Shown: piece after piece, positions 1-64,000 of the stretch
Numbering within the stretch: the stretch's first letter is position 1
How the letters are laid out: each line of letters opens with the position of its first letter
Source of the DNA: Alphaproteobacteria bacterium
GTDB lineage: Bacteria > Pseudomonadota > Alphaproteobacteria > UBA8366 > Aestuariispiraceae
Direction: 5' to 3'
NCBI GenBank assembly: GCA_030065235.1
Contig: JASJDC010000002.1
Location: 272,001-336,000, forward strand
DNA: 64,000 nucleotides
Program-made: the position numbers and the translations under genes
The notes under the pieces: generated by a model
Seen by the model: the letters and a program-made list of their open reading frames with translations, nothing else
Told to the model about the DNA's origin: nothing
Databases searched by the model: none

Positions 1-532
1 CCGCCAGCAGGAATTCGGCCGCCTTCCGGCCGCCCGCGATATTGTCCGACGTCACCGCCGACATCCGACTGTCGTCCTGGCTGCGGTTGAACAGCACCAT
101 CGGCACGCCCGCCGCGCGGCAGCGTTCGGACAGGCCCGAGGACAGCGCCACCGAGGCGGCGATGATCCCGTCCACCTGATAGTCGAGGATTTCCTCGATG
201 ACGTGGTCAATACTGGCCGCGTTCTTGCCGGCCATGAAGATGAGCGCGTGATAGCCGCGCGCCTGCAAGGCGTTGGACAGCTTCTCCAGCGCGTCGGGAT
301 AGAATTGATTATCGAGATAGGCGACCACCAGGCCGATGATGCGGCTCTTACCCGAGACCATGGCGCGGGCCAGCACATTGGGCCGGTAGCCTAGTTCCAG
401 CGCCGCCTTGCGGACCTTCTCAACGGTCTTGGGCGAGGCCGAGGCGCCGGGCGTGAAGACTCGGCTGACCGCCGACTGGCTGACGCCTGCGCGCGACGCG
501 ACCTCCGCCGATGTGATCCTAGTTTGCGCCAT
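1..532 (-). CDS. LacI-family transcriptional regulator (partial, C-terminus off window)
   Basis: Reading the minus strand from the ATG at 532 gives a typical LacI N-terminus: a helix-turn-helix (ITSAEVASRAGVSQSAVSRVF), a hinge helix with YRPNVLARAM, then the start of a periplasmic-binding-protein-like sensor domain (IIGLVVAYLDNQFYP). The window ends about 177 residues in, so the effector pocket is incomplete. Its ATG shares one base with the stop of the preceding SDR gene (TGATG), so it is the last visible gene of the ABC-transporter operon and is probably translationally coupled. It likely represses that operon and the divergent gene at 7589 through the operators at 7493-7561; this is inferred from context. 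Confidence 0.9.
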   Translation of the reverse strand, partial: MAQTRITSAEVASRAGVSQSAVSRVFTPGASASPKTVEKVRKAALELGYRPNVLARAMVSGKSRIIGLVVAYLDNQFYPDALEKLSNALQARGYHALIFMAGKNAASIDHVIEEILDYQVDGIIAASVALSSGLSERCRAAGVPMVLFNRSQDDSRMSAVTSDNIAGGRKAAEFLLA

Positions 533-1305
533 CACGCCGCCGTCCAACCGCCATCCACCAGCAGCGCCGTCCCGGTCACCAGGCTGGCGGCGTCGGACGC
601 AAGATAGATCACGGCCCCCATGATGTCCTCGACCTCGCCCGGCCGCCCCAGCTTGATCGCGTCGAGTATCCAGGCGCGTTTCTCCGGATCCTCGAAGCTC
701 GGGCGCGACAGATCGGTCAGGATGAAGGTCGGGCAGATCGTGTTCACGCGGATGCGCGCCGGGCCGAACTCGATCGCCATCGCCTTGGTGAAACCTTCGA
801 CGGCGAATTTCGAGGCGCAATAAACCGCGCGGTCCGGCCCGCCGACATGGCCCATCTGGCTCGAGATATTGATCAGCGATCCAGGCCGCCCAGCCGCCAT
901 CAACCCTTTCGCCACCGCCCGTGTCAGGAAGTAGGCGCCGCGCACATTGATCCCCATGACCGCGTCGAAATCCGCGATGGTCGTGTCCACCGACTTGCTG
1001 TGTCGCGCCAAGCCGGCCGAGTTGAGCAGGATGTCGAACGGCCCGCGCGCGGCCACCGCCCGCTCCGTGGCCTCGACATCCGAAACGTCCAGAGACAACG
1101 CCGCGGCCGTCCAACCCTTGTTCGCCATCGCCGCGACAAGTGCGTCGAGCCGGTCCGCACGCCGGGCCGCGAGGGTCACCTCGGCGCCATGCTCAGCAAG
1201 CGCGGCGGCGGCCGCCAGACCAATGCCGGACGAGGCGCCGGCGACCAGGGCCCGTTTCCCGGCGAGGCTAAATGAAGGCGTTTTCGGAAAGTCGACCGCG
1301 CTCAT
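532..1305 (-). CDS. SDR-family oxidoreductase
   Basis: A classical short-chain dehydrogenase of 257 aa, cytoplasmic and NAD(P)-dependent. The Rossmann glycine motif GASSGIG is at residues 23-29, NSAG near 95, and the catalytic set is Ser149, Tyr162 and Lys166 (YCASK). The ATG at 1305 is preferred over a longer frame because it overlaps the upstream stop by four bases (ATGA) and the protein then begins just before the first beta strand. It sits between the HisD-like dehydrogenase and the LacI gene, so it probably oxidises or reduces an intermediate of the imported substrate. The substrate cannot be read from sequence. Confidence 0.9.
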
Positions 1306-2612
1306 TCGGCCGCCGCGCCATAAGGCACGTTCCGGCCGCCATAGCGGCGCACCCGCACATTGCATTGCTCCGCATGGCCGACAAAGCCTTCGAGCATGCA
1401 AAGGCGCGAGCCATATTCGCCGATCATGGCGGCGGCCGCGTCGGTCGTGACCTTCTGGTAGGAATGGGTCTTCAGAAACTTCCCGACCCAGAGGCCGCCC
1501 GTATAGCGACCTGCTTTCTTAGTCGGCAATGTATGGTTGGTGCCGATGACCTTGTCGCCATTGGCGACATTGGTGCGGGGCCCAAGGAAGAGCGCGCCGT
1601 AGGAGTGCATGTTCTCCAGATACCAATCGTCGCGATCGGTCATCACCTGCACATGCTCATAGGCCATGTCGTTCGCGACCTGCAGCATCTCCTCATGCGT
1701 GTCGCACAGCACCACATCGCCATAGTCGTTCCAACTGACGCGCGCGGTCTCCGCCGTCGGTAGGATGTCCAACAGACGGTCGCACTCTACGATGGTCTGC
1801 TCGGCCAGCTTCTTGGAGTTGGTGATCAGGCAAGCCGGCGAATTGTAGCCATGCTCCGCCTGCCCCAGCAGGTCCGTCGCGCAAATTTCCGCATCCACCG
1901 TATCGTCGGCGACGACCATCGTTTCGGTCGGACCAGCGAACAGGTCGATCCCGACCCTGCCGTAAAGCTGCCGCTTGGCTTCGGCGACAAAGGCGTTGCC
2001 GGGCCCGACAAGCATATGCACCGGCTCGATCGTTTCGGTCCCCAGCGCCATCGCGCCGACCGCCTGGATGCCGCCCAAGACATAAATCTCATGCGCGCCG
2101 GCCAGTTTCATCGCCGCGACGATGGCCGGATGCGGCGCGCCGTCGACCGGCGGGGCCGAGGCGACGATGCGGGGCACGCCGGCGACCGACGCGGTCAGCA
2201 CCGACATATGGGCGCTGGCCACCATCGGGAACTTGCCGCCCGGCACATAGCAGCCGACAGACTGCACCGGGATGTTCCGGTGCCCCAGAATCACGCCGGG
2301 CAGGGTCTCGATCTCGATATCGCTCATCGAGGATTTCTGCGCCTCGGCGAAGCGGCGGATCTGGGCCTGCGCGAACTGGATATCCGCCATATCGCGGGTC
2401 GAGACCTTGCTCACCGCCGCCTCGATTTCACTGTCGGTCAGGCGGAAACTTGCCGCTGAATACTGGTCGAACTTCTCCGACAAGGCGCGCACCGCCGCGT
2501 CGCCTCGCGCGGCGATATCGGCCAGGGTCGACTCGACCAAAGCGCGGACCTTGGCCTCGTCTTCCGCGCGTTCGGACTCGGGTTTGGATCGTTTCAGATG
2601 GGTGATCGCCAT
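1302..2612 (-). CDS. Histidinol-dehydrogenase-family enzyme, HpsN-like
   Basis: A 436-aa zinc-dependent NAD dehydrogenase that oxidises a primary alcohol to a carboxylate. All family residues are visible: zinc ligands Gln251, His254, Asp353 and His413, and the catalytic Glu319-His320 pair. Text such as [16 protein letters not shown] and TGGLWVGKF recalls sulfopropanediol 3-dehydrogenase HpsN more than biosynthetic HisD. No other histidine-biosynthesis gene is nearby, and the gene lies in a sugar-type ABC importer operon. I therefore infer a catabolic polyol or sulfo-polyol substrate; HpsN identity itself is not established. Confidence 0.82.
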
Positions 2613-2621
2613 ACTCTCGCC

Positions 2622-3131
2622 TCAGCTCTCCGGGCGCGGCGGCTCAACCTCGCCCCGGTCGTACTTTTCCCAGCCTTCGCCCTCGAAGACATCGCGGCCC
2701 AACTGCATCAGGATGGCGGCGAAATCGACAGAGACCGGGTTGTCCTTGATCCGGCCGTCGACGACGCGCCAGAAATCCATATAGGGAATGCGCACGCGCT
2801 TGCCGGTGGGCGCGATCCCCATGAAGGGACCGGAATGGGTCGCTTCGATATGGCCGAAGCAGGCCGCCCATTCACCGTCGGCCAGATAACGCTCGGTGAT
2901 ATAGGCGCGCTCGGTGAAGGCGGCGCGGAACGGCAATTGCCAATTCGCGCGGAAGGCGGCCAGGCCTTCCTTCACGCCGCAGCCCCGATTGCCGCGCCAC
3001 AGGAAATCCTCGTGGAAATAGCGCGCCATGTCGTTTTCGTTGGCGGCCAGCCCGGCCTCCATGCGCTTGACCGTCGCCAGCGTCTCGGCGCTTTGCGTGG
3101 CGTGGAGGCCTCCGGGGGGATCGGCCGTCAT
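2622..3131 (-). CDS. NTF2/SnoaL-like protein
   Basis: A 169-aa single-domain protein of the NTF2-like (SnoaL) fold. Typical features are the helix with ENDMARYFHEDFLWRGNRG, GPFMGIAPTGKRVRIPYMDFWRV and the terminal strand region. Members of this fold act as cyclases, isomerases, dehydratases or ligand-binding proteins, so the activity is open. The ATG overlaps the stop of the upstream permease by four bases, and the HisD-like gene starts 9 bp after it. The shared phrase GPFMGxAPTG links it to the C-terminal half of the divergent two-domain protein at 7589-8593, suggesting both act on related ligands. Confidence 0.8.
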   Translation of the reverse strand: MTADPPGGLHATQSAETLATVKRMEAGLAANENDMARYFHEDFLWRGNRGCGVKEGLAAFRANWQLPFRAAFTERAYITERYLADGEWAACFGHIEATHSGPFMGIAPTGKRVRIPYMDFWRVVDGRIKDNPVSVDFAAILMQLGRDVFEGEGWEKYDRGEVEPPRPES

Positions 3132-4009
3132 CCTTTCACCGCTCCCGCCGTCAGGCCAGAGACGATCTGGCGCTGGAACAGCATCACCAGCAGAAACAGC
3201 GGCACGGTCGCCGACACCACCGCCGCCACCGCGAACATGACATTGCCTTCGGTGTAGGTGGTGCCCAGATAGGCCGCGATCTCCGGCACCATGGTGCGGT
3301 TGTTCTCCGACAGAAGCATGGTCGTGACCGCGAAGTCGTTATAGGCCAACAGGAAGGAGAACAGGCCGGTAGTGATCACGCCGGGCCACATCACCGGGAT
3401 GATCACGTGGCGGAAGGCCTGGAACTGGGTGCAGCCGTCAACCTTGGCGCTTTCGTCCAGCTCCTTGGGAATGTTCTGAAAGAAACTGTGCAGCATCCAC
3501 AGGGTGAAGGGTTGGTTGATCGCCACCAGGACGATGATGGTGGTCGGCAGAATGCCCCACAGGTTCCATTCGAAGAAGGGCAACATATAGCCCGCCACCA
3601 GCGTGATCGGCGGCATGGCGCGGAAGATCAGCGCGGTGATCAGCAGCCAGAACGTGTAGCGGTAGCCCGAGCGCGACAGCGCGTAGCCGCCCAGCGTGCC
3701 GATGGTGAGCGAGGTCAGCACCACAAAGAAACAGACGATGAAGGTGTTGATGACGTGGCGCCAGAACTCTTCCTGAACCCATGAGCCGTGATAGCCGGCG
3801 CCGGTAAAGGCGCGGCCGTACTCAGCCTGCGTGCGCTCGCCGGTCAGCGCGTTGGTCCAGTTGGAGATCGAGAAGAAATCGAGCTCGACCTTGAACGAGC
3901 CCCATAGGGTCCAGAAGAACGGGAAGGCCGCCATCAACAGCCAGATGATGATGAAGCCGATCAGGACGATGCGGAGCCCCGGAGGCAAGCGTTGCGCGCG
4001 TGAAGCCAT
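3128..4009 (-). CDS. ABC sugar-type importer permease (MalG/UgpE type)
   Basis: A 293-aa inner-membrane permease. It begins with a TM segment (IVLIGFIIIWLLMAAFPFFWTLW) and carries the cytoplasmic coupling motif (EAA loop) around ELDESAKVDGCTQFQAFRHVIIPVMWPG, matching the carbohydrate-uptake CUT1 subfamily. The start is one base after the stop of the other permease and its own stop overlaps the NTF2-like gene, so translation is tightly coupled. It pairs with the permease at 4011-5039 to form the translocation channel. Confidence 0.9.
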   Translation of the reverse strand: MASRAQRLPPGLRIVLIGFIIIWLLMAAFPFFWTLWGSFKVELDFFSISNWTNALTGERTQAEYGRAFTGAGYHGSWVQEEFWRHVINTFIVCFFVVLTSLTIGTLGGYALSRSGYRYTFWLLITALIFRAMPPITLVAGYMLPFFEWNLWGILPTTIIVLVAINQPFTLWMLHSFFQNIPKELDESAKVDGCTQFQAFRHVIIPVMWPGVITTGLFSFLLAYNDFAVTTMLLSENNRTMVPEIAAYLGTTYTEGNVMFAVAAVVSATVPLFLLVMLFQRQIVSGLTAGAVKG

Positions 4010-4010
4010 C

Positions 4011-5039
4011 TCAGGTCTTCTTCTTGAAATCGCGCCAGGTGCGGACGAGCACCGGCGACAGCAGGATCGCGACGCCGATGATGGTCAGCACCGACGAGGC
4101 CGAGGCGGATGACAACTGCCGGGTCTCCCCGCCTAGATCGTTATAGATAAACCAGCTCAGACTCTGGGCGTGGGCCGAGGCGTTGAAGCCGACAATCGGC
4201 TCGAACACGCGGAAATTGTCCATAATCTGGATCAGCGCGACGAAGGTCACCAGCGGCATCAGATGCGGAATGACGACATAGCGGACCCGCTGCCAGCGGG
4301 TCGCGCCGTCGATCTGCGCCGCCTCGATCTGATCCATCGGCAGGGTCTGCAGGCCGGCATAGAAGATCACGAAGGCGAAAGGGGCCGAATGCCAGACGCC
4401 GTAGGTGATCAATGCGACCCACATCAGCCCGGTCGAGGCCTTCAGCGACAGGTCGGGGTCGCCGGCTAGCCACTGAATGGCGCTGCCGAGCACCCCGCGA
4501 CTGTCGATCATCCAGAACAGCACCAACGCGCCGATCAAGGGCGTGATGATGAAAGGCAGAAGCGAGAAGAAGATCGCCAAGCCCTTCAACCGCACATGCA
4601 AGGCGTTGACCGCCAGGGCGATTACCAGCCCCAAGGCGATGACCAGCGGCGTCACAACAAAGGTAAAGGTCAGGGTGAAGGCCATGGCCCGGTAAAAGGG
4701 CAGGTTTGCCAACTGATCGGCGAAGCCCCCCAACCCATCCGACGCGGACCAGGCCTCCGCGACTTCACTGAAGGCGAGATGGCCCCGGTCGATGAAAATC
4801 TCGAACCCGACGAACCGGCCCATCGGCTGCGCCTCGCGCAGGGCGCGGGTGGCGTCATGGTCAATTGTGGTCTCGGTCGTACAGCCGACCAGGGGCGTGC
4901 AATTCTCAACCTCCCGCAACACCGCCTCATGCGGGGCGAAGACGGACTGGATCAAGACCGACACGATCGGCAAGGCGATGAACAGCAGCATCGCCGTCGC
5001 CGTCGGCAGGATGAACCAGAAAAACGTCTTGTGCCGCAT
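4011..5039 (-). CDS. ABC sugar-type importer permease (MalF/UgpA type)
   Basis: A 342-aa inner-membrane permease. The ATG at 5039 (MRHKTFFWFILPTATAMLLF) is chosen because the in-frame upstream extension is Arg/Pro-rich and unlike a permease N-terminus. There are about six TM segments; the EAA motif is near MDQIEAAQIDGATRWQRVRYVVIPHLMP. Between TM1 and TM2 lies a long periplasmic insertion of roughly 100 residues containing two cysteines (NCTPLVGC), larger than in many UgpA-type permeases. It partners the permease at 3128-4009. Confidence 0.9.
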   Translation of the reverse strand: MRHKTFFWFILPTATAMLLFIALPIVSVLIQSVFAPHEAVLREVENCTPLVGCTTETTIDHDATRALREAQPMGRFVGFEIFIDRGHLAFSEVAEAWSASDGLGGFADQLANLPFYRAMAFTLTFTFVVTPLVIALGLVIALAVNALHVRLKGLAIFFSLLPFIITPLIGALVLFWMIDSRGVLGSAIQWLAGDPDLSLKASTGLMWVALITYGVWHSAPFAFVIFYAGLQTLPMDQIEAAQIDGATRWQRVRYVVIPHLMPLVTFVALIQIMDNFRVFEPIVGFNASAHAQSLSWFIYNDLGGETRQLSSASASSVLTIIGVAILLSPVLVRTWRDFKKKT

Positions 5040-5103
5040 GGTATCGAGGTCCGGTGCGAAAGAGCGGTCGAACGGCCTAGGAGGACCGCCCGACCGCCAG
5101 CCT

Positions 5104-6330
5104 TTACAGGAAACCCTTTTCCTTCGCCGCGGCGCGGTAGGCCGCCTCGACATCGGCCAACGCCTGTTCGGCGCTTTCCTTGCCCTGCATGAAGTCGCCC
5201 AGTTCGTTGCCCAGCGCCGTATGCATCAGGCCCATATAGGGCAGCATCGGATAAGGAATGGCGCCCGCCTTGGCGGCGTCGAACACGCCGAGAGAGTCCT
5301 CGGTCGGTTCATAGCCCTCGATCAGCCAGACCGCCTGGGTTCGAACGCTTTCATCCTGCATCAGTTCCGGCCGGATTCCGTTCATCATCGCGATGAAGGT
5401 GGCTTCCGCCTCGGCGTCCGAGATGTTCTTGGCCACGGTCCAGCCGTCCCACCACAGGGTCGTCGCCGGGATTGAGCCGCCGCCGACGGTCATAGGACCG
5501 GCGATGGCGTGACCCTGTTTGACCTCTTCGGTGACGCCGTCGGCCGTTATCTGCGTGGCGGCGCGCGAGCCCCACATGTTCAAGAGCGCGACATTGCCGG
5601 CGCGGTATTCGGCGTTCGTGGCGTTGCTGTCATGGGTCAGAAAGTCGGGGGTCATGTATTCCGAAAGCGCCTTCATCATCGTCAGCGCCTTGACGCCCGC
5701 CTCGGAATTCACATTCGGTTCCGCGGAGCCCGGTTCGAAATGGCTGCCGCCATAACCGAGCAACATGTTGTTGAATTCCTGAGCCAGATTCCAACCCGCC
5801 GCGTAGGCGCCGCCGATCGGGTTCTGCATCACGCCTTTCGAACGAATCGTCTCCGCCGCGTCGAGCATTTCCTCATAGGTCTTTGGCGGTTCGATACCGA
5901 GATCAGCCAAGATATCCTTGCGGTACATCAGATGCTGGGCGTTGGCCATGAAGGCCACGGCCATCACTTTCCCGTCGATGGTGATCAGCTGGTTCTGCTG
6001 CAGACCCTGGCCATGTTTGGCGACCAGATCGTCGAGCGGCCGGATCACATCTTCGTTCATCAACGCCACGATCGAGCTGTTGGCGATGATGGCCGAGGTG
6101 TATTCCGCTGGGTTTCCCTGCATACCCGGCACGTTGATCGACTGGTGATCTGCGGTCAGGTTCGTCGCAACCTCCGCCCCGGTGCAGGCGGCGGCGTTGG
6201 CGCCGACGGTCTGGATCGCAGGAAACTCGTTGCCGACGATCGACACGCGCGCGGAGATCTCGCAGGCCAGGGCCCCGGACCCGGCAAAGGCCAGCATAGC
6301 GCCCGCCAAAGTTGCTTGTCTTAGGAACAT
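5104..6330 (-). CDS. ABC sugar-type substrate-binding protein
   Basis: A 408-aa periplasmic solute-binding protein of the extracellular-binding family 1. A Sec signal peptide occupies residues 1-22 (hydrophobic core ending SGALA, cleavage before Cys/Glu). The mature part shows the usual two-lobe features (YRKDILADLGIEPPKTYEEMLDAAETIR, MWGSRAATQ). An AGGGAG ribosome site precedes the ATG. It delivers the unknown ligand to the two downstream permeases. The residue after cleavage is Cys, but I see no clean lipobox, so I treat it as soluble. Confidence 0.9.
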   Translation of the reverse strand: MFLRQATLAGAMLAFAGSGALACEISARVSIVGNEFPAIQTVGANAAACTGAEVATNLTADHQSINVPGMQGNPAEYTSAIIANSSIVALMNEDVIRPLDDLVAKHGQGLQQNQLITIDGKVMAVAFMANAQHLMYRKDILADLGIEPPKTYEEMLDAAETIRSKGVMQNPIGGAYAAGWNLAQEFNNMLLGYGGSHFEPGSAEPNVNSEAGVKALTMMKALSEYMTPDFLTHDSNATNAEYRAGNVALLNMWGSRAATQITADGVTEEVKQGHAIAGPMTVGGGSIPATTLWWDGWTVAKNISDAEAEATFIAMMNGIRPELMQDESVRTQAVWLIEGYEPTEDSLGVFDAAKAGAIPYPMLPYMGLMHTALGNELGDFMQGKESAEQALADVEAAYRAAAKEKGFL

Positions 6331-6411
6331 GGATGGTTTCTCCCTATTCTGCTGAGCGCAGCCCAGGGGCCGCGCCTGATCGCCCCGACCGGGGGCGCGA
6401 TGGACCGGGGG

Positions 6412-7461
6412 TCAGCCCCCCACTCGTTCACCCGTTTTGGCGTCGAACAGGTGGCAATGATCCCGGGGCACGCGGATCGAGACGGCGTCGTCGATCTCGG
6501 CTCGGTAATTCTTATCGGTCTTGACGCTGACAAAGGCGCCGCCGATCCGCACGGTGACCATATTGACCTCGCCCAACAGCTCAAGCGTGTAGATCGGCGC
6601 GTTGATCTGGCCGTCGGCCGCGACCACCTCTGCATCCTCGGCGCGGAATCCCAGCGTGACCGCGCCGTCCGGCGCCGAAAGTCCCTCGATCCGCGTATTC
6701 TGGGCGGTGAAAACGCCGCCCTGGATCCCACCGTCGACCAAGTTCATCGCCGGGCTGCCGATAAAGCCGGCGACGAACGCATTGGCGGGACGGTCATAGA
6801 TTGCCGTCGGGCTGCCGACCTGCTGCACCACGCCCTTCTCCATCACCACGACCCGGTCGGCCAGGGTCATCGCCTCAATCTGATCATGGGTGACATAGAT
6901 GGTGGTGACCGCCAGCTCGTGCGACAGGTTCTTGATCTGCGCCCGGGTCGAGACCCGCAGCTTGGCGTCGAGATTGGACAGCGGCTCGTCCATCAGGAAG
7001 ACGTTCGGTTCGCGCACGATGGCGCGCGCCAGGGCCACCCGCTGACGCTGACCGCCGGACAGTTCAGCCGGCTTTCGGTGCAGAAATTCGTCGAGCTCGA
7101 CCATCGCGGACGCCCGACGGACCTTCGCGTCATGGCTGGCCGGATCGATGCCGCGCACCTTTAACGGGAAGCGGATATTCTCGTAGACATTCATGTTGGG
7201 ATAGAGCGCGTAGCTCTGGAACACCATCGAGACGTCGCGGTCCTTCGGCTCGACATCGTTGACGCGCTTGCCGGCGATCATAATGTCGCCCTCGGTGGCG
7301 TCCTCCAACCCGGCAATCATGCGCATCGTCGTGGTCTTGCCGCAGCCGGACGGGCCAAGCAGGACCAGAAACTCCTTGTCCGGGATGGTCAGGTCAAAAC
7401 TCTGGACCCCGACAAAGTCGCCCCATCGCTTCGACAGATTGCGCAGCTGGATTTCAGCCAT
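6412..7461 (-). CDS. ABC sugar-type importer ATPase (MalK/UgpC type)
   Basis: A 349-aa cytoplasmic ATPase. It has Walker A GPSGCGKTT, signature LSGGQRQRVALARAIVREP, Walker B VFLMDEPLSNLDAKLR and the H-loop TIYVTHDQIEAM. The C-terminal MalK/TOBE-type regulatory domain follows Asp-rich linker text near residue 240. The ATG at 7461 is preferred to an in-frame start 9 codons upstream because MAEIQLRNLSKRWG is the usual family beginning. It is the first gene of the eight-gene operon, 31 bp from the first LacI-type operator. Confidence 0.92.
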   Translation of the reverse strand: MAEIQLRNLSKRWGDFVGVQSFDLTIPDKEFLVLLGPSGCGKTTTMRMIAGLEDATEGDIMIAGKRVNDVEPKDRDVSMVFQSYALYPNMNVYENIRFPLKVRGIDPASHDAKVRRASAMVELDEFLHRKPAELSGGQRQRVALARAIVREPNVFLMDEPLSNLDAKLRVSTRAQIKNLSHELAVTTIYVTHDQIEAMTLADRVVVMEKGVVQQVGSPTAIYDRPANAFVAGFIGSPAMNLVDGGIQGGVFTAQNTRIEGLSAPDGAVTLGFRAEDAEVVAADGQINAPIYTLELLGEVNMVTVRIGGAFVSVKTDKNYRAEIDDAVSIRVPRDHCHLFDAKTGERVGG

Positions 7462-7492
7462 ATCCCCCCGAACCGCCTTTATCTGCACAAGC

Positions 7493-7508
7493 TTGCATAC
7501 GTTTGCAA
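7493..7508. promoter_or_regulatory. LacI-type operator 1
   Basis: A 16-bp near-palindrome, TTGCATACGTTTGCAA, with the central CG typical of LacI-family sites. Its reverse complement is nearly identical to the site at 7546-7561. It lies between the divergent ABC operon and the NTF2-like gene. Confidence 0.75.
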
Positions 7509-7545
7509 AAGGCTAGACTCGGCTGTCGCGATTTGGCAAGCCCCT

Positions 7546-7561
7546 TTGCAAGCGTATGCAA
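7546..7561. promoter_or_regulatory. LacI-type operator 2
   Basis: A 16-bp near-palindrome, TTGCAAGCGTATGCAA. It matches operator 1 in inverse orientation at 15 of 16 positions. The centres are 53 bp apart, about five helical turns, so a tetramer or two dimers on one DNA face could form a short loop. It ends 27 bp before the ATG at 7589. Confidence 0.75.
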
Positions 7562-7588
7562 AACCATCGGGCCGGGAAGGCCGCGCGC

Positions 7589-8593
7589 ATGACTGATTTC
7601 TCCGCCGAGAAGCGACTGGTTCTGGATTGTTACGCGACGCTTGATAGGGCGGCGCTGGACGGTCTGGCCGATGTTTTAAGCCTTTACTGCACGCCAGACT
7701 ATCGCTGGCGCGGCTTTCACCCGTTCAACGAACTGGTCGGACCCGAGACGGTCGCCGAGCGTTTCTGGAGCCCGCTTCACCGCGCTTTGACGCCGATCCA
7801 GCGCCGACAAGACATCTTCATGGCCGGCCGCAATCAAATGAAAGACGATGCGAGCGTTTGGGTCGTCTCGATGGGACATCTTATGGGCCTATACGACGCG
7901 CCCTGGCTCGGGCTGCCGCCGACCGGCAAGATGGCGTTTCTGCCTTATTGCGAGTTCAACCGGATCGAGGGCGGCCGGATCGCCGAAAGCGCCTTCTATT
8001 TCGATCTGCCGCATCTGATGGTTCAGGCCGGGCTGCGGCCGTTTCCGAACCAGACCGCGGCGCATGTCACCCAGCCCGGCCCGATCACCCATGGCGGTCA
8101 GCTGTTCGACCCGCAGCCGCCGGAGGAAGGCGTCCGGACGCTGGCGGCGATCGAGGCGATGATCGCTGATCTCGGTCAATGGCATAGCGGCCTACCGCTC
8201 GAAGAGGAACTGCGCCGAACCTGGATGGAAGACATGATCTGGTGGGGTCCGGCCGGCATCGGCGCGACCTATACGATCGAACGTTACGCCAAACAGCATG
8301 CCGGCCCGTTCCGCGCCGCCTTTTCCGACCGGTCCAAGACCAAGCATCTCTGCCGGATGGCCGAGGGCGCGTTCGGCGGTTTCTTCGGCTGGCCCAACTT
8401 CACCGCGACCCTGTCCGGCCCGTTCATGGGCCGCGCGCCGACCGGGAGGCGCGGCGAATTTCGGGTCATCGACCTCTATCGGCGCGCTGGGGACAAGCTG
8501 GCGGAAAACTGGATCTTCATCGACCTGTTGCATTTCTGGAAGCAGCAAGGCGTCGACATCCTGGCCGATATTCGGAAGACGCTATCCGGGTAA
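7589..8593 (+). CDS. Two-domain NTF2/SnoaL-like protein
   Basis: A 334-aa cytoplasmic protein made of two NTF2-like domains, roughly residues 1-155 (TPDYRWRGFHPFNELVGPETVAERFW, then LPPTGKMAFLPYCEFNRIEGGRI) and 180-334 (MIWWGPAGIGATYTIERYAKQHAGPFR, then GPFMGRAPTGRRGEFRVIDLYRR). The ATG at 7589 follows a GGAAGG site by 8 bp; an in-frame upstream start would overlap operator 2. It diverges from the ABC operon and shares its operators, so it belongs to the same pathway. The function is unknown: a lyase, isomerase or ligand-binding role are all possible. Confidence 0.82.
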   Translation: MTDFSAEKRLVLDCYATLDRAALDGLADVLSLYCTPDYRWRGFHPFNELVGPETVAERFWSPLHRALTPIQRRQDIFMAGRNQMKDDASVWVVSMGHLMGLYDAPWLGLPPTGKMAFLPYCEFNRIEGGRIAESAFYFDLPHLMVQAGLRPFPNQTAAHVTQPGPITHGGQLFDPQPPEEGVRTLAAIEAMIADLGQWHSGLPLEEELRRTWMEDMIWWGPAGIGATYTIERYAKQHAGPFRAAFSDRSKTKHLCRMAEGAFGGFFGWPNFTATLSGPFMGRAPTGRRGEFRVIDLYRRAGDKLAENWIFIDLLHFWKQQGVDILADIRKTLSG

Positions 8594-8650
8594 CGCGATT
8601 GGGCGCCGGCCCTAGGTATCGCGCAAGCGGCCGACGCGCTCCGCCGGTCG

Positions 8651-9670
8651 TCACTCGGCTTCCTGCAGCAACGCCTGCAAGCCGTCGCGATCCAGCCATT
8701 CCGAGTTGGTGTCGCTGGAGTAGCGGAAGCCGGACGGGACCTGACGCGCTCCGGCGTCGACATAGCCCTTGGCGCTCCAGAAGTTGAAGGCCGGTTCGAG
8801 CACATATCGGTCGTCCAGTTCCAACGTGTTGCGGGCGTCATCTTCGGAGATCATCGCTTCGTGCAGCTTCTCGCCCGGTCGCGCGCCGATGACGCGCAGA
8901 GTCGCCTCCGGCGCGATTGCGCCAGCGATATCGCGGATCCGCATGCTTGGAATCTTCGGCACGAATATCTCACCGCCGCGCATCCCTTCCAGCGACGACA
9001 AGACAAAATCGACTCCTTGATCGAGCGTGATCCAGAACCGCGTCATTTCCATATCGGTGATCGGCAGTTCCGTCGCGCCCTCTGCAAGCAGCTTTTTGTA
9101 GAGCGGGATGACGCTGCCGCGCGAGCCGACGACGTTGCCATAGCGCACGACCGCGAATTTGGACCCGAGAGACCCGGACAGGTTATTTCCGGCGACGAAT
9201 ATCTTGTCCGACGCCAGTTTACTGGCGCCATACAGGCTGACCGGGTTCGCGGCCTTGTCGGTGCTTAACGCGATCACCTTGCGGACGCCCGACTTCAAGG
9301 CGGCGCGCACGACATTCTCGGCCCCGAACACATTCGTTCGAATGCACTCAAAAGGATTATATTCCGCAGCCGAGATCTGTTTCAGCGCGGCGGCGTGGAC
9401 AACATAGTCGATCTCACGCATCGCCATTTCCAGCCGGTCGACATCGCGGACATCGCCAAGGAAGAAGCGCACGTTCTTGCGAGCATCTACTGCGATGCGG
9501 TCGGCCATTTCATATTGCTTCAACTCATCGCGCGAGAAGATGACGATGCGCTTCAGGTCATATCGGCGCAGAACCGTATCGACGAAATGGCGGCCGAACG
9601 ATCCCGTTCCGCCCGTCACCAAAAGCGAGGCGCCATCGAGCCGCGCCTGCGGTTGTACAAAGTTTCGCAT
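8651..9670 (-). CDS. pseB: UDP-N-acetylglucosamine 4,6-dehydratase (inverting), PseB-like
   Basis: A 339-aa extended SDR. PseB converts UDP-GlcNAc to a 4-keto-6-deoxy-L-AltNAc derivative, the first step to pseudaminic acid for flagellin or surface glycans. Visible features are GGTGSFG at 20-26, the ALKQ strand, and catalytic Asp138, Lys139 and Tyr147 (STDKAANPVSLYGASKLASDK) with the Asp-Tyr spacing of known PseB. RYGNVVGSRGS, ITDMEMTRFWITLD and FVPKIPSMRI are family signatures. The ATG at 9670 (GGGGA upstream) is preferred to a TTG six codons earlier. No pseC, F, G, H or I is recognisable nearby, so the rest of the pathway would lie elsewhere. Confidence 0.9.
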   Translation of the reverse strand: MRNFVQPQARLDGASLLVTGGTGSFGRHFVDTVLRRYDLKRIVIFSRDELKQYEMADRIAVDARKNVRFFLGDVRDVDRLEMAMREIDYVVHAAALKQISAAEYNPFECIRTNVFGAENVVRAALKSGVRKVIALSTDKAANPVSLYGASKLASDKIFVAGNNLSGSLGSKFAVVRYGNVVGSRGSVIPLYKKLLAEGATELPITDMEMTRFWITLDQGVDFVLSSLEGMRGGEIFVPKIPSMRIRDIAGAIAPEATLRVIGARPGEKLHEAMISEDDARNTLELDDRYVLEPAFNFWSAKGYVDAGARQVPSGFRYSSDTNSEWLDRDGLQALLQEAE

Positions 9671-9758
9671 GCCGAAGTGTCCCCGCAATCGGCCCGTTAA
9701 TCCAGACTCAATTCAAGCTGGTTCGTATCGCCGGGACCAGCCTTGAAACGCGGCGCCG

Positions 9759-10226
9759 TCAATTCGGATCGAACAGGGTCGCGCCGGTCAGGTTTCGCAG
9801 AGGCTCAGGCGCAATTTGGAACACCGCGTTCGGCGCGCCGGCCGCGGCCCAGACCGTATCGAATTCCAGAAGCTGGGCGTCCATCCAGGTCCGCAGCGGC
9901 GCAAGATGGCCGATTGGCGCGACGCCGCCAATGGCGAAACCCGTCTCGTCGCGCACGCGCTTGGCGTCGGCGCGCACAAGCGGTTCGCCGATCTGAGCAG
10001 CCGCCTTATCCAGGTCGACCTGGGCCGATCCCCTGACCAACAACAGACAAAGCGATCCGCTCTCCACGCCCAGGAAGATCAGCGACTTCACGATCTGATC
10101 GGGCGCGCAGCCGCATGCTTCGGCCGCCTCCGCCGCCGTTCGGGTGCTGTCCGGCATGCGCAAGACCGGCGCATCAATCCCGACGTCGGCCAACGCGCGC
10201 GCCACGCGTTTCATACTTTTGGACAT
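9759..10226 (-). CDS. YbaK/EbsC-type aminoacyl-tRNA deacylase
   Basis: A 155-aa cytoplasmic protein of the YbaK/ProX editing family, which hydrolyses mischarged aminoacyl-tRNA such as Cys-tRNA(Pro). Family text includes DQIVKSLIFLG, the conserved Lys in that strand, ADAKRVRDETGFAIGGVAPIGH and the late FQIAPEPLRNLTGA. The ATG at 10226 has AGAGAGGA upstream, whereas a longer in-frame reading has no such site. It stands alone from any tRNA synthetase. Confidence 0.87.
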   Translation of the reverse strand: MSKSMKRVARALADVGIDAPVLRMPDSTRTAAEAAEACGCAPDQIVKSLIFLGVESGSLCLLLVRGSAQVDLDKAAAQIGEPLVRADAKRVRDETGFAIGGVAPIGHLAPLRTWMDAQLLEFDTVWAAAGAPNAVFQIAPEPLRNLTGATLFDPN

Positions 10227-10299
10227 GAGCCCGGCGATCCTCTCTACGCAAACGCCTTGATCGATGGCGGCGCCAAACAAGGTCGAGATCAAGGGGATA

Positions 10300-10743
10300 T
10301 CAGTCGGGATTTGTCAGCGCAAAACTCAGTTGCAAGAGCGCGCATCCCCTCTTCTCCAGCCCCGCGATCAAGGCCGCGTTCGACGGCGGGACATTGATAT
10401 AGAATCTGTTCGGCCGGACGGACGGGATTGAGGGCAAAGGGTCGAACTCTTGGATGATCTTGTCCAGCGCCGGACCAAGGCAGGCGTCAACGGCGCGATC
10501 CTCGATATTGACGCCGATCGCATTATCCTCGCCCAGATAGACGCCGCCGACCAAGTCGCCATCCCACTTGACCAGATACCAGACCCGGTAAGGATGGGCC
10601 TCTACGAACCGCTTGTGCTCTGCGAAGCTGGGAAGGTCTTGGTGGCTGATCCGGTGGCGCCGCGCCTTCAGCAGTTCGAACAGATGGTCGATCTGCGCCT
10701 CGGTCGGGATAACGGGTTCGAATTCGACGATGCCGGCGGTCAC
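10300..10743 (-). CDS. GNAT-like N-acetyltransferase, putative
   Basis: A 147-aa protein resembling compact GNAT acetyltransferases. It shows the arrangement LPSFAEHKRFVEAHPYRVWYLVKWDGDLVGGVYLGEDNAIGVNI, that is a helix, a beta-hairpin and an early strand. The C-terminal part (RFYINVPPSNAALIAGLEKRGC) is compatible with the acetyl-CoA side. A canonical R/Q-x-x-G-x-G/A pyrophosphate loop is not obvious, so activity is uncertain. It is one short gene away from pseB, and pathways for acylated nonulosonates use GNATs (PseH), but a functional tie is inference. Confidence 0.55.
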   Translation of the reverse strand: MTAGIVEFEPVIPTEAQIDHLFELLKARRHRISHQDLPSFAEHKRFVEAHPYRVWYLVKWDGDLVGGVYLGEDNAIGVNIEDRAVDACLGPALDKIIQEFDPLPSIPSVRPNRFYINVPPSNAALIAGLEKRGCALLQLSFALTNPD

Positions 10744-10782
10744 GCGTTGTCTCTGATCATCTAGAACTGCGCTGCGCAGGCG

Positions 10783-11835
10783 CTAAGGCCGCATCGTCAC
10801 CGACCGACCCATCGTCAGTCTGGCGCCGAAGACGAGTTCGCGCTCGGTGAACCGGCCGGTCTCCAGCCGCGTCAACAAGGCGTCGGCGGCGGCGGCGCCG
10901 ATATCATAGGCGGGGGATTGAACGCTGGTCAGCAGCGGCTCGACATATTCTCGAAAAGCAAAGGCGTTATAACCGGTGACGGACATGTCGTCCGGAACCG
11001 CGAAACCCAACCGTTCCGCCGCGCGCATCCCGGCGATCGCGATTTGGTCATTGCCGCCGAGCAACGCATCCGGCGGGCCGTGCGCGCGAAAATAGAGCGT
11101 CAGATCCTCCACCAACTTGGAGAAGCTCGATTCCTCAAAAGCCACCGTTTCGAAGCGAAGCCGTCCCGCCAGTTTGGACCGAAAGGCCGCGCAGCGCTCC
11201 TCGAGCGCCGGCCAGGGCCAGGTCGAGCCGACAAAGAGGGCGGAGCGCGCGCCGCTCTGCAGGATCACCTCCGCCAAGTCCAAGGCGCCGGCCGCATCGT
11301 CCTGCCGAATAGCGCAGATATCCGCGATGTCTTCCGGGGCCCGGTCCTGAAACACAACCAGCGGTCGGCCGTCGCGCGACAAGAGGCGATAGAGCTCCCG
11401 CCGGTTGTATTGGTCGCCCGACGCCATCACCGCCGAGCCGTCGACGCCCGACATGTCCGACAAAGAGTCTTTCATCGCCTGCATCTTGGGCGCGCCATTC
11501 ACGACCAGCGCATAGCCGCGCCGCGCCAGCGCGTTGCTCATCCCGGCCGCCAGTTCGGTATTGTAGGGATCGTCCAAGAACCGTTCATGGGGATGGATGA
11601 TCGTCAAGGCGATCGCGAACTCGCGTTGCAGACGCAGACTGCGTCCACGCCGGTTGGGCCGATAGCCCGTATCCTCGATCGCCTGCAGCACGCGCCGCCA
11701 GGTCTCTTCGCTGACCTTGTCGCGCCGGTCGCGTATGACGTTTGACACAGTCATGACGGAGACGCCCGCACGCTGCGCCACATCTCTCAATACCGGCGCG
11801 GACTTCCCGCTTCCAGCCGGATCTCTATCGGCCAT
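10783..11835 (-). CDS. LacI-family transcriptional regulator
   Basis: A 350-aa regulator. The N-terminal helix-turn-helix is LRDVAQRAGVSVMTVSNVIRD, followed by the hinge (GYRPNRRGRSLRLQR) and a full PBP1-like sensor domain (ALTIIHPHERF, LGGNDQIAIAGMRAAERLGFAVPDDMSVTGYNAF). A GTG directly before the ATG at 11835 is an alternative start. There is no transporter or sugar enzyme next to it, so its target is unknown. It is the only other complete LacI-type candidate in the window for the operators at 7493-7561, although the LacI inside that operon is more likely. Confidence 0.9.
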   Translation of the reverse strand: MADRDPAGSGKSAPVLRDVAQRAGVSVMTVSNVIRDRRDKVSEETWRRVLQAIEDTGYRPNRRGRSLRLQREFAIALTIIHPHERFLDDPYNTELAAGMSNALARRGYALVVNGAPKMQAMKDSLSDMSGVDGSAVMASGDQYNRRELYRLLSRDGRPLVVFQDRAPEDIADICAIRQDDAAGALDLAEVILQSGARSALFVGSTWPWPALEERCAAFRSKLAGRLRFETVAFEESSFSKLVEDLTLYFRAHGPPDALLGGNDQIAIAGMRAAERLGFAVPDDMSVTGYNAFAFREYVEPLLTSVQSPAYDIGAAAADALLTRLETGRFTERELVFGARLTMGRSVTMRP

Positions 11836-12073
11836 CACCCACCGCCAGGCGTTTTCCCCACCGGACCCGTGTGTCGCGCCGACGATCGCGGCGCCCCCGA
11901 GCCGTTCTCTTTATTGATGAGCATGACCTAATCAGGCGGCGATTTAAACAAGTTTCGAACCCGCCCGTCGCCGACCCGGCCCCGCGCCCTTCACATCGCG
12001 CGAGTCTGCCGGCTTGCGGCAGGTCAAAGACGCGCGCGCCCGACAACCATAGCATCCCGCGCCTGGAGGGTCG

Positions 12074-12832
12074 GTGACCGACATGGCGCAGCAATCCGAA
12101 GCAATATCCGACTTGGCGCCGCAGGAGGGTTCGGTCGTCTTGTCGGCGCGTGGGTTGAGCAAGACCTATGGCGCGGGAGAGGCGGAGGTTCGCGCCCTGA
12201 TCGATGTCGATCTGGATTTCGAATCCGGAGAGCTGATTGTCCTGCTCGGACGATCAGGCAGCGGCAAGTCGACCCTGATGAACATTCTCGGCGGGTTGGA
12301 CAGCCCGACATCGGGACAGGTCTGGTTTCAGGGCGAAGACCTCACCGGCGTCGAAGAGCATGCGGTCACGCAATACCGCCGGGATCATGTCAGTTTCGTC
12401 TTCCAATTCTACAACCTGATCGCCAGCCTGACCGCGGCAGAGAATGTGGCGCTGGTGACGGAAATCGCGCGCGACCCGATGCGGCCGCAGGACGCGCTGG
12501 AGATGGTCGGCCTGGGCGCCCGCGCCGACCACTTTCCGGCTGAGCTATCAGGCGGCGAGCAACAACGGGTCGCCATCGCCCGCGCCATCGCGAAGCGGCC
12601 GGAACTGCTGCTCTGCGACGAACCGACCGGGGCCTTGGACAGCAAGACCGGCGTTCTGGTCCTTCAAGCAATCCAACGGATCAACCGGGAGCTGGGCTCG
12701 ACCACGGTCCTGATCACACACAACCAGTCGATCGCCGGGATGGCCGACCGGGTCTTCACCATGGCGGACGGCCGGCTTGTGGACGTCGTCCGCAACACAC
12801 AGCCGGTCGATCCCGGCGCGATCGCCTGGTGA
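12074..12832 (+). CDS. ABC exporter ATPase, LolD/MacB/YbbA-like
   Basis: A 252-aa ATPase of the LolD/MacB group. It shows Walker [11 protein letters not shown]-loop [17 protein letters not shown], signature [19 protein letters not shown], Walker [13 protein letters not shown] and a His switch (VLITHNQ). Starts at GTG 12074 or ATG 12083 are both possible; GGAGG lies at 12065-12069. The stop overlaps the permease ATG by one base (TGATG), and an adaptor follows, giving an ATPase-permease-adaptor operon. Such systems move hydrophobic or lipid-like substrates, or signals, across the envelope by mechanotransmission. Confidence 0.9.
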
Positions 12833-15252
12833 TGCGCGTGCGCGGCGGACGCGGCCTGCATCTCTTCGGCGCCTTGGACCGGAAACTGTTGCGCGATCTC
12901 TGGCGGCTGAAGGGTCAGGTCGCCGCCATCGCCGTCGTCATCGGCTGCGGCGGCGCGGTCCTCGTGATGGCCTTGAGCGCCTTGAATTCCCTGTCATTGA
13001 CGGCGGAGGCCTATTACGAGCGCTACCGATTCGCCCAAGTTTTCGCCGAGAATAAGCGCGCGCCGGATCGGCTGCTCCTGGCGATCCGCGACATTCCCGG
13101 TGTGCAAACGGCGGAGACGCGCATTTCATCTTATGGCCGGATTGAGTTGGATTGGGTGGCGGAACCGATCACGGCCCGCTTCGTCTCTTCTCCAGAAAGG
13201 CGGGGCGGCGTGCTTAATCGACTGGCGATCCGGGCCGGCCGCGCCGTAGCCGCCGGGCGCAGCGACGAGGTCGTGATTTCCGAACCGTTCGCCTTGGCGC
13301 GGGGGCTCAGCGTCGGCGACAGGCTGCCGATCCTGATTAACGGATCGCGGCGCACGGTACGGATTGTCGGCGTCGCCCTGTCGCCTGAATTCGTCTACGC
13401 GATCGCGCCCGGCGCCTTGATACCCGACGACACGCGGTTCGCCGTGGTCTGGATGGATCATGAGGCGTTGGCGTCCGCCTATGATCTCGACGGGGCGTTT
13501 AACAGCGTGACGCTGTCGCTGGCCCATGGCGCCGTCGCGACCGACGTCATCGCAGCGCTCGACACGCTGCTCGAACGCTATGGCGGAGCGGGCGCGATCG
13601 AACGCAAGGATCAACTGTCCAACTGGTTCCTAATGAACGAGCTGGATCAGTTGCGCGCCTTGGCGACGGTCCTGCCCAGCATTTTCCTGGTCGCCGCCGC
13701 CTTTCTGACCAACACCGTCGTCGCTCGGCTGATCGCCACCGAACAACGCGAAATCGGCCTGATGAAGGCCTTCGGCTTCTCCGGCTGGGAGGTCGGCCTG
13801 CATTACGCGAAATTTGCATTGTGCGTCGGCGGCCTTGGCGTCCTGTTGGGCTGGTTGGTCGGGAAGGAACTCGGCCAATTCCAGACGATGATCTACAATA
13901 CGCAGTTCCATTTCCCCTTTCTGGAGTTCCGCCTGTCCTGGTTTGAGTTGACCGTGTCGGGCGCGATCGGAATCCTGACCCCAGTGACCGGCGCGGTCTG
14001 GGCCGTCCGGCGCGCGGCCGCCTTGACCCCCGCCGCGGCGATGAGCCCGCCGACGCCGCAAAGCTTTCGAAAGATGGGCGGCGCCGCCCTTGCCCCGATC
14101 GCCGCGCGGCTGGACCACGCCACCCGCATTCTGCTGCGCCAGGCGGCGCGCGCGCCGGTTCGGTCAAGCATCACCGTAACCGGGGTCGCGCTGTCGGTCG
14201 CCGTGCTGATGCTGGCCCTGCAATGGCCTGACGCGATCCAGGCGCTGGCCCGCGGTCATTTTCACGACACGATGCGGCGGGACGCCACGGTCGCCTTCTT
14301 CGAAGCAAAGGCCGTCGAGACGCGCTTCGACCTAGGCCGATTGCCGGGCGTCATGGCCGTCGAGCCGGCGCGCTCGGTTCCCGCCGATCTGGTCGGCCTC
14401 ACCAAGGACATGCGGCCGCGCGGGATCGTTCATCGCGGCGCACTGGACGGGGTCGCGCCCGGGCGCGGCATGGAGGCGGCGATCGATGCGGACGGATGGG
14501 AAAGGCCGACCCCGGCCGCCGGCGTTTTGCTGGGCCGCATGCTGGCCGACAAACTCGGCGTCTCGGCCGGCGACTCTATCCGCGCCGATATCCGCACCGG
14601 CGTCAAACCCAGCGTCGTACTGCCGGTGAACGGCGTGTTCGAAAATAATATGGGCATGCGGGCCTTTGTGAATCTGGGCGATTTGAACCGGGCTCTAGAA
14701 GACCCGCCGGTGATGGAGATGGCGTTTCTCAGGCTCGACCCAGCGGAAAGAACCGCCTTCTACACCGCCTTGAAAGAGACGCCGGCGATCTCGGTCCTGT
14801 CGGTGAAGAAGCATGCCGAAACCAAGTTCCACGAGACCCTTGGCGAGACGGTCTTGATCTTCGTCTCCTTCTTCGTCGGTTTCGCCGCCGCGCTGGGCGC
14901 CGGCACGGTCTACAATGCAGCCAGAACGACGCTGTCGGAACGCAGCCGGGAGTTGGCCACGCTCCGGGTCCTCGGTTTCACGCGCTGGGAAATTTCCTAT
15001 ATCCTCTTGGGCGAGATCGCCCTCTTGGTCCTGATCGCCCTGCCACTGGGCTACGCCGCCGGACTCGGCCTGATCTGGGTGATGGCGAAGAGTTTCGAGA
15101 CCGAGCTGTTCCGCGTGCCTTTGGTGCTCGAGGCGTCAACCATCGGCTGGACGCTCGTTCTGACCCTGGCGATCGCCATTCTAATCGGCGCCGTCGTGCG
15201 GCGTCAGTTGGATCATCTGGATCTGATCGCCGTCTTGAAGACGCGGGAGTAG
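12832..15252 (+). CDS. ABC exporter permease with two FtsX domains, YbbP-like
   Basis: An 806-aa inner-membrane protein. An N-terminal TM (VAAIAVVIGCGGAVLVMALSAL) is followed by a MacB-type periplasmic domain. A first FtsX domain lies at about 275-400 (FLTNTVVARLIATEQREIGLMKAFGFSGWEV). After a second TM (SSITVTGVALSVAVLMLAL) and periplasmic domain, a second FtsX domain occupies about 675-806 (YNAARTTLSERSRELATLRVLGFTRWEISYI). Length and double architecture match E. coli YbbP (about 800 aa). It works with the ATPase just upstream. The substrate is unknown. Confidence 0.88.
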   Translation: MRVRGGRGLHLFGALDRKLLRDLWRLKGQVAAIAVVIGCGGAVLVMALSALNSLSLTAEAYYERYRFAQVFAENKRAPDRLLLAIRDIPGVQTAETRISSYGRIELDWVAEPITARFVSSPERRGGVLNRLAIRAGRAVAAGRSDEVVISEPFALARGLSVGDRLPILINGSRRTVRIVGVALSPEFVYAIAPGALIPDDTRFAVVWMDHEALASAYDLDGAFNSVTLSLAHGAVATDVIAALDTLLERYGGAGAIERKDQLSNWFLMNELDQLRALATVLPSIFLVAAAFLTNTVVARLIATEQREIGLMKAFGFSGWEVGLHYAKFALCVGGLGVLLGWLVGKELGQFQTMIYNTQFHFPFLEFRLSWFELTVSGAIGILTPVTGAVWAVRRAAALTPAAAMSPPTPQSFRKMGGAALAPIAARLDHATRILLRQAARAPVRSSITVTGVALSVAVLMLALQWPDAIQALARGHFHDTMRRDATVAFFEAKAVETRFDLGRLPGVMAVEPARSVPADLVGLTKDMRPRGIVHRGALDGVAPGRGMEAAIDADGWERPTPAAGVLLGRMLADKLGVSAGDSIRADIRTGVKPSVVLPVNGVFENNMGMRAFVNLGDLNRALEDPPVMEMAFLRLDPAERTAFYTALKETPAISVLSVKKHAETKFHETLGETVLIFVSFFVGFAAALGAGTVYNAARTTLSERSRELATLRVLGFTRWEISYILLGEIALLVLIALPLGYAAGLGLIWVMAKSFETELFRVPLVLEASTIGWTLVLTLAIAILIGAVVRRQLDHLDLIAVLKTRE

Positions 15253-15257
15253 GAAGA

Positions 15258-16463
15258 GTGTCGGCGCTCACCCGAAGACTGATTTTCTGGGCGGTTCCTT
15301 TGGGCGTTCTCGGCTTGGTGCTGACCCTGTTGTTTCGCCCGCAACCAGTGCTCGTCGATGTGGCGATGGTCGAGCGCGGGCCGTTGGTCAGCAGCGTGAC
15401 GGAAGACGGCGAGACAAGGATCAAGGACGTCTTCACCTTGTCGGCGCCGATGCGCGGTCTGGTCCGCCGGATCGAGCTGGATGAAGGCGACCGGGTCGTC
15501 GCCGGGGAGACGGTGGTGGCCGAGATCGAGCCGGCCGACCCGGTCTTCCTCGACGCGCGCACCCAGGCGGAGGCGAAGGCGGCGGTGAGCAAGGCGGCCG
15601 CGGCGCTGGAACTGGCCAGGGCGGAACTGGTGCAGATTCAGGCGGAGCTCGATTTCGCGCGCAGCAATCTTCGGCGCGCCCGAACCCTGCGCCAAACCGG
15701 CGCGGGCACCGAGCGCGCTCTGGACGACGCCGAACGCAGCTACCGGATCCACGAGGCGGCGCTGATGACCGCCCGCGCAGCGATCAAGATGCGCCAGTCG
15801 GAATTGGCCGCCGCCGAAATCCGGTCGCTGCGCCCCGACCAGATGCGCGAGGCCACCGAGGCCTGCCCCTGTATCCCGGTGCCCGCCCCGGTCGACGGCG
15901 CCATATTGCGGGTCTTGCGCGAGAGCGAAGGCGTGGTCGAGGCGGGCGAACCGCTGGTCGAAATCGGCGACCCGGCCAATCTGGAGATCGTCGCCGATTT
16001 CCTGTCGCCGGAAGCGGTGCGGATCCAGGTCGGCGACCGCGCCATCATCGAGAATTGGGGCGGCGACAGTCCGTTGTCGGGACTCGTCAGCCGGATCGAG
16101 CCATTCGGTTTCACCAAGGTTTCGGCGCTGGGCGTCGAAGAGCAGCGGGTCAGCGTGGTGGTCGATTTCAGCGACCCGCCGGAGCGCTGGGCGCGTCTGG
16201 CCCATGGCTTTCAGCTCGATATTTCCGTTATCTTGAGCGAGAGCGACGACGCGCTGCAGGCGCCGCTGACAGCGCTGTCACGACAGGGCGACGGCTGGTC
16301 GGTCTTTGCGATCGAAGGCGGACAAGCGGTGCAACGGATCGTGGAGATCGGCGTTCGAGACCACGAAAAGGTCGAAATCAGGTCCGGATTGCAGGAAGGA
16401 GATCGCGTCGTGCGCTATCCCAGCGATCAAGTCAGAGCGGGCGTCACCGTCGAGGAACGCTGA
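15258..16463 (+). CDS. HlyD/MacA-type periplasmic adaptor
   Basis: A 401-aa membrane-fusion protein. It has one N-terminal TM (LIFWAVPLGVLGLVLTLLF), a biotinyl-lipoyl half-motif (VRRIELDEGDRVVAGETVVAEIEPADP) near residue 75, a helical hairpin at about 100-195 (Ala/Glu/Arg-rich, coiled-coil character), the second lipoyl half (VDGAILRVLRESEGVVEAGEPLVEIGDP) and beta-barrel/proximal domains. The start is a GTG 5 bp after the permease stop with AGGAAG immediately before it, so the start is uncertain. It would link the YbbAP-like exporter across the periplasm; no TolC-type gene is present. Confidence 0.88.
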   Translation: MSALTRRLIFWAVPLGVLGLVLTLLFRPQPVLVDVAMVERGPLVSSVTEDGETRIKDVFTLSAPMRGLVRRIELDEGDRVVAGETVVAEIEPADPVFLDARTQAEAKAAVSKAAAALELARAELVQIQAELDFARSNLRRARTLRQTGAGTERALDDAERSYRIHEAALMTARAAIKMRQSELAAAEIRSLRPDQMREATEACPCIPVPAPVDGAILRVLRESEGVVEAGEPLVEIGDPANLEIVADFLSPEAVRIQVGDRAIIENWGGDSPLSGLVSRIEPFGFTKVSALGVEEQRVSVVVDFSDPPERWARLAHGFQLDISVILSESDDALQAPLTALSRQGDGWSVFAIEGGQAVQRIVEIGVRDHEKVEIRSGLQEGDRVVRYPSDQVRAGVTVEER

Positions 16464-16489
16464 AGTCGGCAGCCGTCAGAGGCGGCGCC

Positions 16490-17011
16490 CTATCCGCCAA
16501 ACAAGTTGGTCATAGGATAGGAATAGTGGACCGTGATGACTTCGGTCCCCGGATTGTCGTCGCCGATGCCGGCGTTCGACAGGTGATAGAGCGTCACGCC
16601 CAGGCGCGCCCGGTCGTCAAATCGATAGGCGAATTCCAGGCCTGAGCGGAATTCGATCGTATGCCCAAGGTCTTTGCCGTCACCGTCATGATAGAGGCCC
16701 GGCGCGAATTGCGGCGTCAGAACCCAACGCCGACCGAGGAAGATGTCCAGCCGGATGCCCGCATAGACATAGGCTGCGGCGTCCGTGGTCGCCATGACGC
16801 CGACCTGAGGCGTGAACAGCCACCATTTGGAGTCTGAAATATACTCGAAATGAAACTCACCGGCCTCTTCGTCGTCGAAAACATCATAATAGCCGGCGCC
16901 GAACCGCAAAAAGGCCGGATCGCCTTCGGCCAGCGCTTTCCCGGAGAAGAAGCTGACGCCCAAAACCACGCCCAGCAGAGCGAGGATGGCGGACCGACGC
17001 ACAACAACCAT
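16490..17011 (-). CDS. PagL-type lipid A 3-O-deacylase / acyloxyacyl hydrolase
   Basis: A 173-aa outer-membrane beta-barrel with a signal peptide (hydrophobic residues 7-28, ending KALA). PagL removes the 3-O acyl chain from lipid A. The catalytic His-x-Ser...Glu arrangement is intact: His143, Ser145 and Glu157 in HLSNAGIGDDNPGTE, with the same 2- and 14-residue spacing as Pseudomonas PagL. The chain ends with an aromatic strand. The ATG at 17011 is preferred; a GTG seven codons upstream is possible. It converges on the ABC exporter operon. Confidence 0.87.
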   Translation of the reverse strand: MVVVRRSAILALLGVVLGVSFFSGKALAEGDPAFLRFGAGYYDVFDDEEAGEFHFEYISDSKWWLFTPQVGVMATTDAAAYVYAGIRLDIFLGRRWVLTPQFAPGLYHDGDGKDLGHTIEFRSGLEFAYRFDDRARLGVTLYHLSNAGIGDDNPGTEVITVHYSYPMTNLFGG

Positions 17012-17347
17012 GACCAGACACAATCCCGACACAATTCAAACCGCGCCGATATTACCCATCGCCCTGGGTCGGACAAGCGAGACTCGCGGCATGCTGTACT
17101 TTCCTGCGCCAGTGTTGTGAATCTGCATCAGCCCGTCGCGCAGCGCCCGCGCCCACTCGAAACCGCGGGTTTCCAGTGAAAAGCCGCCTTGACGCGCTGC
17201 TCTGTCGGCGTTACACAGCGCCGCTTCTGAAGTGAGCAGATTTCGGAAATTGGGATATCGACAGCGGTGCAGCGGCGCTGGATACGGCGAAGCGGCAGAG
17301 CCTGTGTTGATGTCAGGCGTTAAGAACAGACAGTAGAGATCAAGACC
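17012..17347. other. Intergenic region between pagL-like gene and rpmB
   Basis: No gene is supported here. Divergent promoters must lie in it. The best sigma70-like candidate for rpmB is TTGACG at 17189-17194 and TACACA at 17212-17217 with a 17-bp spacer; the -10 is poor. No tRNA or known leader motif was seen. Confidence 0.4.
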
Positions 17348-17632
17348 ATGTCCAGAAAATGCGACATTACGGGTAAGCGGGTGATGACCGGCAACAACGT
17401 GTCTCACGCCATGAACCATACGCGCCGGCGCTTCCTGCCGAACCTTCAATCGACCCGTATTTTAAGCGATGCGCTGGGCGAATCGATCCGGCTGCGCGTC
17501 TCGACCCGCGCGCTGCGCACGATCGAGAAGAAAGGCGGCCTCGACGCTTTCTTGCTGTCGACGCCGAACCGGAAGCTGCCGGAAGAGGCGCTGAAAGTGA
17601 AACGCCGGGTGCAGCGCAAGCTCGCCGCCTAA
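17348..17632 (+). CDS. rpmB: 50S ribosomal protein L28
   Basis: A 94-aa ribosomal protein. The N-terminus [27 protein letters not shown] is diagnostic for bacterial L28, and the long alphaproteobacterial-type C-terminal extension ([15 protein letters not shown], then a basic tail) is present. It is a single-gene unit with its own terminator at 17662. It belongs to the large ribosomal subunit. Confidence 0.97.
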
Positions 17633-17661
17633 TCGGCGCGGCCCTGAACGGGTTCGCTGGA

Positions 17662-17688
17662 ACGGGTCGCCTCGGCGGCCCGTTTTTT
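17662..17688 (+). terminator. Rho-independent terminator of rpmB
   Basis: A 9-bp GC-rich stem (ACGGGTCGC pairing with GCGGCCCGT through one G-T wobble) with a 4-base loop, followed at once by six T residues. It lies 30 bp after the rpmB stop. Confidence 0.88.
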
Positions 17689-18826
17689 ATTGGGCGCGGG
17701 CGGCGTCCCATTCGGCCCGGACCTCAGGATCGATTTCGCGCCGCGCGCAGTCGTTGGCCAATCTCTTGAAAGCGGCCGGGTCGAGCAGCCGCGACAGGGC
17801 CCAAACCGCCGCGCCGCGCACTATAGGCGCGGGATCGTCAAGCAAGTTAGCGACCCTTGGGACGGATGACGCCTCCCCGCTATTGCCGACGCCAATTAGG
17901 ATGTTGCGCAAAAACCGTGCGCGGCCGATCCGCTTGATCGGACTGCCCCGAAACAGCTCTCGAAAGCCAGCCTCGTCGAGATCGAGATAGTCCGCGAGCC
18001 GCCTGCCATTCAGTTCCGGACGCGGTAGGAACGCATGCTCTTTCGTGCGCTGGGCGAATTTGTTCCAGGGACAGACCGCCAGGCAATCGTCGCAGCCATA
18101 GACCCGGTTGCCGATCGCCGCGCGGAATTCATGCGGGATCGGGCCCTTATGCTCGATTGTCAGGTAGGAGATGCAGCGCCGAGCATCCAGCCGGTAGGGC
18201 GCCGGGAAGGCGTCGGTCGGACAGATGTCGTGGCAGGCCGCGCAAGAGCCGCAACGGTCGGCATGCGGCGCGTCGGGTTCGAGCGTGAGCGTCGTGAAAA
18301 CCTCGCCAAGAAACAGCCAGGAGCCGAAACTCTCGCTGACCAGGTTCGTATGTTTGCCTTGCCATCCCACGGAGGAGCGCGCCGCGACCGCCTTTTCAAG
18401 AACCGGGGCAGTATCGACGAAAACCTTCACCCCGACTGCGTCCGAACCGCCAAACGTCTCGACGATCCAGCGGGCGAGCCGCTTCAAGCGTTTTTTCACA
18501 AGATCATGGTAATCTGCATTCCCGGCGTAGACGGAGAATCCGGCGCGATCCGGCCTGTCCAGCAAAGCCAGCGGATCTTCGCCAGGACCATAATTCACAC
18601 CCACGGTAATGACTGAAGCGGCGTCGGGCCAGAGCGCCGCCGGCTCGACCCGACGATCCGCTGTCTCCGCCATCCAGCCCATATCGCCATGCGCGCCAGC
18701 ATCGAGGAAGTCCGCGAAGGCCTGCTTGTCCCGGTCGCTCAGACTCACTGGCGCGACGCCGACGGCGTCAAAACCCAGCGCCTTGGCTTGCGCAACGATC
18801 TGCGCTTTCGCGTCCGCCGCGCTCAT
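17687..18826 (-). CDS. queG: Epoxyqueuosine reductase
   Basis: A 379-aa cobalamin- and Fe-S-dependent reductase that converts epoxyqueuosine to queuosine in tRNA anticodons (position 34). It has the catalytic Asp in VDTAPVLE (138), the first ferredoxin-type cysteine set C192, C195, C198 and C202, C218, and the second set C245, C248 and C252. C-terminal HEAT/PBS-like repeats (VPRVANLLDDPAPIVRGAAVWALSRL) are the usual tail. It follows tgt on the same strand by 18 bp, so it probably belongs to the queuosine operon. Confidence 0.95.
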   Translation of the reverse strand: MSAADAKAQIVAQAKALGFDAVGVAPVSLSDRDKQAFADFLDAGAHGDMGWMAETADRRVEPAALWPDAASVITVGVNYGPGEDPLALLDRPDRAGFSVYAGNADYHDLVKKRLKRLARWIVETFGGSDAVGVKVFVDTAPVLEKAVAARSSVGWQGKHTNLVSESFGSWLFLGEVFTTLTLEPDAPHADRCGSCAACHDICPTDAFPAPYRLDARRCISYLTIEHKGPIPHEFRAAIGNRVYGCDDCLAVCPWNKFAQRTKEHAFLPRPELNGRRLADYLDLDEAGFRELFRGSPIKRIGRARFLRNILIGVGNSGEASSVPRVANLLDDPAPIVRGAAVWALSRLLDPAAFKRLANDCARREIDPEVRAEWDAARAQ

Positions 18827-18844
18827 TGGCGGGGCCTGACCGGG

Positions 18845-19972
18845 TCACAGCGGCGGGATGTCGCCCTCGGCGCGGCGCTGGTGGAATGCATCCGTGAAAT
18901 CATCCAGAGACCCCGTCTCGATCGCCCCGCGCAGCCCGGCCATCAATCTCTGATAATAGGTCAGGTTGTGCCAGGTGACCAACATCATGCCGAGAATCTC
19001 GCCGGCCTTGATCAGGTGATGCAGATAAGCGCGGCTATAGTCTGAGCAAGCGGGGCAGGGACAGGTCTCATCCAACGGCCGATGATCGTCGGCATGCCGC
19101 GCGTTGCGCAGATTCGCCGGCCCGCGCGGCGTCCAGGCCTGGCCGTTCCGGCCGGAGCGCGTCGGCAGCACGCAGTCGAACATATCGACCCCCCGCCGCA
19201 CCGCCCCGACAATGTCATCGGGTTTGCCGACGCCCATCAGATAGCGGGGCCGGTCTTGCGGCATGACGGGCGTGGTGAAATCCAGCGTCTGGAACATCAG
19301 CTCCTGACCCTCGCCGACCGCAAGGCCGCCGATGGCGTAGCCGTCGAATCCGATCTCCGTCAGCGCCTCAACCGAGGCGTGGCGCAGGTCTTCGAAGACG
19401 CCGCCCTGCACGATCCCGAACAGCCCATAGCCGGGACGCGGTTTGAACGCGTCTTTCGAGCGCCCAGCCCAACGCATCGAGAGCCGCATCGAGACGTCGG
19501 TCTCTTTCTCCGTCGCCGGATAGGGGGTGCATTCGTCGAACGCCATGGTGATGGTCGCATCCAGCAGATGCTGGATCTCGATCGACCGTTCCGGCGTTAG
19601 CGTGTGATAGCTGCCGTCGATATGCGATCGGAAACGAACCCCCTCTTCGGTGATCTTGCGCATTTCGGCGAGGGACATGACCTGGAAGCCGCCGGAATCG
19701 GTCAGGATCGGCCCCGGCCAATTCATGAACCTGTGTAATCCGCCCAGCCGGTCGATCCGCTCCGCGCCCGGGCGCAGCATCAAATGATAGGTGTTGCCCA
19801 ACAGGATCTGCGCGCCGGTCTGGGCCACCGCGCCGGGCGTCATCGCCTTCACAGTCGCCGCCGTGCCGACCGGCATGAAGGCGGGCGTATCGATGGCGCC
19901 ATGCGCGGTATCGAGCCTGCCGCGCCGCGCTGGCCCGTCCGTTTCGCTGATCGAAAATGACATTTGGCTCAT
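18845..19972 (-). CDS. tgt: tRNA-guanine transglycosylase
   Basis: A 375-aa zinc enzyme that exchanges guanine-34 of GUN-anticodon tRNAs for preQ1. Seen are [10 protein letters not shown] (general base Asp92), [14 protein letters not shown], the nucleophile region [17 protein letters not shown], and the zinc site [17 protein letters not shown]. The ATG at 19972 overlaps the queA stop (ATGA). The order queA-tgt-queG on one strand gives three consecutive steps of the pathway. Confidence 0.96.
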
Positions 19973-21027
19973 GGCGCAGCGCTCCGCTCGAGCAGGCAGC
20001 AATCGCCATAGGAATAGAAGCGATAACCCGCTTCAATGGCTTCGGCGTAAGCGCGCTTCATCCGGTCGGTCCCGGCGAAGGCGCAGACCAGCATGAACAG
20101 GGTCGAGCGCGGCAAGTGGAAATTCGTCAACAGCCGATCCACCGCCTTGAACCGATAGCCCGGCGTGATGAACAGATCGGTCTCACCATCGAACGGGTCG
20201 AGCCGGCCATCCGCACGGGCCGCACTTTCCAGCAGCCGCAGGGAGGTCGTGCCCGAGGCGACGATCCGCCCGCCGCGCGCCTTGGCGGTGTTGAGCGCAT
20301 CCGCCGTCTCAGCGCTCAAGACGCCGATCTCTGCATGCATAATATGATCGTCGGTATCCGCGACCTTCACCGGCAGGAAGGTGCCGGCCCCGACATGCAG
20401 GGTGAGCTTTTCGATCGTCACGCCGCGCGCCTCGATCGCCGCAACCAATGCGTCCGTGTAATGCAGTGAGGCGGTCGGCGCCGCGACTGCGCCTTCCTTT
20501 TCGGCGAACAGGGTCTGGTAATCGGTCTTGTCCGCCGCGCCGCGCGGATCGTCCGCGCCGCGCTTGATATAGGGCGGCAGCGGCGCCTGACCGTCGCGAT
20601 GCAGGGCCGTCATCAGGTCTTCGCCGCTGCGGTCGAATTGAAGCGCCGCCTCGCCCGCCTCGCCTTTCCAGGTCACAGTCGCCGTCAGGCCCACCGCGGT
20701 TTCGAACCGGTCTCCCAACCGCAGCTTACGAGCCGGTCGCGCGAAGACGCGCCAACTGTCGAGCGACAGGCGTTTATGCAGCGTCACCTCCATCCTGGCG
20801 CCGCCATCCGGTCCCGCGCGGCGCCCGCTCAAGCGCGCCGGGATGACCTTCGTGTCATTCACCACCAACATGTCGCCGGGTTCGAGTCGGCCGGGCAAGT
20901 CGCGCACGATCCGATGCGCCGTCCCGGCGTCGGTCAGGTCCAACATGCGCGCCGAATCCCGCGGCGACACGGGTTCTTGCGCGATCCGCTCTTCCGGCAG
21001 ATCGAAATCGAACAGATCGACTTTCAC
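19969..21027 (-). CDS. queA: S-adenosylmethionine:tRNA ribosyltransferase-isomerase
   Basis: A 352-aa enzyme that adds the epoxycyclopentanediol from SAM to preQ1-tRNA. The N-terminus [27 protein letters not shown] and later [32 protein letters not shown] and [19 protein letters not shown] are family hallmarks. The start is a GTG at 21027. It lies 12 bp from the yhhQ stop and overlaps tgt. Confidence 0.96.
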
Positions 21028-21039
21028 TTGCGTGCGGGC

Positions 21040-21627
21040 CTAAGCCGAGCTGACGCGCAGGCGCTCGGGATAGAAAGTCACGATCAGCCGGAACGGATAG
21101 AGCAGGACGGCGATCATGATCAGCTTGGCGGTGAAATCGCCGAAGGCCCAACCGATCCAGGGCAGGCCCGTCCCGGCGAAGGCGATCGAGAAGAACAGGA
21201 TCGTATCGATGGCCGACGCGATCAGGCTGGAAACCATCGGCGCCTTCCACCAGACGCCGCGGCGCAACCGGTCGAAGATCAGGACATCGAGCAGCTGCGC
21301 AACCAGAAAGGCCGCGCCGGAAGCCAGTCCGATCCGAACATCGGCGGCGATCACGGACAGGATGACGCCGATGAAGAAACCGACATAGACGACCCGCCGC
21401 GCGGCGCCGGCGCCGAACAGCCGGTTGGTGGTATCAGTGACCAGGAAGGCGATCGGATAAGTGAAGGCGCCCCAGGTCAGAAGCTCGGCCAGATCGACCT
21501 CGCCGACCATGCCTTGCACCGGGTGCTGAACCAGAATGTTCGAGACCAGAATGACGGCCGCCATGGCCGCTGCGGCCAAGGCGAAGGACGCCCGGCCCGC
21601 TCCGGAGCCTGAGTCCGAAGAAATCAT
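21040..21627 (-). CDS. yhhQ: Queuosine precursor transporter, YhhQ family
   Basis: A 195-aa inner-membrane protein with about six hydrophobic segments (VQHPVQGMVGEVDLAELLTWGAFTYPIAFLVTDTTNRLFG is the signature region near residues 35-75). The family imports preQ0/preQ1. The ATG at 21627 (MISSDSGSG) gives a short cytosolic N-terminus; a longer frame is unlikely. As first gene before queA and tgt, it indicates salvage of a deazapurine base. No preQ1 riboswitch could be recognised in its 144-bp leader. Confidence 0.92.
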   Translation of the reverse strand: MISSDSGSGAGRASFALAAAAMAAVILVSNILVQHPVQGMVGEVDLAELLTWGAFTYPIAFLVTDTTNRLFGAGAARRVVYVGFFIGVILSVIAADVRIGLASGAAFLVAQLLDVLIFDRLRRGVWWKAPMVSSLIASAIDTILFFSIAFAGTGLPWIGWAFGDFTAKLIMIAVLLYPFRLIVTFYPERLRVSSA

Positions 21628-21771
21628 CGCACTGTCCTTTGTTATGGGCGAAACAAGCGGGGTAAGAGCCCCGCCCCCGATAACCGAACCGCGCATGTCG
21701 AAGGACTTGACGCGGCGGGGGCGGACATACGCCCCAGCGCCCGATCGGTCAAATCGGTTCTGGCTGACGCC

Positions 21772-23934
21772 CTATTCGGCGGCCTTCGCCGGTTCCGGCC
21801 GCAACATCGCCAGAATTTCCGCCGCCGCGTCCGGGATGTTGGTGCCCGGCCCATAGATCGCCGACACGCCGGCCTGGTGCAGGAAGTCGTAATCCTGGGG
21901 CGGGATCACGCCGCCGCAGATCACTTTGATGTCGCCGGCCCCTTCCGCCTTCAGCGCCTCGATCAAAGCCGGCGCCAAAGTCTTGTGCCCTGCCGCCTGC
22001 GATGAGACGCCAACGACATGGACATCGGCCTCGACCGCCTGCCACGCCGCCTCTTCCGGCGTCTGGAACAGCGGCCCGACATCGACATCGAAGCCGAGAT
22101 CGGCGAAGGCGGTGGCGATCACCTTAGCGCCGCGATCGTGCCCGTCCTGGCCCAGCTTAACGACCAGCATGCGCGGCCGCCTTCCTTCCGCCTCGGCGAA
22201 GGCGTCGACCTTGGCGAGAATGTCCCGGAAGCCCTGATCATCCTGATAGGCGGCGCCGTAAACGCCGGAGATCGATTTGATTTCCGCCCGGTGGCGGCTG
22301 AACACCGATTCCATCGCGTCGGAAATCTCCCCAACCGTCGCCCGCGCCCGGGCCGCCTCAATCGACAGCGCCAGCAGGTTCCCTTCGCCGGACGCAGCGG
22401 CCTTAGAAATCGCCGACAGCGCCGCTTGGCACGCGGCGTCGTCCCGCTCGGCGCGCACCGATTGAAGCCGAGCCACCTGCGCCTTTAGGACCTGGGCATT
22501 GTCGATATCCAGCACATCGACCATGTCCGGTTCCGAGGATTGGTACTTGTTGACCCCGACAATCACGTCTTCGCCGCGATCGAGCCGCGCCTGACGGCGG
22601 GCCGCCGCTTCTTCAATCCTCAACTTCGGCATTCCGGACGCAACCGCCTTGGCCATGCCGCCCAGCGACTCGACCTCATCGATGATCGCGCCGGCCTCGC
22701 GGATCATGCTGGCGGTCAGATGCTCGACATAGTAGGAGCCGGCGAGCGGATCGACCGTGCGGGTGATCTGCGATTCCTCCTGCAGGATCAGTTGGGTGTT
22801 GCGCGCGACCCGCATCGAGAACTCGGTCGGCAGCCCCAACGCTTCGTCAAAGGAATTGGTGTGCAGAGACTGGGTCCCGCCCAGCGCGCCCGCCAAGGCC
22901 TCGACCGTGGTGCGGACGATGTTGTTATACGGGTCCTGCTCCGCCAGCGAGACGCCGGAGGTCTGGCAATGGGTGCGCAGCATCAGCGATTTCGGGTCCT
23001 TGGCGCCGAACTTGTCCTTCAGCAAGCGCGCCCAGAGCACGCGCGCCGCACGCAGCTTGGCCACCTCCATGAAGAAATTCATGCCGAGACAGAAGAAGAA
23101 GCTAAGCCGGGGCGCGAAGGCGTCGACATCCAGTCCCTTGGCCGCCGCCGCCCGGACATATTCGACCCCGTCGGCGATGGTGAAGGCGAGCTCCTGCACC
23201 AGCGTCGCGCCGGCCTCCTGCATGTGATAGCCGGAGATCGAGATTGAGTTGAACCGCGGCATATGCTCAGCCGTGTGGGCGATGATGTCCGAGACGATGC
23301 GCATCGAGGGTTCGGGCGGATAGATATAGGTGTTCCGCACCATGAACTCTTTCAGAATGTCGTTCTGGATCGTACCGCTGAGCTGCGCCTGGCTCGCGCC
23401 CTGCTCCTCGCCGGCGACGATATACATGGCGAGCACCGGCAGGACCGCGCCGTTCATGGTCATCGAGACCGACATCTTGTCGAGCGGAATGCCGTCGAAC
23501 AGGACCTTCATATCCGCCACGCTGTCGATTGCGACCCCGGCCTTGCCGACATCGCCGACCACGCGCGGATGGTCGCTGTCATAGCCGCGATGGGTCGCCA
23601 GGTCGAAAGCGATGGAGAGACCCATCTGCCCGGCGGCGAGGTTCTTGCGATAGAAGGCGTTGGATTCCTCGGCCGTGGAGAACCCGGAATATTGCCGCAC
23701 GGTCCATGGCCGCTGGGTATACATCGACCCGCGCGGCCCGCGCAGAAACGGCGCGAAACCGGGCAGCGCGTCTTGCATATGCGCAAGCCCCTCGAGATCG
23801 GCCGCCGTATAGAGCGGCTTGATCGGGATACCCTCCGGGCTTTCCCAAATCAGGTCGTCCGCTTGTTTGCCCTTGGTCTCTTTCTCGACCAGCGCGCGCC
23901 ACGCCTCCAGGTCCGGCGCGGGAAATTCAGCCAT
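21772..23934 (-). CDS. scpA: Methylmalonyl-CoA mutase, single-subunit type
   Basis: A 720-aa cobalamin enzyme interconverting methylmalonyl-CoA and succinyl-CoA. The substrate-binding barrel is N-terminal ([18 protein letters not shown], with the Tyr/Arg CoA motif). The C-terminal B12 domain carries the base-off DxHxxG motif in GQDGHDRG (cobalt ligand His599). Length matches the large catalytic subunit fused to its B12 domain, as in E. coli Sbm/ScpA. No small subunit, epimerase or ArgK/MeaB chaperone is adjacent. It supports propionyl-CoA or C3/C5 catabolism in the neighbouring clusters. Confidence 0.95.
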
Positions 23935-24017
23935 GCGGCCTCTCCTTTTCCACTCTGGTCTCGTCTTCCTTGAGCGCGGTTATACCGCCGGCGGCGTGCG
24001 CGAGTCCATGATCGGGG

Positions 24018-24923
24018 TCAAGCCGCCCCCGCGCGCGAGTCCGGGTCAGCCGCCGTCTCGGCTTCGGCGACCAACGCCTTGAACAGCGCTTCGGTCAGCG
24101 GGGACTTGCTGGTCCCGCGCCTTGTGACCAGCGCGACCCGCCTTTGCACCGGCGGCGCGCCGAAAGGCAGCGCGCGCAGCGCGTCGGACCGGTTGGCGTC
24201 GAAACTGCGTTGCGGCACTATGGTTACGCCGAGCCCGCGCGACGCCATCATCAGCATCGCTGGAATCGAATCGAGCTCCATGGTCTCGTTCACCGCCGCG
24301 CCCTGCTGCTGCAATGCCGCGTCGATGATCCTTCCGATGCCGGTTCCTCGGTTAAAGCGGATGAAGGGCGCCCGGTCCAGCAGCTCTTCCGTCGAGGCGG
24401 CGGAATCGTCGCGATGAACGGCGAGGACCAGCGGTTCGGCGTAGATCACGCGATTCACCAACCCGCTTCTTGGCCGTCCAACCTCGGTGACGATCGCCGC
24501 ATCCATCGCGCCGTCGGCGACCAATGTCTCCAGCGCGGTCGAGAGATCGCCTTCGACCCGGACCGCCATATTCGGATGCTGGTCCCGCAGCCGAGCCAGA
24601 GCGCCGGGCAGGATCGTGGTCGTCGCGCTGGGGATGACGCCCAGGGTCAGCGACCCGAACAGCCCCTCACGCCCGCTCGCCGCCTGTTTGAAGGCGGCGG
24701 TCTGCGCCACGATCTCGCGCGCGCGCTCCAACAGCGACCGGCCCAAGGCGCTCAGCACCGGCGGGCGCGAACTTCGATCGAACAGCTCCGCCTGAAGCTG
24801 ATCCTCCAAGGCCTTGATCTGCATGCTCACCGCCGACTGGGTCAGGAACAGACGCTCGGCGGCGGCCTGGAAACTGCCGGCGTCGGCGATGGCGACGAAG
24901 GTCTCGATGTGGCGCAGGTTCAT
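24018..24923 (-). CDS. LysR-family transcriptional regulator
   Basis: A 301-aa regulator with the canonical N-terminus (MNLRHIETFVAIADAGSFQAAAERLFLTQSAVSMQIKALEDQL) and a two-lobe effector domain (GVIPSATTTILPGAL, MMASRGLGVTIVPQ). It diverges from the acyl-CoA dehydrogenase-like gene 108 bp away, and two palindromes lie between them. By the usual LysR arrangement it controls the cluster 25032-29231 in response to a substrate or CoA intermediate. Confidence 0.93.
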   Translation of the reverse strand: MNLRHIETFVAIADAGSFQAAAERLFLTQSAVSMQIKALEDQLQAELFDRSSRPPVLSALGRSLLERAREIVAQTAAFKQAASGREGLFGSLTLGVIPSATTTILPGALARLRDQHPNMAVRVEGDLSTALETLVADGAMDAAIVTEVGRPRSGLVNRVIYAEPLVLAVHRDDSAASTEELLDRAPFIRFNRGTGIGRIIDAALQQQGAAVNETMELDSIPAMLMMASRGLGVTIVPQRSFDANRSDALRALPFGAPPVQRRVALVTRRGTSKSPLTEALFKALVAEAETAADPDSRAGAA

Positions 24924-24930
24924 GCAATTA

Positions 24931-24947
24931 TATCAAATACTCTGATA
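24931..24947. promoter_or_regulatory. LysR-type operator candidate 1
   Basis: An inverted repeat TATCA-N7-TGATA in an AT-rich divergent promoter region, a few bases upstream of the lysR start. It fits the T-N11-A core rule of LysR sites. Confidence 0.6.
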
Positions 24948-24948
24948 C

Positions 24949-24962
24949 TATCTTTCAAGATA
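24949..24962. promoter_or_regulatory. LysR-type operator candidate 2
   Basis: A perfect 6+2+6 palindrome, TATCTTTCAAGATA, one base after the first repeat. Both carry TATC...GATA ends, as expected for a repression/activation site pair bound by a LysR tetramer. Confidence 0.6.
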
Positions 24963-25031
24963 ATTCGTTTGTCTGACATAACGATCCGGCGCATCTTGTT
25001 CACCATAATGTGAGTAGGGAGAAACGCCGGT

Positions 25032-26306
25032 ATGAGATGCGCCCAATTCGGCCTAACCCGGGAGCAACAATCCCTCAAAGACCAGGCCGCCGATCTGGCC
25101 GCGCGCGTCGCCGCCCCTAGCGCCGCTGAGACCGATCGCGCGGAAACCTATCCCTGGGCCGTCGTCGAGGCGATGACCGAGGCCGGTTTCATGGGCTATA
25201 CGCTGCCAAAGGCTTATGGCGGCCAGGGCGGGAGCTATCTGGACGCGGCGCTCATTGTCGAGGAACTGGCCAAGGTCTGCGGCGTTTCCGGTCGGATCGC
25301 CGTTGAGGCCAATATGGGCGGCGTCGCGGCGATCATGCGCTATGGGACAGATGCGCAGCGCCGCTTGGCGGCCGAGCTGGTCCTGGCCGGCGACAAGCCG
25401 GCGATCTGCATCACCGAACCAGACGCGGGATCGGCCGCCACCGAGATGCTGACGCGGGCCGATAAGCGCGGCGACGTCTATATCCTAAACGGAAGCAAAC
25501 ACTGGATCACCGGCGGCGGCGTCTCGAAACTGCACCTGATCTTCGCCCGGGTCTTTGACGAAGCGGGCGAGGAACAGGGGATCAACGGCTTCATCGCGAT
25601 CCGCGGCGAGACCCCTGGCCTGCGCATCGGCGCGCGCGAGCCGACCATGGGGCTGCGCGGCATCCCCGAGACCGAGATCTTTTTCGAGGAGATGGAAATC
25701 CCCGCCGATTGGGTTGTGATCCCGCCCGGCGGCTTTCGGCGCGGATTCGCGCAATTGATGGACGCCTACAATTCCCAGCGCGTCGGCGCCGGGACGGTGG
25801 CCCTGGGAATCGCGGCGGGCGCTTATGAGACGGCGCTCAGCTTCACGCAGGAGCGCGAGCAGTTCGGGCGGCCGATCTGCGAGTTCCAGGGCCTGCAATG
25901 GATGCTGGCGGATATGTCGATCCAGTTGGAGGCGGCGCGGATGATGCTGTGGCGCGCCGCCGCCAGCGCGACCGACCCGGTGTTGGATGGGCTGCGCCCC
26001 TTCCCGGATGCGACCCAAGCCGCGCAGGCGAAGATTTTCGCCAGCGAGATGGCGATCAAGGTCACCAACGACGCGCTGCAGCTGCACGGCGCCGCCGGCT
26101 ATTCCCGAAACAACCCGCTGGAGCGGATGGCGCGGGATGCGCGCATGTTCACAATCGGCGGCGGGACGGCTCAAATTCTGCGCACCGTGGTTGCCAGCCG
26201 CTTGCTGGACCGTAAATTGCCCCAAACGCGCGCGGGTCAGGCCCAGCTCGACGAGCCTGCCCAGCCCGCCGCGTCAATCCACAGACCTTCGGCCGCGGCG
26301 GAGTGA
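25032..26306 (+). CDS. Acyl-CoA dehydrogenase-like protein, probable 3-sulfinopropanoyl-CoA desulfinase
   Basis: A 424-aa flavoprotein of the acyl-CoA dehydrogenase superfamily, with FAD/CoA text such as ICITEPDAGSAATEM, WITGGGVSKLHLIFARV and EFQGLQWMLADMSIQLEAARM. Neither usual catalytic Glu position holds Glu. The loop before YNSQRVGAGT has Gln249, and the C-terminal site is IGGGTAQI. From memory, 3-sulfinopropanoyl-CoA desulfinase (Acd) of Advenella also has Gln (246) plus a key Arg (84) here, and Arg88 in SGRIAVEAN matches. Desulfination yields propionyl-CoA and sulfite. Start context: GTAGGGAGAAACGCCGGT before ATG. The assignment is by remembered similarity, not by search. Confidence 0.72.
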   Translation: MRCAQFGLTREQQSLKDQAADLAARVAAPSAAETDRAETYPWAVVEAMTEAGFMGYTLPKAYGGQGGSYLDAALIVEELAKVCGVSGRIAVEANMGGVAAIMRYGTDAQRRLAAELVLAGDKPAICITEPDAGSAATEMLTRADKRGDVYILNGSKHWITGGGVSKLHLIFARVFDEAGEEQGINGFIAIRGETPGLRIGAREPTMGLRGIPETEIFFEEMEIPADWVVIPPGGFRRGFAQLMDAYNSQRVGAGTVALGIAAGAYETALSFTQEREQFGRPICEFQGLQWMLADMSIQLEAARMMLWRAAASATDPVLDGLRPFPDATQAAQAKIFASEMAIKVTNDALQLHGAAGYSRNNPLERMARDARMFTIGGGTAQILRTVVASRLLDRKLPQTRAGQAQLDEPAQPAASIHRPSAAAE

Positions 26307-26348
26307 GTTCGCCGCGCCGCCGGCGCTTTCTCTAGGGCGGGTTTCGCC

Positions 26349-27971
26349 ATGACACAGAACGAATTGACGGCGGTCGACCGGATCGCCCAGCGGCTCTATG
26401 ACGCCGGCTGTCGCTATGCTTTCGGCATTCCCGGCGGTGAGGTGATCGCGATGATCGAGGCGCTGGACCGCGCCGGCATTCGCTTCATCCTGACCAAGCA
26501 TGAGAATAACGCCGGATTCATGGCCGAAGGGACCTATCACCTGACCGGCGCGCCAGGGATCCTGGTCGCGACCATCGGACCGGGCGCAGCGAACGGCTTC
26601 AACGTGGTCGCCAACGCCGAACAGGACCGCGTGCCGCTGATCGTGCTGACCGGCTGCGTCGATCCGGAAGAAGCGCTAACCTACAATCACCAAGTCTTCG
26701 ACCATGGCGCCGTCTTCCAACCGGTCACCAAGGCGCAATTCACCCTGGCCGACGGGGCCGCCGACATCCTGGCGGACAAGGCGGTCGCGCTCGCCATGGA
26801 TCAACGGCCGGGACCGGTGCATATCGACTTGCCGATCGGGCGGCAGAAGAAGCCTGCTCCCGGCTCCGGCGTCGCGCGCCGCGCCGTCCATGGCCCGACC
26901 GCGCCGGCGACCGGCCCCGATCTGGACCGCGCGCGCGGCTGGCTGAAAGAGGCCAAGAACCCGCTGATGATCGCCGGACTGGATATCCTGACCAGCCCAG
27001 GCGGCGCGGAAGCGGTGCGGCGCGCGGTCGAAGAATGTCAGATCCCGCTGATCACCAGCTACAAGGCCAAGGGAATCCTGCAGGAGGATCATCCGCTTGC
27101 GCTGGGCGGCGCTGGGCTGTCGCCAACGGCGGACAAGGTGCTCATGCCGCTGATCGCCGAGGCCGATCTGTTGCTGCTGATCGGCTATGACCCGATCGAA
27201 ATGCGCACCGGCTGGCGCAACGCCTGGTCGCCCGAGACGCAGCGCGTGGTCGAGATCGCCTCCGCCGCCAACGATCATTACATGCATCAATCAGAGATCA
27301 GCTTTGTTTGCGACCCGGCCGCCGGGCTGTCGGCTCTTACAGACGGAGTTACCGCCCTCGCCGACTGGTCGGACCGGATTCCGACGGCGCGCGAAGCCTT
27401 GGCCGGCGCTTTCGGTCAGAATGAGGCCTGGGGACCGGCAGCGATCGTCGAGACGGTCCGCGCCGCCTTACCGAAAGACGGGATCGCAACAGTCGATAGC
27501 GGCGCCCATCGGATTCTATTGAGCCAGGTCTGGCGCTGTTTCGATGAACGGCAATTGCTGCAATCGACCGGGCTCTGCACCATGGGCTGCGCCTTGCCGT
27601 TGGCCGCCGGCGCCAAAATCGCCGCGCCGGAGCGACCGGTTGTCTGCTTCACCGGCGACGCCGGGTTGGAAATGATCCTGGGCGAGTTGGCGACGCTGCG
27701 CGATCTGAAACTGGCGGTCCCGGTCATTGTCTTCACCGACCAGTCGCTCGCCCTGATCGAGCTGAAACAGCGCAACGCCGGCATGAAGAATCTCGCGGTC
27801 GATTTCGACGGCACCGATTTCGAGGCCGTCGGCAAGGCGATGGGCGGCCATGGCGTCACCGTGACCAGCCGCCGAGCTCTCACCGAGGCGATGGAAAGCG
27901 CGCTGGCGGCGGAGACGTTCACCGTGATTTCTTGCGTTTTCGAACGCAAAGCCTATGACGGGCGGCTCTAA
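26349..27971 (+). CDS. Thiamine diphosphate-dependent enzyme, acetolactate synthase-like
   Basis: A 540-aa ThDP enzyme with the three-domain plan: Pyr domain with catalytic Glu52 (KHENNAGFMAEG), middle domain from about 190, and PP domain near 410-540. The Mg/ThDP motif is altered: GDA rather than GDG (FTGDAGLEMILGEL), and FTDQS where NN is usual. It lies 42 bp after the desulfinase-like gene and 30 bp before a CoA-transferase, so it is in that operon. The substrate is unknown; a 2-oxo acid or sulfo-oxo acid decarboxylase, or a synthase, would be compatible. Confidence 0.85.
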   Translation: MTQNELTAVDRIAQRLYDAGCRYAFGIPGGEVIAMIEALDRAGIRFILTKHENNAGFMAEGTYHLTGAPGILVATIGPGAANGFNVVANAEQDRVPLIVLTGCVDPEEALTYNHQVFDHGAVFQPVTKAQFTLADGAADILADKAVALAMDQRPGPVHIDLPIGRQKKPAPGSGVARRAVHGPTAPATGPDLDRARGWLKEAKNPLMIAGLDILTSPGGAEAVRRAVEECQIPLITSYKAKGILQEDHPLALGGAGLSPTADKVLMPLIAEADLLLLIGYDPIEMRTGWRNAWSPETQRVVEIASAANDHYMHQSEISFVCDPAAGLSALTDGVTALADWSDRIPTAREALAGAFGQNEAWGPAAIVETVRAALPKDGIATVDSGAHRILLSQVWRCFDERQLLQSTGLCTMGCALPLAAGAKIAAPERPVVCFTGDAGLEMILGELATLRDLKLAVPVIVFTDQSLALIELKQRNAGMKNLAVDFDGTDFEAVGKAMGGHGVTVTSRRALTEAMESALAAETFTVISCVFERKAYDGRL

Positions 27972-28001
27972 CCCTCGCTTCTGGCCAAGACGGAGCCGAG
28001 C

Positions 28002-29231
28002 ATGACCGGGCAGCCTCTCGACGGTGTGCGTATCTTTGACCTGACCCGGATTCTGGCCGGGCCGACCGCGACGCAATATCTCGGCGATCTCGGCGCGGAC
28101 GTGATCAAGGTGGAGCGGCCGGGCGAAGGCGACGACACGCGCAAATGGGGACCGCCTTATCTGAAAGGCAAGGACGGCCAGGACACACATGAGAGCGCCT
28201 ACTATCTCAGCTCCAACCGGAACAAGCGCTCCATCGCCATCGACATCGCCAGCGCTGAAGGTCAGAAGCTCGCCCGGCGGCTGATCGCCGAAAGCGACAT
28301 CCTGGTCGAGAATTTCAAAGTCGGCGGCTTGAAGCGATACGGCCTGTCCTACGAGGACCTTAAGGAGGAATTCCCCAGCCTGATCTATTGCTCGATCACA
28401 GGATTCGGCCAGACCGGGCCCTACGCCGAACGCGCCGGCTATGACTTCCTTGCGCAAGGGGTCGGCGGCATCATGTCGATCACCGGCGAGCCGGATGGCG
28501 AACCGGTCAAGGTCGGCGTCGGGATCGCGGATGTAATGTGCGGCATGTATGCGACCACAGCCATCCTCGCGGCGCTGCGCCATCGCGACCGGACCGGCCA
28601 GGGCCAGCAGATCGATGTCTGCCTGTTGGACACGCAAGTCGCCTGGCTGATCAACGAAGGCGTCAACTATCTTGTCTCCGGCGAGGTCCCGAAGCGCCGC
28701 GGCAACGAACATCCCAACATCGTACCTTATAAGGTCTTCGAATGCGCAGACGGTCATGTGATCCTGGCGGTCGGCAACGACAGCCAGTTCCGGAAATGGT
28801 GCGCCTTCGCCGGCGCCGACGATTTGGCGGCCGATCCGAACTACAAGACCAACCCGCAGCGGCTCGCCCATCGCGAGGCGCTGTACGCGGCGATGCCCTC
28901 ATACATGAAGAAACACACAGTCCAGGAATGGGTCGATGGGCTGGCCAAGGTCGGCGTGCCCTGCAGCCCGGTCAACAATCTGGAGCAAGTCTTCGAAGAT
29001 CCACAGGTGCAAGCGCGCGGGATGCGGATCGACCTGCCGCACCCGCAGGCGGCGGAGGGAACGGCCCCGCTGATCGCCAATCCGGTGAAATTCTCGGAAA
29101 CGCCGGTGCAATACCGGCGCGCCCCGCCGACCGTCGGTCAGCATACGGAAGAAGTCTTGCGCGAGGTTTTGGGTGCGGATGACGCCGAGATCGCGGCCCT
29201 GGCGGCAGCGGGGACAGTAGCGCGCTCGTAG
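28002..29231 (+). CDS. Family III CoA-transferase (CaiB/BaiF)
   Basis: A 409-aa CoA-transferase. The N-terminus LDGVRIFDLTRILAGPTATQYLGDLGADVIKVE is classic, followed by ENFKVGGLKRYGLSYEDLK and GFGQTGPYAERAGYDFLAQ. The catalytic aspartate is likely Asp177 (VGVGIADVMCGMYA), aligned with Asp169 of formyl-CoA transferase. Beside a desulfinase-like gene and LysR, it matches the succinyl-CoA:3-sulfinopropionate CoA-transferase (Act) arrangement described in Variovorax. It would activate the free acid with CoA. Substrate identity is inference. Confidence 0.87.
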   Translation: MTGQPLDGVRIFDLTRILAGPTATQYLGDLGADVIKVERPGEGDDTRKWGPPYLKGKDGQDTHESAYYLSSNRNKRSIAIDIASAEGQKLARRLIAESDILVENFKVGGLKRYGLSYEDLKEEFPSLIYCSITGFGQTGPYAERAGYDFLAQGVGGIMSITGEPDGEPVKVGVGIADVMCGMYATTAILAALRHRDRTGQGQQIDVCLLDTQVAWLINEGVNYLVSGEVPKRRGNEHPNIVPYKVFECADGHVILAVGNDSQFRKWCAFAGADDLAADPNYKTNPQRLAHREALYAAMPSYMKKHTVQEWVDGLAKVGVPCSPVNNLEQVFEDPQVQARGMRIDLPHPQAAEGTAPLIANPVKFSETPVQYRRAPPTVGQHTEEVLREVLGADDAEIAALAAAGTVARS

Positions 29232-29386
29232 AACGCGGAGACCGCCAATCACCGCCGGTTCAAGTCGGCATTCCGTCAAACCATGTCCCGTCCAAGACAG
29301 TTCGGCTTGCAGGGGCGCGGTAGCGCTGAGACAGTCTCTCGAAACCCCGCCCTTCCTCTCGGTCGGTCTTATCCGGTTGGCGCTGA

Positions 29387-30646
29387 ATGACCCATTATTC
29401 GGTATGGAGCCTGATCAAGGGCGGCCTGACCGGCCAGAAGAACTGGACGCGCGCCTGGCGCGATCCGGAACCGAAATCCAGCTATGACGTGATCATCATC
29501 GGCGGCGGCGGCCATGGCCTCGCGACCGCTCATTATCTCGCCAAGCTGCATGGCGTCACCAATGTCGCGGTGCTGGAAAAAGGCTGGCTGGGCGGGGGCA
29601 ATGTCGGGCGGAACACCACGATCGTGCGCTCGAACTATCTGCTCGACGCCAATGCGCATTTCTATGAGCACAGCCTGAAGCTGTGGGAAGGTCTTTCGGA
29701 CGACCTGAACTACAACGTCATGTTTTCGCAGCGCGCGGTGATCAACCTCGCCCATTCCAAACCGCAACTGGATGGGTTCGCCCGGCGCGGCAACGCCATG
29801 CTGCTGAACGGCATCGACGCGGAACTGTTGGATCGCGACGGCGTGCAGGCGATGGTGCCCTATTTCGACTATTCCGAGAGCGCCCGCTTCCCGATCTATG
29901 GCGGTCTGATGCAGCGGCGCGGCGGCAGCGCCCGGCATGACGCGGTCGCCTGGGGCTACGCCCGGTCGGCTGATGCGCGCGGCGTCGATCTGATCCAGAA
30001 TTGCGAAGTCACCGGCTTCCGCATCGAGGACGGTCGGGTGCTGGGCGTCGAGACCACACGCGGCTTCATCGGCGCACAGAAGGTCGGCATGGCGGTCGCC
30101 GGCCATACCAGCCATGTCGCGGCGATGGCGGGGCTGAACCGACTGCCTATCGAGAGCCACAAATTGCAGGCGATGGTGTCGGAAGGGCTGAAGCCCCTGA
30201 TCAACCAAGTCTATACGTTCGGCGCCGGCCATTTCTATATCAGCCAGTCCGACAAGGGCGGGCTGGTCTATGGCGGCGATCTCGACGGCTATAACTCCTA
30301 CGCCCAGCGCGGCAACTACCCGCTGATCGAGCATGTGCACGCAGCAGGCATGGCCCTGATGCCGTCCCTGGGCCGTCTGCGCCTGACCCGGCATTGGGCC
30401 GGCGTCATGGATATGTCGATGGATGGCAGCCCGATCATCGGCATGACGCCGATCGAGGGGCTCTATCTCAACGCCGGCTGGTGTTATGGCGGCTTCAAGG
30501 CGACGCCGGCGTCGGGCTGGTGCTTCGCCCATACGATTGCGCAGAATCGGCCGCACGCGCTGAACGAAGCCTTCACGCTCAATCGGTTCGAAACGGGCGC
30601 GCAAATCGACGAGCGCGGCGCCGGCCCGATCCCCGGCGCGCATTAG
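29387..30646 (+). CDS. soxB: Sarcosine oxidase beta subunit
   Basis: A 419-aa FAD/FMN subunit of heterotetrameric sarcosine oxidase, which oxidises sarcosine to glycine with transfer of the methyl as methylene-THF and H2O2 formation. The FAD motif is GGGGHG at 39-44. RNTTIVRSNY follows, and His184 (SARHDAVAWG) is in the place of the covalent-FMN histidine. It is first in soxBDAG, with intergenic spacing of 9 bp to soxD. Confidence 0.95.
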   Translation: MTHYSVWSLIKGGLTGQKNWTRAWRDPEPKSSYDVIIIGGGGHGLATAHYLAKLHGVTNVAVLEKGWLGGGNVGRNTTIVRSNYLLDANAHFYEHSLKLWEGLSDDLNYNVMFSQRAVINLAHSKPQLDGFARRGNAMLLNGIDAELLDRDGVQAMVPYFDYSESARFPIYGGLMQRRGGSARHDAVAWGYARSADARGVDLIQNCEVTGFRIEDGRVLGVETTRGFIGAQKVGMAVAGHTSHVAAMAGLNRLPIESHKLQAMVSEGLKPLINQVYTFGAGHFYISQSDKGGLVYGGDLDGYNSYAQRGNYPLIEHVHAAGMALMPSLGRLRLTRHWAGVMDMSMDGSPIIGMTPIEGLYLNAGWCYGGFKATPASGWCFAHTIAQNRPHALNEAFTLNRFETGAQIDERGAGPIPGAH

Positions 30647-30655
30647 GAGGGCGGC

Positions 30656-30952
30656 GTGTTCATCATCAAATGCCCTTATTGCGGCGAACGCGACGTGACC
30701 GAATTCAGCTATGGCGGCGACGCGACCAGAGCCTATCCGCAAGATCCGGCGCAGGCGACGCCGGAAGACTGGCATGCCTATGTCTATGAGCGGGACAATC
30801 CGCGCGGCTGGCATGTCGAATGGTGGCAGCATAGTCAGGGTTGCCGGCAATGGCTGAAACTGCGCCGCAACACGCTGACCCATGAGCTGGGCCGGACCGC
30901 CCTGCCGCATGAGCCGCTATCGCCGGACGATGATGAAGGGTCGGACGCATGA
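30656..30952 (+). CDS. soxD: Sarcosine oxidase delta subunit
   Basis: A 98-aa zinc-binding small subunit. The zinc ligands are Cys6 and Cys9 (CPYCGERDVTEFSYGGDA), His59 and Cys63 (QHSQGCRQW). A GTG start at 30656 follows AGGAGGG. The stop overlaps the soxA ATG (ATGA). Confidence 0.95.
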   Translation: MFIIKCPYCGERDVTEFSYGGDATRAYPQDPAQATPEDWHAYVYERDNPRGWHVEWWQHSQGCRQWLKLRRNTLTHELGRTALPHEPLSPDDDEGSDA

Positions 30953-33936
30953 TCGGGGATCAATTGCGCCGGCATCCAACGCTCGGGGGCGCGCTAGACC
31001 GCTCGAAAGCGCTGCGGTTCAGCTTCGACGGCCAGCGCTATTCCGGCTTCCAGGGCGACACGCTGGCCTCGGCCTTGTTGGCCAATGGCGTCACCTTGCT
31101 CGGCCGCAGCTTCAAATATCACCGGCCGCGCGGGGTGATGTCGATCGGGTCGGAGGAAAGCAACGCGCTGGCGGAGCTGCGGACGGGGGCGCGCCGCGAA
31201 CCGAACACGCGCATGACCCAGATCGAGCTGTTCCAGGGACTGGAGGCGCAGAGCCAGAATCGCTGGCCCAGCCTGAACCTCGATCTACTCTCGATCAACG
31301 GTCTGGTCGCACCCTTCCTGGCCGCCGGCTTCTACTACAAGACCTTCATGCGGCCGCGCGGCTTCTGGGAGAAGTACGAGTATTTCATCCGTCGCGCCGC
31401 CGGGCTGGGACGCGCGTCGGGCGAGGCGGACCCGGACCGCTATGAGCGCATCCATCGGCATTGCGATATTCTGGTCACCGGCGCCGGCGCAGCCGGGCTG
31501 GCGGCGGCCAAAAGCGCCATGCAGGCGGGCGCGCGGGTCGCGATCCTGGACGAACGGGAGGCGCCGGGCGGCTGGCTGCGCTTCGACCGGAACTTGATCG
31601 AGGGCGCGCCGGCGACGGTCTGGCTGGACGAAACGGTCGCGGCCCTGCGCGCGGCGGACAATGTCACCTTCCTGACCCGAACGACCGCCTTCGGCTATTA
31701 CGACCACAATTTGATCACCGCGGTCGAGCGGGTTCAGGATCATCGCGCCGTCCCCGACCCGCACAAGCCGCGGCAGCGAATCTGGACCTTCCGCGCCAAA
31801 CAAGTGATCCTTGCAACCGGCGCCGTCGAGCAGCCCTTGGCATTCGCCGACAATGACCGGCCGGGCGTCATGCTGGCGGGCGCCCTGCGCGGCTATCTCA
31901 ACGCCTACGGCGTGATGGCGGGGCACAAGGCGGTCATATTCAGCAATAACGACCACGCCTATCGCACCGCCCTGGACCTGATCGACGCCGGCGGCGCCAT
32001 TGAGGCGGTGGTCGATGTCCGGCCCAGCCCGGCAGGCGATTTGGTCCGCGCGGTGCGCGACCGGGGCGTGCGCGTCTATACCGACAGCATCGTCAGCCAC
32101 GCGAAAGGCGGCCACGCGCTGCAGGCCTGCGATGTCACCCCGCGCGGCGGCGGCCGGCCGGAGACGATCGAATGCGACGCGCTGGGCATGTCGGGCGGCT
32201 GGAACCCGGCTGTGCATCTGCATTCCCAAACCGGCGCCAAGCTCGACTGGCGGGACGATCCCGGTTGTTTCGTCCCAGCAACCGCGAAATGGCCTTGCGT
32301 CTCGGTCGGGGCCGCGAACGGCGATTTCCAACTGGCGGACTGTCTGGCCAATGGATCGGAGGCCGGCGCCCAGGCCGCCAAAGCCAGCATGGGTGGAACC
32401 ACCGCAACAGCGGTCCCCGGCGTACGGGCCTTTCGCGAAGAGCGCCCCCATCCGATCTGGGAGGTCCCGCTGGGCCCGGACCGGCGGGGCAAGCGTTTCG
32501 TCGATTTCCAGAATGACGTGACGGTCGAGGATGTCGAACTCGCCCATCGCGAAGGATTCGTCTCGGTCGAACATCTGAAGCGCTACACGACCATGGGCAT
32601 GGCGACGGATCAGGGAAAGACCTCGAACATCGCCGGGCTGGCGATCATGGCGCGGCTGCGTGACAAACCGATCCCGGAGGTCGGAACCACCACCTTCCGG
32701 CCGCCCTTCACGCCGGTCTCAATCGGCGCCATCGCCGGGCAGGAGCGCGGTCAACATTTCCAACCGCTGCGCCGCACGTCGATGGACGATTGGCATGCGG
32801 AGAACGGCGCCGTCTTTCAGAATGTCGGCCTCTGGCGCCGACCGCATTACTACCCGCACGCGCAGGAGGATGTGGATGACGCCAGCCGGCGCGAGGTGAC
32901 GGCGACGCGCGGGGCGGTCGGCGTCTGCGATGTCACAACTTTGGGAAAGATCGATGTCCAGGGGCCCGACGCGGCGGAATTCCTGAACCGAATCTACGCC
33001 AACGGTTTCGCCAAACTGCCCGTCGGTAAGGCGCGCTATGGATTGATGCTGCGCGAGGACGGCATGGTGTTCGATGACGGAGTCACCAGCCGACTGGGCG
33101 AGACCCGTTACCTGATGACGACCACGACCGGCAACGCCGGCCCGGTGATGGCCAAGCTGGAATTCTACCTGCAGACGGTCTGGCCGGAACTGCGCGTCCG
33201 CATCACGAGCGTGACGGAGCAATGGGCCGGGTTCTCCGTCGCCGGACCGAAGGCGCGCGAGGTCCTGCAAGACGTCATCGATATCGACATTTCCGACGGC
33301 GCTTTCCCCTTCATGGCCGCCGCCGAATGCCGCTTCGCCGGCGCGCCGGCCCGGCTGTTCCGGATCAGCTTCTCCGGCGAACGCGCCTATGAAGTCAATG
33401 TCGCCGCCGATCATGGGGCCGAGGCCTGGGCGCTGACCGTCGCCAAGGCGCAGGCGTTGGGCGGCTCCGTCTATGGGCTCGAGTCGCTTGGGACCATGCG
33501 GATCGAAAAGGGCCATGTGGCCGGGACCGAAATCAACGGCCAGACGACGGCGGACGATCTGGGTCTAGGCGGCATGCTGTCCTCGAAGAAGGAATTTATC
33601 GGCAAGGCGATGACAGGCCGGCCCGCCTATCTGGCGCCGGACCGTCAAAAACTGGTCGGTCTGCGCCCGGTGGATGGCGCGACCTGGATCAAAGCGGGCG
33701 CGCAGCTTATCGAAGACGGCGCCGCCGCGCCCCCGGTCCAGATGCTGGGCCATGTCACCGCCGTCGCCTTCAGCCCGGAACTGAACACGCCGATCGCCTT
33801 GGCGCTGCTATCCGGCGGCATGGCGCGCGCCGGCGCGGCGCTGGAGGCGGCCTATCCGCTGACCGGCGAAAGCGTACGGGTGCGGGTCGTCTCGCCGCAT
33901 TTCCTCGATCCGGAAGGGACGCGGATGCATGGCTGA
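30949..33936 (+). CDS. soxA: Sarcosine oxidase alpha subunit
   Basis: A 995-aa subunit of full family length. The N-terminal part is ferredoxin-like (FSFDGQRYSGFQGDTLASALLANG), the central part an NAD/FAD-type domain (DILVTGAGAAGLAAAKSAM near 172, then VILATGAVEQPLAF), and the C-terminal third a GcvT-like THF-binding domain (FQNVGLWRRPHYYP, GVCDVTTLGKIDVQGPDAAEFLNRIYAN). It transfers the C1 unit to THF through an internal channel. It overlaps soxD and soxG by ATGA and 8 bp, showing coupling. Confidence 0.95.
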   Translation: MIGDQLRRHPTLGGALDRSKALRFSFDGQRYSGFQGDTLASALLANGVTLLGRSFKYHRPRGVMSIGSEESNALAELRTGARREPNTRMTQIELFQGLEAQSQNRWPSLNLDLLSINGLVAPFLAAGFYYKTFMRPRGFWEKYEYFIRRAAGLGRASGEADPDRYERIHRHCDILVTGAGAAGLAAAKSAMQAGARVAILDEREAPGGWLRFDRNLIEGAPATVWLDETVAALRAADNVTFLTRTTAFGYYDHNLITAVERVQDHRAVPDPHKPRQRIWTFRAKQVILATGAVEQPLAFADNDRPGVMLAGALRGYLNAYGVMAGHKAVIFSNNDHAYRTALDLIDAGGAIEAVVDVRPSPAGDLVRAVRDRGVRVYTDSIVSHAKGGHALQACDVTPRGGGRPETIECDALGMSGGWNPAVHLHSQTGAKLDWRDDPGCFVPATAKWPCVSVGAANGDFQLADCLANGSEAGAQAAKASMGGTTATAVPGVRAFREERPHPIWEVPLGPDRRGKRFVDFQNDVTVEDVELAHREGFVSVEHLKRYTTMGMATDQGKTSNIAGLAIMARLRDKPIPEVGTTTFRPPFTPVSIGAIAGQERGQHFQPLRRTSMDDWHAENGAVFQNVGLWRRPHYYPHAQEDVDDASRREVTATRGAVGVCDVTTLGKIDVQGPDAAEFLNRIYANGFAKLPVGKARYGLMLREDGMVFDDGVTSRLGETRYLMTTTTGNAGPVMAKLEFYLQTVWPELRVRITSVTEQWAGFSVAGPKAREVLQDVIDIDISDGAFPFMAAAECRFAGAPARLFRISFSGERAYEVNVAADHGAEAWALTVAKAQALGGSVYGLESLGTMRIEKGHVAGTEINGQTTADDLGLGGMLSSKKEFIGKAMTGRPAYLAPDRQKLVGLRPVDGATWIKAGAQLIEDGAAAPPVQMLGHVTAVAFSPELNTPIALALLSGGMARAGAALEAAYPLTGESVRVRVVSPHFLDPEGTRMHG

Positions 33937-34579
33937 AATCACACAACGGCGGAGCCCTCTGGGCGGGCGCGCCGAGGCCCGCGACATCAATATCCCCGAT
34001 GGCGGAACGCCAGGCGTCGCGCTGCAGCATCGAACAGGGCTCTGCATCACCCAGGCCGCCGCCTATCCGGGATGCGATGCGGCGCTGCGGGCTTCGCTGG
34101 CGGAAATCGCCGGCTCTGAGCCCGACGCGCGGCCCAACCGGTCCGTCGCCGCGCCCGCTGGACGGCTGATCTGGACCGGACCGGCGCAATATTGGCTGGT
34201 CACAGAGGACCCTCAGAATCCAGCGTCGGACCTGGCCGAAGCGACGGCGGAAACGGCGGCGATCACGGAACAGGGCCATGGGCGCGTCTGTCTGCGGCTG
34301 TCGGGGCGGGACGCGCGGTTGGTGTTGGCGAAGGGATCGACAATCGATTTCCATCCCAGCCATTTCGCCGCCGGCGACTGCGCCCAGACGGGATTGCTGT
34401 CGGTTTCCTGCCTCATTGATTGCATCGCCGACGAAGACAGCGCGCCGGGCGTCGGGCCGGTATTCGATCTCTATAGCGCCCGCTCTACAGCCGAGCATTT
34501 CCTCGAGTGGGCGATTGAGGCGGCTGCGCCGCATGGCTGCCGGATATTGACGCCGGGGTCGGGGATTGCCGCGCCATAA
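33929..34579 (+). CDS. soxG: Sarcosine oxidase gamma subunit
   Basis: A 216-aa subunit with the GcvT-like/YgfZ-like C-terminal fold (TEQGHGRVCLRLSGRDARLVLAKGSTIDFHPSHF). It is the last gene of soxBDAG and overlaps soxA by 8 bases. No glyA or folate gene follows, unlike many sox operons. Confidence 0.93.
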   Translation: MAEITQRRSPLGGRAEARDINIPDGGTPGVALQHRTGLCITQAAAYPGCDAALRASLAEIAGSEPDARPNRSVAAPAGRLIWTGPAQYWLVTEDPQNPASDLAEATAETAAITEQGHGRVCLRLSGRDARLVLAKGSTIDFHPSHFAAGDCAQTGLLSVSCLIDCIADEDSAPGVGPVFDLYSARSTAEHFLEWAIEAAAPHGCRILTPGSGIAAP

Positions 34580-34880
34580 CCCGATACGCGCCGGCGGAAA
34601 GGGGTCCGGCTTTAGGAGGACGAGAAACCAGGTCACGGAGAACGCAAGCGGGAGGCGAGGGGGAGAGGTCCAACCCACGCTCTCCGCGACGCCGGAGTGC
34701 GAGCCAGCATGCTGGCAGATAGCTACTACAGTACCTCTAATAAGAGAGAGCAACCGGCCGCAACGCCAATCGGCAGGGATTAGATCGGAAATTCTGAAAA
34801 ATTGTAACTTTCAAGATTTCCCGTAAGGTCCGGTGTTTCAAATCAGTCGTGATCGGCTGCGTCGCTACAGGAGGCTCCTT
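34580..34880. other. Intergenic region after soxG, upstream of the hydroxyacid dehydrogenase
   Basis: No gene is supported. The first part is purine-rich GC sequence. The last 120 bases are unusually AT-rich for this genome and hold an imperfect dyad (34787-34821) and the strong ribosome site of the next gene. No known riboswitch pattern was recognised. Confidence 0.5.
34787..34821. promoter_or_regulatory. Imperfect dyad upstream of the 2-hydroxyacid dehydrogenase
   Basis: Arms GGAAATTCTGAAA and TTTCAAGATTTCC pair over 13 positions with two mismatches around a 9-base centre (AATTGTAAC-like). It lies 60 bp before the start codon in an AT-rich stretch, so an operator or a transcribed hairpin are both possible. 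No run of T follows, so it is not a typical terminator. Confidence 0.45.
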
Positions 34881-35825
34881 TTGGCGAAGACATCCATTCT
34901 GATTGTCGAGGAACTCACGCAAGCCGTGATGACGGCCTTGGAACAGGCCTATGAAACCCATCGATATTGGGAGGCGCCTGATAAGGACATGCTATTGTCC
35001 GCCATATCCGATCGGGTGCGTGGGATCGCGACCACGGGCCATGCCGGCGCGTCCGAGTCGCTGATCCAGGCTTTGCCGAACTTGGAGATTATCTCCTGCT
35101 ATGGCGTCGGCGTGGATGCAGTGGACCTGCCCGCCGCGGCGCGCGCCGGCGTCATCGTGACGAACACGCCGGATGTGCTGACCGACGATGTCGCCAATCT
35201 GGCGGTTGGTTTCGTGTTGGCGGTGAGCCGTGACCTCGTGCAAGGCGACGCCCACGCCCGCTCCGGCGCTTGGGAGCGCGACGGGAACATGCACCTGACC
35301 CGGTCGATTCGCGGCAAGAAGGCCGGGATTGTCGGGCTCGGTCGGATCGGCATGGACATCGCGAAAAAGCTCGAAATTTTCGAGCTGGAGATCCATTGGC
35401 ACGGGCCGCGCGCCAAGCCCGGCGCGCCCTACCCGTATCACCCTGATCTGACCGAAATGGCGGCGGCGGTCGATTACCTGTTGGTCGCCTGTCCCGGCGG
35501 CGCCGCCACTCGGCATATCGTCAATGGCGCGGTGCTGGCGGCTCTGGGCCCGGAGGGATCGTTGATCAATATCTCACGCGGTTCCTGCGTCGATGAGGCG
35601 GCCCTGGTCGCGGCCGTCGAGACAGGAACGATCGGCTGGGCCGGGCTGGATGTCTTCGAGGACGAACCCCGGATCCCCGAAGCCTTGAAACAGTCCGATC
35701 GCGTCACCCTGCAACCGCATGCGGGCAGCGCGACCGTCGAAACCCGCGCCGCGATGGGCGCGCTGGTGGTCGAAAACCTCGCGCTGCATTTCGCCGGAAA
35801 ACCGGTGCGCACGCCGGTCACGTAG
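34881..35825 (+). CDS. D-isomer-specific 2-hydroxyacid dehydrogenase, HPPR/GhrB-like
   Basis: A 314-aa NAD(P)H-dependent reductase acting on 2-oxo acids such as hydroxypyruvate or glyoxylate. Seen are GVGVDAVDLPAAA, the Rossmann motif GLGRIGMDIA, the catalytic Arg in NISRGSCVDEAAL, Glu in DVFEDEP, and His in LQPHAGSAT. The start is a TTG at 34881: AGGAGG at 34869-34874 lies 6 bp upstream, whereas the longer GTG-started frame is basic, has no such site, and exceeds family length. Sarcosine oxidation next door yields glycine, which could feed glyoxylate/hydroxypyruvate, but that link is inference. Confidence 0.9.
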   Translation: MAKTSILIVEELTQAVMTALEQAYETHRYWEAPDKDMLLSAISDRVRGIATTGHAGASESLIQALPNLEIISCYGVGVDAVDLPAAARAGVIVTNTPDVLTDDVANLAVGFVLAVSRDLVQGDAHARSGAWERDGNMHLTRSIRGKKAGIVGLGRIGMDIAKKLEIFELEIHWHGPRAKPGAPYPYHPDLTEMAAAVDYLLVACPGGAATRHIVNGAVLAALGPEGSLINISRGSCVDEAALVAAVETGTIGWAGLDVFEDEPRIPEALKQSDRVTLQPHAGSATVETRAAMGALVVENLALHFAGKPVRTPVT

Positions 35826-35854
35826 TAGCCGCCCCGACCAAAGCGCTGGAAGCC

Positions 35855-36613
35855 TCAACGCCCGCCGGTCACCCGCAGCACGGCGCCGGCGATATAGCGC
35901 GCCTCATCGGACATCAGATAGAGGATCGCATCCGCGACTTCGTCCGCCGTGCCGGACCGCCCGATCGGCACCGAACCGCTCAGTTTCTGCAATCGGTCGG
36001 GCAATCCTCCTGACGCATGGATATCGGTCTCGATCAGGCCTGGTGCGACGGCGTTGACCCGGACGCCATCGCCACTGACTTCCCGCCCCAGGCCGAGGAC
36101 GAAACTGTCGATCGCGCCCTTGCTGGCGGCGTACCAGGTGAAATTGTCCGGGCTGCCGATCCAGACCGCAGCGGAGGACAGCATCACAACCGAGCCGCCC
36201 CTGCCGCCTTTGCTGATCAGCATGCGCTTGAGCCCTTCCTGAACGGTCAGGATCGCGCCGGTCACGTTCAGATCGATGGTGTGCTGGATCGTCTCGATCG
36301 ATGCGTCGACCAGCGCGCTCGCAGTCCCGGTGATCCCCGCATTGGGAATAACCGCGTCGAGCCGGCCAAAGACCCGGTCGCTTTCGGCGAAGACCTTTTG
36401 GACGCCCGCCGCCGTTCCCACATCGGCCTGGACCAGCGCGACCTCGGCGCCGAGCGCGTGGCAGTCCGCGGCGACGCTCTGCGCCGCCTCTGCGTTTTCC
36501 GCGTAGTTCAGGACCAGGTCATAACCCGCGCCGGCCGCCTTGATCGCGGTCGCCGCGCCGATGCCGCGACTGGCGCCGGTGATCAAACAGACCGGCCTTG
36601 TTTCATCGGTCAT
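35855..36613 (-). CDS. SDR-family oxidoreductase
   Basis: A 252-aa short-chain dehydrogenase: GASRGIGAA near 13-21, NAGI, Ser in MLSSAAVW, and YAASKGAI for Tyr/Lys. The ATG at 36613 has GGGGAG seven bases upstream; an ATG five codons earlier would lie before that site. Its stop converges on the 2-hydroxyacid dehydrogenase. It is just after the carnitine-dehydrogenase-like gene, so it probably acts on the same 3-hydroxy or 3-oxo acid route. FabG-type activity cannot be ruled out. Confidence 0.88.
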   Translation of the reverse strand: MTDETRPVCLITGASRGIGAATAIKAAGAGYDLVLNYAENAEAAQSVAADCHALGAEVALVQADVGTAAGVQKVFAESDRVFGRLDAVIPNAGITGTASALVDASIETIQHTIDLNVTGAILTVQEGLKRMLISKGGRGGSVVMLSSAAVWIGSPDNFTWYAASKGAIDSFVLGLGREVSGDGVRVNAVAPGLIETDIHASGGLPDRLQKLSGSVPIGRSGTADEVADAILYLMSDEARYIAGAVLRVTGGR

Positions 36614-36617
36614 GGCG

Positions 36618-37571
36618 TCACTCCCCATCGCTTTCCCGCAAAGTCTTCAACAGCGCCAACAGACGCGCATCGCGGCGGGCGACAAGATCGGGCACAGATC
36701 GGCCCTTCACCTCCGCCATGACGCCCGCGATCAACGTCTGTTTGACCGAATCATTCAGTTGCGGCGCGCCCAAATCTTCCCACCAACTGGCGGTCGGCGG
36801 GCCCAGATGTTCGAGGAAGTTCTCAATGCCGCCTTCGCCGCCGGCCAAATGGAAGGTCAAATGCGGTCCCATCAAGGCCCAGCGCAGGCCCGGCCCATAG
36901 GCGATCGCCGCGTCGATATCCTCGACGCTGGCGACGCCCTCCATCGCAAGATGGATCGCCTCGCGCCAGATTGCGGCTTGCATCCGGTTGGCGACATGGC
37001 CGGGGACCTCCTTGTTGATCCGGATCGCCCGCTTTTCCATTTTGTTGTAAAAACTGACCGTCCAATCGACCCAAGCCGGATCGGTCATGGCGCCGCCGAG
37101 CACCTCGACCAAGGGAATCAAATGCGGCGGGTTGAACGGGTGGCCCAGGACGAAACGTTCCGGATGGGCGCAAGCCTGTTGCAGATCGCTGATCAAGAGA
37201 CCGCTTGTCGAGCTTGAAATTACGATGTCAGGCCGCGCCGCCGGTGTAAAATCGGCGAGCAGGTCTAATTTCAGATCCAGCCTTTCCGGCGCGCTTTCCT
37301 GGATGAAATCCGCTTCGGCTGCGACAGCGGCGGGGCTGTGCATGAAATCGATCGCCTCTGGATCGGCCGCCGGGGCTATCAGACCCAGCGTCTCCAGCGC
37401 CGGCCAGGCGCGCGCGACGAAGGCGCGCATCTTGGCTTCGGCGCCCTCAGCCGGGTCCCAGGCTGCGACGCGTTTGCCGCGCGCCAGGAACAGCGCCGCC
37501 CAACTGGCGCCGATCGTGCCCGCGCCGATGATCCCGATCGTGCGGATTTCTTCCGGCGCCGGTCCCGGCAT
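36618..37571 (-). CDS. L-carnitine dehydrogenase-like / 3-hydroxyacyl-CoA dehydrogenase family
   Basis: A 317-aa NAD-dependent dehydrogenase. The Rossmann motif is GAGTIGASWAALFLARG at 17-33. The family strings GHPFNPPHLIPLVEVLGG and YGPGLRWALMGPHLTFHLAGGEGG are shared with bacterial carnitine 3-dehydrogenases (oxidising carnitine to 3-dehydrocarnitine) rather than FadB-type proteins. Length also fits. The canonical partners, a thioesterase and a 3-dehydrocarnitine cleavage enzyme, are absent; instead hydantoin genes and an SDR surround it, so the true substrate may be another 3-hydroxy acid. Confidence 0.82.
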   Translation of the reverse strand: MPGPAPEEIRTIGIIGAGTIGASWAALFLARGKRVAAWDPAEGAEAKMRAFVARAWPALETLGLIAPAADPEAIDFMHSPAAVAAEADFIQESAPERLDLKLDLLADFTPAARPDIVISSSTSGLLISDLQQACAHPERFVLGHPFNPPHLIPLVEVLGGAMTDPAWVDWTVSFYNKMEKRAIRINKEVPGHVANRMQAAIWREAIHLAMEGVASVEDIDAAIAYGPGLRWALMGPHLTFHLAGGEGGIENFLEHLGPPTASWWEDLGAPQLNDSVKQTLIAGVMAEVKGRSVPDLVARRDARLLALLKTLRESDGE

Positions 37572-37604
37572 CGTCCTCTCCCCCTTTGTCTTGGCGCCAG
37601 GCGA

Positions 37605-39068
37605 TCAGTGGGGCGTGAAGCCCCAATTCCGCGCCGGGTCCATTTCCGGCTGAAGATCGCCAGTCGGCCGCGCCGGCTCCGGCCGATCACAGGGCAGAAA
37701 AGCGCCGCTGCCCCGCTCGGCGTTCAAGACGCCGTTCTCGACAACCGCGCGCCCTCGACTGAACACGGTCTCCGGCCACCCCTTCAAGCGCCGCCCTTCA
37801 TAGGGCGTGTAGCCGACCGCGTCATGCAGCATGTCATAGGTGACGGTCACGTCTCTATCTGTGTCCCAGATGACAAAATCCGCATCGGCGCCCACGGCGA
37901 TCGTTCCTTTGCGCGGGAACAAGCCATAGAGTTTCGCGGCGTTCGTCGCAGTCAAAGCGACGAATTCGTGGATATCGATCCGGCCCTTCCCAACGCCTTC
38001 GGAAAACAGCAGCGGCAGCCGCAATTCAAGACCGGGGACGCCGTTGGCGATCTTGGTGAAAGGCGACGCGGGGCCGTATTTCAACTTCGCCGTCTCATCG
38101 AACTTGTAGGGCGCGTGGTCCGACGAGAAGACTTGGAAAGTGCCGTTCTTCAAACCGCGCCAGATCGCCTCCTGCCCGGCCACATCGCGCGGCGGCGGGC
38201 TGCAGCAGAACTTCGCCCCGTCCATGCCGTCGCGATCCAGATCGTCGGCGGTCAGAAAGAGATATTGCGGACAGGTTTCGCCGTAGATTTTCAGGCCCTT
38301 CACCTGGGCGTCCTTGATCGCCGACGCCGCCTCTTCCGCCGAGACATGGACGATCAGCATCGGCGCATCCATCAGGCGCGCCAGTTGGATCGCGCGGCTG
38401 GCGGCCTCGCTCTCGGCAATTCGGGCATGGGCGACGGCGTGGTATTTCGGCGCCCGCAGACCGCCCTCCAAAAGCTTGTCCGTCAGCCAGCCGATCACAT
38501 CATGGTTTTCCGCATGCACCATGGTCATCGCGCCAAGCCGTCGCGCCTCGCTCAACACGGTCAGCATCTGCCGGTCGTCGATCTTCAGCGCGTCATAGGT
38601 CATGTAAACCTTCAGCGAGGTGACGCCGTCCTCGATCAGAGCGGGCAATTCCTGACCCATGGCCTCCGGCGTCGGGTCGGTCAGGATCAGGTGAAAGGCG
38701 TAGTCGATCACCGCCTTGGGCCCGGCGGCGTCATGGTAGGCGGCGACGACATCCCGCAGCGAGTCGCCCTTCATCTGCGCCGCAAAGGGAATGACCGTCG
38801 TGGTGCCGCCAAAGGCGGCCGAGACGGTCCCGCTATAGAAATCGTCCGCCGTAACCACCCCGTCGGACGAGGGCTGGTCGATATGGCAATGGCTGTCGAT
38901 CCCGCCTGGCAGGACCAGCTTGCCTTCCGCGTCGATCTCGCGCGCGCCCGGCCCCAGGCCCACCCCCAAGGCGGCGATGCGGCCGTCCGCAACGCCGATG
39001 TCACAACGCATGCGGTCGCTGGCCGTGGCGATATCGGCGTTGCGGATGACCAGATCGAACTCACTCAT
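37605..39068 (-). CDS. hydA: Dihydropyrimidinase / D-hydantoinase
   Basis: A 487-aa amidohydrolase that opens hydantoin or dihydropyrimidine rings. The binuclear metal site is complete: His60 and His62 (DSHCHID), carboxylated Lys153 (TSLKVYMTY), His185 (VHAEN), His241 (HVSAEEA) and Asp317 (SSDHAPY). The ATG at 39068 is used because the ten-codon extension is not conserved in type. It is 33 bp before the dehydrogenase and 29 bp after the racemase. With the racemase and carbamoylase it forms a full D-amino-acid-from-hydantoin set. Confidence 0.93.
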   Translation of the reverse strand: MSEFDLVIRNADIATASDRMRCDIGVADGRIAALGVGLGPGAREIDAEGKLVLPGGIDSHCHIDQPSSDGVVTADDFYSGTVSAAFGGTTTVIPFAAQMKGDSLRDVVAAYHDAAGPKAVIDYAFHLILTDPTPEAMGQELPALIEDGVTSLKVYMTYDALKIDDRQMLTVLSEARRLGAMTMVHAENHDVIGWLTDKLLEGGLRAPKYHAVAHARIAESEAASRAIQLARLMDAPMLIVHVSAEEAASAIKDAQVKGLKIYGETCPQYLFLTADDLDRDGMDGAKFCCSPPPRDVAGQEAIWRGLKNGTFQVFSSDHAPYKFDETAKLKYGPASPFTKIANGVPGLELRLPLLFSEGVGKGRIDIHEFVALTATNAAKLYGLFPRKGTIAVGADADFVIWDTDRDVTVTYDMLHDAVGYTPYEGRRLKGWPETVFSRGRAVVENGVLNAERGSGAFLPCDRPEPARPTGDLQPEMDPARNWGFTPH

Positions 39069-39097
39069 GACTTTATCCTTACTATGCCCCGTCGCCA

Positions 39098-39754
39098 TTA
39101 AGAAACCGCAATCTGGCCCAGCGCCATGGCGACGGCGGCCTGGGTCGGATCGATGACGGGCAAGCCGGCGTCCCGCTCTAAGTCTGCGCGCAGATAGGCC
39201 ATGCCGGCGCAGCCGAGGATCAGGACGTCGGCCCCATCCCTGTCGCGCAGGTCGGCAGCGACCGCGGCCATCCGGTCATAGACCGTCGCGCGATCTTTGA
39301 GCGCGGCGACCCCAAGACCCAACGCCCGGTCGCCGGCGAAACGATCCGTCAGGCCGAGTTGTCGGACCATCCGCAGATGGCGCGGAATCGAGGTCGGCAG
39401 GATGGCGATGATGCCGAACCGTTCGCCCTTGACGCAGGCGGTCAGCATGCCGCTTTCGGATATGCCCATCACCGGCTTAGACGTGATCGCGCGGGCGGAC
39501 TGCAGGCCCGGATCGCTGAAACAGGCGATTACAAACCCGTCCGCCGCCGCCGCTTCCCGCGAGACCAGGGCGCAGATTGGATCGACCGCCTGATCGACAT
39601 GGCGCTGGGTCTCGATTCCCGGCGGCCCTTCGGCCAGTGTCAGGCAATCGATCGCCGGACCGTCTGGAAAGCGGAACCCGTTCAGCGCTGCGGAAATCCC
39701 ATCGGTCACCGATTGCGTGCTGTTCGGGTTGATCACCACAAGCCGCTTCGGCAT
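39098..39754 (-). CDS. hyuA: Hydantoin racemase (Asp/Glu racemase superfamily)
   Basis: A 218-aa cofactor-independent racemase that interconverts D- and L-5-substituted hydantoins. The two catalytic cysteines are Cys78 (VIACFSDPGL) and Cys182 (LILGCAGMA), with the N-terminal INPNSTQSVTD loop of hydantoin racemases. It is 3 bp after the carbamoylase stop and 29 bp before the hydantoinase, a single operon. Presence of a racemase implies chiral 5-substituted hydantoins as natural substrates. Confidence 0.92.
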   Translation of the reverse strand: MPKRLVVINPNSTQSVTDGISAALNGFRFPDGPAIDCLTLAEGPPGIETQRHVDQAVDPICALVSREAAAADGFVIACFSDPGLQSARAITSKPVMGISESGMLTACVKGERFGIIAILPTSIPRHLRMVRQLGLTDRFAGDRALGLGVAALKDRATVYDRMAAVAADLRDRDGADVLILGCAGMAYLRADLERDAGLPVIDPTQAAVAMALGQIAVS

Positions 39755-39757
39755 CGC

Positions 39758-40717
39758 CTAACCCTCTGCGCCCGGTTCCGGCGGCGGCGTCGCGCCGGCC
39801 TGTGCGGCGATGATCCCATAATGCTCCGGCCGGCGGTGGGCGGCGAAATTGAAGATCGTCGATTTGCCGAAAGCGCAGAGATCGAGGTCGCAGTCGGCCG
39901 CGATCAACTCATCCGCCTGCGTGTAGGCCTGGGCGACGATTTCGCCCTGCGGCGAGACGATGACCGACCCGCCCATCAACTCATGACCGTCCTCGATCCC
40001 GGCCTTGGCGACCGCGACGGCCCAGGTTGCGTTTTGATAGGCGCCGGCCTGCACGCTGAGATGGTTGTGAAACATGCGCTGATGCGGCGGCTCCGCGGCG
40101 CCATGCTGGTTCCCGGTTGGCGTGTTGTAGCCGAGCATCACCAGTTCGACCCCCTGCAGGCCCAAACAGCGCCAGGTCTCGGGCCAGCGCCGGTCGTTGC
40201 AGATGCACAGCCCCATGATCCCGCCCATGCTGCGCCAGACCGGAAAGCCGAGATCGCCCGGCTCGAAATAGCGCTTCTCCAGATGCTGCCGCGTCAGGCC
40301 GGGATCGTAGTCCCGATGCCCGGGCAAATGGACCTTGCGGTATTTGCCGACGATCGTCCCATCCTTGTCGACCAGGATCGCCGTATTGTAGCGGTGGACG
40401 CCGCCGGACGCCGTCTTCTCCAGTTCCGCATAGCCGAGATGAAATCCGATCCGCAACGCTCGCGCCCGGTCGAACAAAGGCTGGACCGCCGGATTGGGCA
40501 TGGCGGTTTCGAAATAGCAATCCATCTCGGCGATGTCTTCGGCGTACCAGCGCGGGAAGAAGGTGGTCAGCGCCAATTCCGGGAAGACAACGATGTCGCA
40601 GCCCTTGGCTGCGGCCTGTTCCAGCAAGGCGATCAACCGGTCGAGCGTGTCCGCGCGGCGGTCAGCCTTATGGATCGGGCCGAGCTGAGCGCCCCCGACC
40701 GAAACAATCCTGCTCAC
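39758..40717 (-). CDS. N-carbamoyl-D-amino acid hydrolase
   Basis: A 319-aa nitrilase-superfamily amidase that hydrolyses N-carbamoyl-D-amino acids to D-amino acid, ammonia and CO2. The triad is Glu47 (VFPELALTTFFPRW), Lys128 (KYRKVHLPGHRDY) and Cys173 (LCICNDRRWPE), within one residue of Agrobacterium D-carbamoylase. The GTG start (40717) follows GGGGAAGG. It is the first gene of the minus-strand hydantoin operon. Confidence 0.93.
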   Translation of the reverse strand: MSRIVSVGGAQLGPIHKADRRADTLDRLIALLEQAAAKGCDIVVFPELALTTFFPRWYAEDIAEMDCYFETAMPNPAVQPLFDRARALRIGFHLGYAELEKTASGGVHRYNTAILVDKDGTIVGKYRKVHLPGHRDYDPGLTRQHLEKRYFEPGDLGFPVWRSMGGIMGLCICNDRRWPETWRCLGLQGVELVMLGYNTPTGNQHGAAEPPHQRMFHNHLSVQAGAYQNATWAVAVAKAGIEDGHELMGGSVIVSPQGEIVAQAYTQADELIAADCDLDLCAFGKSTIFNFAAHRRPEHYGIIAAQAGATPPPEPGAEG

Positions 40718-40830
40718 ACACCTTCCCCTGGTCCGGACCGCGTATCCCCCAAACTACATCATGAGTGTAAGGCGGTGCGAACCCGGTTAAAAGATGCGCG
40801 CGCGACAAATCTGGAGACGTGCCTGTGTTA

Positions 40831-41496
40831 ATGAAGACACCGCCGAAACTCGTCATTTTCGATTGCGACGGCGTGCTTGTAGATAGCGAGCCGATCGTCG
40901 ATGCGGTGAATGTCGAGATGATCCGCGAACAGGGCGGCGGCCCGGAGACCGAGGCTCTGGTCGCCTCTTTCGCCGGCGGGTTTATGGCGGATATTCTGGT
41001 CCGGATCGAAGACTTCTTGGGCGCGCCGCTGCCCGAGGGCTTCGAATCCGAGCTGCGGCGGCGCGGCTATGATCGCCTGGCGCGAGAAGTTCAGGCGATC
41101 GACGGCGTCCATGATTTGCTGGATCGCCTGGACGGCGCCGGCATTCCCTATTGCGTCGGATCGAACGGGCCGCAGATCAAGATGCGGACGACGCTGACGG
41201 CGACCGCTCTCTATGACCGAATGGCGGGCCGGATTTTCAGCGCCTACGACTCGGACCACCCGCCGCATCGGCCAAAGCCGCATCCTGATCTGTATTTGCG
41301 GGCGGCGGCGGCGATGGGCGTCGCGCCGGCGGAGTGCCTCGTCATCGATGACACGCCGACCGGGGCGTCCGCGGGCGTTGCGGCGGGCATGAAGACGATT
41401 GGGTTCGCGTTGCAGACGGACGCGCGCGCGTTGGAAGCGGTCGGGGCGATCCCGATCGCCGGCATGGCCGACATCGCCGCCGCTATCGGCCTGTAG
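40831..41496 (+). CDS. HAD-superfamily phosphatase, GmhB/YieH/beta-PGM-like
   Basis: A 221-aa cytoplasmic phosphatase or phosphomutase. The HAD motifs are intact: DCDGVLVDSE (nucleophile Asp), GSNGP (motif II), Lys in RPKPHPDLY and DDTPTGASAGVAAG. The cap is helical, in the subfamily I position. A GTG two codons upstream (40825) has better spacing to GGAG and may be the true start. It is divergent from the hydantoin operon and convergent with the DUF2783 gene; the substrate is unknown. Confidence 0.87.
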   Translation: MKTPPKLVIFDCDGVLVDSEPIVDAVNVEMIREQGGGPETEALVASFAGGFMADILVRIEDFLGAPLPEGFESELRRRGYDRLAREVQAIDGVHDLLDRLDGAGIPYCVGSNGPQIKMRTTLTATALYDRMAGRIFSAYDSDHPPHRPKPHPDLYLRAAAAMGVAPAECLVIDDTPTGASAGVAAGMKTIGFALQTDARALEAVGAIPIAGMADIAAAIGL

Positions 41497-41692
41497 CCGA
41501 TCCGGTGTTCACCGCCGCCTCAAGCGCCGCCGCCAGGACGGACGAATCGCCGACATGGTTGGCCAGCAGCAAGACCAGCCGGCTGTTCAGCGCCGCGCTC
41601 TCGGCGTCGCTGAGACCCCGATGCGCCGACACCAGGTCTTCATAGAACCCGTCCGGGTCCGTCATATTGGGGTCGGTGATCAAACCAGCCAT
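41483..41692 (-). CDS. DUF2783 small protein
   Basis: A 69-aa protein (from the ATG at 41692) with the DUF2783 pattern: DPNMTDPDGFYEDLVSAHRGLSDAESAALNSRLVLLLANHVGD. It is acidic, helical and soluble, and has no known function. It begins 26 bp after the stop of the MhpA-type hydroxylase on the same strand, a neighbour pairing known for this family. It could be a small partner of the monooxygenase, which is inference. Confidence 0.85.
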   Translation of the reverse strand: MAGLITDPNMTDPDGFYEDLVSAHRGLSDAESAALNSRLVLLLANHVGDSSVLAAALEAAVNTGSATGR

Positions 41693-41718
41693 GATTATCG
41701 CGTCCCGCGCGTTCGCTG

Positions 41719-43386
41719 CTAAGTGTCCGCCAGGCCGCAGGCGCGGCGCAGGGCCGTCAGGATCGCCGCCGGATCGACCGTCCGCCAACGCGCCGCCACA
41801 TGCTGGTCGGGCCGGATCAGATAGAGCGCGCCGTCGCGCGCGTCATAGCGCTCGGATGCGAGACCGTCAGGATCGCCGAGCGCCACCGGGTCGTCTGAGA
41901 CTGCCAGAATCGCGACGGGAACCGGCCCCGCGCGCATCGCCTCTGCGAACCCGTCCTCCGTCAGGGCTGACGCTGCCGCGCCAAAACCGAGCAGCGTGAA
42001 CCCGTCGCCCAATTGGCGTAGCAGCCACCCTGCCGATCCATCGGCCACGGTCACAGGCGCATCGAGACACGGCGCGCCGGGCCGCATCGGGCCCAAGAAC
42101 GCAGCGCTATCGGGCGTGTTCAGGGGACTGTTCGAGAGTACCGCCGGGAGCGACAAGCGGCCGCTATTCACCAGTCGCCGGGCGAACGGATACTGCTTGG
42201 CCAGGGCGAGCACCGAATCGCGCAACATCTTGCTAGCGGGGCTCTTCGGCGTGATGAAATCGGTCGACCGGGTGGAGTTGGCGATATTCTCATCGCCGGC
42301 GAAAATCCGCTCATCGTCATAGCTGTCCAGCAGCGACTCCGGCGCGCTTCCCCGCATCACCAGATCCAGTTTCCAGATCAGATTGTCGGCGTCCTGAAGC
42401 CCGCCATTGCCGCCGCGCGCGCCGAAAGGCGAGACCTGGTGCGCGCTGTCGCCGATGAACAGGATCCGGCCGTGCCGAAACTTCTCCAGCCGCCGGCACT
42501 GGAATGTATAGACGCTGACCCACTCCAGATCGAAGTCCGCGTCGGGCCCCAGCATGCGCCGGATCCGGGGGATGACATTCTCCGGCTTGCGCTCCTCGTC
42601 CGGGTCGGCGTCCCAGCCCAGTTGAAGATCGATGCGCCAGACATCGTCAGCTTGGCGGTGCAGCAGGGCCGACTGGCCTGGGTTGAAGGGCGGGTCGAAC
42701 CAGAACCAGCGTTCGGTCGGAAAGTCCGCTTTCATCTTGACGTCTGCGATCAGGAACCGGTCCTCGAAGACCTTGCCGCTGAATTCCAGATCGAGCGCTC
42801 GGCGGACGGCGCTGCGCACCCCGTCGGCCGCCAGCACATAATCGGCTGTCAGTGTATAGACCCCATCCGGGGTTTCGACAGTCAACGTCACCGCGTCGCC
42901 GTCCTGCGCCACACCGGTCACGCGGGATTGCCAGCGCAAATCGATCAACGGTTCGTTCTGGACCCGCGCGACCGCGAATTCCTCGAAGTAATACTGCTGA
43001 AGATTAACGAAGGCGGGAAAGCGATGGCCCTGCTCCGGCAAGAGATCGAAATTGTAGATATTCTCATCGCCGACAAAAACCCGTCCGTCTTTCCAGGTGA
43101 TTCCCTTCTCGACGATCCGGTCGCCGAACCCCAGCCGGTCGCAAATCTCGATGCTGCGCTTGGCCCAGCAAATAGCGCGGGAGCCGACCGAGACCGTGTC
43201 GGCCCCGTTTAGAACGACGCAGCGGCGGCCACGCCTGGCGAGATCCAGCGCGGCGGCGAGGCCGACCGGCCCGCCGCCGACAATGACGACCTCATGCCGC
43301 GCGGCTTCCGTGCCCGACAATTCAGGTGGAGTCCGAAAATCGAAATGGGGGTAAGTGTGACTGTCCAGGACTTGCGCGGTCGGCAT
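41719..43386 (-). CDS. FAD-dependent aromatic hydroxylase, MhpA-like
   Basis: A 555-aa class A flavin monooxygenase. The FAD motif is VVIVGGGPVGLAAALDLARRG near residues 31-51, the DG motif is VLAADGVRSAVRR, and the GD motif is GRILFIGDSAHQVSPFGARGGNGG; the C-terminal domain is thioredoxin-like as in phenol hydroxylases. The ATG at 43386 is used because an open frame running to 43755 would overlap the MBL gene almost entirely. With MBL, DUF2783 and MarR it forms an aromatic- or quinone-type catabolic operon. Confidence 0.9.
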   Translation of the reverse strand: MPTAQVLDSHTYPHFDFRTPPELSGTEAARHEVVIVGGGPVGLAAALDLARRGRRCVVLNGADTVSVGSRAICWAKRSIEICDRLGFGDRIVEKGITWKDGRVFVGDENIYNFDLLPEQGHRFPAFVNLQQYYFEEFAVARVQNEPLIDLRWQSRVTGVAQDGDAVTLTVETPDGVYTLTADYVLAADGVRSAVRRALDLEFSGKVFEDRFLIADVKMKADFPTERWFWFDPPFNPGQSALLHRQADDVWRIDLQLGWDADPDEERKPENVIPRIRRMLGPDADFDLEWVSVYTFQCRRLEKFRHGRILFIGDSAHQVSPFGARGGNGGLQDADNLIWKLDLVMRGSAPESLLDSYDDERIFAGDENIANSTRSTDFITPKSPASKMLRDSVLALAKQYPFARRLVNSGRLSLPAVLSNSPLNTPDSAAFLGPMRPGAPCLDAPVTVADGSAGWLLRQLGDGFTLLGFGAAASALTEDGFAEAMRAGPVPVAILAVSDDPVALGDPDGLASERYDARDGALYLIRPDQHVAARWRTVDPAAILTALRRACGLADT

Positions 43387-43394
43387 GCCGGACC

Positions 43395-44348
43395 TTACTC
43401 GGCGGCCTGCAAGGCGGCCCACATTTCGCGGTCCCGATCGGCCGTCCAGATCTGCGGATGCTCCACACCCGACGCTTCCTGAAAGGCGCGGGTGACGTCG
43501 AACGGCATGCAATGCTCGAAAATGACCCAATGATTGTATTTCGGCTCCATCCTGGCGTAGGTCTCGGCGTAGGTGGCGGTCAGGTCCTTGCCTTGGGCCA
43601 CGCAGTCGGACACCGTGCCGTAGAGGTCGCTGATAAATTCGCGGGTGCCGAGAACGGCCTCGCTGACCTGATCCGGCGTCGTCAGCGCCGCGCCGCGCCC
43701 GGGGATCATCTTCTCCGCCCCCAACGCCATCAGATTGTCGAGCGTCGTCGGCCAATCGCGCAAATAGGCGTCGCCGGTATAAGGCGTCGCGCCATACTCG
43801 ACCATATCGCCGGCGAAACAGGTCTTACAGTCGGGCAGCCAGGCGACGATGTCTCCTTTGGTGTGGCTGCGGCCCAGATGCATCAGCCGAACCTCGCGGT
43901 CGCCCATCCAGATCGACATCTCCTTATCGAAGGTGATCGTCGGCCAAGTCAGGCCCGGCACCGTCTCGACATTGTCAAATAAGCGCGGGAAGCGGCCGAC
44001 CTCGCTTTCGAAATCCTGTTGGCCGCGTTCGACGATGTTCTCATAGGTCGGTTTGCTGGCGATGATCGTCTCGGCGTTGTAGGCGGACGCGCCCATCACC
44101 CGAACGGCGTGATAATGACTGAGCACGAGGTATTTGATCGGCTTGTCGGTGACGCTGCGGATGCAGTCGATCAGCTTTTGCGCCTGCACCGGAGTCGCCT
44201 GAGCGTCCATGACCAACACGCCGTCCGGTCCGACGATGACGCCGGAATTCGGGTCGCCTTCTGCAGTGTACGCGTACACGTTGGGTGCGATTTCCTCGAA
44301 AGTAATCTGCTTTTCTTCAAGGTCGGCGGTGGAGGCGAAGTTGGCCAT
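43395..44348 (-). CDS. Metallo-beta-lactamase-fold protein with altered metal site
   Basis: A 317-aa MBL-fold protein. The first motif is His78-x-His80 but continues A-V-R-V-M-G (SHYHAVRVMG) where HxHxDHxxG is usual, so the second-metal Asp and His are replaced by Val and Arg. The later His (GRSHTKGD) and Asp (CFAGDMVEY) are kept, while the terminal GHG is GRG. It may bind one metal or none at the second site. It starts the operon MBL-MhpA-DUF2783, divergent from marR. The activity is unknown. Confidence 0.85.
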   Translation of the reverse strand: MANFASTADLEEKQITFEEIAPNVYAYTAEGDPNSGVIVGPDGVLVMDAQATPVQAQKLIDCIRSVTDKPIKYLVLSHYHAVRVMGASAYNAETIIASKPTYENIVERGQQDFESEVGRFPRLFDNVETVPGLTWPTITFDKEMSIWMGDREVRLMHLGRSHTKGDIVAWLPDCKTCFAGDMVEYGATPYTGDAYLRDWPTTLDNLMALGAEKMIPGRGAALTTPDQVSEAVLGTREFISDLYGTVSDCVAQGKDLTATYAETYARMEPKYNHWVIFEHCMPFDVTRAFQEASGVEHPQIWTADRDREMWAALQAAE

Positions 44349-44421
44349 TGCGTGTCCTCGTACAGTTCATCAAGGGATTCCGGCGCCGGACTTGCCGGTC
44401 GACAGCGGGGAACAGAATAGT

Positions 44422-44439
44422 TAGTTTCACTCAAAACTA
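44422..44439. promoter_or_regulatory. MarR-type operator 1
   Basis: TAGTTTCACTCAAAACTA, arms TAGTTT/AAACTA with a 6-bp centre, in the divergent region between the MBL operon and marR. It is a weaker copy of the site at 44453-44470. Confidence 0.72.
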
Positions 44440-44452
44440 TTTGCAAGCTATT

Positions 44453-44470
44453 TAGTTTCGCTCGAAACTA
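44453..44470. promoter_or_regulatory. MarR-type operator 2
   Basis: TAGTTTCGCTCGAAACTA, a palindrome with perfect 8-bp arms and a CT centre. Its centre is 31 bp from operator 1, three helical turns, so two MarR dimers would sit on the same DNA face. Confidence 0.78.
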
Positions 44471-44503
44471 TCGTCGCTCCGCTGAACAGAACCCAACTCC
44501 GGT

Positions 44504-45016
44504 ATGACCGAAGACGCCATTAAGACACGACCGAAGATCGCGCCCGACCCGCTGGCGCCGCCATCATCGCACGATCCGTCGGGCCTGACCCTGGATGCGT
44601 TCCTGCCCTATCGCTGCGCGGTTTTGGCGGAAAAGATCAGCCGCGCACTGTCGAAGCTCTATACCGACCGGTTCGGTCTGAGCATTCCCGAGTGGCGGAT
44701 CATGGCGAATTTGGGGGTCCACGGCGTATTGTCCCCGCAGCAGGCCGCGCAACTCGGCCATATGGACAAAGCCAAAGTCAGCCGGGCCATCGCCTCGATG
44801 GTCGACGCCGGGCTGTTGCGCCGCGATCCCGATCCGACGGACAACCGCGCCGCGCAGCTGCGCCTCAGTGATCGGGGCGTCAAAGTGTATCGCGACATCG
44901 CGCCTTTGGCCTTGGACTGGGAACGCGAATTGCTCGCCGCGCTGACCCCGGATGAGGCCGCCGCGCTCCATAGCAGTTTTGACAAACTGCTCAATCGCCT
45001 GGACACAGGCGGGTGA
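44504..45016 (+). CDS. MarR-family transcriptional regulator
   Basis: A 170-aa winged-helix regulator: dimerisation helix LPYRCAVLAEKISRALSKLY, recognition region LSPQQAAQLGHMDKAKVSRAIASMVDAGLL, and wing RRDPDPTDNRAAQLRLSDRG. The N-terminal 25 residues are a Pro-rich tail. It diverges from the MBL-MhpA-DUF2783 operon, and two 18-bp palindromes lie between, so it most likely represses that operon and itself until an aromatic ligand binds. Confidence 0.92.
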   Translation: MTEDAIKTRPKIAPDPLAPPSSHDPSGLTLDAFLPYRCAVLAEKISRALSKLYTDRFGLSIPEWRIMANLGVHGVLSPQQAAQLGHMDKAKVSRAIASMVDAGLLRRDPDPTDNRAAQLRLSDRGVKVYRDIAPLALDWERELLAALTPDEAAALHSSFDKLLNRLDTGG

Positions 45017-45049
45017 AGCGACACCGCGTCGCGGCAATCTTGCCGCCGC

Positions 45050-45063
45050 TTGACCCGAATCAA
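45050..45063 (+). promoter_or_regulatory. FNR/FixK-type box upstream of bacteriohemerythrin
   Basis: TTGACCCGAATCAA fits TTGAY-N4-RTCAA. A good -10 element, TACAAT, is at 45088-45093, so the box centre (45056.5) would lie near -43 relative to the start of transcription, a class II activator position. Confidence 0.65.
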
Positions 45064-45146
45064 TGCACGCGCGTTGGGTCTTTCTGCTACAATCTGGTTT
45101 GGGCGCGTCGTTGAACCGCCCCGGGAACCGAAGCGGAGCGGCGCGC

Positions 45147-45614
45147 ATGAGCTATTTTCAATGGAAACCTGAGATGAGCGTCGGTCTGACGCGGCTCGAC
45201 GACGATCACAAGTCGCTGATCGCGATCATCAACCGTCTGGCCGGCAGCCTGGGTCCGGACGATGGTAATTCGGGCGTCCAGCAAGCGCTGACGGCGCTTT
45301 TGCGCTATACCGAACATCATTTCGGTCGCGAGGAGGCGGTGCTGCGGGCGGTGAATTACACCGCCCTGACCCAGCACCGCGACGAGCATAAGCGCTTTAT
45401 TCGCGATCTCCAGGAGTTACGGGCGGATTTCGCGACCATGGAAGATACCGAGCAGAAACAGAAGCTGCTGGACTTCCTCAAGGATTGGCTGACCCACCAT
45501 ATCCTGATCGAGGATATGGCCTACAAGGACCGGGTCTCCGGCGACAAGACGGCGGCCAAGGCGGCGGAGAAATTCTCCGGCGCCGATATCTGGACCACCC
45601 GCCTCGCGGGATAG
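45147..45614 (+). CDS. Bacteriohemerythrin
   Basis: A 155-aa O2-binding di-iron protein. All hemerythrin ligands can be placed: His21 (DDDHK), His57/58 and Glu62 (EHHFGREE), His77 and His81 (QHRDEHKRF), and His118 and Asp123 (HHILIEDMAY). The ATG at 45147 is chosen because MSYFQWKPEMSVGL is the standard beginning; the longer frame runs through the promoter. It is a stand-alone, single-domain protein likely storing or sensing O2 and induced at low oxygen through the FNR-type box. Confidence 0.93.
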   Translation: MSYFQWKPEMSVGLTRLDDDHKSLIAIINRLAGSLGPDDGNSGVQQALTALLRYTEHHFGREEAVLRAVNYTALTQHRDEHKRFIRDLQELRADFATMEDTEQKQKLLDFLKDWLTHHILIEDMAYKDRVSGDKTAAKAAEKFSGADIWTTRLAG

Positions 45615-45712
45615 GACGCGCATTCCGATGCAGCGGCGGCTTGCGGTTTCCCTTGGGCTGAGCCAACACTAGGGCGTTACGTCAGTATTCCTTACCGATA
45701 GGCCGCCCTTTC

Positions 45713-47326
45713 TTGGTCACCGACAATCCGAACACAGACCCCGCGTTTACCGCCCCGGCTTCTGCTGCGCCCCCTTCCCGCGCGCCTGGGACGCCGGATC
45801 TGTTGACCCTGACCGATATCCGCAAGGCCTTCCCGGCTGTTGTCGCGAATGACGACGTCTCGTTGTCGATAAAATCCGCGGAGATTCACGCGCTCTTAGG
45901 CGAGAACGGGGCGGGCAAGTCGACTCTGGTCAAAATGATCTACGGCGTGCTGCAGCCGGATTCGGGCGACATGCTCTGGGAAGGGGAGCCGGTCCACCTG
46001 ACCGGGCCCAGCGACGCCCGCAAACACGGGATCGGCATGGTCTTTCAGCATTTCTCGCTGTTCGAGGCGCTGACCGTGGCCGAGAATATCGAGCTGGCCC
46101 TGCCGTCGCCAGGCGAAGGCGGACCCTCGCGGGCCGACTTGCCGGACCTGATCCGAGAGGTCTCGCGCAAATACGGCCTTCCCCTGGAGCCGGAGCGCGT
46201 CGTTCATGATCTCTCGGTCGGCGAGCGCCAGCGGATCGAAATCGTCCGCTGCCTGCTGCAAGAGCCGAAGCTGCTGATCATGGATGAGCCGACCTCGGTC
46301 CTGACTCCGCAAGAGGCGGAACAGCTGTTCGAAACCCTCCGCCGGTTGTCGGCCGAGGGCTGCGCCATCCTCTATATCAGCCACAAACTCCAGGAAATTC
46401 GCGATCTTTGCGAAGTGGCGACGGTGCTGCGCGGCGGCAAGGTTGTGGCGCATTGCGACCCACGCACGGAATCGACCCAGAGCCTGGCCCGCATGATGAT
46501 CGGCGCCGCGCCCAAGCCGCCCGATCGCGACGGCGCGAAATCACTGGGTCCTGTGCGGTTTGAAATCCGCGACCTGTCGCAGCCGGCGCTCTCGGCCTTT
46601 GGCGTCGCCTTGAAGAATATCGATCTGAAGCTCCATGGCGGCGAAATTGTCGGCGTCGCCGGAGTCGCCGGCAACGGCCAGAACGAACTGATGGCGGCCT
46701 TGATCGGCGAAGTGCGCGGCGACCGCGCCGACGCCATACTTATCGACGACCGGCCGTTCGGCCGGATCGGCCCGCGGCGGCGCCGAGTCGCCGGCGCCTG
46801 TTTCGTCCCGGAAGAACGGATGGGACACGCCACCGCGCCGGATATGAGCCTGGCCGAAAACAGCCTGTTGAGCGCCTCCCGCCGCATGAAGCTGGCGCGG
46901 TCAGGCTGGATCGACAGCGCCAAGCGGGACGGGTTCACCACCGAGGTGATCGAGCAATTCAACGTCAAGACGCGCGGGACCGCCGCCGAGGCGCGCAGCC
47001 TGTCCGGCGGCAATCTGCAGAAATTCGCAGTCGGCCGGGAAATCGCCCAGAAGCCGAGCATTCTGATCGTCAACCAGCCGACTTGGGGGGTCGATGCGGG
47101 CTCGGCGGCGGCGATCCAGCAGGCGCTTTTGGCGCTCGCCGCCGACGGCGCGGCGGTCCTGGCGATCAGCCAAGATCTGGATGAGCTTTTCGCGATCTCC
47201 GATCGGATCGCCGTGATGGCCGACGGCCGGCTGTCTGAGGCGGTCGAGACCGCAAAGCTCACGGTCGAAGAGATCGGCCTGATGATGGGCGGCCATCTGG
47301 AACAGGCGGAGGCCGCGCGCGCATGA
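45713..47326 (+). CDS. ABC importer ATPase, BMP/nucleoside type (double ATPase)
   Basis: A 537-aa fused ATPase of the RbsA/MglA-like, BMP-transporter group. The first domain has Walker A GENGAGKST at 63-71, signature LSVGERQRIEIVRCLLQ and Walker B LLIMDEPTSVLTPQE. The second has a degenerate Walker A (VAGVAGNGQNELM) and signature LSGGNLQKFAVGREIAQ. The start is probably the TTG at 45713, with no clear ribosome site. It overlaps the first permease (ATGA). The N-terminal 28 residues are Ala/Pro-rich. Confidence 0.9.
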   Translation: MVTDNPNTDPAFTAPASAAPPSRAPGTPDLLTLTDIRKAFPAVVANDDVSLSIKSAEIHALLGENGAGKSTLVKMIYGVLQPDSGDMLWEGEPVHLTGPSDARKHGIGMVFQHFSLFEALTVAENIELALPSPGEGGPSRADLPDLIREVSRKYGLPLEPERVVHDLSVGERQRIEIVRCLLQEPKLLIMDEPTSVLTPQEAEQLFETLRRLSAEGCAILYISHKLQEIRDLCEVATVLRGGKVVAHCDPRTESTQSLARMMIGAAPKPPDRDGAKSLGPVRFEIRDLSQPALSAFGVALKNIDLKLHGGEIVGVAGVAGNGQNELMAALIGEVRGDRADAILIDDRPFGRIGPRRRRVAGACFVPEERMGHATAPDMSLAENSLLSASRRMKLARSGWIDSAKRDGFTTEVIEQFNVKTRGTAAEARSLSGGNLQKFAVGREIAQKPSILIVNQPTWGVDAGSAAAIQQALLALAADGAAVLAISQDLDELFAISDRIAVMADGRLSEAVETAKLTVEEIGLMMGGHLEQAEAARA

Positions 47327-48396
47327 TCCGGCTGCAGACACGGGGAGAGGCCTCCCGCGTCATGGCGCTCACGGCGCCCCTGATCGCCGTCACCCTGACC
47401 GTCGTCACCGGGGCGATCCTGTTCGAAGCGTTGGGCAAACCCGCCGGCCCCACCCTGCACGCGTACTTCATTCAGCCGCTATCGACCCGCTTTGGCCTGT
47501 CGGAATTACTGGTCAAGGCGACGCCGCTGGTGCTGATCGGCATCGGCCTGTCGATCGGCTTCCGCGCCAATGTCTGGAATATCGGGGCGGAAGGCCAATT
47601 GACGCTCGGCGCGATCACCGGCGGCGCGCTCGCCCTCGCTTTCTATGAGGTCGACAGTCCACTGCTGTTGCCAGGCATGTTGATCGCCGGGACCCTGGGC
47701 GGCATGGCCTGGGCCGCGATCCCCGCCTATTTGCGGATCCGCTTCAACGCCAATGAGATCCTGGTCAGCCTGATGCTGACTTATGTCGCGGGACTGTTCC
47801 TGAGCTATCTGGTCTCCGGCCCGCTGCGCGACCCGGACGGGTTCAACTTCCCCGAATCGCGGCTGTTCCATGACGCCGCGACGCTGCCGACCCTGATGCA
47901 GGGGCTTCGGGCGCATTGGGGCGCAGTGATCGCGCTGTTCGCGGTGATCGCGGCCTGGGTGTTCCTGTCGCGCACGATCCTGGGCTTCCAGCTCAAGGTG
48001 CTGGGGGACGCGCCGCGCGCCGCCAGCTTCGCCGGCTATCGCGAGCCAAGGCTGGTCTGGTTCAGCCTGTTGCTGGGCGGCGGGTTGGCGGGTCTGGCCG
48101 GCGTGATCGAGGTCTCCGGCGCGGTTGGCCAGCTCAACCCGTCGATCTCGCCCGGCTACGGCTTCACCGCGATCATCGTCGCCTTTTTGGGCAGGCTGCA
48201 TCCGCTGGGCGTCTTGATCGGCGGGTTGATGATGGCCTTGACCTATATCGGCGGCGAGAACGCCCAGATCGCGATCGGCCTGCCGGTCTCGGTTACCGGC
48301 GTCTTTCAAGGCGTGCTTCTGTTCTATGTCCTGGCCTGCGACCTGCTGATCCACTATCGGATCAAAATCGGCCGCCCGGTCGGCGTCAAAGCCTAG
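47323..48396 (+). CDS. ABC importer permease, BMP/nucleoside type (NupP-like)
   Basis: A 357-aa BPD_transp_2 permease with about nine TM segments. The signature regions are GFRANVWNIGAEGQLTLGAITGG and FNANEILVSLMLTYVAGLF, plus GDAPRAASFAGYR and YGFTAIIVAFLGRLHPLGVLIGG. These match nucleoside/BMP-family permeases such as YufP/NupP. It forms a heterodimer with the next gene, 12 bp downstream. Confidence 0.92.
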   Translation: MIRLQTRGEASRVMALTAPLIAVTLTVVTGAILFEALGKPAGPTLHAYFIQPLSTRFGLSELLVKATPLVLIGIGLSIGFRANVWNIGAEGQLTLGAITGGALALAFYEVDSPLLLPGMLIAGTLGGMAWAAIPAYLRIRFNANEILVSLMLTYVAGLFLSYLVSGPLRDPDGFNFPESRLFHDAATLPTLMQGLRAHWGAVIALFAVIAAWVFLSRTILGFQLKVLGDAPRAASFAGYREPRLVWFSLLLGGGLAGLAGVIEVSGAVGQLNPSISPGYGFTAIIVAFLGRLHPLGVLIGGLMMALTYIGGENAQIAIGLPVSVTGVFQGVLLFYVLACDLLIHYRIKIGRPVGVKA

Positions 48397-48408
48397 GCGC
48401 GGCGATCC

Positions 48409-49329
48409 ATGGAATCTCTGACCCTCATCACGCTTTCGGTCATCACCGCCGCGACGCCGCTTCTGTTCGCTGCGACCGGCGAGTTGGTGACCGAAAAGTC
48501 CGGGGTTCTGAATCTCGGCGTCGAAGGGATGATGATCATGGGGGCCGTGACCGGGTTTGGGGTCGGCGTGATAACCGGCAACCCCTTCGTCGGCGTCCTA
48601 GCGGGCACGGCGGCGGGTGCGGCGATGGCGGGCTTGTTCGCGTTTCTGACGCTGGGCCTTCTGGCCAATCAGGTCGCGACCGGCCTGGCGCTGACGATTT
48701 TTGGCATTGGCTTGAGCGCCCTGGTCGGCAAAGGATTCGTCGGCGTCACTGTCAACGCCATGCAGCGGATCGAGATCCCGATCCTGACCGACATCCCGGT
48801 TCTGGGGCCGATCCTGTTCGGCCAGGACCCGCTGGTCTATTTCTCCTTCATCCTGCTCGGCGCCACAGCCTTTGTGATTCGTAAGACGCGGGTCGGGCTG
48901 ATCCTGCGCGCGGTCGGCGACAATCACGACGCGGCCCACGCAATCGGCTATTCGGTGGTGCTGGTCCGCAGCCTCGCGGTGCTGTTCGGCGGCGCCTGTT
49001 GCGGTCTGGCCGGGGCCTATCTATCGCTGGTCTACACCCCGCTCTGGGCCGAGAATATGACCGCCGGACGCGGCTGGATCGCTTTGGCGCTGGTGGTCTT
49101 CGCCACCTGGCGGCCGGGGCGTCTGATCCTGGGCGCCTATCTGTTTGGCGGCATCACGATCCTGCAGCTCCACGCCCAGGGCGCGGGCTGGGGCGTGCCG
49201 TCGCAGATCATGTCGATGCTGCCCTATATCGCCACCATCGTCGTGCTGGTGGTGATTTCCGGCGACAAAGCGAAGATTCGGTTGAACGCACCCGCCGCCC
49301 TTGGCAAGATTTTCCATCCGGCGCGCTAG
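48409..49329 (+). CDS. ABC importer permease, BMP/nucleoside type (NupQ-like)
   Basis: A 306-aa BPD_transp_2 permease. The N-terminus ATPLLFAATGELVTEKSGVLNLGVEGMMIMGAVTGF is the YufQ/NupQ signature, followed by LGLLANQVATGLALTIFGIGLSALVGK and the repeat IAYSV-type cytoplasmic loop. Spacing to the binding-protein gene is 173 bp, which may hold a separate leader. Confidence 0.92.
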   Translation: MESLTLITLSVITAATPLLFAATGELVTEKSGVLNLGVEGMMIMGAVTGFGVGVITGNPFVGVLAGTAAGAAMAGLFAFLTLGLLANQVATGLALTIFGIGLSALVGKGFVGVTVNAMQRIEIPILTDIPVLGPILFGQDPLVYFSFILLGATAFVIRKTRVGLILRAVGDNHDAAHAIGYSVVLVRSLAVLFGGACCGLAGAYLSLVYTPLWAENMTAGRGWIALALVVFATWRPGRLILGAYLFGGITILQLHAQGAGWGVPSQIMSMLPYIATIVVLVVISGDKAKIRLNAPAALGKIFHPAR

Positions 49330-49502
49330 GATAACAAAGGCCCTGAGAATCGGCCTGGCCTGACGCGTCGGAACAGTCTTCACCGTCAACAGCCGGCGGC
49401 GCGCAAGCGTCGCTGTCCGGCCGCGACGGCGCTGCGGCGGCGGGCGCCAGTGCGACTGATCCATCCTGAATTCAAACCCATCTGTTGAGAGGGAGACTAT
49501 CT

Positions 49503-50606
49503 GTGCAGAACTTCACACGACGCCATACGATGCTGTCCCTGGCGGGCTTGGCCGCGGGCGCCGCGATGACCGCAGCCCTGACAGCCGCCCCGCAAACGGC
49601 CCTGGCGCAAGACCTGAAAGTCGGTTTCGTCTATGTCGGACCGGTCAGCGATCATGGCTGGACCTTTCGCCATGACGAAGGCCGCAAAGCGATCGAAGAG
49701 AAATTCGGCGATCGGGTCTCGACCACCTTCGTCGAAAGCGTGGACGAGGGCGCGGACGCCGAGCGCGTAATCACCCAACTGGCCAGCACCGGCCACGGTC
49801 TGATCTTCACCACTTCTTTCGGTTATATGAACCCGACGGTGAAAGTCGCAAGTCAGTTCCCGGACGTGAAATTCGAACACGCGACGGGCTACAAGCGCGC
49901 CGACAATGTCAGCACCTATTCCGGCCGGTTCTATGAAGGCCGCTATGTGATCGGTCAGATCGCCGCCAAGATGAGCGAGACGGGCGTGGCCGGCTATGTC
50001 GCCTCCTTCCCGATCCCGGAAGTGGTCCGCGGCATCAATTCCTTCCTCCTGGGCATGCGCTCGGTCAACCCGGAGGCGACCGTGAAAGTCGTCTGGGTGA
50101 ATTCCTGGTACGATCCGGGCAAGGAAGCCGACGCGGCGAAAGCGCTGATGGACCAAGGGGCCGACATCATCACCCAGCATACGGACAGCCCGGCGCCGCT
50201 TCAGACCGCCGCAGAGCGGGGCGTCTTGGGCTTCGGGCAAGCGTCGGACATGATCCAGTTCGCGCCTGAGACCCAGATGACCGCGATCATCGACGATTGG
50301 GGCCCGTATTATGTCGCCCGCACACAGGCGGTGTTGGACGGAACCTGGGAGTCGTCAGACACCTGGGACGGTTTGGCCCCCGGCATGGCCGTGATGGCGC
50401 CCTACACCAACATTCCCGACGACGTGGCCGCCATGGCCGCGCAAACCGTCGCGGACATCAAAAGCGGCGCGGTGCATCCGTTCCAAGGACCGATCACCGA
50501 TCAGGCCGGCAATGTCGTCGTCGAGGAAGGCGCAGTCCTGGACGACGGCGCGTTGCTGACCATGGACTATTATGTCGAAGGCGTTGACGGCGTGCTGCCG
50601 AACTAA
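49503..50606 (+). CDS. BMP-family ABC substrate-binding protein
   Basis: A 367-aa periplasmic binding protein of the basic membrane protein (PnrA/BmpA) family, usually for nucleosides or purines. It has a twin-arginine-like/Sec signal (FTRRHTMLSLAGLAAGAAM..., ending ALAQ) and the family strings VGFVYVGPVSDHGWTFRHDEGRKAIE, FTTSFGYMNPTVKVA and YVASFPIPEVVRGINSFLLG. A GTG start at 49503 has AGAGGGAG seven bases upstream. It serves the permeases 47323-49329. Confidence 0.92.
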   Translation: MQNFTRRHTMLSLAGLAAGAAMTAALTAAPQTALAQDLKVGFVYVGPVSDHGWTFRHDEGRKAIEEKFGDRVSTTFVESVDEGADAERVITQLASTGHGLIFTTSFGYMNPTVKVASQFPDVKFEHATGYKRADNVSTYSGRFYEGRYVIGQIAAKMSETGVAGYVASFPIPEVVRGINSFLLGMRSVNPEATVKVVWVNSWYDPGKEADAAKALMDQGADIITQHTDSPAPLQTAAERGVLGFGQASDMIQFAPETQMTAIIDDWGPYYVARTQAVLDGTWESSDTWDGLAPGMAVMAPYTNIPDDVAAMAAQTVADIKSGAVHPFQGPITDQAGNVVVEEGAVLDDGALLTMDYYVEGVDGVLPN

Positions 50607-50630
50607 AGCGCGAGACAGATCGCTCAAGGG

Positions 50631-50668
50631 CGCCGCCCGGCCGACAGCGCTGGGCGGCGTTTTCTTTT
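50631..50668 (+). terminator. Rho-independent terminator after the BMP transporter
   Basis: Stem CGCCGCCC/GGGCGGCG with a 13-base loop, then TTTTCTTTT. It separates the ABC operon from the DUF1045 gene. Confidence 0.85.
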
Positions 50669-50697
50669 CCCATCAGATTGGCCTGCGAGATTGAGCC

Positions 50698-51387
50698 ATG
50701 GAACGCTACGCCATCTATTATGCGCCGGCGCCGGACAGCGCCTTGGCCCGCTGGGCGGCCGGCTGGATCGGCTGGGATCCGGCCGAGGGCGCGCCTGTCG
50801 ACCGGCAGGATGTCATGGGTCTCGACCGGGATGAGGCGGCGCGTGCAGTCGCATTCCCGCGCCGCTACGGCTTTCACGGCACCCTGAAAGCGCCGTTTCG
50901 GTTGGCGGAAGGACGGTCGGAAGCGGAGTTGCGCGGGGCGTTGCACGCTCTGGCTAAAAAACGCCGGCCGGCCGTCGCCGGGCCCCTGAAACTCAATCGA
51001 TTGGCGCGATTCCTGGCGCTGACCCCCAGCGGAGAACAGGACGCAATCGCCGCATTGGCGGAAGCCTGCGTCACCGAGTTGGATGGATTCCGGTCGCCGC
51101 TGACGCCGGAGGACTTGGCGCGCCGGCGCAAGGCCGATCTCTCACCGCGCCAAGACACGCTTCTGGAACGCTGGGGCTATCCGTATGTGCTGGACCAGTT
51201 CCGGTTTCATTTAACCCTGACCGGGCCGCTGGATGTGGACGCGCTGGACCGGCTTGAACGGGTGCTAAAGACGGAAACCGCGCCTTTCAGCGCCCAACCC
51301 TTCAGCATCGAGTCGCTGTGTCTGTTCGGCGATCCCGGCGGCGGCCGGTCCTTTCAGGTCCTGGACCGGGTCGCGCTTGGCGCCTGA
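50698..51387 (+). CDS. DUF1045 2H-phosphoesterase-like protein
   Basis: A 229-aa protein with two H-x-T motifs, FHGTLKAPF (His60 region) and FHLTLTGPL (near residue 165), the hallmark of 2H phosphoesterases, which open cyclic phosphates. DUF1045 genes commonly accompany phosphonate (phn) genes. It converges on phnM, 11 bp apart. Because the C-P lyase route passes through a cyclic ribose phosphate opened by PhnP, a DUF1045 protein could supply such an activity; this is inference, and no phnP is seen here. Confidence 0.85.
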   Translation: MERYAIYYAPAPDSALARWAAGWIGWDPAEGAPVDRQDVMGLDRDEAARAVAFPRRYGFHGTLKAPFRLAEGRSEAELRGALHALAKKRRPAVAGPLKLNRLARFLALTPSGEQDAIAALAEACVTELDGFRSPLTPEDLARRRKADLSPRQDTLLERWGYPYVLDQFRFHLTLTGPLDVDALDRLERVLKTETAPFSAQPFSIESLCLFGDPGGGRSFQVLDRVALGA

Positions 51388-51398
51388 TCAGGGCCAGA

Positions 51399-52553
51399 TT
51401 AAGCGATGCGCTCACCGGCGCGCCAGACGCTGCGGATCAGCGGATGATGCGGGGTGTGTTCGACCCGCACGAAATCCGCGCGCTTGCCGACGGCGATCTC
51501 GCCGCGATCGTCGAGCCCGGCGGCGCGGGCCGGGGTCGACGTGACGGTGGCGATCGCCTTGGCGAGATCAAAGCCCGCGACTTCTTCGGCCAGGATCATC
51601 GCGCCATGCAACAGGCTGATCGGCGCGTAATCGCTGGAAATCACATCCAGATAGCCATGCTCTGCCAGATCGCGCGCCGAGACATTCCCGGAATGCGACC
51701 CGCCGCGCACCAGATTGGGCCCGCCCATCATCACCGCCAAGCCGTTCTCGTGCGACGCGCGGGCCGCCGCGACCGTGGTCGGAAACTCGGCGATCGTCAT
51801 GCCGTCTGCGACCGCCTCCGATACATGATCCGGCGATGCGTCATCGTGGCTGGCGAGACGGACGGCGCGCGCCCGGGCCTGTTCGACCACCCAGGCGCGG
51901 TTTTCCACGGAATAGGCCTCCCGATCCTTTACGCGCCCTTCGATGAAGCGGTCGATCTCGGCGTCGCTCAGATTCAGTTTGTTCTGATAGTAGCGCCGAT
52001 AATGGTCGAGCTTTACGAACTGTCGCTGTCCGGGCGAATGGTCCATCACGGACATCAGTTTCAACGACGGCGCGTCGAGCAACGGCTCCAACAGCGCGCG
52101 CATGTCTTGGACCGACACCTCGCAGCGCAGGTGGAGGATATGATCCGCTTTGGTCAAGCCGCGATCCCGCGTCTCGTCGAGCGCCGCCACCGCGTCCTCT
52201 AGATGATCCCGGCGTTGGCCCGCTTGATCGATATCGCCGACGGCGATGGCGTCGAACACCGTCGTGATGCCGGAGGCGACGACCTGGGCGTCATGCGCCA
52301 CCACCGCCGCAACCGCCGGCCAACGCGCACCAGGCCGCGGCGCCAAGTGGCGCTCTAGATTGTCGGTATGCAACTCCACGAGACCCGGAACGAGAAGATC
52401 GCCATGGCAATCGACACGGCTGTCGGTCGAGCCGCTCTGCTCGAGCGGGGCGTCGAGGATCTCGGCGATCCAGCCGTCGCGCACCAATACGGCGCCGAGA
52501 AAGTCCGTCTCGGCGGTCACAACCCGCGCGTTATTGAGAACAAGTTCCGTCAT
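51399..52553 (-). CDS. phnM: Alpha-D-ribose 1-methylphosphonate 5-triphosphate diphosphatase
   Basis: A 384-aa amidohydrolase that removes pyrophosphate from ribose-phosphonate triphosphate before C-P lyase. The metal motif LVELHTDNLERHLAPRPGARWP, the ITTVFDAIAVGD strand, HDDASPDHV and HTPHHPLIRSVWRAG are PhnM-typical. The ATG at 52553 matches family length (E. coli about 378 aa); an ATG three codons earlier is possible. No phnGHIJKL lies in the window, so the rest of the pathway must be elsewhere or absent. Confidence 0.93.
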   Translation of the reverse strand: MTELVLNNARVVTAETDFLGAVLVRDGWIAEILDAPLEQSGSTDSRVDCHGDLLVPGLVELHTDNLERHLAPRPGARWPAVAAVVAHDAQVVASGITTVFDAIAVGDIDQAGQRRDHLEDAVAALDETRDRGLTKADHILHLRCEVSVQDMRALLEPLLDAPSLKLMSVMDHSPGQRQFVKLDHYRRYYQNKLNLSDAEIDRFIEGRVKDREAYSVENRAWVVEQARARAVRLASHDDASPDHVSEAVADGMTIAEFPTTVAAARASHENGLAVMMGGPNLVRGGSHSGNVSARDLAEHGYLDVISSDYAPISLLHGAMILAEEVAGFDLAKAIATVTSTPARAAGLDDRGEIAVGKRADFVRVEHTPHHPLIRSVWRAGERIA

Positions 52554-52750
52554 CGAGGACATCCCAAAACTCGGCTGCGGTCCATGCGGCCGCGCCGGTC
52601 CTAAAACTAGGTTCCGGTGCTGCGCGTCAAGGGCGGCGACGCTGTCTCCGTCCGACCCGATCGCGCGATCAGCAATTTGTGACATGCCAAATCCAGCCAT
52701 CGAGGTCACTATTCGACCGCGCCGTGCAGCGAACAGGGGAGCGCCGGATT

Positions 52751-53311
52751 ATGATCAGGACAGTTGCAGCGCCTTGGCGGACGGTCATCGTCACGGCCGC
52801 CCTGCTGGCCCTCGGCGCGCTTGTCGCCGAAACCCGGGCCGAAGCGCCGCGCGAGCGGATGACGGTCGAGCGCCTGAACACGCTCATTTTGGCGGTCGAC
52901 GAGAACGCGACGAAACTGCGCGAGCATCAATGGGTGTTGACGGTTTCGGACCTGGCCCTGGTCGTGATCGCCGACCCAGCCAATGATCGAATGCGCATCC
53001 TGTCTCATGTCGTCAGTGCGGATCAGGCGTCGCCGGAACTGCTGATCCGGATTATGCAGGCGAATTTCGACACCGCCCTCGACGCGCGCTACGCGATCGC
53101 CCAAGGCGTGATTTGGAGCGCCTACATTCACCCGTTGGGTTCGCTCGAGGATGATCAGTTTCTGTCCGGCGTTGGGCAGACCGCCAATCTGGTGCGGACC
53201 TTCGGCGAAACCTTCTATTCGGGCGCGATGACCTTTCGCGGCGGCGACAGCCAAGGCCTCATCGAACGCCAGCTGATCGAGGAACTTCTGCTCAAGGGCG
53301 AACGGATCTGA
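52751..53311 (+). CDS. Exported protein of unknown function
   Basis: A 186-aa protein with a signal peptide (TVIVTAALLALGALVAETRAEA). The mature part begins with a helix (MTVERLNTLILAVDENATKLREHQWVLTV) and resembles type III chaperone-like folds (alpha/beta, LIRIMQANFDTALDARYAI), ending in GGDSQGLIERQLIEELLLKGE. A GGGGAG site precedes the ATG. It diverges from phnM and precedes a TauE/SafE exporter. I do not recognise a characterised relative. Confidence 0.75.
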   Translation: MIRTVAAPWRTVIVTAALLALGALVAETRAEAPRERMTVERLNTLILAVDENATKLREHQWVLTVSDLALVVIADPANDRMRILSHVVSADQASPELLIRIMQANFDTALDARYAIAQGVIWSAYIHPLGSLEDDQFLSGVGQTANLVRTFGETFYSGAMTFRGGDSQGLIERQLIEELLLKGERI

Positions 53312-53446
53312 TCCGCCGTTTCGGACCCTCGGCGGGCGCGACCGGCACGCGCGCGCTTGCCAAATCCCAAGCATCGGCTAAACCCGGCGGCGGCGCAGAC
53401 CTCACCGATTTCCGCGCCCATCTCCGAAACGAACCGATGGCCGATC

Positions 53447-54259
53447 ATGGAGCTGGACACCCAGGCAATCGCCCTTTTCGCCGCCCTCCTCTTGGGCGTG
53501 GGCGCCATCGCCGGTTTGTTGGCGGGCCTTTTGGGCGTCGGCGGCGGCATCGTCATCGTGCCGGTGCTGTTCTGGCTGTCGCCGTTCTTCCGCGTCGATC
53601 CGGCGTTGGCGATGCATCTGGCCGTGGCCACCTCTCTGGCGACCATCGTCTTCACCTCGATCGCCTCGGCGCGGGCGCATCATAAGAAAGGCGTGGTCGA
53701 TGCGGCCCTGCTGCGAAACTGGTTGCCGGGAATTATCCTTGGCGCGGCGTTCGGCGGGTTCATCGCGAAATTTCTCGACGGCGCGACCCTGTCGCTGATT
53801 TTCGGCGTGATCGCACTCGCGGTCGCCGTCGCCATGGCCCGGCGCGAGATGTGGCTGATCGCCCAGTCCTTGCCGGGATCGAAGGCGCTGAACGGCGCGA
53901 TCTCCTTCACCGTCGGGGTCTTTTCCGCGCTGATGGGGATCGGCGGCGGCACGCTGTCGGTGCCGGTCCTGTCGCTTTTCGGCTTTCCGATCCACAACGC
54001 CGTGGGCACCGCCAGTTCGTTCGGCGTCGCCATCGCCGCGGCGGCGGTCGGATTCTATATCTGGGCGGGATGGGACTTGGCCGGCCTGCCGCCCGCCAGC
54101 CTGGGCTATGTCAACCTGCCCGCCGCCGCGCTGATTGTGGCGGTCACCGTCTTCGCCGCGCCGATCGGCGCCAAACTTGCGCATAAAACGCCGAAGCTGG
54201 CCCTGCGGCGCTGTTTCGCCCTGTTCCTCGCGATCACCGGCCTGCGCATGATTCTTTGA
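53447..54259 (+). CDS. TauE/SafE family sulfite/organosulfonate exporter
   Basis: A 270-aa inner-membrane protein with about eight TM segments. The first repeat GAIAGLLAGLLGVGGGIVIVPVLFWL and the second GVFSALMGIGGGTLSVPVLSLFGFPIHNAVGTASSFGVAIA show the family's duplicated glycine-rich motif. The ATG at 53447 is the first conserved one. The family exports sulfite, sulfoacetate or similar anions. In this window sulfite release is also predicted from the cluster at 25032, but the two loci are 27 kb apart. Confidence 0.88.
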   Translation: MELDTQAIALFAALLLGVGAIAGLLAGLLGVGGGIVIVPVLFWLSPFFRVDPALAMHLAVATSLATIVFTSIASARAHHKKGVVDAALLRNWLPGIILGAAFGGFIAKFLDGATLSLIFGVIALAVAVAMARREMWLIAQSLPGSKALNGAISFTVGVFSALMGIGGGTLSVPVLSLFGFPIHNAVGTASSFGVAIAAAAVGFYIWAGWDLAGLPPASLGYVNLPAAALIVAVTVFAAPIGAKLAHKTPKLALRRCFALFLAITGLRMIL

Positions 54260-54596
54260 TCCGCCCCCTCTCATCCAGTTCTTTCGAACCAGCTCTTGAC
54301 GCATCCGTCGCCACGCTCGCGGGCGCGAAAAGTCCAAAAAACGCTTATTTTCGAGCGAAATACGGGAAATCGGGTGAAAACCGGAATAACCCTATACCGC
54401 GCGCGGTTCCCATAGGGGCGGTTTTCTGGTTAATATCATCTGTTAGCTATTCTCTACAGTGACGGCTGTCCATTTTCGTGGGACGCCGGGCCGGGGGGCT
54501 CGACTGTAGCGAACAGAGCTTCAGGCGGAACCATCGAGGCCGCCTTGGTATTGCGGCTTCTTTGAAAACGTCATCGCGAAAGTGGAAAGGGTCGTC
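54260..54596. other. Intergenic region upstream of the unknown two-gene operon
   Basis: No gene is supported. It includes an AT-rich stretch (54320-54470) that probably carries the promoter, and a nested dyad at 54390-54417. Confidence 0.5.
54390..54417. repeat. Nested dyad, possible operator or hairpin
   Basis: CCCTAT...ATAGGG arms enclose the perfect palindrome ACCGCGCGCGGT and a TCCC spacer. It lies about 180 bp upstream of the operon start. No T-run follows, so it is not a terminator of TauE. Confidence 0.5.
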
Positions 54597-56357
54597 GTGA
54601 ACGTCGTCGCCCTGAACATCGACGCCAACGAGCATGAGCATTTGCGGCCGCCGGCCCAGGTGATGCGCATGGCGCGGCTCAGCGCCAGCCATCCGACGCG
54701 GCTGAGCTTCATGCGCGGCTTGGTGCGCCGGATGCACGCCGAGCAGTGGAATACGCGTCTGGACCGATTCGAGCTGGACGCGGACGGCGTCGGCTGCGCG
54801 GTCTATGTGGTCGAATCGCCGACCAGCGATGTTTCGCTTGTCTGTTTCAGTCACAACACGAAACCGCGCGCCGGCGGGGCGACGCGTCCGACCCCGATGC
54901 GGCAGGACGAGTTCCGCGGCAAATGGGACGCGACATTCCTGCTATTCGACGGCGTGCCTGACGAGGACGACCTGGTTCGGCTGCGTCGAAACGTGCCGCT
55001 GCAGGAGGCCGGTCGTTATTGTCCCAACGATATTGTCCTGACCCGCGGGCTGTTCAGCGCCGAGCGGATCGGCGCCGTCGTCTCGGACTTGGCGGGAGGC
55101 GCCCAGCCCAGCGCCGCCGCGATCCAGGATGCGGGTTTCTTTATGGAGACCTTCGCGCTCTTCGGGAACGGCAAGTTCGGACTGGCCGAGTTTGATCGGA
55201 TTTCTCGCATCCCCGGCTTTTTCGCGCCCTTCCAGGCGGAAATGCTGACGCTCTATGTGATCCGGGAATTCACGCTGGATCTGATCGACCATCTGGCGAA
55301 AGCCGAAGGCGGCGCGCAGGCCGCCACGCTGGCTGCAGGCCATCGGCGCGCGCTGGGGATCGGCAATGTCACCGACGCCGGCATGGCCCCCTTCCTGGTT
55401 CGGCATCCGGTCCTGGTGCACCATTGGGTCGTGGCGCGGGAGCGCGCGTTGGCCCGGGTCCGCGCGGCCAAGGTCGCGAGCGAGCGGCAAGCGAACGCCT
55501 TTATGCGCATCCTGGCGCGGGCGGTCCAATACGCCGCTAGTTGGGGCCCCGACCGGATCGCCAGCGCGCAGCAACTGACGCTGTCCCGAGAGCTCGCCTC
55601 TTTTCAAGCGGCGCTCTCCGCCGACAAGGACTGGTGGCGGCGCGACACGCCTTGGGCGCGGCTGATGGATCAGGCCGAGGGGGCGGGGTCAATCGACTTT
55701 CAGGAGATGATCAACAGTCTGGTGCTGGAGCCGCAACGCGCGCTTGTCGACCCGCTGTTCGAGAACCTGTGCGCCGACGAGAACTTCCGTATTGATCCGC
55801 TAATGCCGTTGTCGGCGCTGCTCGACCTGATCGATCGGTTCTACGGCTGGGCTCTGTCGATCGATTTTTCCGACCCGCAATCGGAAGGCAAGGCTTGGCG
55901 GGCGCGCGACGGCTTTCTCGGATTCACCGTGTCAGAGCGTCGCGACGCGCCGCTGCGGCCGTTCGACGCCGAGCCGGTTGATGCGCGCCTCGGCGTCGCC
56001 CGCGACGTCGTCCGGCTAAGAACCGCGCTGCGGAATGAAAGCCGCGACGCGTTGTTGAACGACCGGGTCGGCGCTTTCCTCAGACGCCGCCCGGAATGCC
56101 GCGCGGCCGTGAAGCGCGTGCAGATTTGCGCGAAATATCCCTATGGCGAGTTGCGGGAGAATGTCCTGCAGGGCGACATGGCGCCGAGCGACCTGTTGCG
56201 CTTCACCCTGGCTTTCCTGGGGGCCGATCATATTAGGGCGGAGAATGAGGATGTGGTGTTGAGTTCGCTCTATCAGGGCGCGCCGACCGCGTCAGAGATC
56301 GCGGCGGTCGACCCGGACGCCTGGGCCTTTTCCGCCGGCGTAACGGCGGCGGCTTAG
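54597..56357 (+). CDS. Conserved protein of unknown function (large)
   Basis: A 586-aa soluble protein with no signal peptide or TM segment. The start is probably the GTG at 54597 (GGAAAGGG five bases upstream); 54582 is an alternative. It has recurrent helical stretches (RMARLSASHPTRLSFMRGLVRRM, AEMLTLYVIREFTLDLIDHLAKAEGG, KVASERQANAFMRILARAVQYAASWG). It includes the Asp-rich segment GVPDEDDLVRLRRNVPLQEAGRYCPNDIVLTRGLFSAERIG. Only three or four cysteines occur, so it is not a Fe-S protein. I recognise no family. A DUF3726 gene follows 51 bp downstream, in an operon. Confidence 0.7.
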   Translation: MNVVALNIDANEHEHLRPPAQVMRMARLSASHPTRLSFMRGLVRRMHAEQWNTRLDRFELDADGVGCAVYVVESPTSDVSLVCFSHNTKPRAGGATRPTPMRQDEFRGKWDATFLLFDGVPDEDDLVRLRRNVPLQEAGRYCPNDIVLTRGLFSAERIGAVVSDLAGGAQPSAAAIQDAGFFMETFALFGNGKFGLAEFDRISRIPGFFAPFQAEMLTLYVIREFTLDLIDHLAKAEGGAQAATLAAGHRRALGIGNVTDAGMAPFLVRHPVLVHHWVVARERALARVRAAKVASERQANAFMRILARAVQYAASWGPDRIASAQQLTLSRELASFQAALSADKDWWRRDTPWARLMDQAEGAGSIDFQEMINSLVLEPQRALVDPLFENLCADENFRIDPLMPLSALLDLIDRFYGWALSIDFSDPQSEGKAWRARDGFLGFTVSERRDAPLRPFDAEPVDARLGVARDVVRLRTALRNESRDALLNDRVGAFLRRRPECRAAVKRVQICAKYPYGELRENVLQGDMAPSDLLRFTLAFLGADHIRAENEDVVLSSLYQGAPTASEIAAVDPDAWAFSAGVTAAA

Positions 56358-56408
56358 CGCGATGCCACGCCTGGACAGAGACAATGAGAAGAACAAAGAC
56401 GTGTAGGT

Positions 56409-57119
56409 ATGGACGCATCGCTTAGCACTCAGACGCCCGCCATCAACCGTTCTGTGGCGGAAATCCGCAACTTGATCACCCGCGCCGGCCGGCGCGCCGA
56501 CCTGCCAAGCGGCGAGGAAGACGAGGCGGCCAGGGCGGTCGAATGGCTTGAGAAGCGCGGCTATCCCGGCCTGTCGCTGGCTGTGGACGCGCTGTTCGAC
56601 GAAGGACGCGGCGGCGCGCCGGGTCGGAGCGTTGAAGCCGACGGGCACGCGTTGCTGCAGGGCCCCGGCATCTTCGAAGAACTGTTGGAGGCGCAAGACC
56701 GGCGACCCGGCGCGCCCAGCGCCTGGACCGGCGTGCTGTTCGGACCGATTGCGCTGATCCCTTTCGCCGCCGAGATCTCCCTGCGCCGGCTGGCGATCCA
56801 TGTTCGATGGGACGCCGATGACGGGCGCGGGCAATCCTTGGCGCTCTGCGCCAGCGGGTCTGTTCGGCTGCGTTATGCGCAAACGGAAGCGCTGATCACC
56901 GGCGCGCCCGCGCGCATCTCGATCATGGCCAGCGATGCGCCGATCGCCGTCCAGGGCTTCGCCGCCGCCAACCATGTGGTCGACGCCTGGGAGTTGGACA
57001 AGCGCGCCGACCATGCGGTGCAGAATGGCGTCACGGTGTCCGAACGCGCCTGGTCGCGGCTCGATAATTTCGCCTCGGGCTATCTGTTCGACACGAGAGA
57101 GCGGGCGGCCGGAGACTGA
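56409..57119 (+). CDS. DUF3726 protein
   Basis: A 236-aa protein with the DUF3726 start: SVAEIRNLITRAGRRADLPSGEEDEAARAVEWLEKRGYPGLSLAVDAL. It is alpha-helical in the first 70 residues and beta-rich later (RRLAIHVRWDADDGRGQSLALCASGSVRLRYAQTEAL). No signal or TM. No function is known. It is the second gene of the operon beginning at 54597 and converges on an aminotransferase. Confidence 0.78.
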   Translation: MDASLSTQTPAINRSVAEIRNLITRAGRRADLPSGEEDEAARAVEWLEKRGYPGLSLAVDALFDEGRGGAPGRSVEADGHALLQGPGIFEELLEAQDRRPGAPSAWTGVLFGPIALIPFAAEISLRRLAIHVRWDADDGRGQSLALCASGSVRLRYAQTEALITGAPARISIMASDAPIAVQGFAAANHVVDAWELDKRADHAVQNGVTVSERAWSRLDNFASGYLFDTRERAAGD

Positions 57120-57163
57120 CTCTCCCGCACGGGCGGTCTCGAGACCCGCCGAAAACCGCGCGA

Positions 57164-58348
57164 TTACGCGGCCTGGCCCGCATGGCGCGATAAGAAATGG
57201 ACAATCCGTGCGCAGGCCTCCGCCAACACGGCGTCGGGCTGACACAAGGAAATCCGCACCCGGTCTTGCAGAACCGGGCCGAACGCCCCGCCCGGCAACA
57301 CCGAAACCCCTGCCTCGTTCAGCAGCGCCCAGGAGAAACTCTCGCCCGACCAGCTAGTCTCGGAAGTATCGGCCAGGGCGAAAATGCCGGCTTCCGGCTT
57401 GAGGGCGCGCAGGCCCGGCGCCGAGGCGAGCCCCTCGACCAACAGATCGCGCCGACGGCGATACGCCTCTTTCATACACGCGGTGTCGGCGCCGTCGCCG
57501 GTCAGCGCCGCCTCTGCACCAGCCTGCAGAAACGCCGACCCGCCATACTGGATATTGTTCAGAAGGTTCCGCGCATGACCCGCGAACGCCGCCGGGCCGA
57601 CCGCCCAGCCGATCCGCCAACCGCTCATTGCATGAGATTTGGAAAGGCTGCGGATCACCACGCAGCGATCGCCGACGCCCGGCGCCCGCCGCGGCGAATA
57701 GAACGACCGCTCAAAACACAGATCGGCGTAAACTTCATCCGAGATCAGCCAGAGGTCATGCGCGACGCACAGCGCGGCCAGACGCTCGACCGCCGCGCGA
57801 TTCGCGATTGCGCCGCTCGGATTATGCGGCGAATTCAGCAAAATCGCCCGCGTCTTCGGCGTAATCGCCGCGGCGACGGCGTCCGGGTCGAGTGCAAAAC
57901 CGCGATCGGCGTCCAGCGGCGCCAGGATCGGCGTTCCGCCGGCCGCCCGCACGACTCCTTCGAACATGACATAGGGCGGACTGAGCAGGATCACCGCGTC
58001 GTCGGGGTCGAGCAGACAGCGCATCGTCATATAGAGCGCGTTCTGGGCGCCGGCAGTGACGGTGACTTCATCCGGGCTGATTTCCAATCCCAGCCGCTTG
58101 GATTCCGTCTGCGCGATCGCCTTGCGCAGGCCTGCGACCCCGCCCGCGGCTGAATATTTCGTTTGGCCCGACCGCAACGCGTCCACCGCAGCGTCGGCGA
58201 TCGGCGGCGGAGTCGTGAAGTCCGGATCGCCCACACTGAGGATAATCACGTCCTCTCCGCGCCGATGGCGCGCCATAGCCTCGCTATGCACGGCCCAGGC
58301 CGTCGACCCGGACGCCGCGAGATCCTGCAAAAAAGACGCATATCGCAT
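57164..58348 (-). CDS. PLP-dependent aminotransferase, class I/II
   Basis: A 394-aa fold-type I aminotransferase. The PLP lysine is in SLSKSHAMSGWRIGW (near residue 237); NSPHNPSGAI and ISDEVYADL are also canonical, and GGAFGP-RISLCQP at the end carries the substrate Arg. It is probably aspartate/arginine:pyruvate-type. It diverges from the receiver-HPt gene. No pathway partner is evident. Confidence 0.9.
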   Translation of the reverse strand: MRYASFLQDLAASGSTAWAVHSEAMARHRRGEDVIILSVGDPDFTTPPPIADAAVDALRSGQTKYSAAGGVAGLRKAIAQTESKRLGLEISPDEVTVTAGAQNALYMTMRCLLDPDDAVILLSPPYVMFEGVVRAAGGTPILAPLDADRGFALDPDAVAAAITPKTRAILLNSPHNPSGAIANRAAVERLAALCVAHDLWLISDEVYADLCFERSFYSPRRAPGVGDRCVVIRSLSKSHAMSGWRIGWAVGPAAFAGHARNLLNNIQYGGSAFLQAGAEAALTGDGADTACMKEAYRRRRDLLVEGLASAPGLRALKPEAGIFALADTSETSWSGESFSWALLNEAGVSVLPGGAFGPVLQDRVRISLCQPDAVLAEACARIVHFLSRHAGQAA

Positions 58349-58493
58349 CGCCGAACCCGCCTCCTAGCGGGGATTGGTCGCGCCAGCGAAGGACAGCCTT
58401 TGCTTGCCGCCGCCGGCTGATCTACCATAACGCTTCGATTCGATCCGCCGAGGGAAATTCTTACCTGTGTCTTGGCCGCCAGAGCGACCCGCC

Positions 58494-59315
58494 ATGACAA
58501 GCGACGACCGGCTCGATCCCTCGGTGTGTCGGGTGTTGATTGTCGACGATATCGCCGTCAATCGAACGATCTTGGAACAATTGCTGCGTGGGGCCAAGGC
58601 GCAAGCGTTAAGCGCGCCCGGCGCCGAGGAGGCTTTCGAAATCCTGAAATCCGAACCGATCGACGTCGTTCTGATGGATCTGCGCATGCCGCAGATCGAC
58701 GGTGTCGAGGCGGCGCGCCGGATCCGCCGGGACAAATTCGGCGGCCGCGGCGACGTCCCGATCGTCGCCGTTTCGGCCGATATCACGCCTCGACAGCGCG
58801 AAGAATGCCGATCGGTTGGGATCAACGCCTTCCTGGCGAAACCGGTCATGCGCGAAGACCTGATTCGAATCCTGGGCGACGCCACCGGTCGCGCGCTCGA
58901 GACGACGGCCCTGGACTCCGGCGTGGCGCAGAAAAAACCCGATGAGGCGGCCCCCACGGGCGATCTGGTTTTTGATCACAAGATCATCGAATCGATCCGC
59001 GGCGCGGCGCCGCCGGATCGCTTGATCGAATTGCTGTCGACCTTTCGGCCCACCGCGGGGGGCCTAGCCGGCGCTATCGCCGCGGCGCTTGAAGACGACG
59101 ACAGGCCGAAAATCCGAGCCCAAGCCCACGCGTTGAAAGGAACCGCCGCATCGGTCGGCCTCAGCAAGATGGCGGCTTGCGCACAGGCGCTTCAAGTCGC
59201 CTGTGACGAAGGGGATGACGAGAAACTGGTCGAAGCGGCTGAAGCCCTACCGTCGATCTATCGCGAGTCCGTCCGCGCCATCGACGGCGCGATTGACAAA
59301 TTGAAGCGTGGCTGA
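58494..59315 (+). CDS. Response-regulator receiver fused to HPt domain
   Basis: A 273-aa signalling protein with no DNA-binding output. The receiver (residues 10-130) has acidic Asp18/Asp19, phospho-acceptor Asp62 (VVLMDLRMPQIDG) and Lys in LAKPVMRED. The HPt domain (about 165-270) has the phospho-His in AQAHALKGTAASVGLSKM. It is the C-terminal half of a phosphorelay without a kinase; a separate hybrid kinase must donate phosphate. The ATG at 58494 (MTSDDRLD) is used, giving the usual receiver start. Confidence 0.9.
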   Translation: MTSDDRLDPSVCRVLIVDDIAVNRTILEQLLRGAKAQALSAPGAEEAFEILKSEPIDVVLMDLRMPQIDGVEAARRIRRDKFGGRGDVPIVAVSADITPRQREECRSVGINAFLAKPVMREDLIRILGDATGRALETTALDSGVAQKKPDEAAPTGDLVFDHKIIESIRGAAPPDRLIELLSTFRPTAGGLAGAIAAALEDDDRPKIRAQAHALKGTAASVGLSKMAACAQALQVACDEGDDEKLVEAAEALPSIYRESVRAIDGAIDKLKRG

Positions 59316-59332
59316 CGCGGCCTGCGGTCTTG

Positions 59333-59376
59333 GCGCTGGCCGGGCGCTGGCCGGGCGCTGGCCGGGCGCTGGCCGG
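59333..59376 (+). repeat. Tandem repeat, 11 bp x 4
   Basis: Four perfect copies of GCGCTGGCCGG lie in the space between two convergent genes, 18 bp after the receiver-HPt stop. The array is non-coding and is likely to vary in copy number. Confidence 0.92.
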
Positions 59377-59418
59377 GATGAGTTGGCGGGGATGTGCTGA
59401 CGGGAATCTATTGGCCGA

Positions 59419-60384
59419 TCAGGGCGCCCAGGAGATATCCGGCCCAACCGGCGTCACCCCTGTCGGGTTCCTATTCGCGCTCTTGGAATGATAGCCCCGG
59501 CGATAAATGTCGAAATGGACCGTGTCGGCCACGCCGGGCAGCGCATAGAGCCTCTTCGCATAGGGCCAGAGATGCGGATAATCGATCAACCGCCGCTTGT
59601 TGCACTTGAAAGCGGAGTAATAAGCGACGTCGAACCGCGCCAGGGTCGGAAAAAGGCGCAGATCGGCCTCCGACAACGCATCGCCGGCAAGATACGCGGT
59701 TTCGGCCAGTTGGGCGTCCAGCGCGTCCAGAGTCTCGAACACCTCGGCGGCCGCGACGTCATACGCCGCCTGCGAGGACGCGAACCCGGCGCGGTAAACG
59801 CCGTTATTCAGCGTCCGATAGATCCGGTCGTTCCAGGCGTCGATGGCGTCGCGCCGATCTTCCGGATAGAGCTCGGGGCCGGCCGGGGCGATGGCGGCGA
59901 AGGCCGTATTGAACATGCGCACGATGTCGGCGGATTCGTTGCTGACGATCCGGCCCATCCGCTTGTCCCATAAGACCGGCACGGTAACGCGGCCAGTATA
60001 GGCCTTGCCGTCGCCGCGCCCGCTCCTTGTGTAGATTTGATGGATCGCGTCGGCGCCGAACAGCCTGTCGACATACCCGTTCGCCAGATCGAAGACCCAG
60101 CCCTGATCCGTGCGTTTCGGGGCCGCGACCGAGATTGAAATCAACCCTTCCAGATTCTTCACCAGGCGCGCCAACAGCGCGCGATGCGCCCAGGGGCAAT
60201 TCCAGGCGACATAGAGATGGTATCGATCGGACTCGGCCGCGAAGCCGGCGTCGCCGGTCGGCCCGGCGGCCCCGTCGGGCGTGATCCAATGGCGATAGGA
60301 ACTGACCGCCCGGCGCCATTCGCCATCCGGATCGGCCTCAATTCCGTCATCGGCGCGCCACACGCCGTCGATCATCACACCCAT
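59419..60384 (-). CDS. Glutathionyl-hydroquinone reductase (YqjG/ECM4-like GST)
   Basis: A 321-aa glutathione S-transferase of the Xi class, reducing glutathionyl-hydroquinones. The redox cysteine is Cys63 in AWNCPWAHRALL, and later SNESADIVRMFN, YRTLNNGVYRAGFASSQAAYD and the tail VHFDIYRRGYHSKSANRNPTGVTPVGP are Xi-class signatures. The ATG at 60384 (MGVMIDGVWRADDG) is used; a longer in-frame extension is not credible. Confidence 0.92.
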   Translation of the reverse strand: MGVMIDGVWRADDGIEADPDGEWRRAVSSYRHWITPDGAAGPTGDAGFAAESDRYHLYVAWNCPWAHRALLARLVKNLEGLISISVAAPKRTDQGWVFDLANGYVDRLFGADAIHQIYTRSGRGDGKAYTGRVTVPVLWDKRMGRIVSNESADIVRMFNTAFAAIAPAGPELYPEDRRDAIDAWNDRIYRTLNNGVYRAGFASSQAAYDVAAAEVFETLDALDAQLAETAYLAGDALSEADLRLFPTLARFDVAYYSAFKCNKRRLIDYPHLWPYAKRLYALPGVADTVHFDIYRRGYHSKSANRNPTGVTPVGPDISWAP

Positions 60385-60698
60385 CGCCGCATCCACCGAA
60401 TTCCCGATAGTGATCCGTCGGAGCGCTCTCGCCCCGCGCGATTGATCTGGTTCGCGCGCTCGGATTTGCAAATTCGCGCGTCGACGCCCCCAGCCGATAG
60501 GCGCGCCCCTCGGACTGCAACATGCAAGCCGCCGGCGCGGCCCGAATACAGAGCAACCGGTCCGGCCGGTTGGGAGCAGTTGGCCAGAACCAGCCGGCGC
60601 AGGCGACGCCGTCAAAACACGGGTCCAAGAGCATTTCAGTATTGCGAATGCGTCGCAATTGCATAAAATTGAAGAATCGCTTTCTGGGGGACAGCACC
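60385..60698. other. Intergenic region between the GST and the hypothetical gene
   Basis: No gene is supported. A 19-bp dyad (60641-60659) lies 40 bp before the next start, close to an AT-rich GCATAAAATTGAAG patch. Confidence 0.5.
60641..60659. promoter_or_regulatory. Dyad with 7-bp perfect arms
   Basis: ATTGCGA-ATGCG-TCGCAAT. It lies 40 bp upstream of the gene at 60699, in or just upstream of the likely promoter, so it could be an operator. The cognate regulator is unknown. Confidence 0.5.
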
Positions 60699-61250
60699 AT
60701 GCCGAACATGACAACCCGTTTGCCATTGTCGCACGGATCCTCGCCGAGTTTCCGCCGCAAAAGATCTTCCGCAACCGGGCCGGCCCCGCTTCTCATTCAA
60801 AGTTTCCGCTATTGGCTGGCCGCGATCCGCAATCGGTGTTGGCGCAGCGGCCGTTTGGCGGAGGAAATCCTGCGGGATCGCTATGGCGCGCGGCCCGCCA
60901 GAGCGATCCTGAGAGCCCAGCACGATCTTTTCTTTTTTCTGCTGCGCCACGCGCGCGGGCGGTTCGCCTGTCACCTGGCCGGGTGTCGGAGCATGACCGA
61001 GGATGAGGCGCGACTGTGCGCCCTCCTGAGCCAAGCGACCGACGAACCGGGACTGGCTGCATTTGGACTAGCCTCGGACTTGGTCGGTCCCGGCCACGCC
61101 GTCGCGCTGATCGGGCGGGCGAGCCGCCTGGCCGAGCTTCTAACCGACCGACCGCTTCCCACCGCGACGCCCAACTGGCAAAATCACGCCGCATTGAGAC
61201 AAGCGATCCCAAGGCTGGCCATGCCTCATGCGCCCGCCAATGACGACTGA
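60699..61250 (+). CDS. Conserved hypothetical, small
   Basis: A 183-aa cytoplasmic protein, basic in the N-terminal third (RRKRSSATG, WLAAIRNRCWRSGRLAEEILRDRYG). The middle has AQHDLFFFLLRHARGRFACHLAGCRSMTEDEARLCALLS. A GGGGGACAGCACC stretch precedes the ATG. I recognise no family. It precedes tupB by 36 bp on the same strand, so it may be cotranscribed with the tungstate importer. Confidence 0.6.
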   Translation: MPNMTTRLPLSHGSSPSFRRKRSSATGPAPLLIQSFRYWLAAIRNRCWRSGRLAEEILRDRYGARPARAILRAQHDLFFFLLRHARGRFACHLAGCRSMTEDEARLCALLSQATDEPGLAAFGLASDLVGPGHAVALIGRASRLAELLTDRPLPTATPNWQNHAALRQAIPRLAMPHAPANDD

Positions 61251-61286
61251 GACGGCGCCCCCATCCCGCGCCGCAGGAAGGAACCC

Positions 61287-61994
61287 ATGGGTGATTTCGC
61301 GGAGGCGCTGACAGCAGCCTTGCGATTGATCGTGACTCTCGACGCAGGTCTGGTCGAGATTATCGCCTTGTCGCTTCAGGTCACCGTGACTGCGGTCGTG
61401 ATCGCCTGTTTGATCGGCGTGCCCTTGGGCGGTTTCCTGGCGATCGGTCGGGCCCCGGGGCGCCGCGCGTTGATCGTGTTGGTCAACGCATTCATGGGCT
61501 TGCCGCCGGTCGTCGTTGGCCTGGCGGTCTATCTGCTCCTGTCGGCGTCAGGACCGTTCGGCGTGCTCGATCTGCTCTATACGCCGACAGCGATGATCAT
61601 CGCCCAGACCATCATCGTCACCCCGATCATCGCAGCGCTGACCCGGCAAGCGCTGGCGGATATGAGCCTGGAATATGACGAGCTGCTGCGGTCGATGCGC
61701 GCCTCGCGGCTTCAGATCGCCGCCACGCTGCTCTGGGACGCGAGGCCGTCGCTGGCGACCGCCGCCCTGGCCGGGTTGGGCCGCGCCCTGGCCGAAGTCG
61801 GGGCCGTGATGATCGTCGGCGGCAACATCAACCACGCGACCCGAACCATGACGACAGCGATTGCGTTGGAGACCTCACGCGGCGCGCTCTCGATGGCGAT
61901 GGCCTTGGGCCTGATCCTGATCAGCCTCACCATCGCCATCAACGCCGGTCTGTTGAGCCTGCGCGGCGCGCTGGGGCGGGGCGTCGTCGCATGA
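61287..61994 (+). CDS. tupB: Tungstate ABC importer permease
   Basis: A 235-aa inner-membrane permease with about six TM segments. The cytoplasmic loop LEYDELLRSMRASRLQIAATLLWDARPSLATAALAGLGRALAEVGAVMIVGGN is typical of TupB/ModB-type proteins. A GGAAGG site precedes the ATG at 61287. Overlap with tupC (ATGA) marks the operon tupBCA. Confidence 0.9.
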   Translation: MGDFAEALTAALRLIVTLDAGLVEIIALSLQVTVTAVVIACLIGVPLGGFLAIGRAPGRRALIVLVNAFMGLPPVVVGLAVYLLLSASGPFGVLDLLYTPTAMIIAQTIIVTPIIAALTRQALADMSLEYDELLRSMRASRLQIAATLLWDARPSLATAALAGLGRALAEVGAVMIVGGNINHATRTMTTAIALETSRGALSMAMALGLILISLTIAINAGLLSLRGALGRGVVA

Positions 61995-62758
61995 GTGCAG
62001 ACGCGCCGGCGCCCCACGATCCGATCCGCCGCCTGCACGTTATCAATGGGCCGGCCAGGGGCGATCCGGCTGTCTCGATTCAGGGACTGGTCCATCGCCA
62101 AGACGGCGCGTCGATCCTGAACGGCGTCGATCTCGATCTGCCCCGCACCGGGATGACAGTCATTCTCGGCCCGAACGGCGCCGGCAAGTCCGTGCTCTTG
62201 CGCAGCATCATCGGGCTCTTGGCCGCGCGTTCCGGTATGATCCGAACGGCGCCGGATATCGAGGGCCGTATGGCGCTGGTCTTTCAGAAGCCGGTCCTGC
62301 TGCGCCGGTCAGTAAAAGGCAACCTGATCCACGCGCTGAAGATCCATGGGCTTGACCGCGCCCGTCGCGCCGAACGGGTTGCGGCGTTGCTGCGTCTCGG
62401 CGGGTTGGCGGCCCTAGCGGACCGGCCGGCCCGCGCGCTGTCCGGCGGCGAGCAACAGCGTCTGGCGATGGTCCGGGCGCTGGCCGGCGATCCGCGTCTT
62501 CTGCTGTTGGACGAGCCGACCGCCAGCCTGGACCCGCGCGCCACCCGAGAAATCGAGGCCTTGATTCAAGGCGCCGCGCAGGACGGGGTGAAGCCGGTTT
62601 TGGTCACCCATAGCGCCGCTCAGGCCCAGCGTCTGGCCGATGATGTGGTCTTCCTGCATCAAGGCCGGGTGTTGGAACACCGGCCGGCGGCGCAGTTCTT
62701 CGACCGGCCGGAAACGCCGGAAGCCGTCGCCTATCTCAGCGGCGATCTGTTGCTATGA
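61991..62758 (+). CDS. tupC: Tungstate ABC importer ATPase
   Basis: A 255-aa ATPase with Walker A GPNGAGKSV, signature [19 protein letters not shown], Walker B LLLLDEPTASLD and H-loop VLVTHSAAQAQRLADD. Its position between tupB and tupA, overlapping both, assigns it to tungstate uptake. The Walker A ends in Ser-Val, which still retains the Lys-Ser pair. Confidence 0.9.
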   Translation: MSADAPAPHDPIRRLHVINGPARGDPAVSIQGLVHRQDGASILNGVDLDLPRTGMTVILGPNGAGKSVLLRSIIGLLAARSGMIRTAPDIEGRMALVFQKPVLLRRSVKGNLIHALKIHGLDRARRAERVAALLRLGGLAALADRPARALSGGEQQRLAMVRALAGDPRLLLLDEPTASLDPRATREIEALIQGAAQDGVKPVLVTHSAAQAQRLADDVVFLHQGRVLEHRPAAQFFDRPETPEAVAYLSGDLLL

Positions 62759-63576
62759 AAAGCGCCGCGCGCCGCGCCGCCGCGTACGCGCTCGGCCTCG
62801 CCCTATGCGCCGCATCGGCGGCGCGGGCGGAAGAGCGAGGCGTCCTATTACAGTCGACGACCTCGACGCAGAATTCCGGGCTGTATGAGGCGATCCTGCC
62901 GATCTTCACCGATACGACCGGAATTCCCGTCCGGGTCGTGGCGGTCGGCACCGGCCAGGCGCTGAAGAACGCTGCGAACTGCGACGCGGATGTGGTGCTG
63001 GTGCATGCGGAACAGGCGGAGCGCGACTTCGTGGCGGCGGGCTACGGGCTGGCGCGCCATCCGGTGATGGCCAACGACTTCGTCCTGATCGGACCGCGAT
63101 CCGACCCCGCCTCGGTCGGTGCGGCGCCCGACCTGAACACCGCCCTGAGCCGCTTGGCCGAGGGCGCAGCCCCGTTCGTCTCACGCGGCGACGACAGCGG
63201 CACGCATAAGAAAGAGCGCGCCCTATGGACCCGGATCGGCGTCATGCCGGATCCGCGCGGCGGCTGGTATCGAGAGGTCGGAGCCGGCATGGGCGCGGCG
63301 CTGAACATCGCCGTCGGCATGCGCGGCTATATTCTGAGCGACCGATCGACCTGGATATCCTTCGGGAACAAGGCGGATCATACGATCCTGTACGACGGCG
63401 ACCCGGCCTTGTTGAACGAATATGGCGTGATCCAGGTCTCGCCGGCGCACTGCCCGTCGGTCAATGCGCAGGGCGCCGCCGAATTCATCGCCTGGCTTTT
63501 GTCGCCGGCGGGACAGGCCGCCATCGAGGACTTTCGGGTCGCGGGACAGCCTCTATTCATGGGCGCGGCGCGTTAA
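62755..63576 (+). CDS. tupA: Tungstate ABC substrate-binding protein
   Basis: A 273-aa periplasmic binding protein. The signal peptide is AYALGLALCAASAARA. The mature N-terminus VLLQSTTSTQNSGLYEAILPIF is the TupA signature (TTTSTQNSG type), and SRGDDSGTHKKE supplies further anion contacts. WYREVGAGMGAALNIAVGMRGYILSDRSTW is the characteristic C-lobe. Tungstate would supply tungsten enzymes such as formate dehydrogenases. Confidence 0.93.
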   Translation: MKSAARRAAAYALGLALCAASAARAEERGVLLQSTTSTQNSGLYEAILPIFTDTTGIPVRVVAVGTGQALKNAANCDADVVLVHAEQAERDFVAAGYGLARHPVMANDFVLIGPRSDPASVGAAPDLNTALSRLAEGAAPFVSRGDDSGTHKKERALWTRIGVMPDPRGGWYREVGAGMGAALNIAVGMRGYILSDRSTWISFGNKADHTILYDGDPALLNEYGVIQVSPAHCPSVNAQGAAEFIAWLLSPAGQAAIEDFRVAGQPLFMGAAR

Positions 63577-63585
63577 GCCGGCGTC

Positions 63586-64000
63586 TTACTCCGCCGCCTG
63601 CCTATCCGCTTGATCGTCGACCTGATTGTCGCGGCGGATGCGTTTCAGGAATTCCGACGATTCATGCTGCAGAATGTCGCCGGACTTGGAGAGCTGGTCC
63701 GCCGCCGAGGCGACCTGGCTGACCGCGCTGCCGGTCGAGGCCGCCAGGTCCGCCATCGCTTGGGTCTCGTTCTTGACCTGCTCCATGCGGTTGGACGAGG
63801 CTTCCATCGAGCCGGCGATCTGCTGCGTCGTCGCGCTCTGCTCCTCCGCGGCGGCGGCGATGGCCTGCACCGTCTCGCGCACGGAATTGGTGGCGTCGGC
63901 GATGGTCCGCACCGCGCCGGTCGTCGCCTGGATCTCGTTCAACATGCTGGCGATCTGGCCGCCGATCTCGTCGGTCGCTTTCTGGGTCTGGGTGGCCAGC
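63586..64000 (-). CDS. Methyl-accepting chemotaxis protein (partial, N-terminus off window)
   Basis: The last 138 residues of a chemoreceptor signalling domain: coiled-coil heptads with NSVRETVQAIAAAAEEQSATTQQIAGSMEASSNRMEQVKNETQ, a methylation-type region. The frame continues past base 64000 (LATQTQKATDEIGGQIASMLNEIQ). The extreme C-terminus (FLKRIRRDNQVDDQADRQAAE) is charged and lacks an NWETF-type CheR pentapeptide. Confidence 0.9.
   Translation of the reverse strand, partial: LATQTQKATDEIGGQIASMLNEIQATTGAVRTIADATNSVRETVQAIAAAAEEQSATTQQIAGSMEASSNRMEQVKNETQAMADLAASTGSAVSQVASAADQLSKSGDILQHESSEFLKRIRRDNQVDDQADRQAAE

Follow-up and report, generated by a model that had tools for sequence, protein, structure and literature searches.

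A diverged orphan copy of a widespread, probably catabolic gene pair encoding a DUF3726 protein

Judged by its sequence, a two-gene unit in an alphaproteobacterial DNA stretch of 64,000 nucleotides (in the following, the window) is a diverged orphan copy of a widespread and probably catabolic pair, which consists of a member of an unnamed protein family (A) and of a DUF3726 protein (B). The window copies are designated A' and B':

54597..56357, plus strand: gene A', 586 aa, predicted to be soluble; divergent member of the unnamed protein family
56409..57119, plus strand: gene B', 236 aa, DUF3726 (PF12525) protein

A preliminary description of this DNA had proposed a two-gene unit encoding a soluble 586-aa protein outside recognised families and a DUF3726 protein, and in these respects it was borne out. 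Both open reading frames lie at the coordinates listed above; for the start of A' at 54597, support comes from genome G292, whose relative likewise opens with MNVV. A' looks soluble, as no 19-residue Kyte-Doolittle window exceeds 1.6; for B', one such window reaches 1.64. No Pfam or NCBIfam family matched A' at E ≤ 1, and comparison with PDB sequences gave chance-level matches only, both for the single sequence (best E 1.1) and for a profile of 37 family A sequences (best E 0.36). Searching these 37 members against Pfam gave 13 families at E ≤ 1 (best 0.0027), each in one to three members; we took these matches as chance. B' is a member of PF12525 with 33 bits (E 5.6e-8), which is above the curated gathering cut-off of 22.1, the model spanning only the N-terminal part of the protein (73 positions). 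It retains 9 of the 14 positions conserved across 34 other B proteins; B of G292 scores 18.3 bits and lies under the cut-off. The genome containing the window (G000) has one A match and one DUF3726 match. Structure prediction (A of locus L031 together with A' of the window, and two B proteins) resulted in models of low confidence with pLDDT values of 35 and 37; the chemistry of A and B discussed below is therefore one that we infer. In the literature searched, the term DUF3726 did not occur and no paper naming the A or B genes was found.

The unit had also been regarded as a candidate undescribed module. This holds insofar as A belongs to no library family, but the unit is not isolated: a widespread A+DUF3726 pair exists, and its many relatives with their recurrent gene context led us to reject the reading as an isolated new module. 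The similarity of A' to family A extends over residues 14-578, with E-values down to 1e-123. Family A was detected in 39 of 289 alphaproteobacterial genomes (E ≤ 1e-10; some of the matches are fragments). In the window's order, 14 of 43 genomes have it, and among 72,556 plasmid records 168 do, with Sinorhizobium (64) and Phaeobacter (58) accounting for most of them. One plasmid of Phaeobacter inhibens DSM 17395 bears two A matches. A scan of genome contigs gave one locus, and a search of viral contigs found no relatives; for B, a tblastn search of the plasmids gave no match at E ≤ 0.01. The hosts of the canonical cluster described below are roseobacters, alphaproteobacteria with genomes of 1.2-1.4 Mb, rhizobia, and replicons of Vibrio and Caballeronia. 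A distant branch of A with about 25-27% identity (S. meliloti pSymB, Alloyangia) retains A, a small gene at the position of B, and an M19 gene, and has in addition genes for an ABC transporter and a Rid-family protein; the Alloyangia locus adds an FAD-binding oxidoreductase. The small genes at the B position of this branch gave no DUF3726 match in Pfam. In one small genome, an A relative (G077:C43:1536-2308) is broken by several stop codons.

For the analysis of gene neighbourhoods, 57 loci were fetched: 37 initially, 11 more from the window's order, and 9 from plasmids. Neighbours were clustered for 38 loci including the window, and direct searches were made in all 57; both approaches agree. 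The usual place of canonical A is between an M19 'dipeptidase' gene and the DUF3726 gene. M19 is present in 48 of the 57 loci, mostly directly upstream of A, and absent from the fetched stretch in nine. An aldehyde dehydrogenase (ALDH) gene was found in 30 loci (25 at ≥ 50% identity; the remainder may be other ALDHs), Ldh_2 and LysR genes in 19 each, a BCCT transporter in 10 (one at merely 28%), and ProW and ProX in 9 each. Ldh_2 also occurs in 30 of 40 chosen genomes and is thus too common to discriminate. By direct BLAST, DUF3726 was recognised in 27 of the 57 loci; because B diverges fast, the position of the reading frame is a better guide, and 31 of 38 loci have an ORF encoding 170-290 aa whose start lies between -60 and +130 bases from the stop of A. 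The gene order is LysR-ALDH-M19-A-DUF3726 on the Phaeobacter inhibens plasmid and LysR, ALDH-M19-BCCT-A-DUF3726-Ldh in Ruegeria sp. TM1040, where sarcosine-oxidase-type genes are nearby. A Sulfitobacter plasmid provides a further annotated example of this layout, and on a Shinella plasmid the operon includes a ProU transporter. On a plasmid of Mesorhizobium sp. 131-2-1 (L070:8947-11391), A and DUF3726 form a single gene of 814 aa, which argues for joint action of A and B.

Over their full length, A' and B' are related to the A and DUF3726 proteins of this LysR-ALDH-M19-A-DUF3726-Ldh_2 cluster (e.g. TM1040_RS02315-RS02345 of Ruegeria sp. TM1040), with the same order and strand. The window locus differs from it by lacking ALDH, M19, Ldh_2, and BCCT genes, and A' no longer has 34 of the 102 near-invariant residues. 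No homolog of ALDH, Ldh_2, or BCCT was found in the 64-kb window at E ≤ 1e-10 over half of the query; three Ldh_2 genes lie elsewhere in the genome. A search for M19 of the A-linked kind gave no match in the window's genome; of the 14 genomes of its taxonomic family, five were positive in this search. A occurs in seven of these 14 genomes, among them all five with M19; the two with A but without M19 are G000 and G292. No operon partners adjoin the window pair. The initial statement that the pair has no link to nearby pathways is correct for the window locus but not for the relatives elsewhere, which are strongly linked to a catabolic cluster.

The co-occurrence of A with a close M19 protein was counted per genome; in G057, G034, G163, and G088 the close M19 gene lies off the contig of A. 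At E ≤ 1e-90, a cut picked after the list had been inspected (the search's own cut was 1e-60), 36 of the 289 genomes contained both genes, three A only, one M19 only, and 249 neither, the counts being uncorrected for kinship. The A-only genomes are the window's own (G000), G064, which is 68% complete, and G122, whose A is of the distant type. At 1e-60, M19 was found in 46 genomes, including 37 of the 39 with A (the exceptions are G000 and G064), and nine genomes had M19 without A. Nearly all M19 proteins of 48 loci (e.g. L069, L071, L074) start with ID.L; H151 is conserved in 47 of the 48, H172 and D241 in all 48 (P. inhibens numbering). Classic M19 dipeptidases possess an N-terminal metal-binding HxD. 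Given ID.L instead of this motif, the A-linked M19 proteins are probably not ordinary dipeptidases. A homolog of the Sox/Mgd alpha subunit (E ≤ 1e-40) was present in 38 of the 39 A-positive versus 79 of the 250 A-negative genomes, again uncorrected for kinship and with a query for which N-methylglutamate dehydrogenase (Mgd) and sarcosine oxidase (Sox) are indistinguishable. At least three genomes have it close to A, at a distance of up to about 10 kb (2.5 kb in G161, 6.6 kb in G207, 8.1 kb in G065). In the window, Sox/Mgd-type beta and alpha genes (TIGR01373, TIGR01372; positions 29387-33936), between whose two possible types the query cannot decide, are located about 20 kb upstream of A'. In G057, a close M19 gene and a Sox/Mgd alpha gene are 1.7 kb apart (G057:C4:164764-169606), on a contig other than that of the distant A of this genome.

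The canonical pair is characterised by gene linkage, by the fusion of A and B, and by co-occurrence; from these observations, a joint enzyme acting on an N-methylated, betaine-like compound may be deduced. In the reading that we prefer, with confidence and doubt about evenly balanced, A and B would serve in a canonical M19/ALDH/Ldh_2 route for the catabolism of a betaine-like compound, preferably homarine, and A'B' would be a derived offshoot. A and B would be either two subunits of one soluble enzyme or an enzyme with a dedicated partner, teaming up with the non-standard amidohydrolase M19; in many genomes, ALDH and the Ldh_2 oxidoreductase would join them. The N-methylated substrate would be imported through BCCT or ProU-type transporters. 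If it is homarine (N-methylpicolinate), the route would lead to N-methylglutamate and, by a sarcosine-oxidase-like N-methylglutamate dehydrogenase, to glutamate. A and B may then act on the N-heterocycle and aid ring opening, ALDH would oxidise the aldehyde formed, M19 would hydrolyse the resulting N-acyl (formyl) bond, and an enzyme of the Mgd/Sox type would finally take off the N-methyl group. The carbon count of homarine fits this scheme, N-methylglutamate having one carbon fewer; if the ring were cut between C5 and C6, ALDH would be supplied with an aldehyde and M19 with an N-formyl group. A'B' would be an intact offshoot of the canonical pair, most likely with an altered substrate or a non-catalytic role. 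The canonical cluster is possibly identical with a homarine catabolic pathway, of which the window pair lacks the remaining genes; that the cluster matches the homarine catabolic operon homABCDER is our own guess. Participation of Mgd in homarine catabolism is stated in a passage (PMC13390433) that cites the 2026 study by Ferrer-Gonzalez et al. (Nat Microbiol 11:1531). The reports on Ruegeria pomeroyi cut both ways: in one passage, growth with homarine is described as poorer and slower than with trigonelline (PMC8269262), in another a quick drawdown of homarine is reported (PMC12817926).

It is quite possible, if somewhat doubtful, that the canonical operon degrades a different betaine-like or N-heterocyclic compound (glycine betaine/dimethylglycine, proline betaine, carnitine, or another one), of whose machinery A'B' would still be an offshoot. 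BCCT and ProU-type transporters are unspecific for homarine, and the distant A branch has a different ABC transporter. Moreover, a passage on Vibrio natriegens and P. aeruginosa describes dgcAB of dimethylglycine catabolism as preceded by two genes, one for a dipeptidase and one hypothetical (PMC12093977). Like the canonical cluster, this pepD-hypothetical-dgcAB cluster combines a dipeptidase with an adjacent hypothetical gene in a setting of betaine catabolism; the likeness is one of description, and the passage names no DUF3726. Against such a substrate, dgcAB-like genes are absent from those recurrent neighbours of A that were named. The canonical cluster holds a large protein family that is missing from Pfam and NCBIfam and is tied to DUF3726 and an unusual M19 protein; its reaction, once named, would give function to genes now labelled 'hypothetical' or 'membrane dipeptidase'.

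The immediate surroundings of the window pair comprise the following features:

50698-52709, two genes facing each other: phn-operon DUF1045 protein and PhnM, assigned by family search
52742..53311, plus strand: S, 189 aa, hydrophobic N-terminus, no Pfam match; weak link to A'
54260..54596, no strand: AT-rich intergenic stretch upstream of A', containing nested inverted repeats (arms at 54439-54460 and 54503-54517)
57164..58348, minus strand: class I/II aminotransferase, convergent; a neighbour for which no membership of the unit is claimed

The upstream region had been described as an AT-rich promoter with a nested dyad. The AT-rich stretch (GC 0.47-0.52 in the lowest upstream windows versus about 0.57-0.73 within both genes) and the dyad are present, but the RNA fold is unremarkable (z -1.7; 5 of 100 shuffles were equally stable) and a search upstream of A' found no sigma-70-like promoter; the dyad is thus not supported as a notable element. 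The window and G292 have four genes in common, S (58% identity), A' (44%), B' (38%), and the convergent aminotransferase (59%). S occurs in 11 of 385 genomes of the class, and as seven of these 11 have no A match, its candidacy as a third member of the unit is weakened.

The position of the DUF1045 and PhnM genes just upstream of A', together with PhnF-, PhnI-, PhnJ-, and PhnK-like genes adjoining the pair in G292, would agree with a present role of A'B' in organophosphonate use, where the substrate of the pair may be an N-methyl or aminophosphonate-derived product. Note that the phn genes of G292 and G291 were named by eye, those of the window by family search. We consider this role improbable. 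A close ortholog of the aminotransferase, which adjoins A'B' in G292, is also present in G291, a genome of the same genus, together with phn-like genes and a transporter of the TauE type that shares 76% identity with its counterpart adjoining A' in the window, but there S, A', and B' are missing; phn adjacency may therefore be a mere matter of location. In addition, the window pair and the phn genes do not form one transcription unit, and the recurrent neighbours of canonical A included no phn cluster that we recognised. The DUF1045 and PhnM genes of the window sit apart from the main phn genes, which in G292 adjoin the pair.

The extent of divergence was assessed with 45 canonical sequences, across which 102 columns are at least 95% conserved (near-invariant). 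The divergent sequences of the window, G292, L063, and L098 were removed before these columns were defined; L060, L061, L062, L064, L093, and L099-L101 are outside the alignment, and A of G294 is hence unscored. A' keeps 68 of the 102 columns and A of G292 keeps 69; canonical sequences keep a fraction of 0.89-1.00 in a leave-one-out comparison, and the four scored genomes among the five M19-bearing ones of the taxonomic family keep 98, 101, 102, and 102. The 34 columns lost in the window and the 33 lost in G292 have 20 in common (p 8e-5). A bias of the losses towards polar over non-polar residues was not significant (p 0.29 for the window, 0.06 for G292), so we do not claim that catalytic residues were lost specifically. 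The window and G292 constitute, in a tree of 58 sequences, one clade (SH-aLRT 100) inside a clade of 53 rows (100), and their end branches measure 1.16 and 1.34, the median being 0.53.

With these 34 near-invariant residues and the M19 partner gone, A'B' might be taken for a decaying remnant heading to a pseudogene; this is very unlikely, as two genera preserve both genes unbroken, with identities of 44% for A and 38% for B, and as identity between the window and G292 at codon positions one and two of A (0.61 and 0.64) is far above that at the third (0.40), which indicates constraint on the A protein sequence (for B, the values are 0.50, 0.62, and 0.44). Intact frames, protein-level constraint, and the G292 relative likewise make a spurious reading frame unlikely. 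Because both copies are intact and constrained at the protein level, a repurposed pair is likelier than a pseudogene. In a further-reaching form, which we regard as unlikely, A+DUF3726 would represent a new class of two-subunit enzymes acting on N-methylated N-heterocycles such as homarine and its relatives, and the window's lineage would have repurposed the pair, minus M19, for a new substrate beside C-P lyase genes. The window pair is a natural variant in which many otherwise fixed residues are changed, and may help to separate catalytic from structural residues; many of the losses in A' fall in the motifs RSDRVIA, RANKSVR, MRTTAVYG, EKLEPR, and FDPxSDRW.
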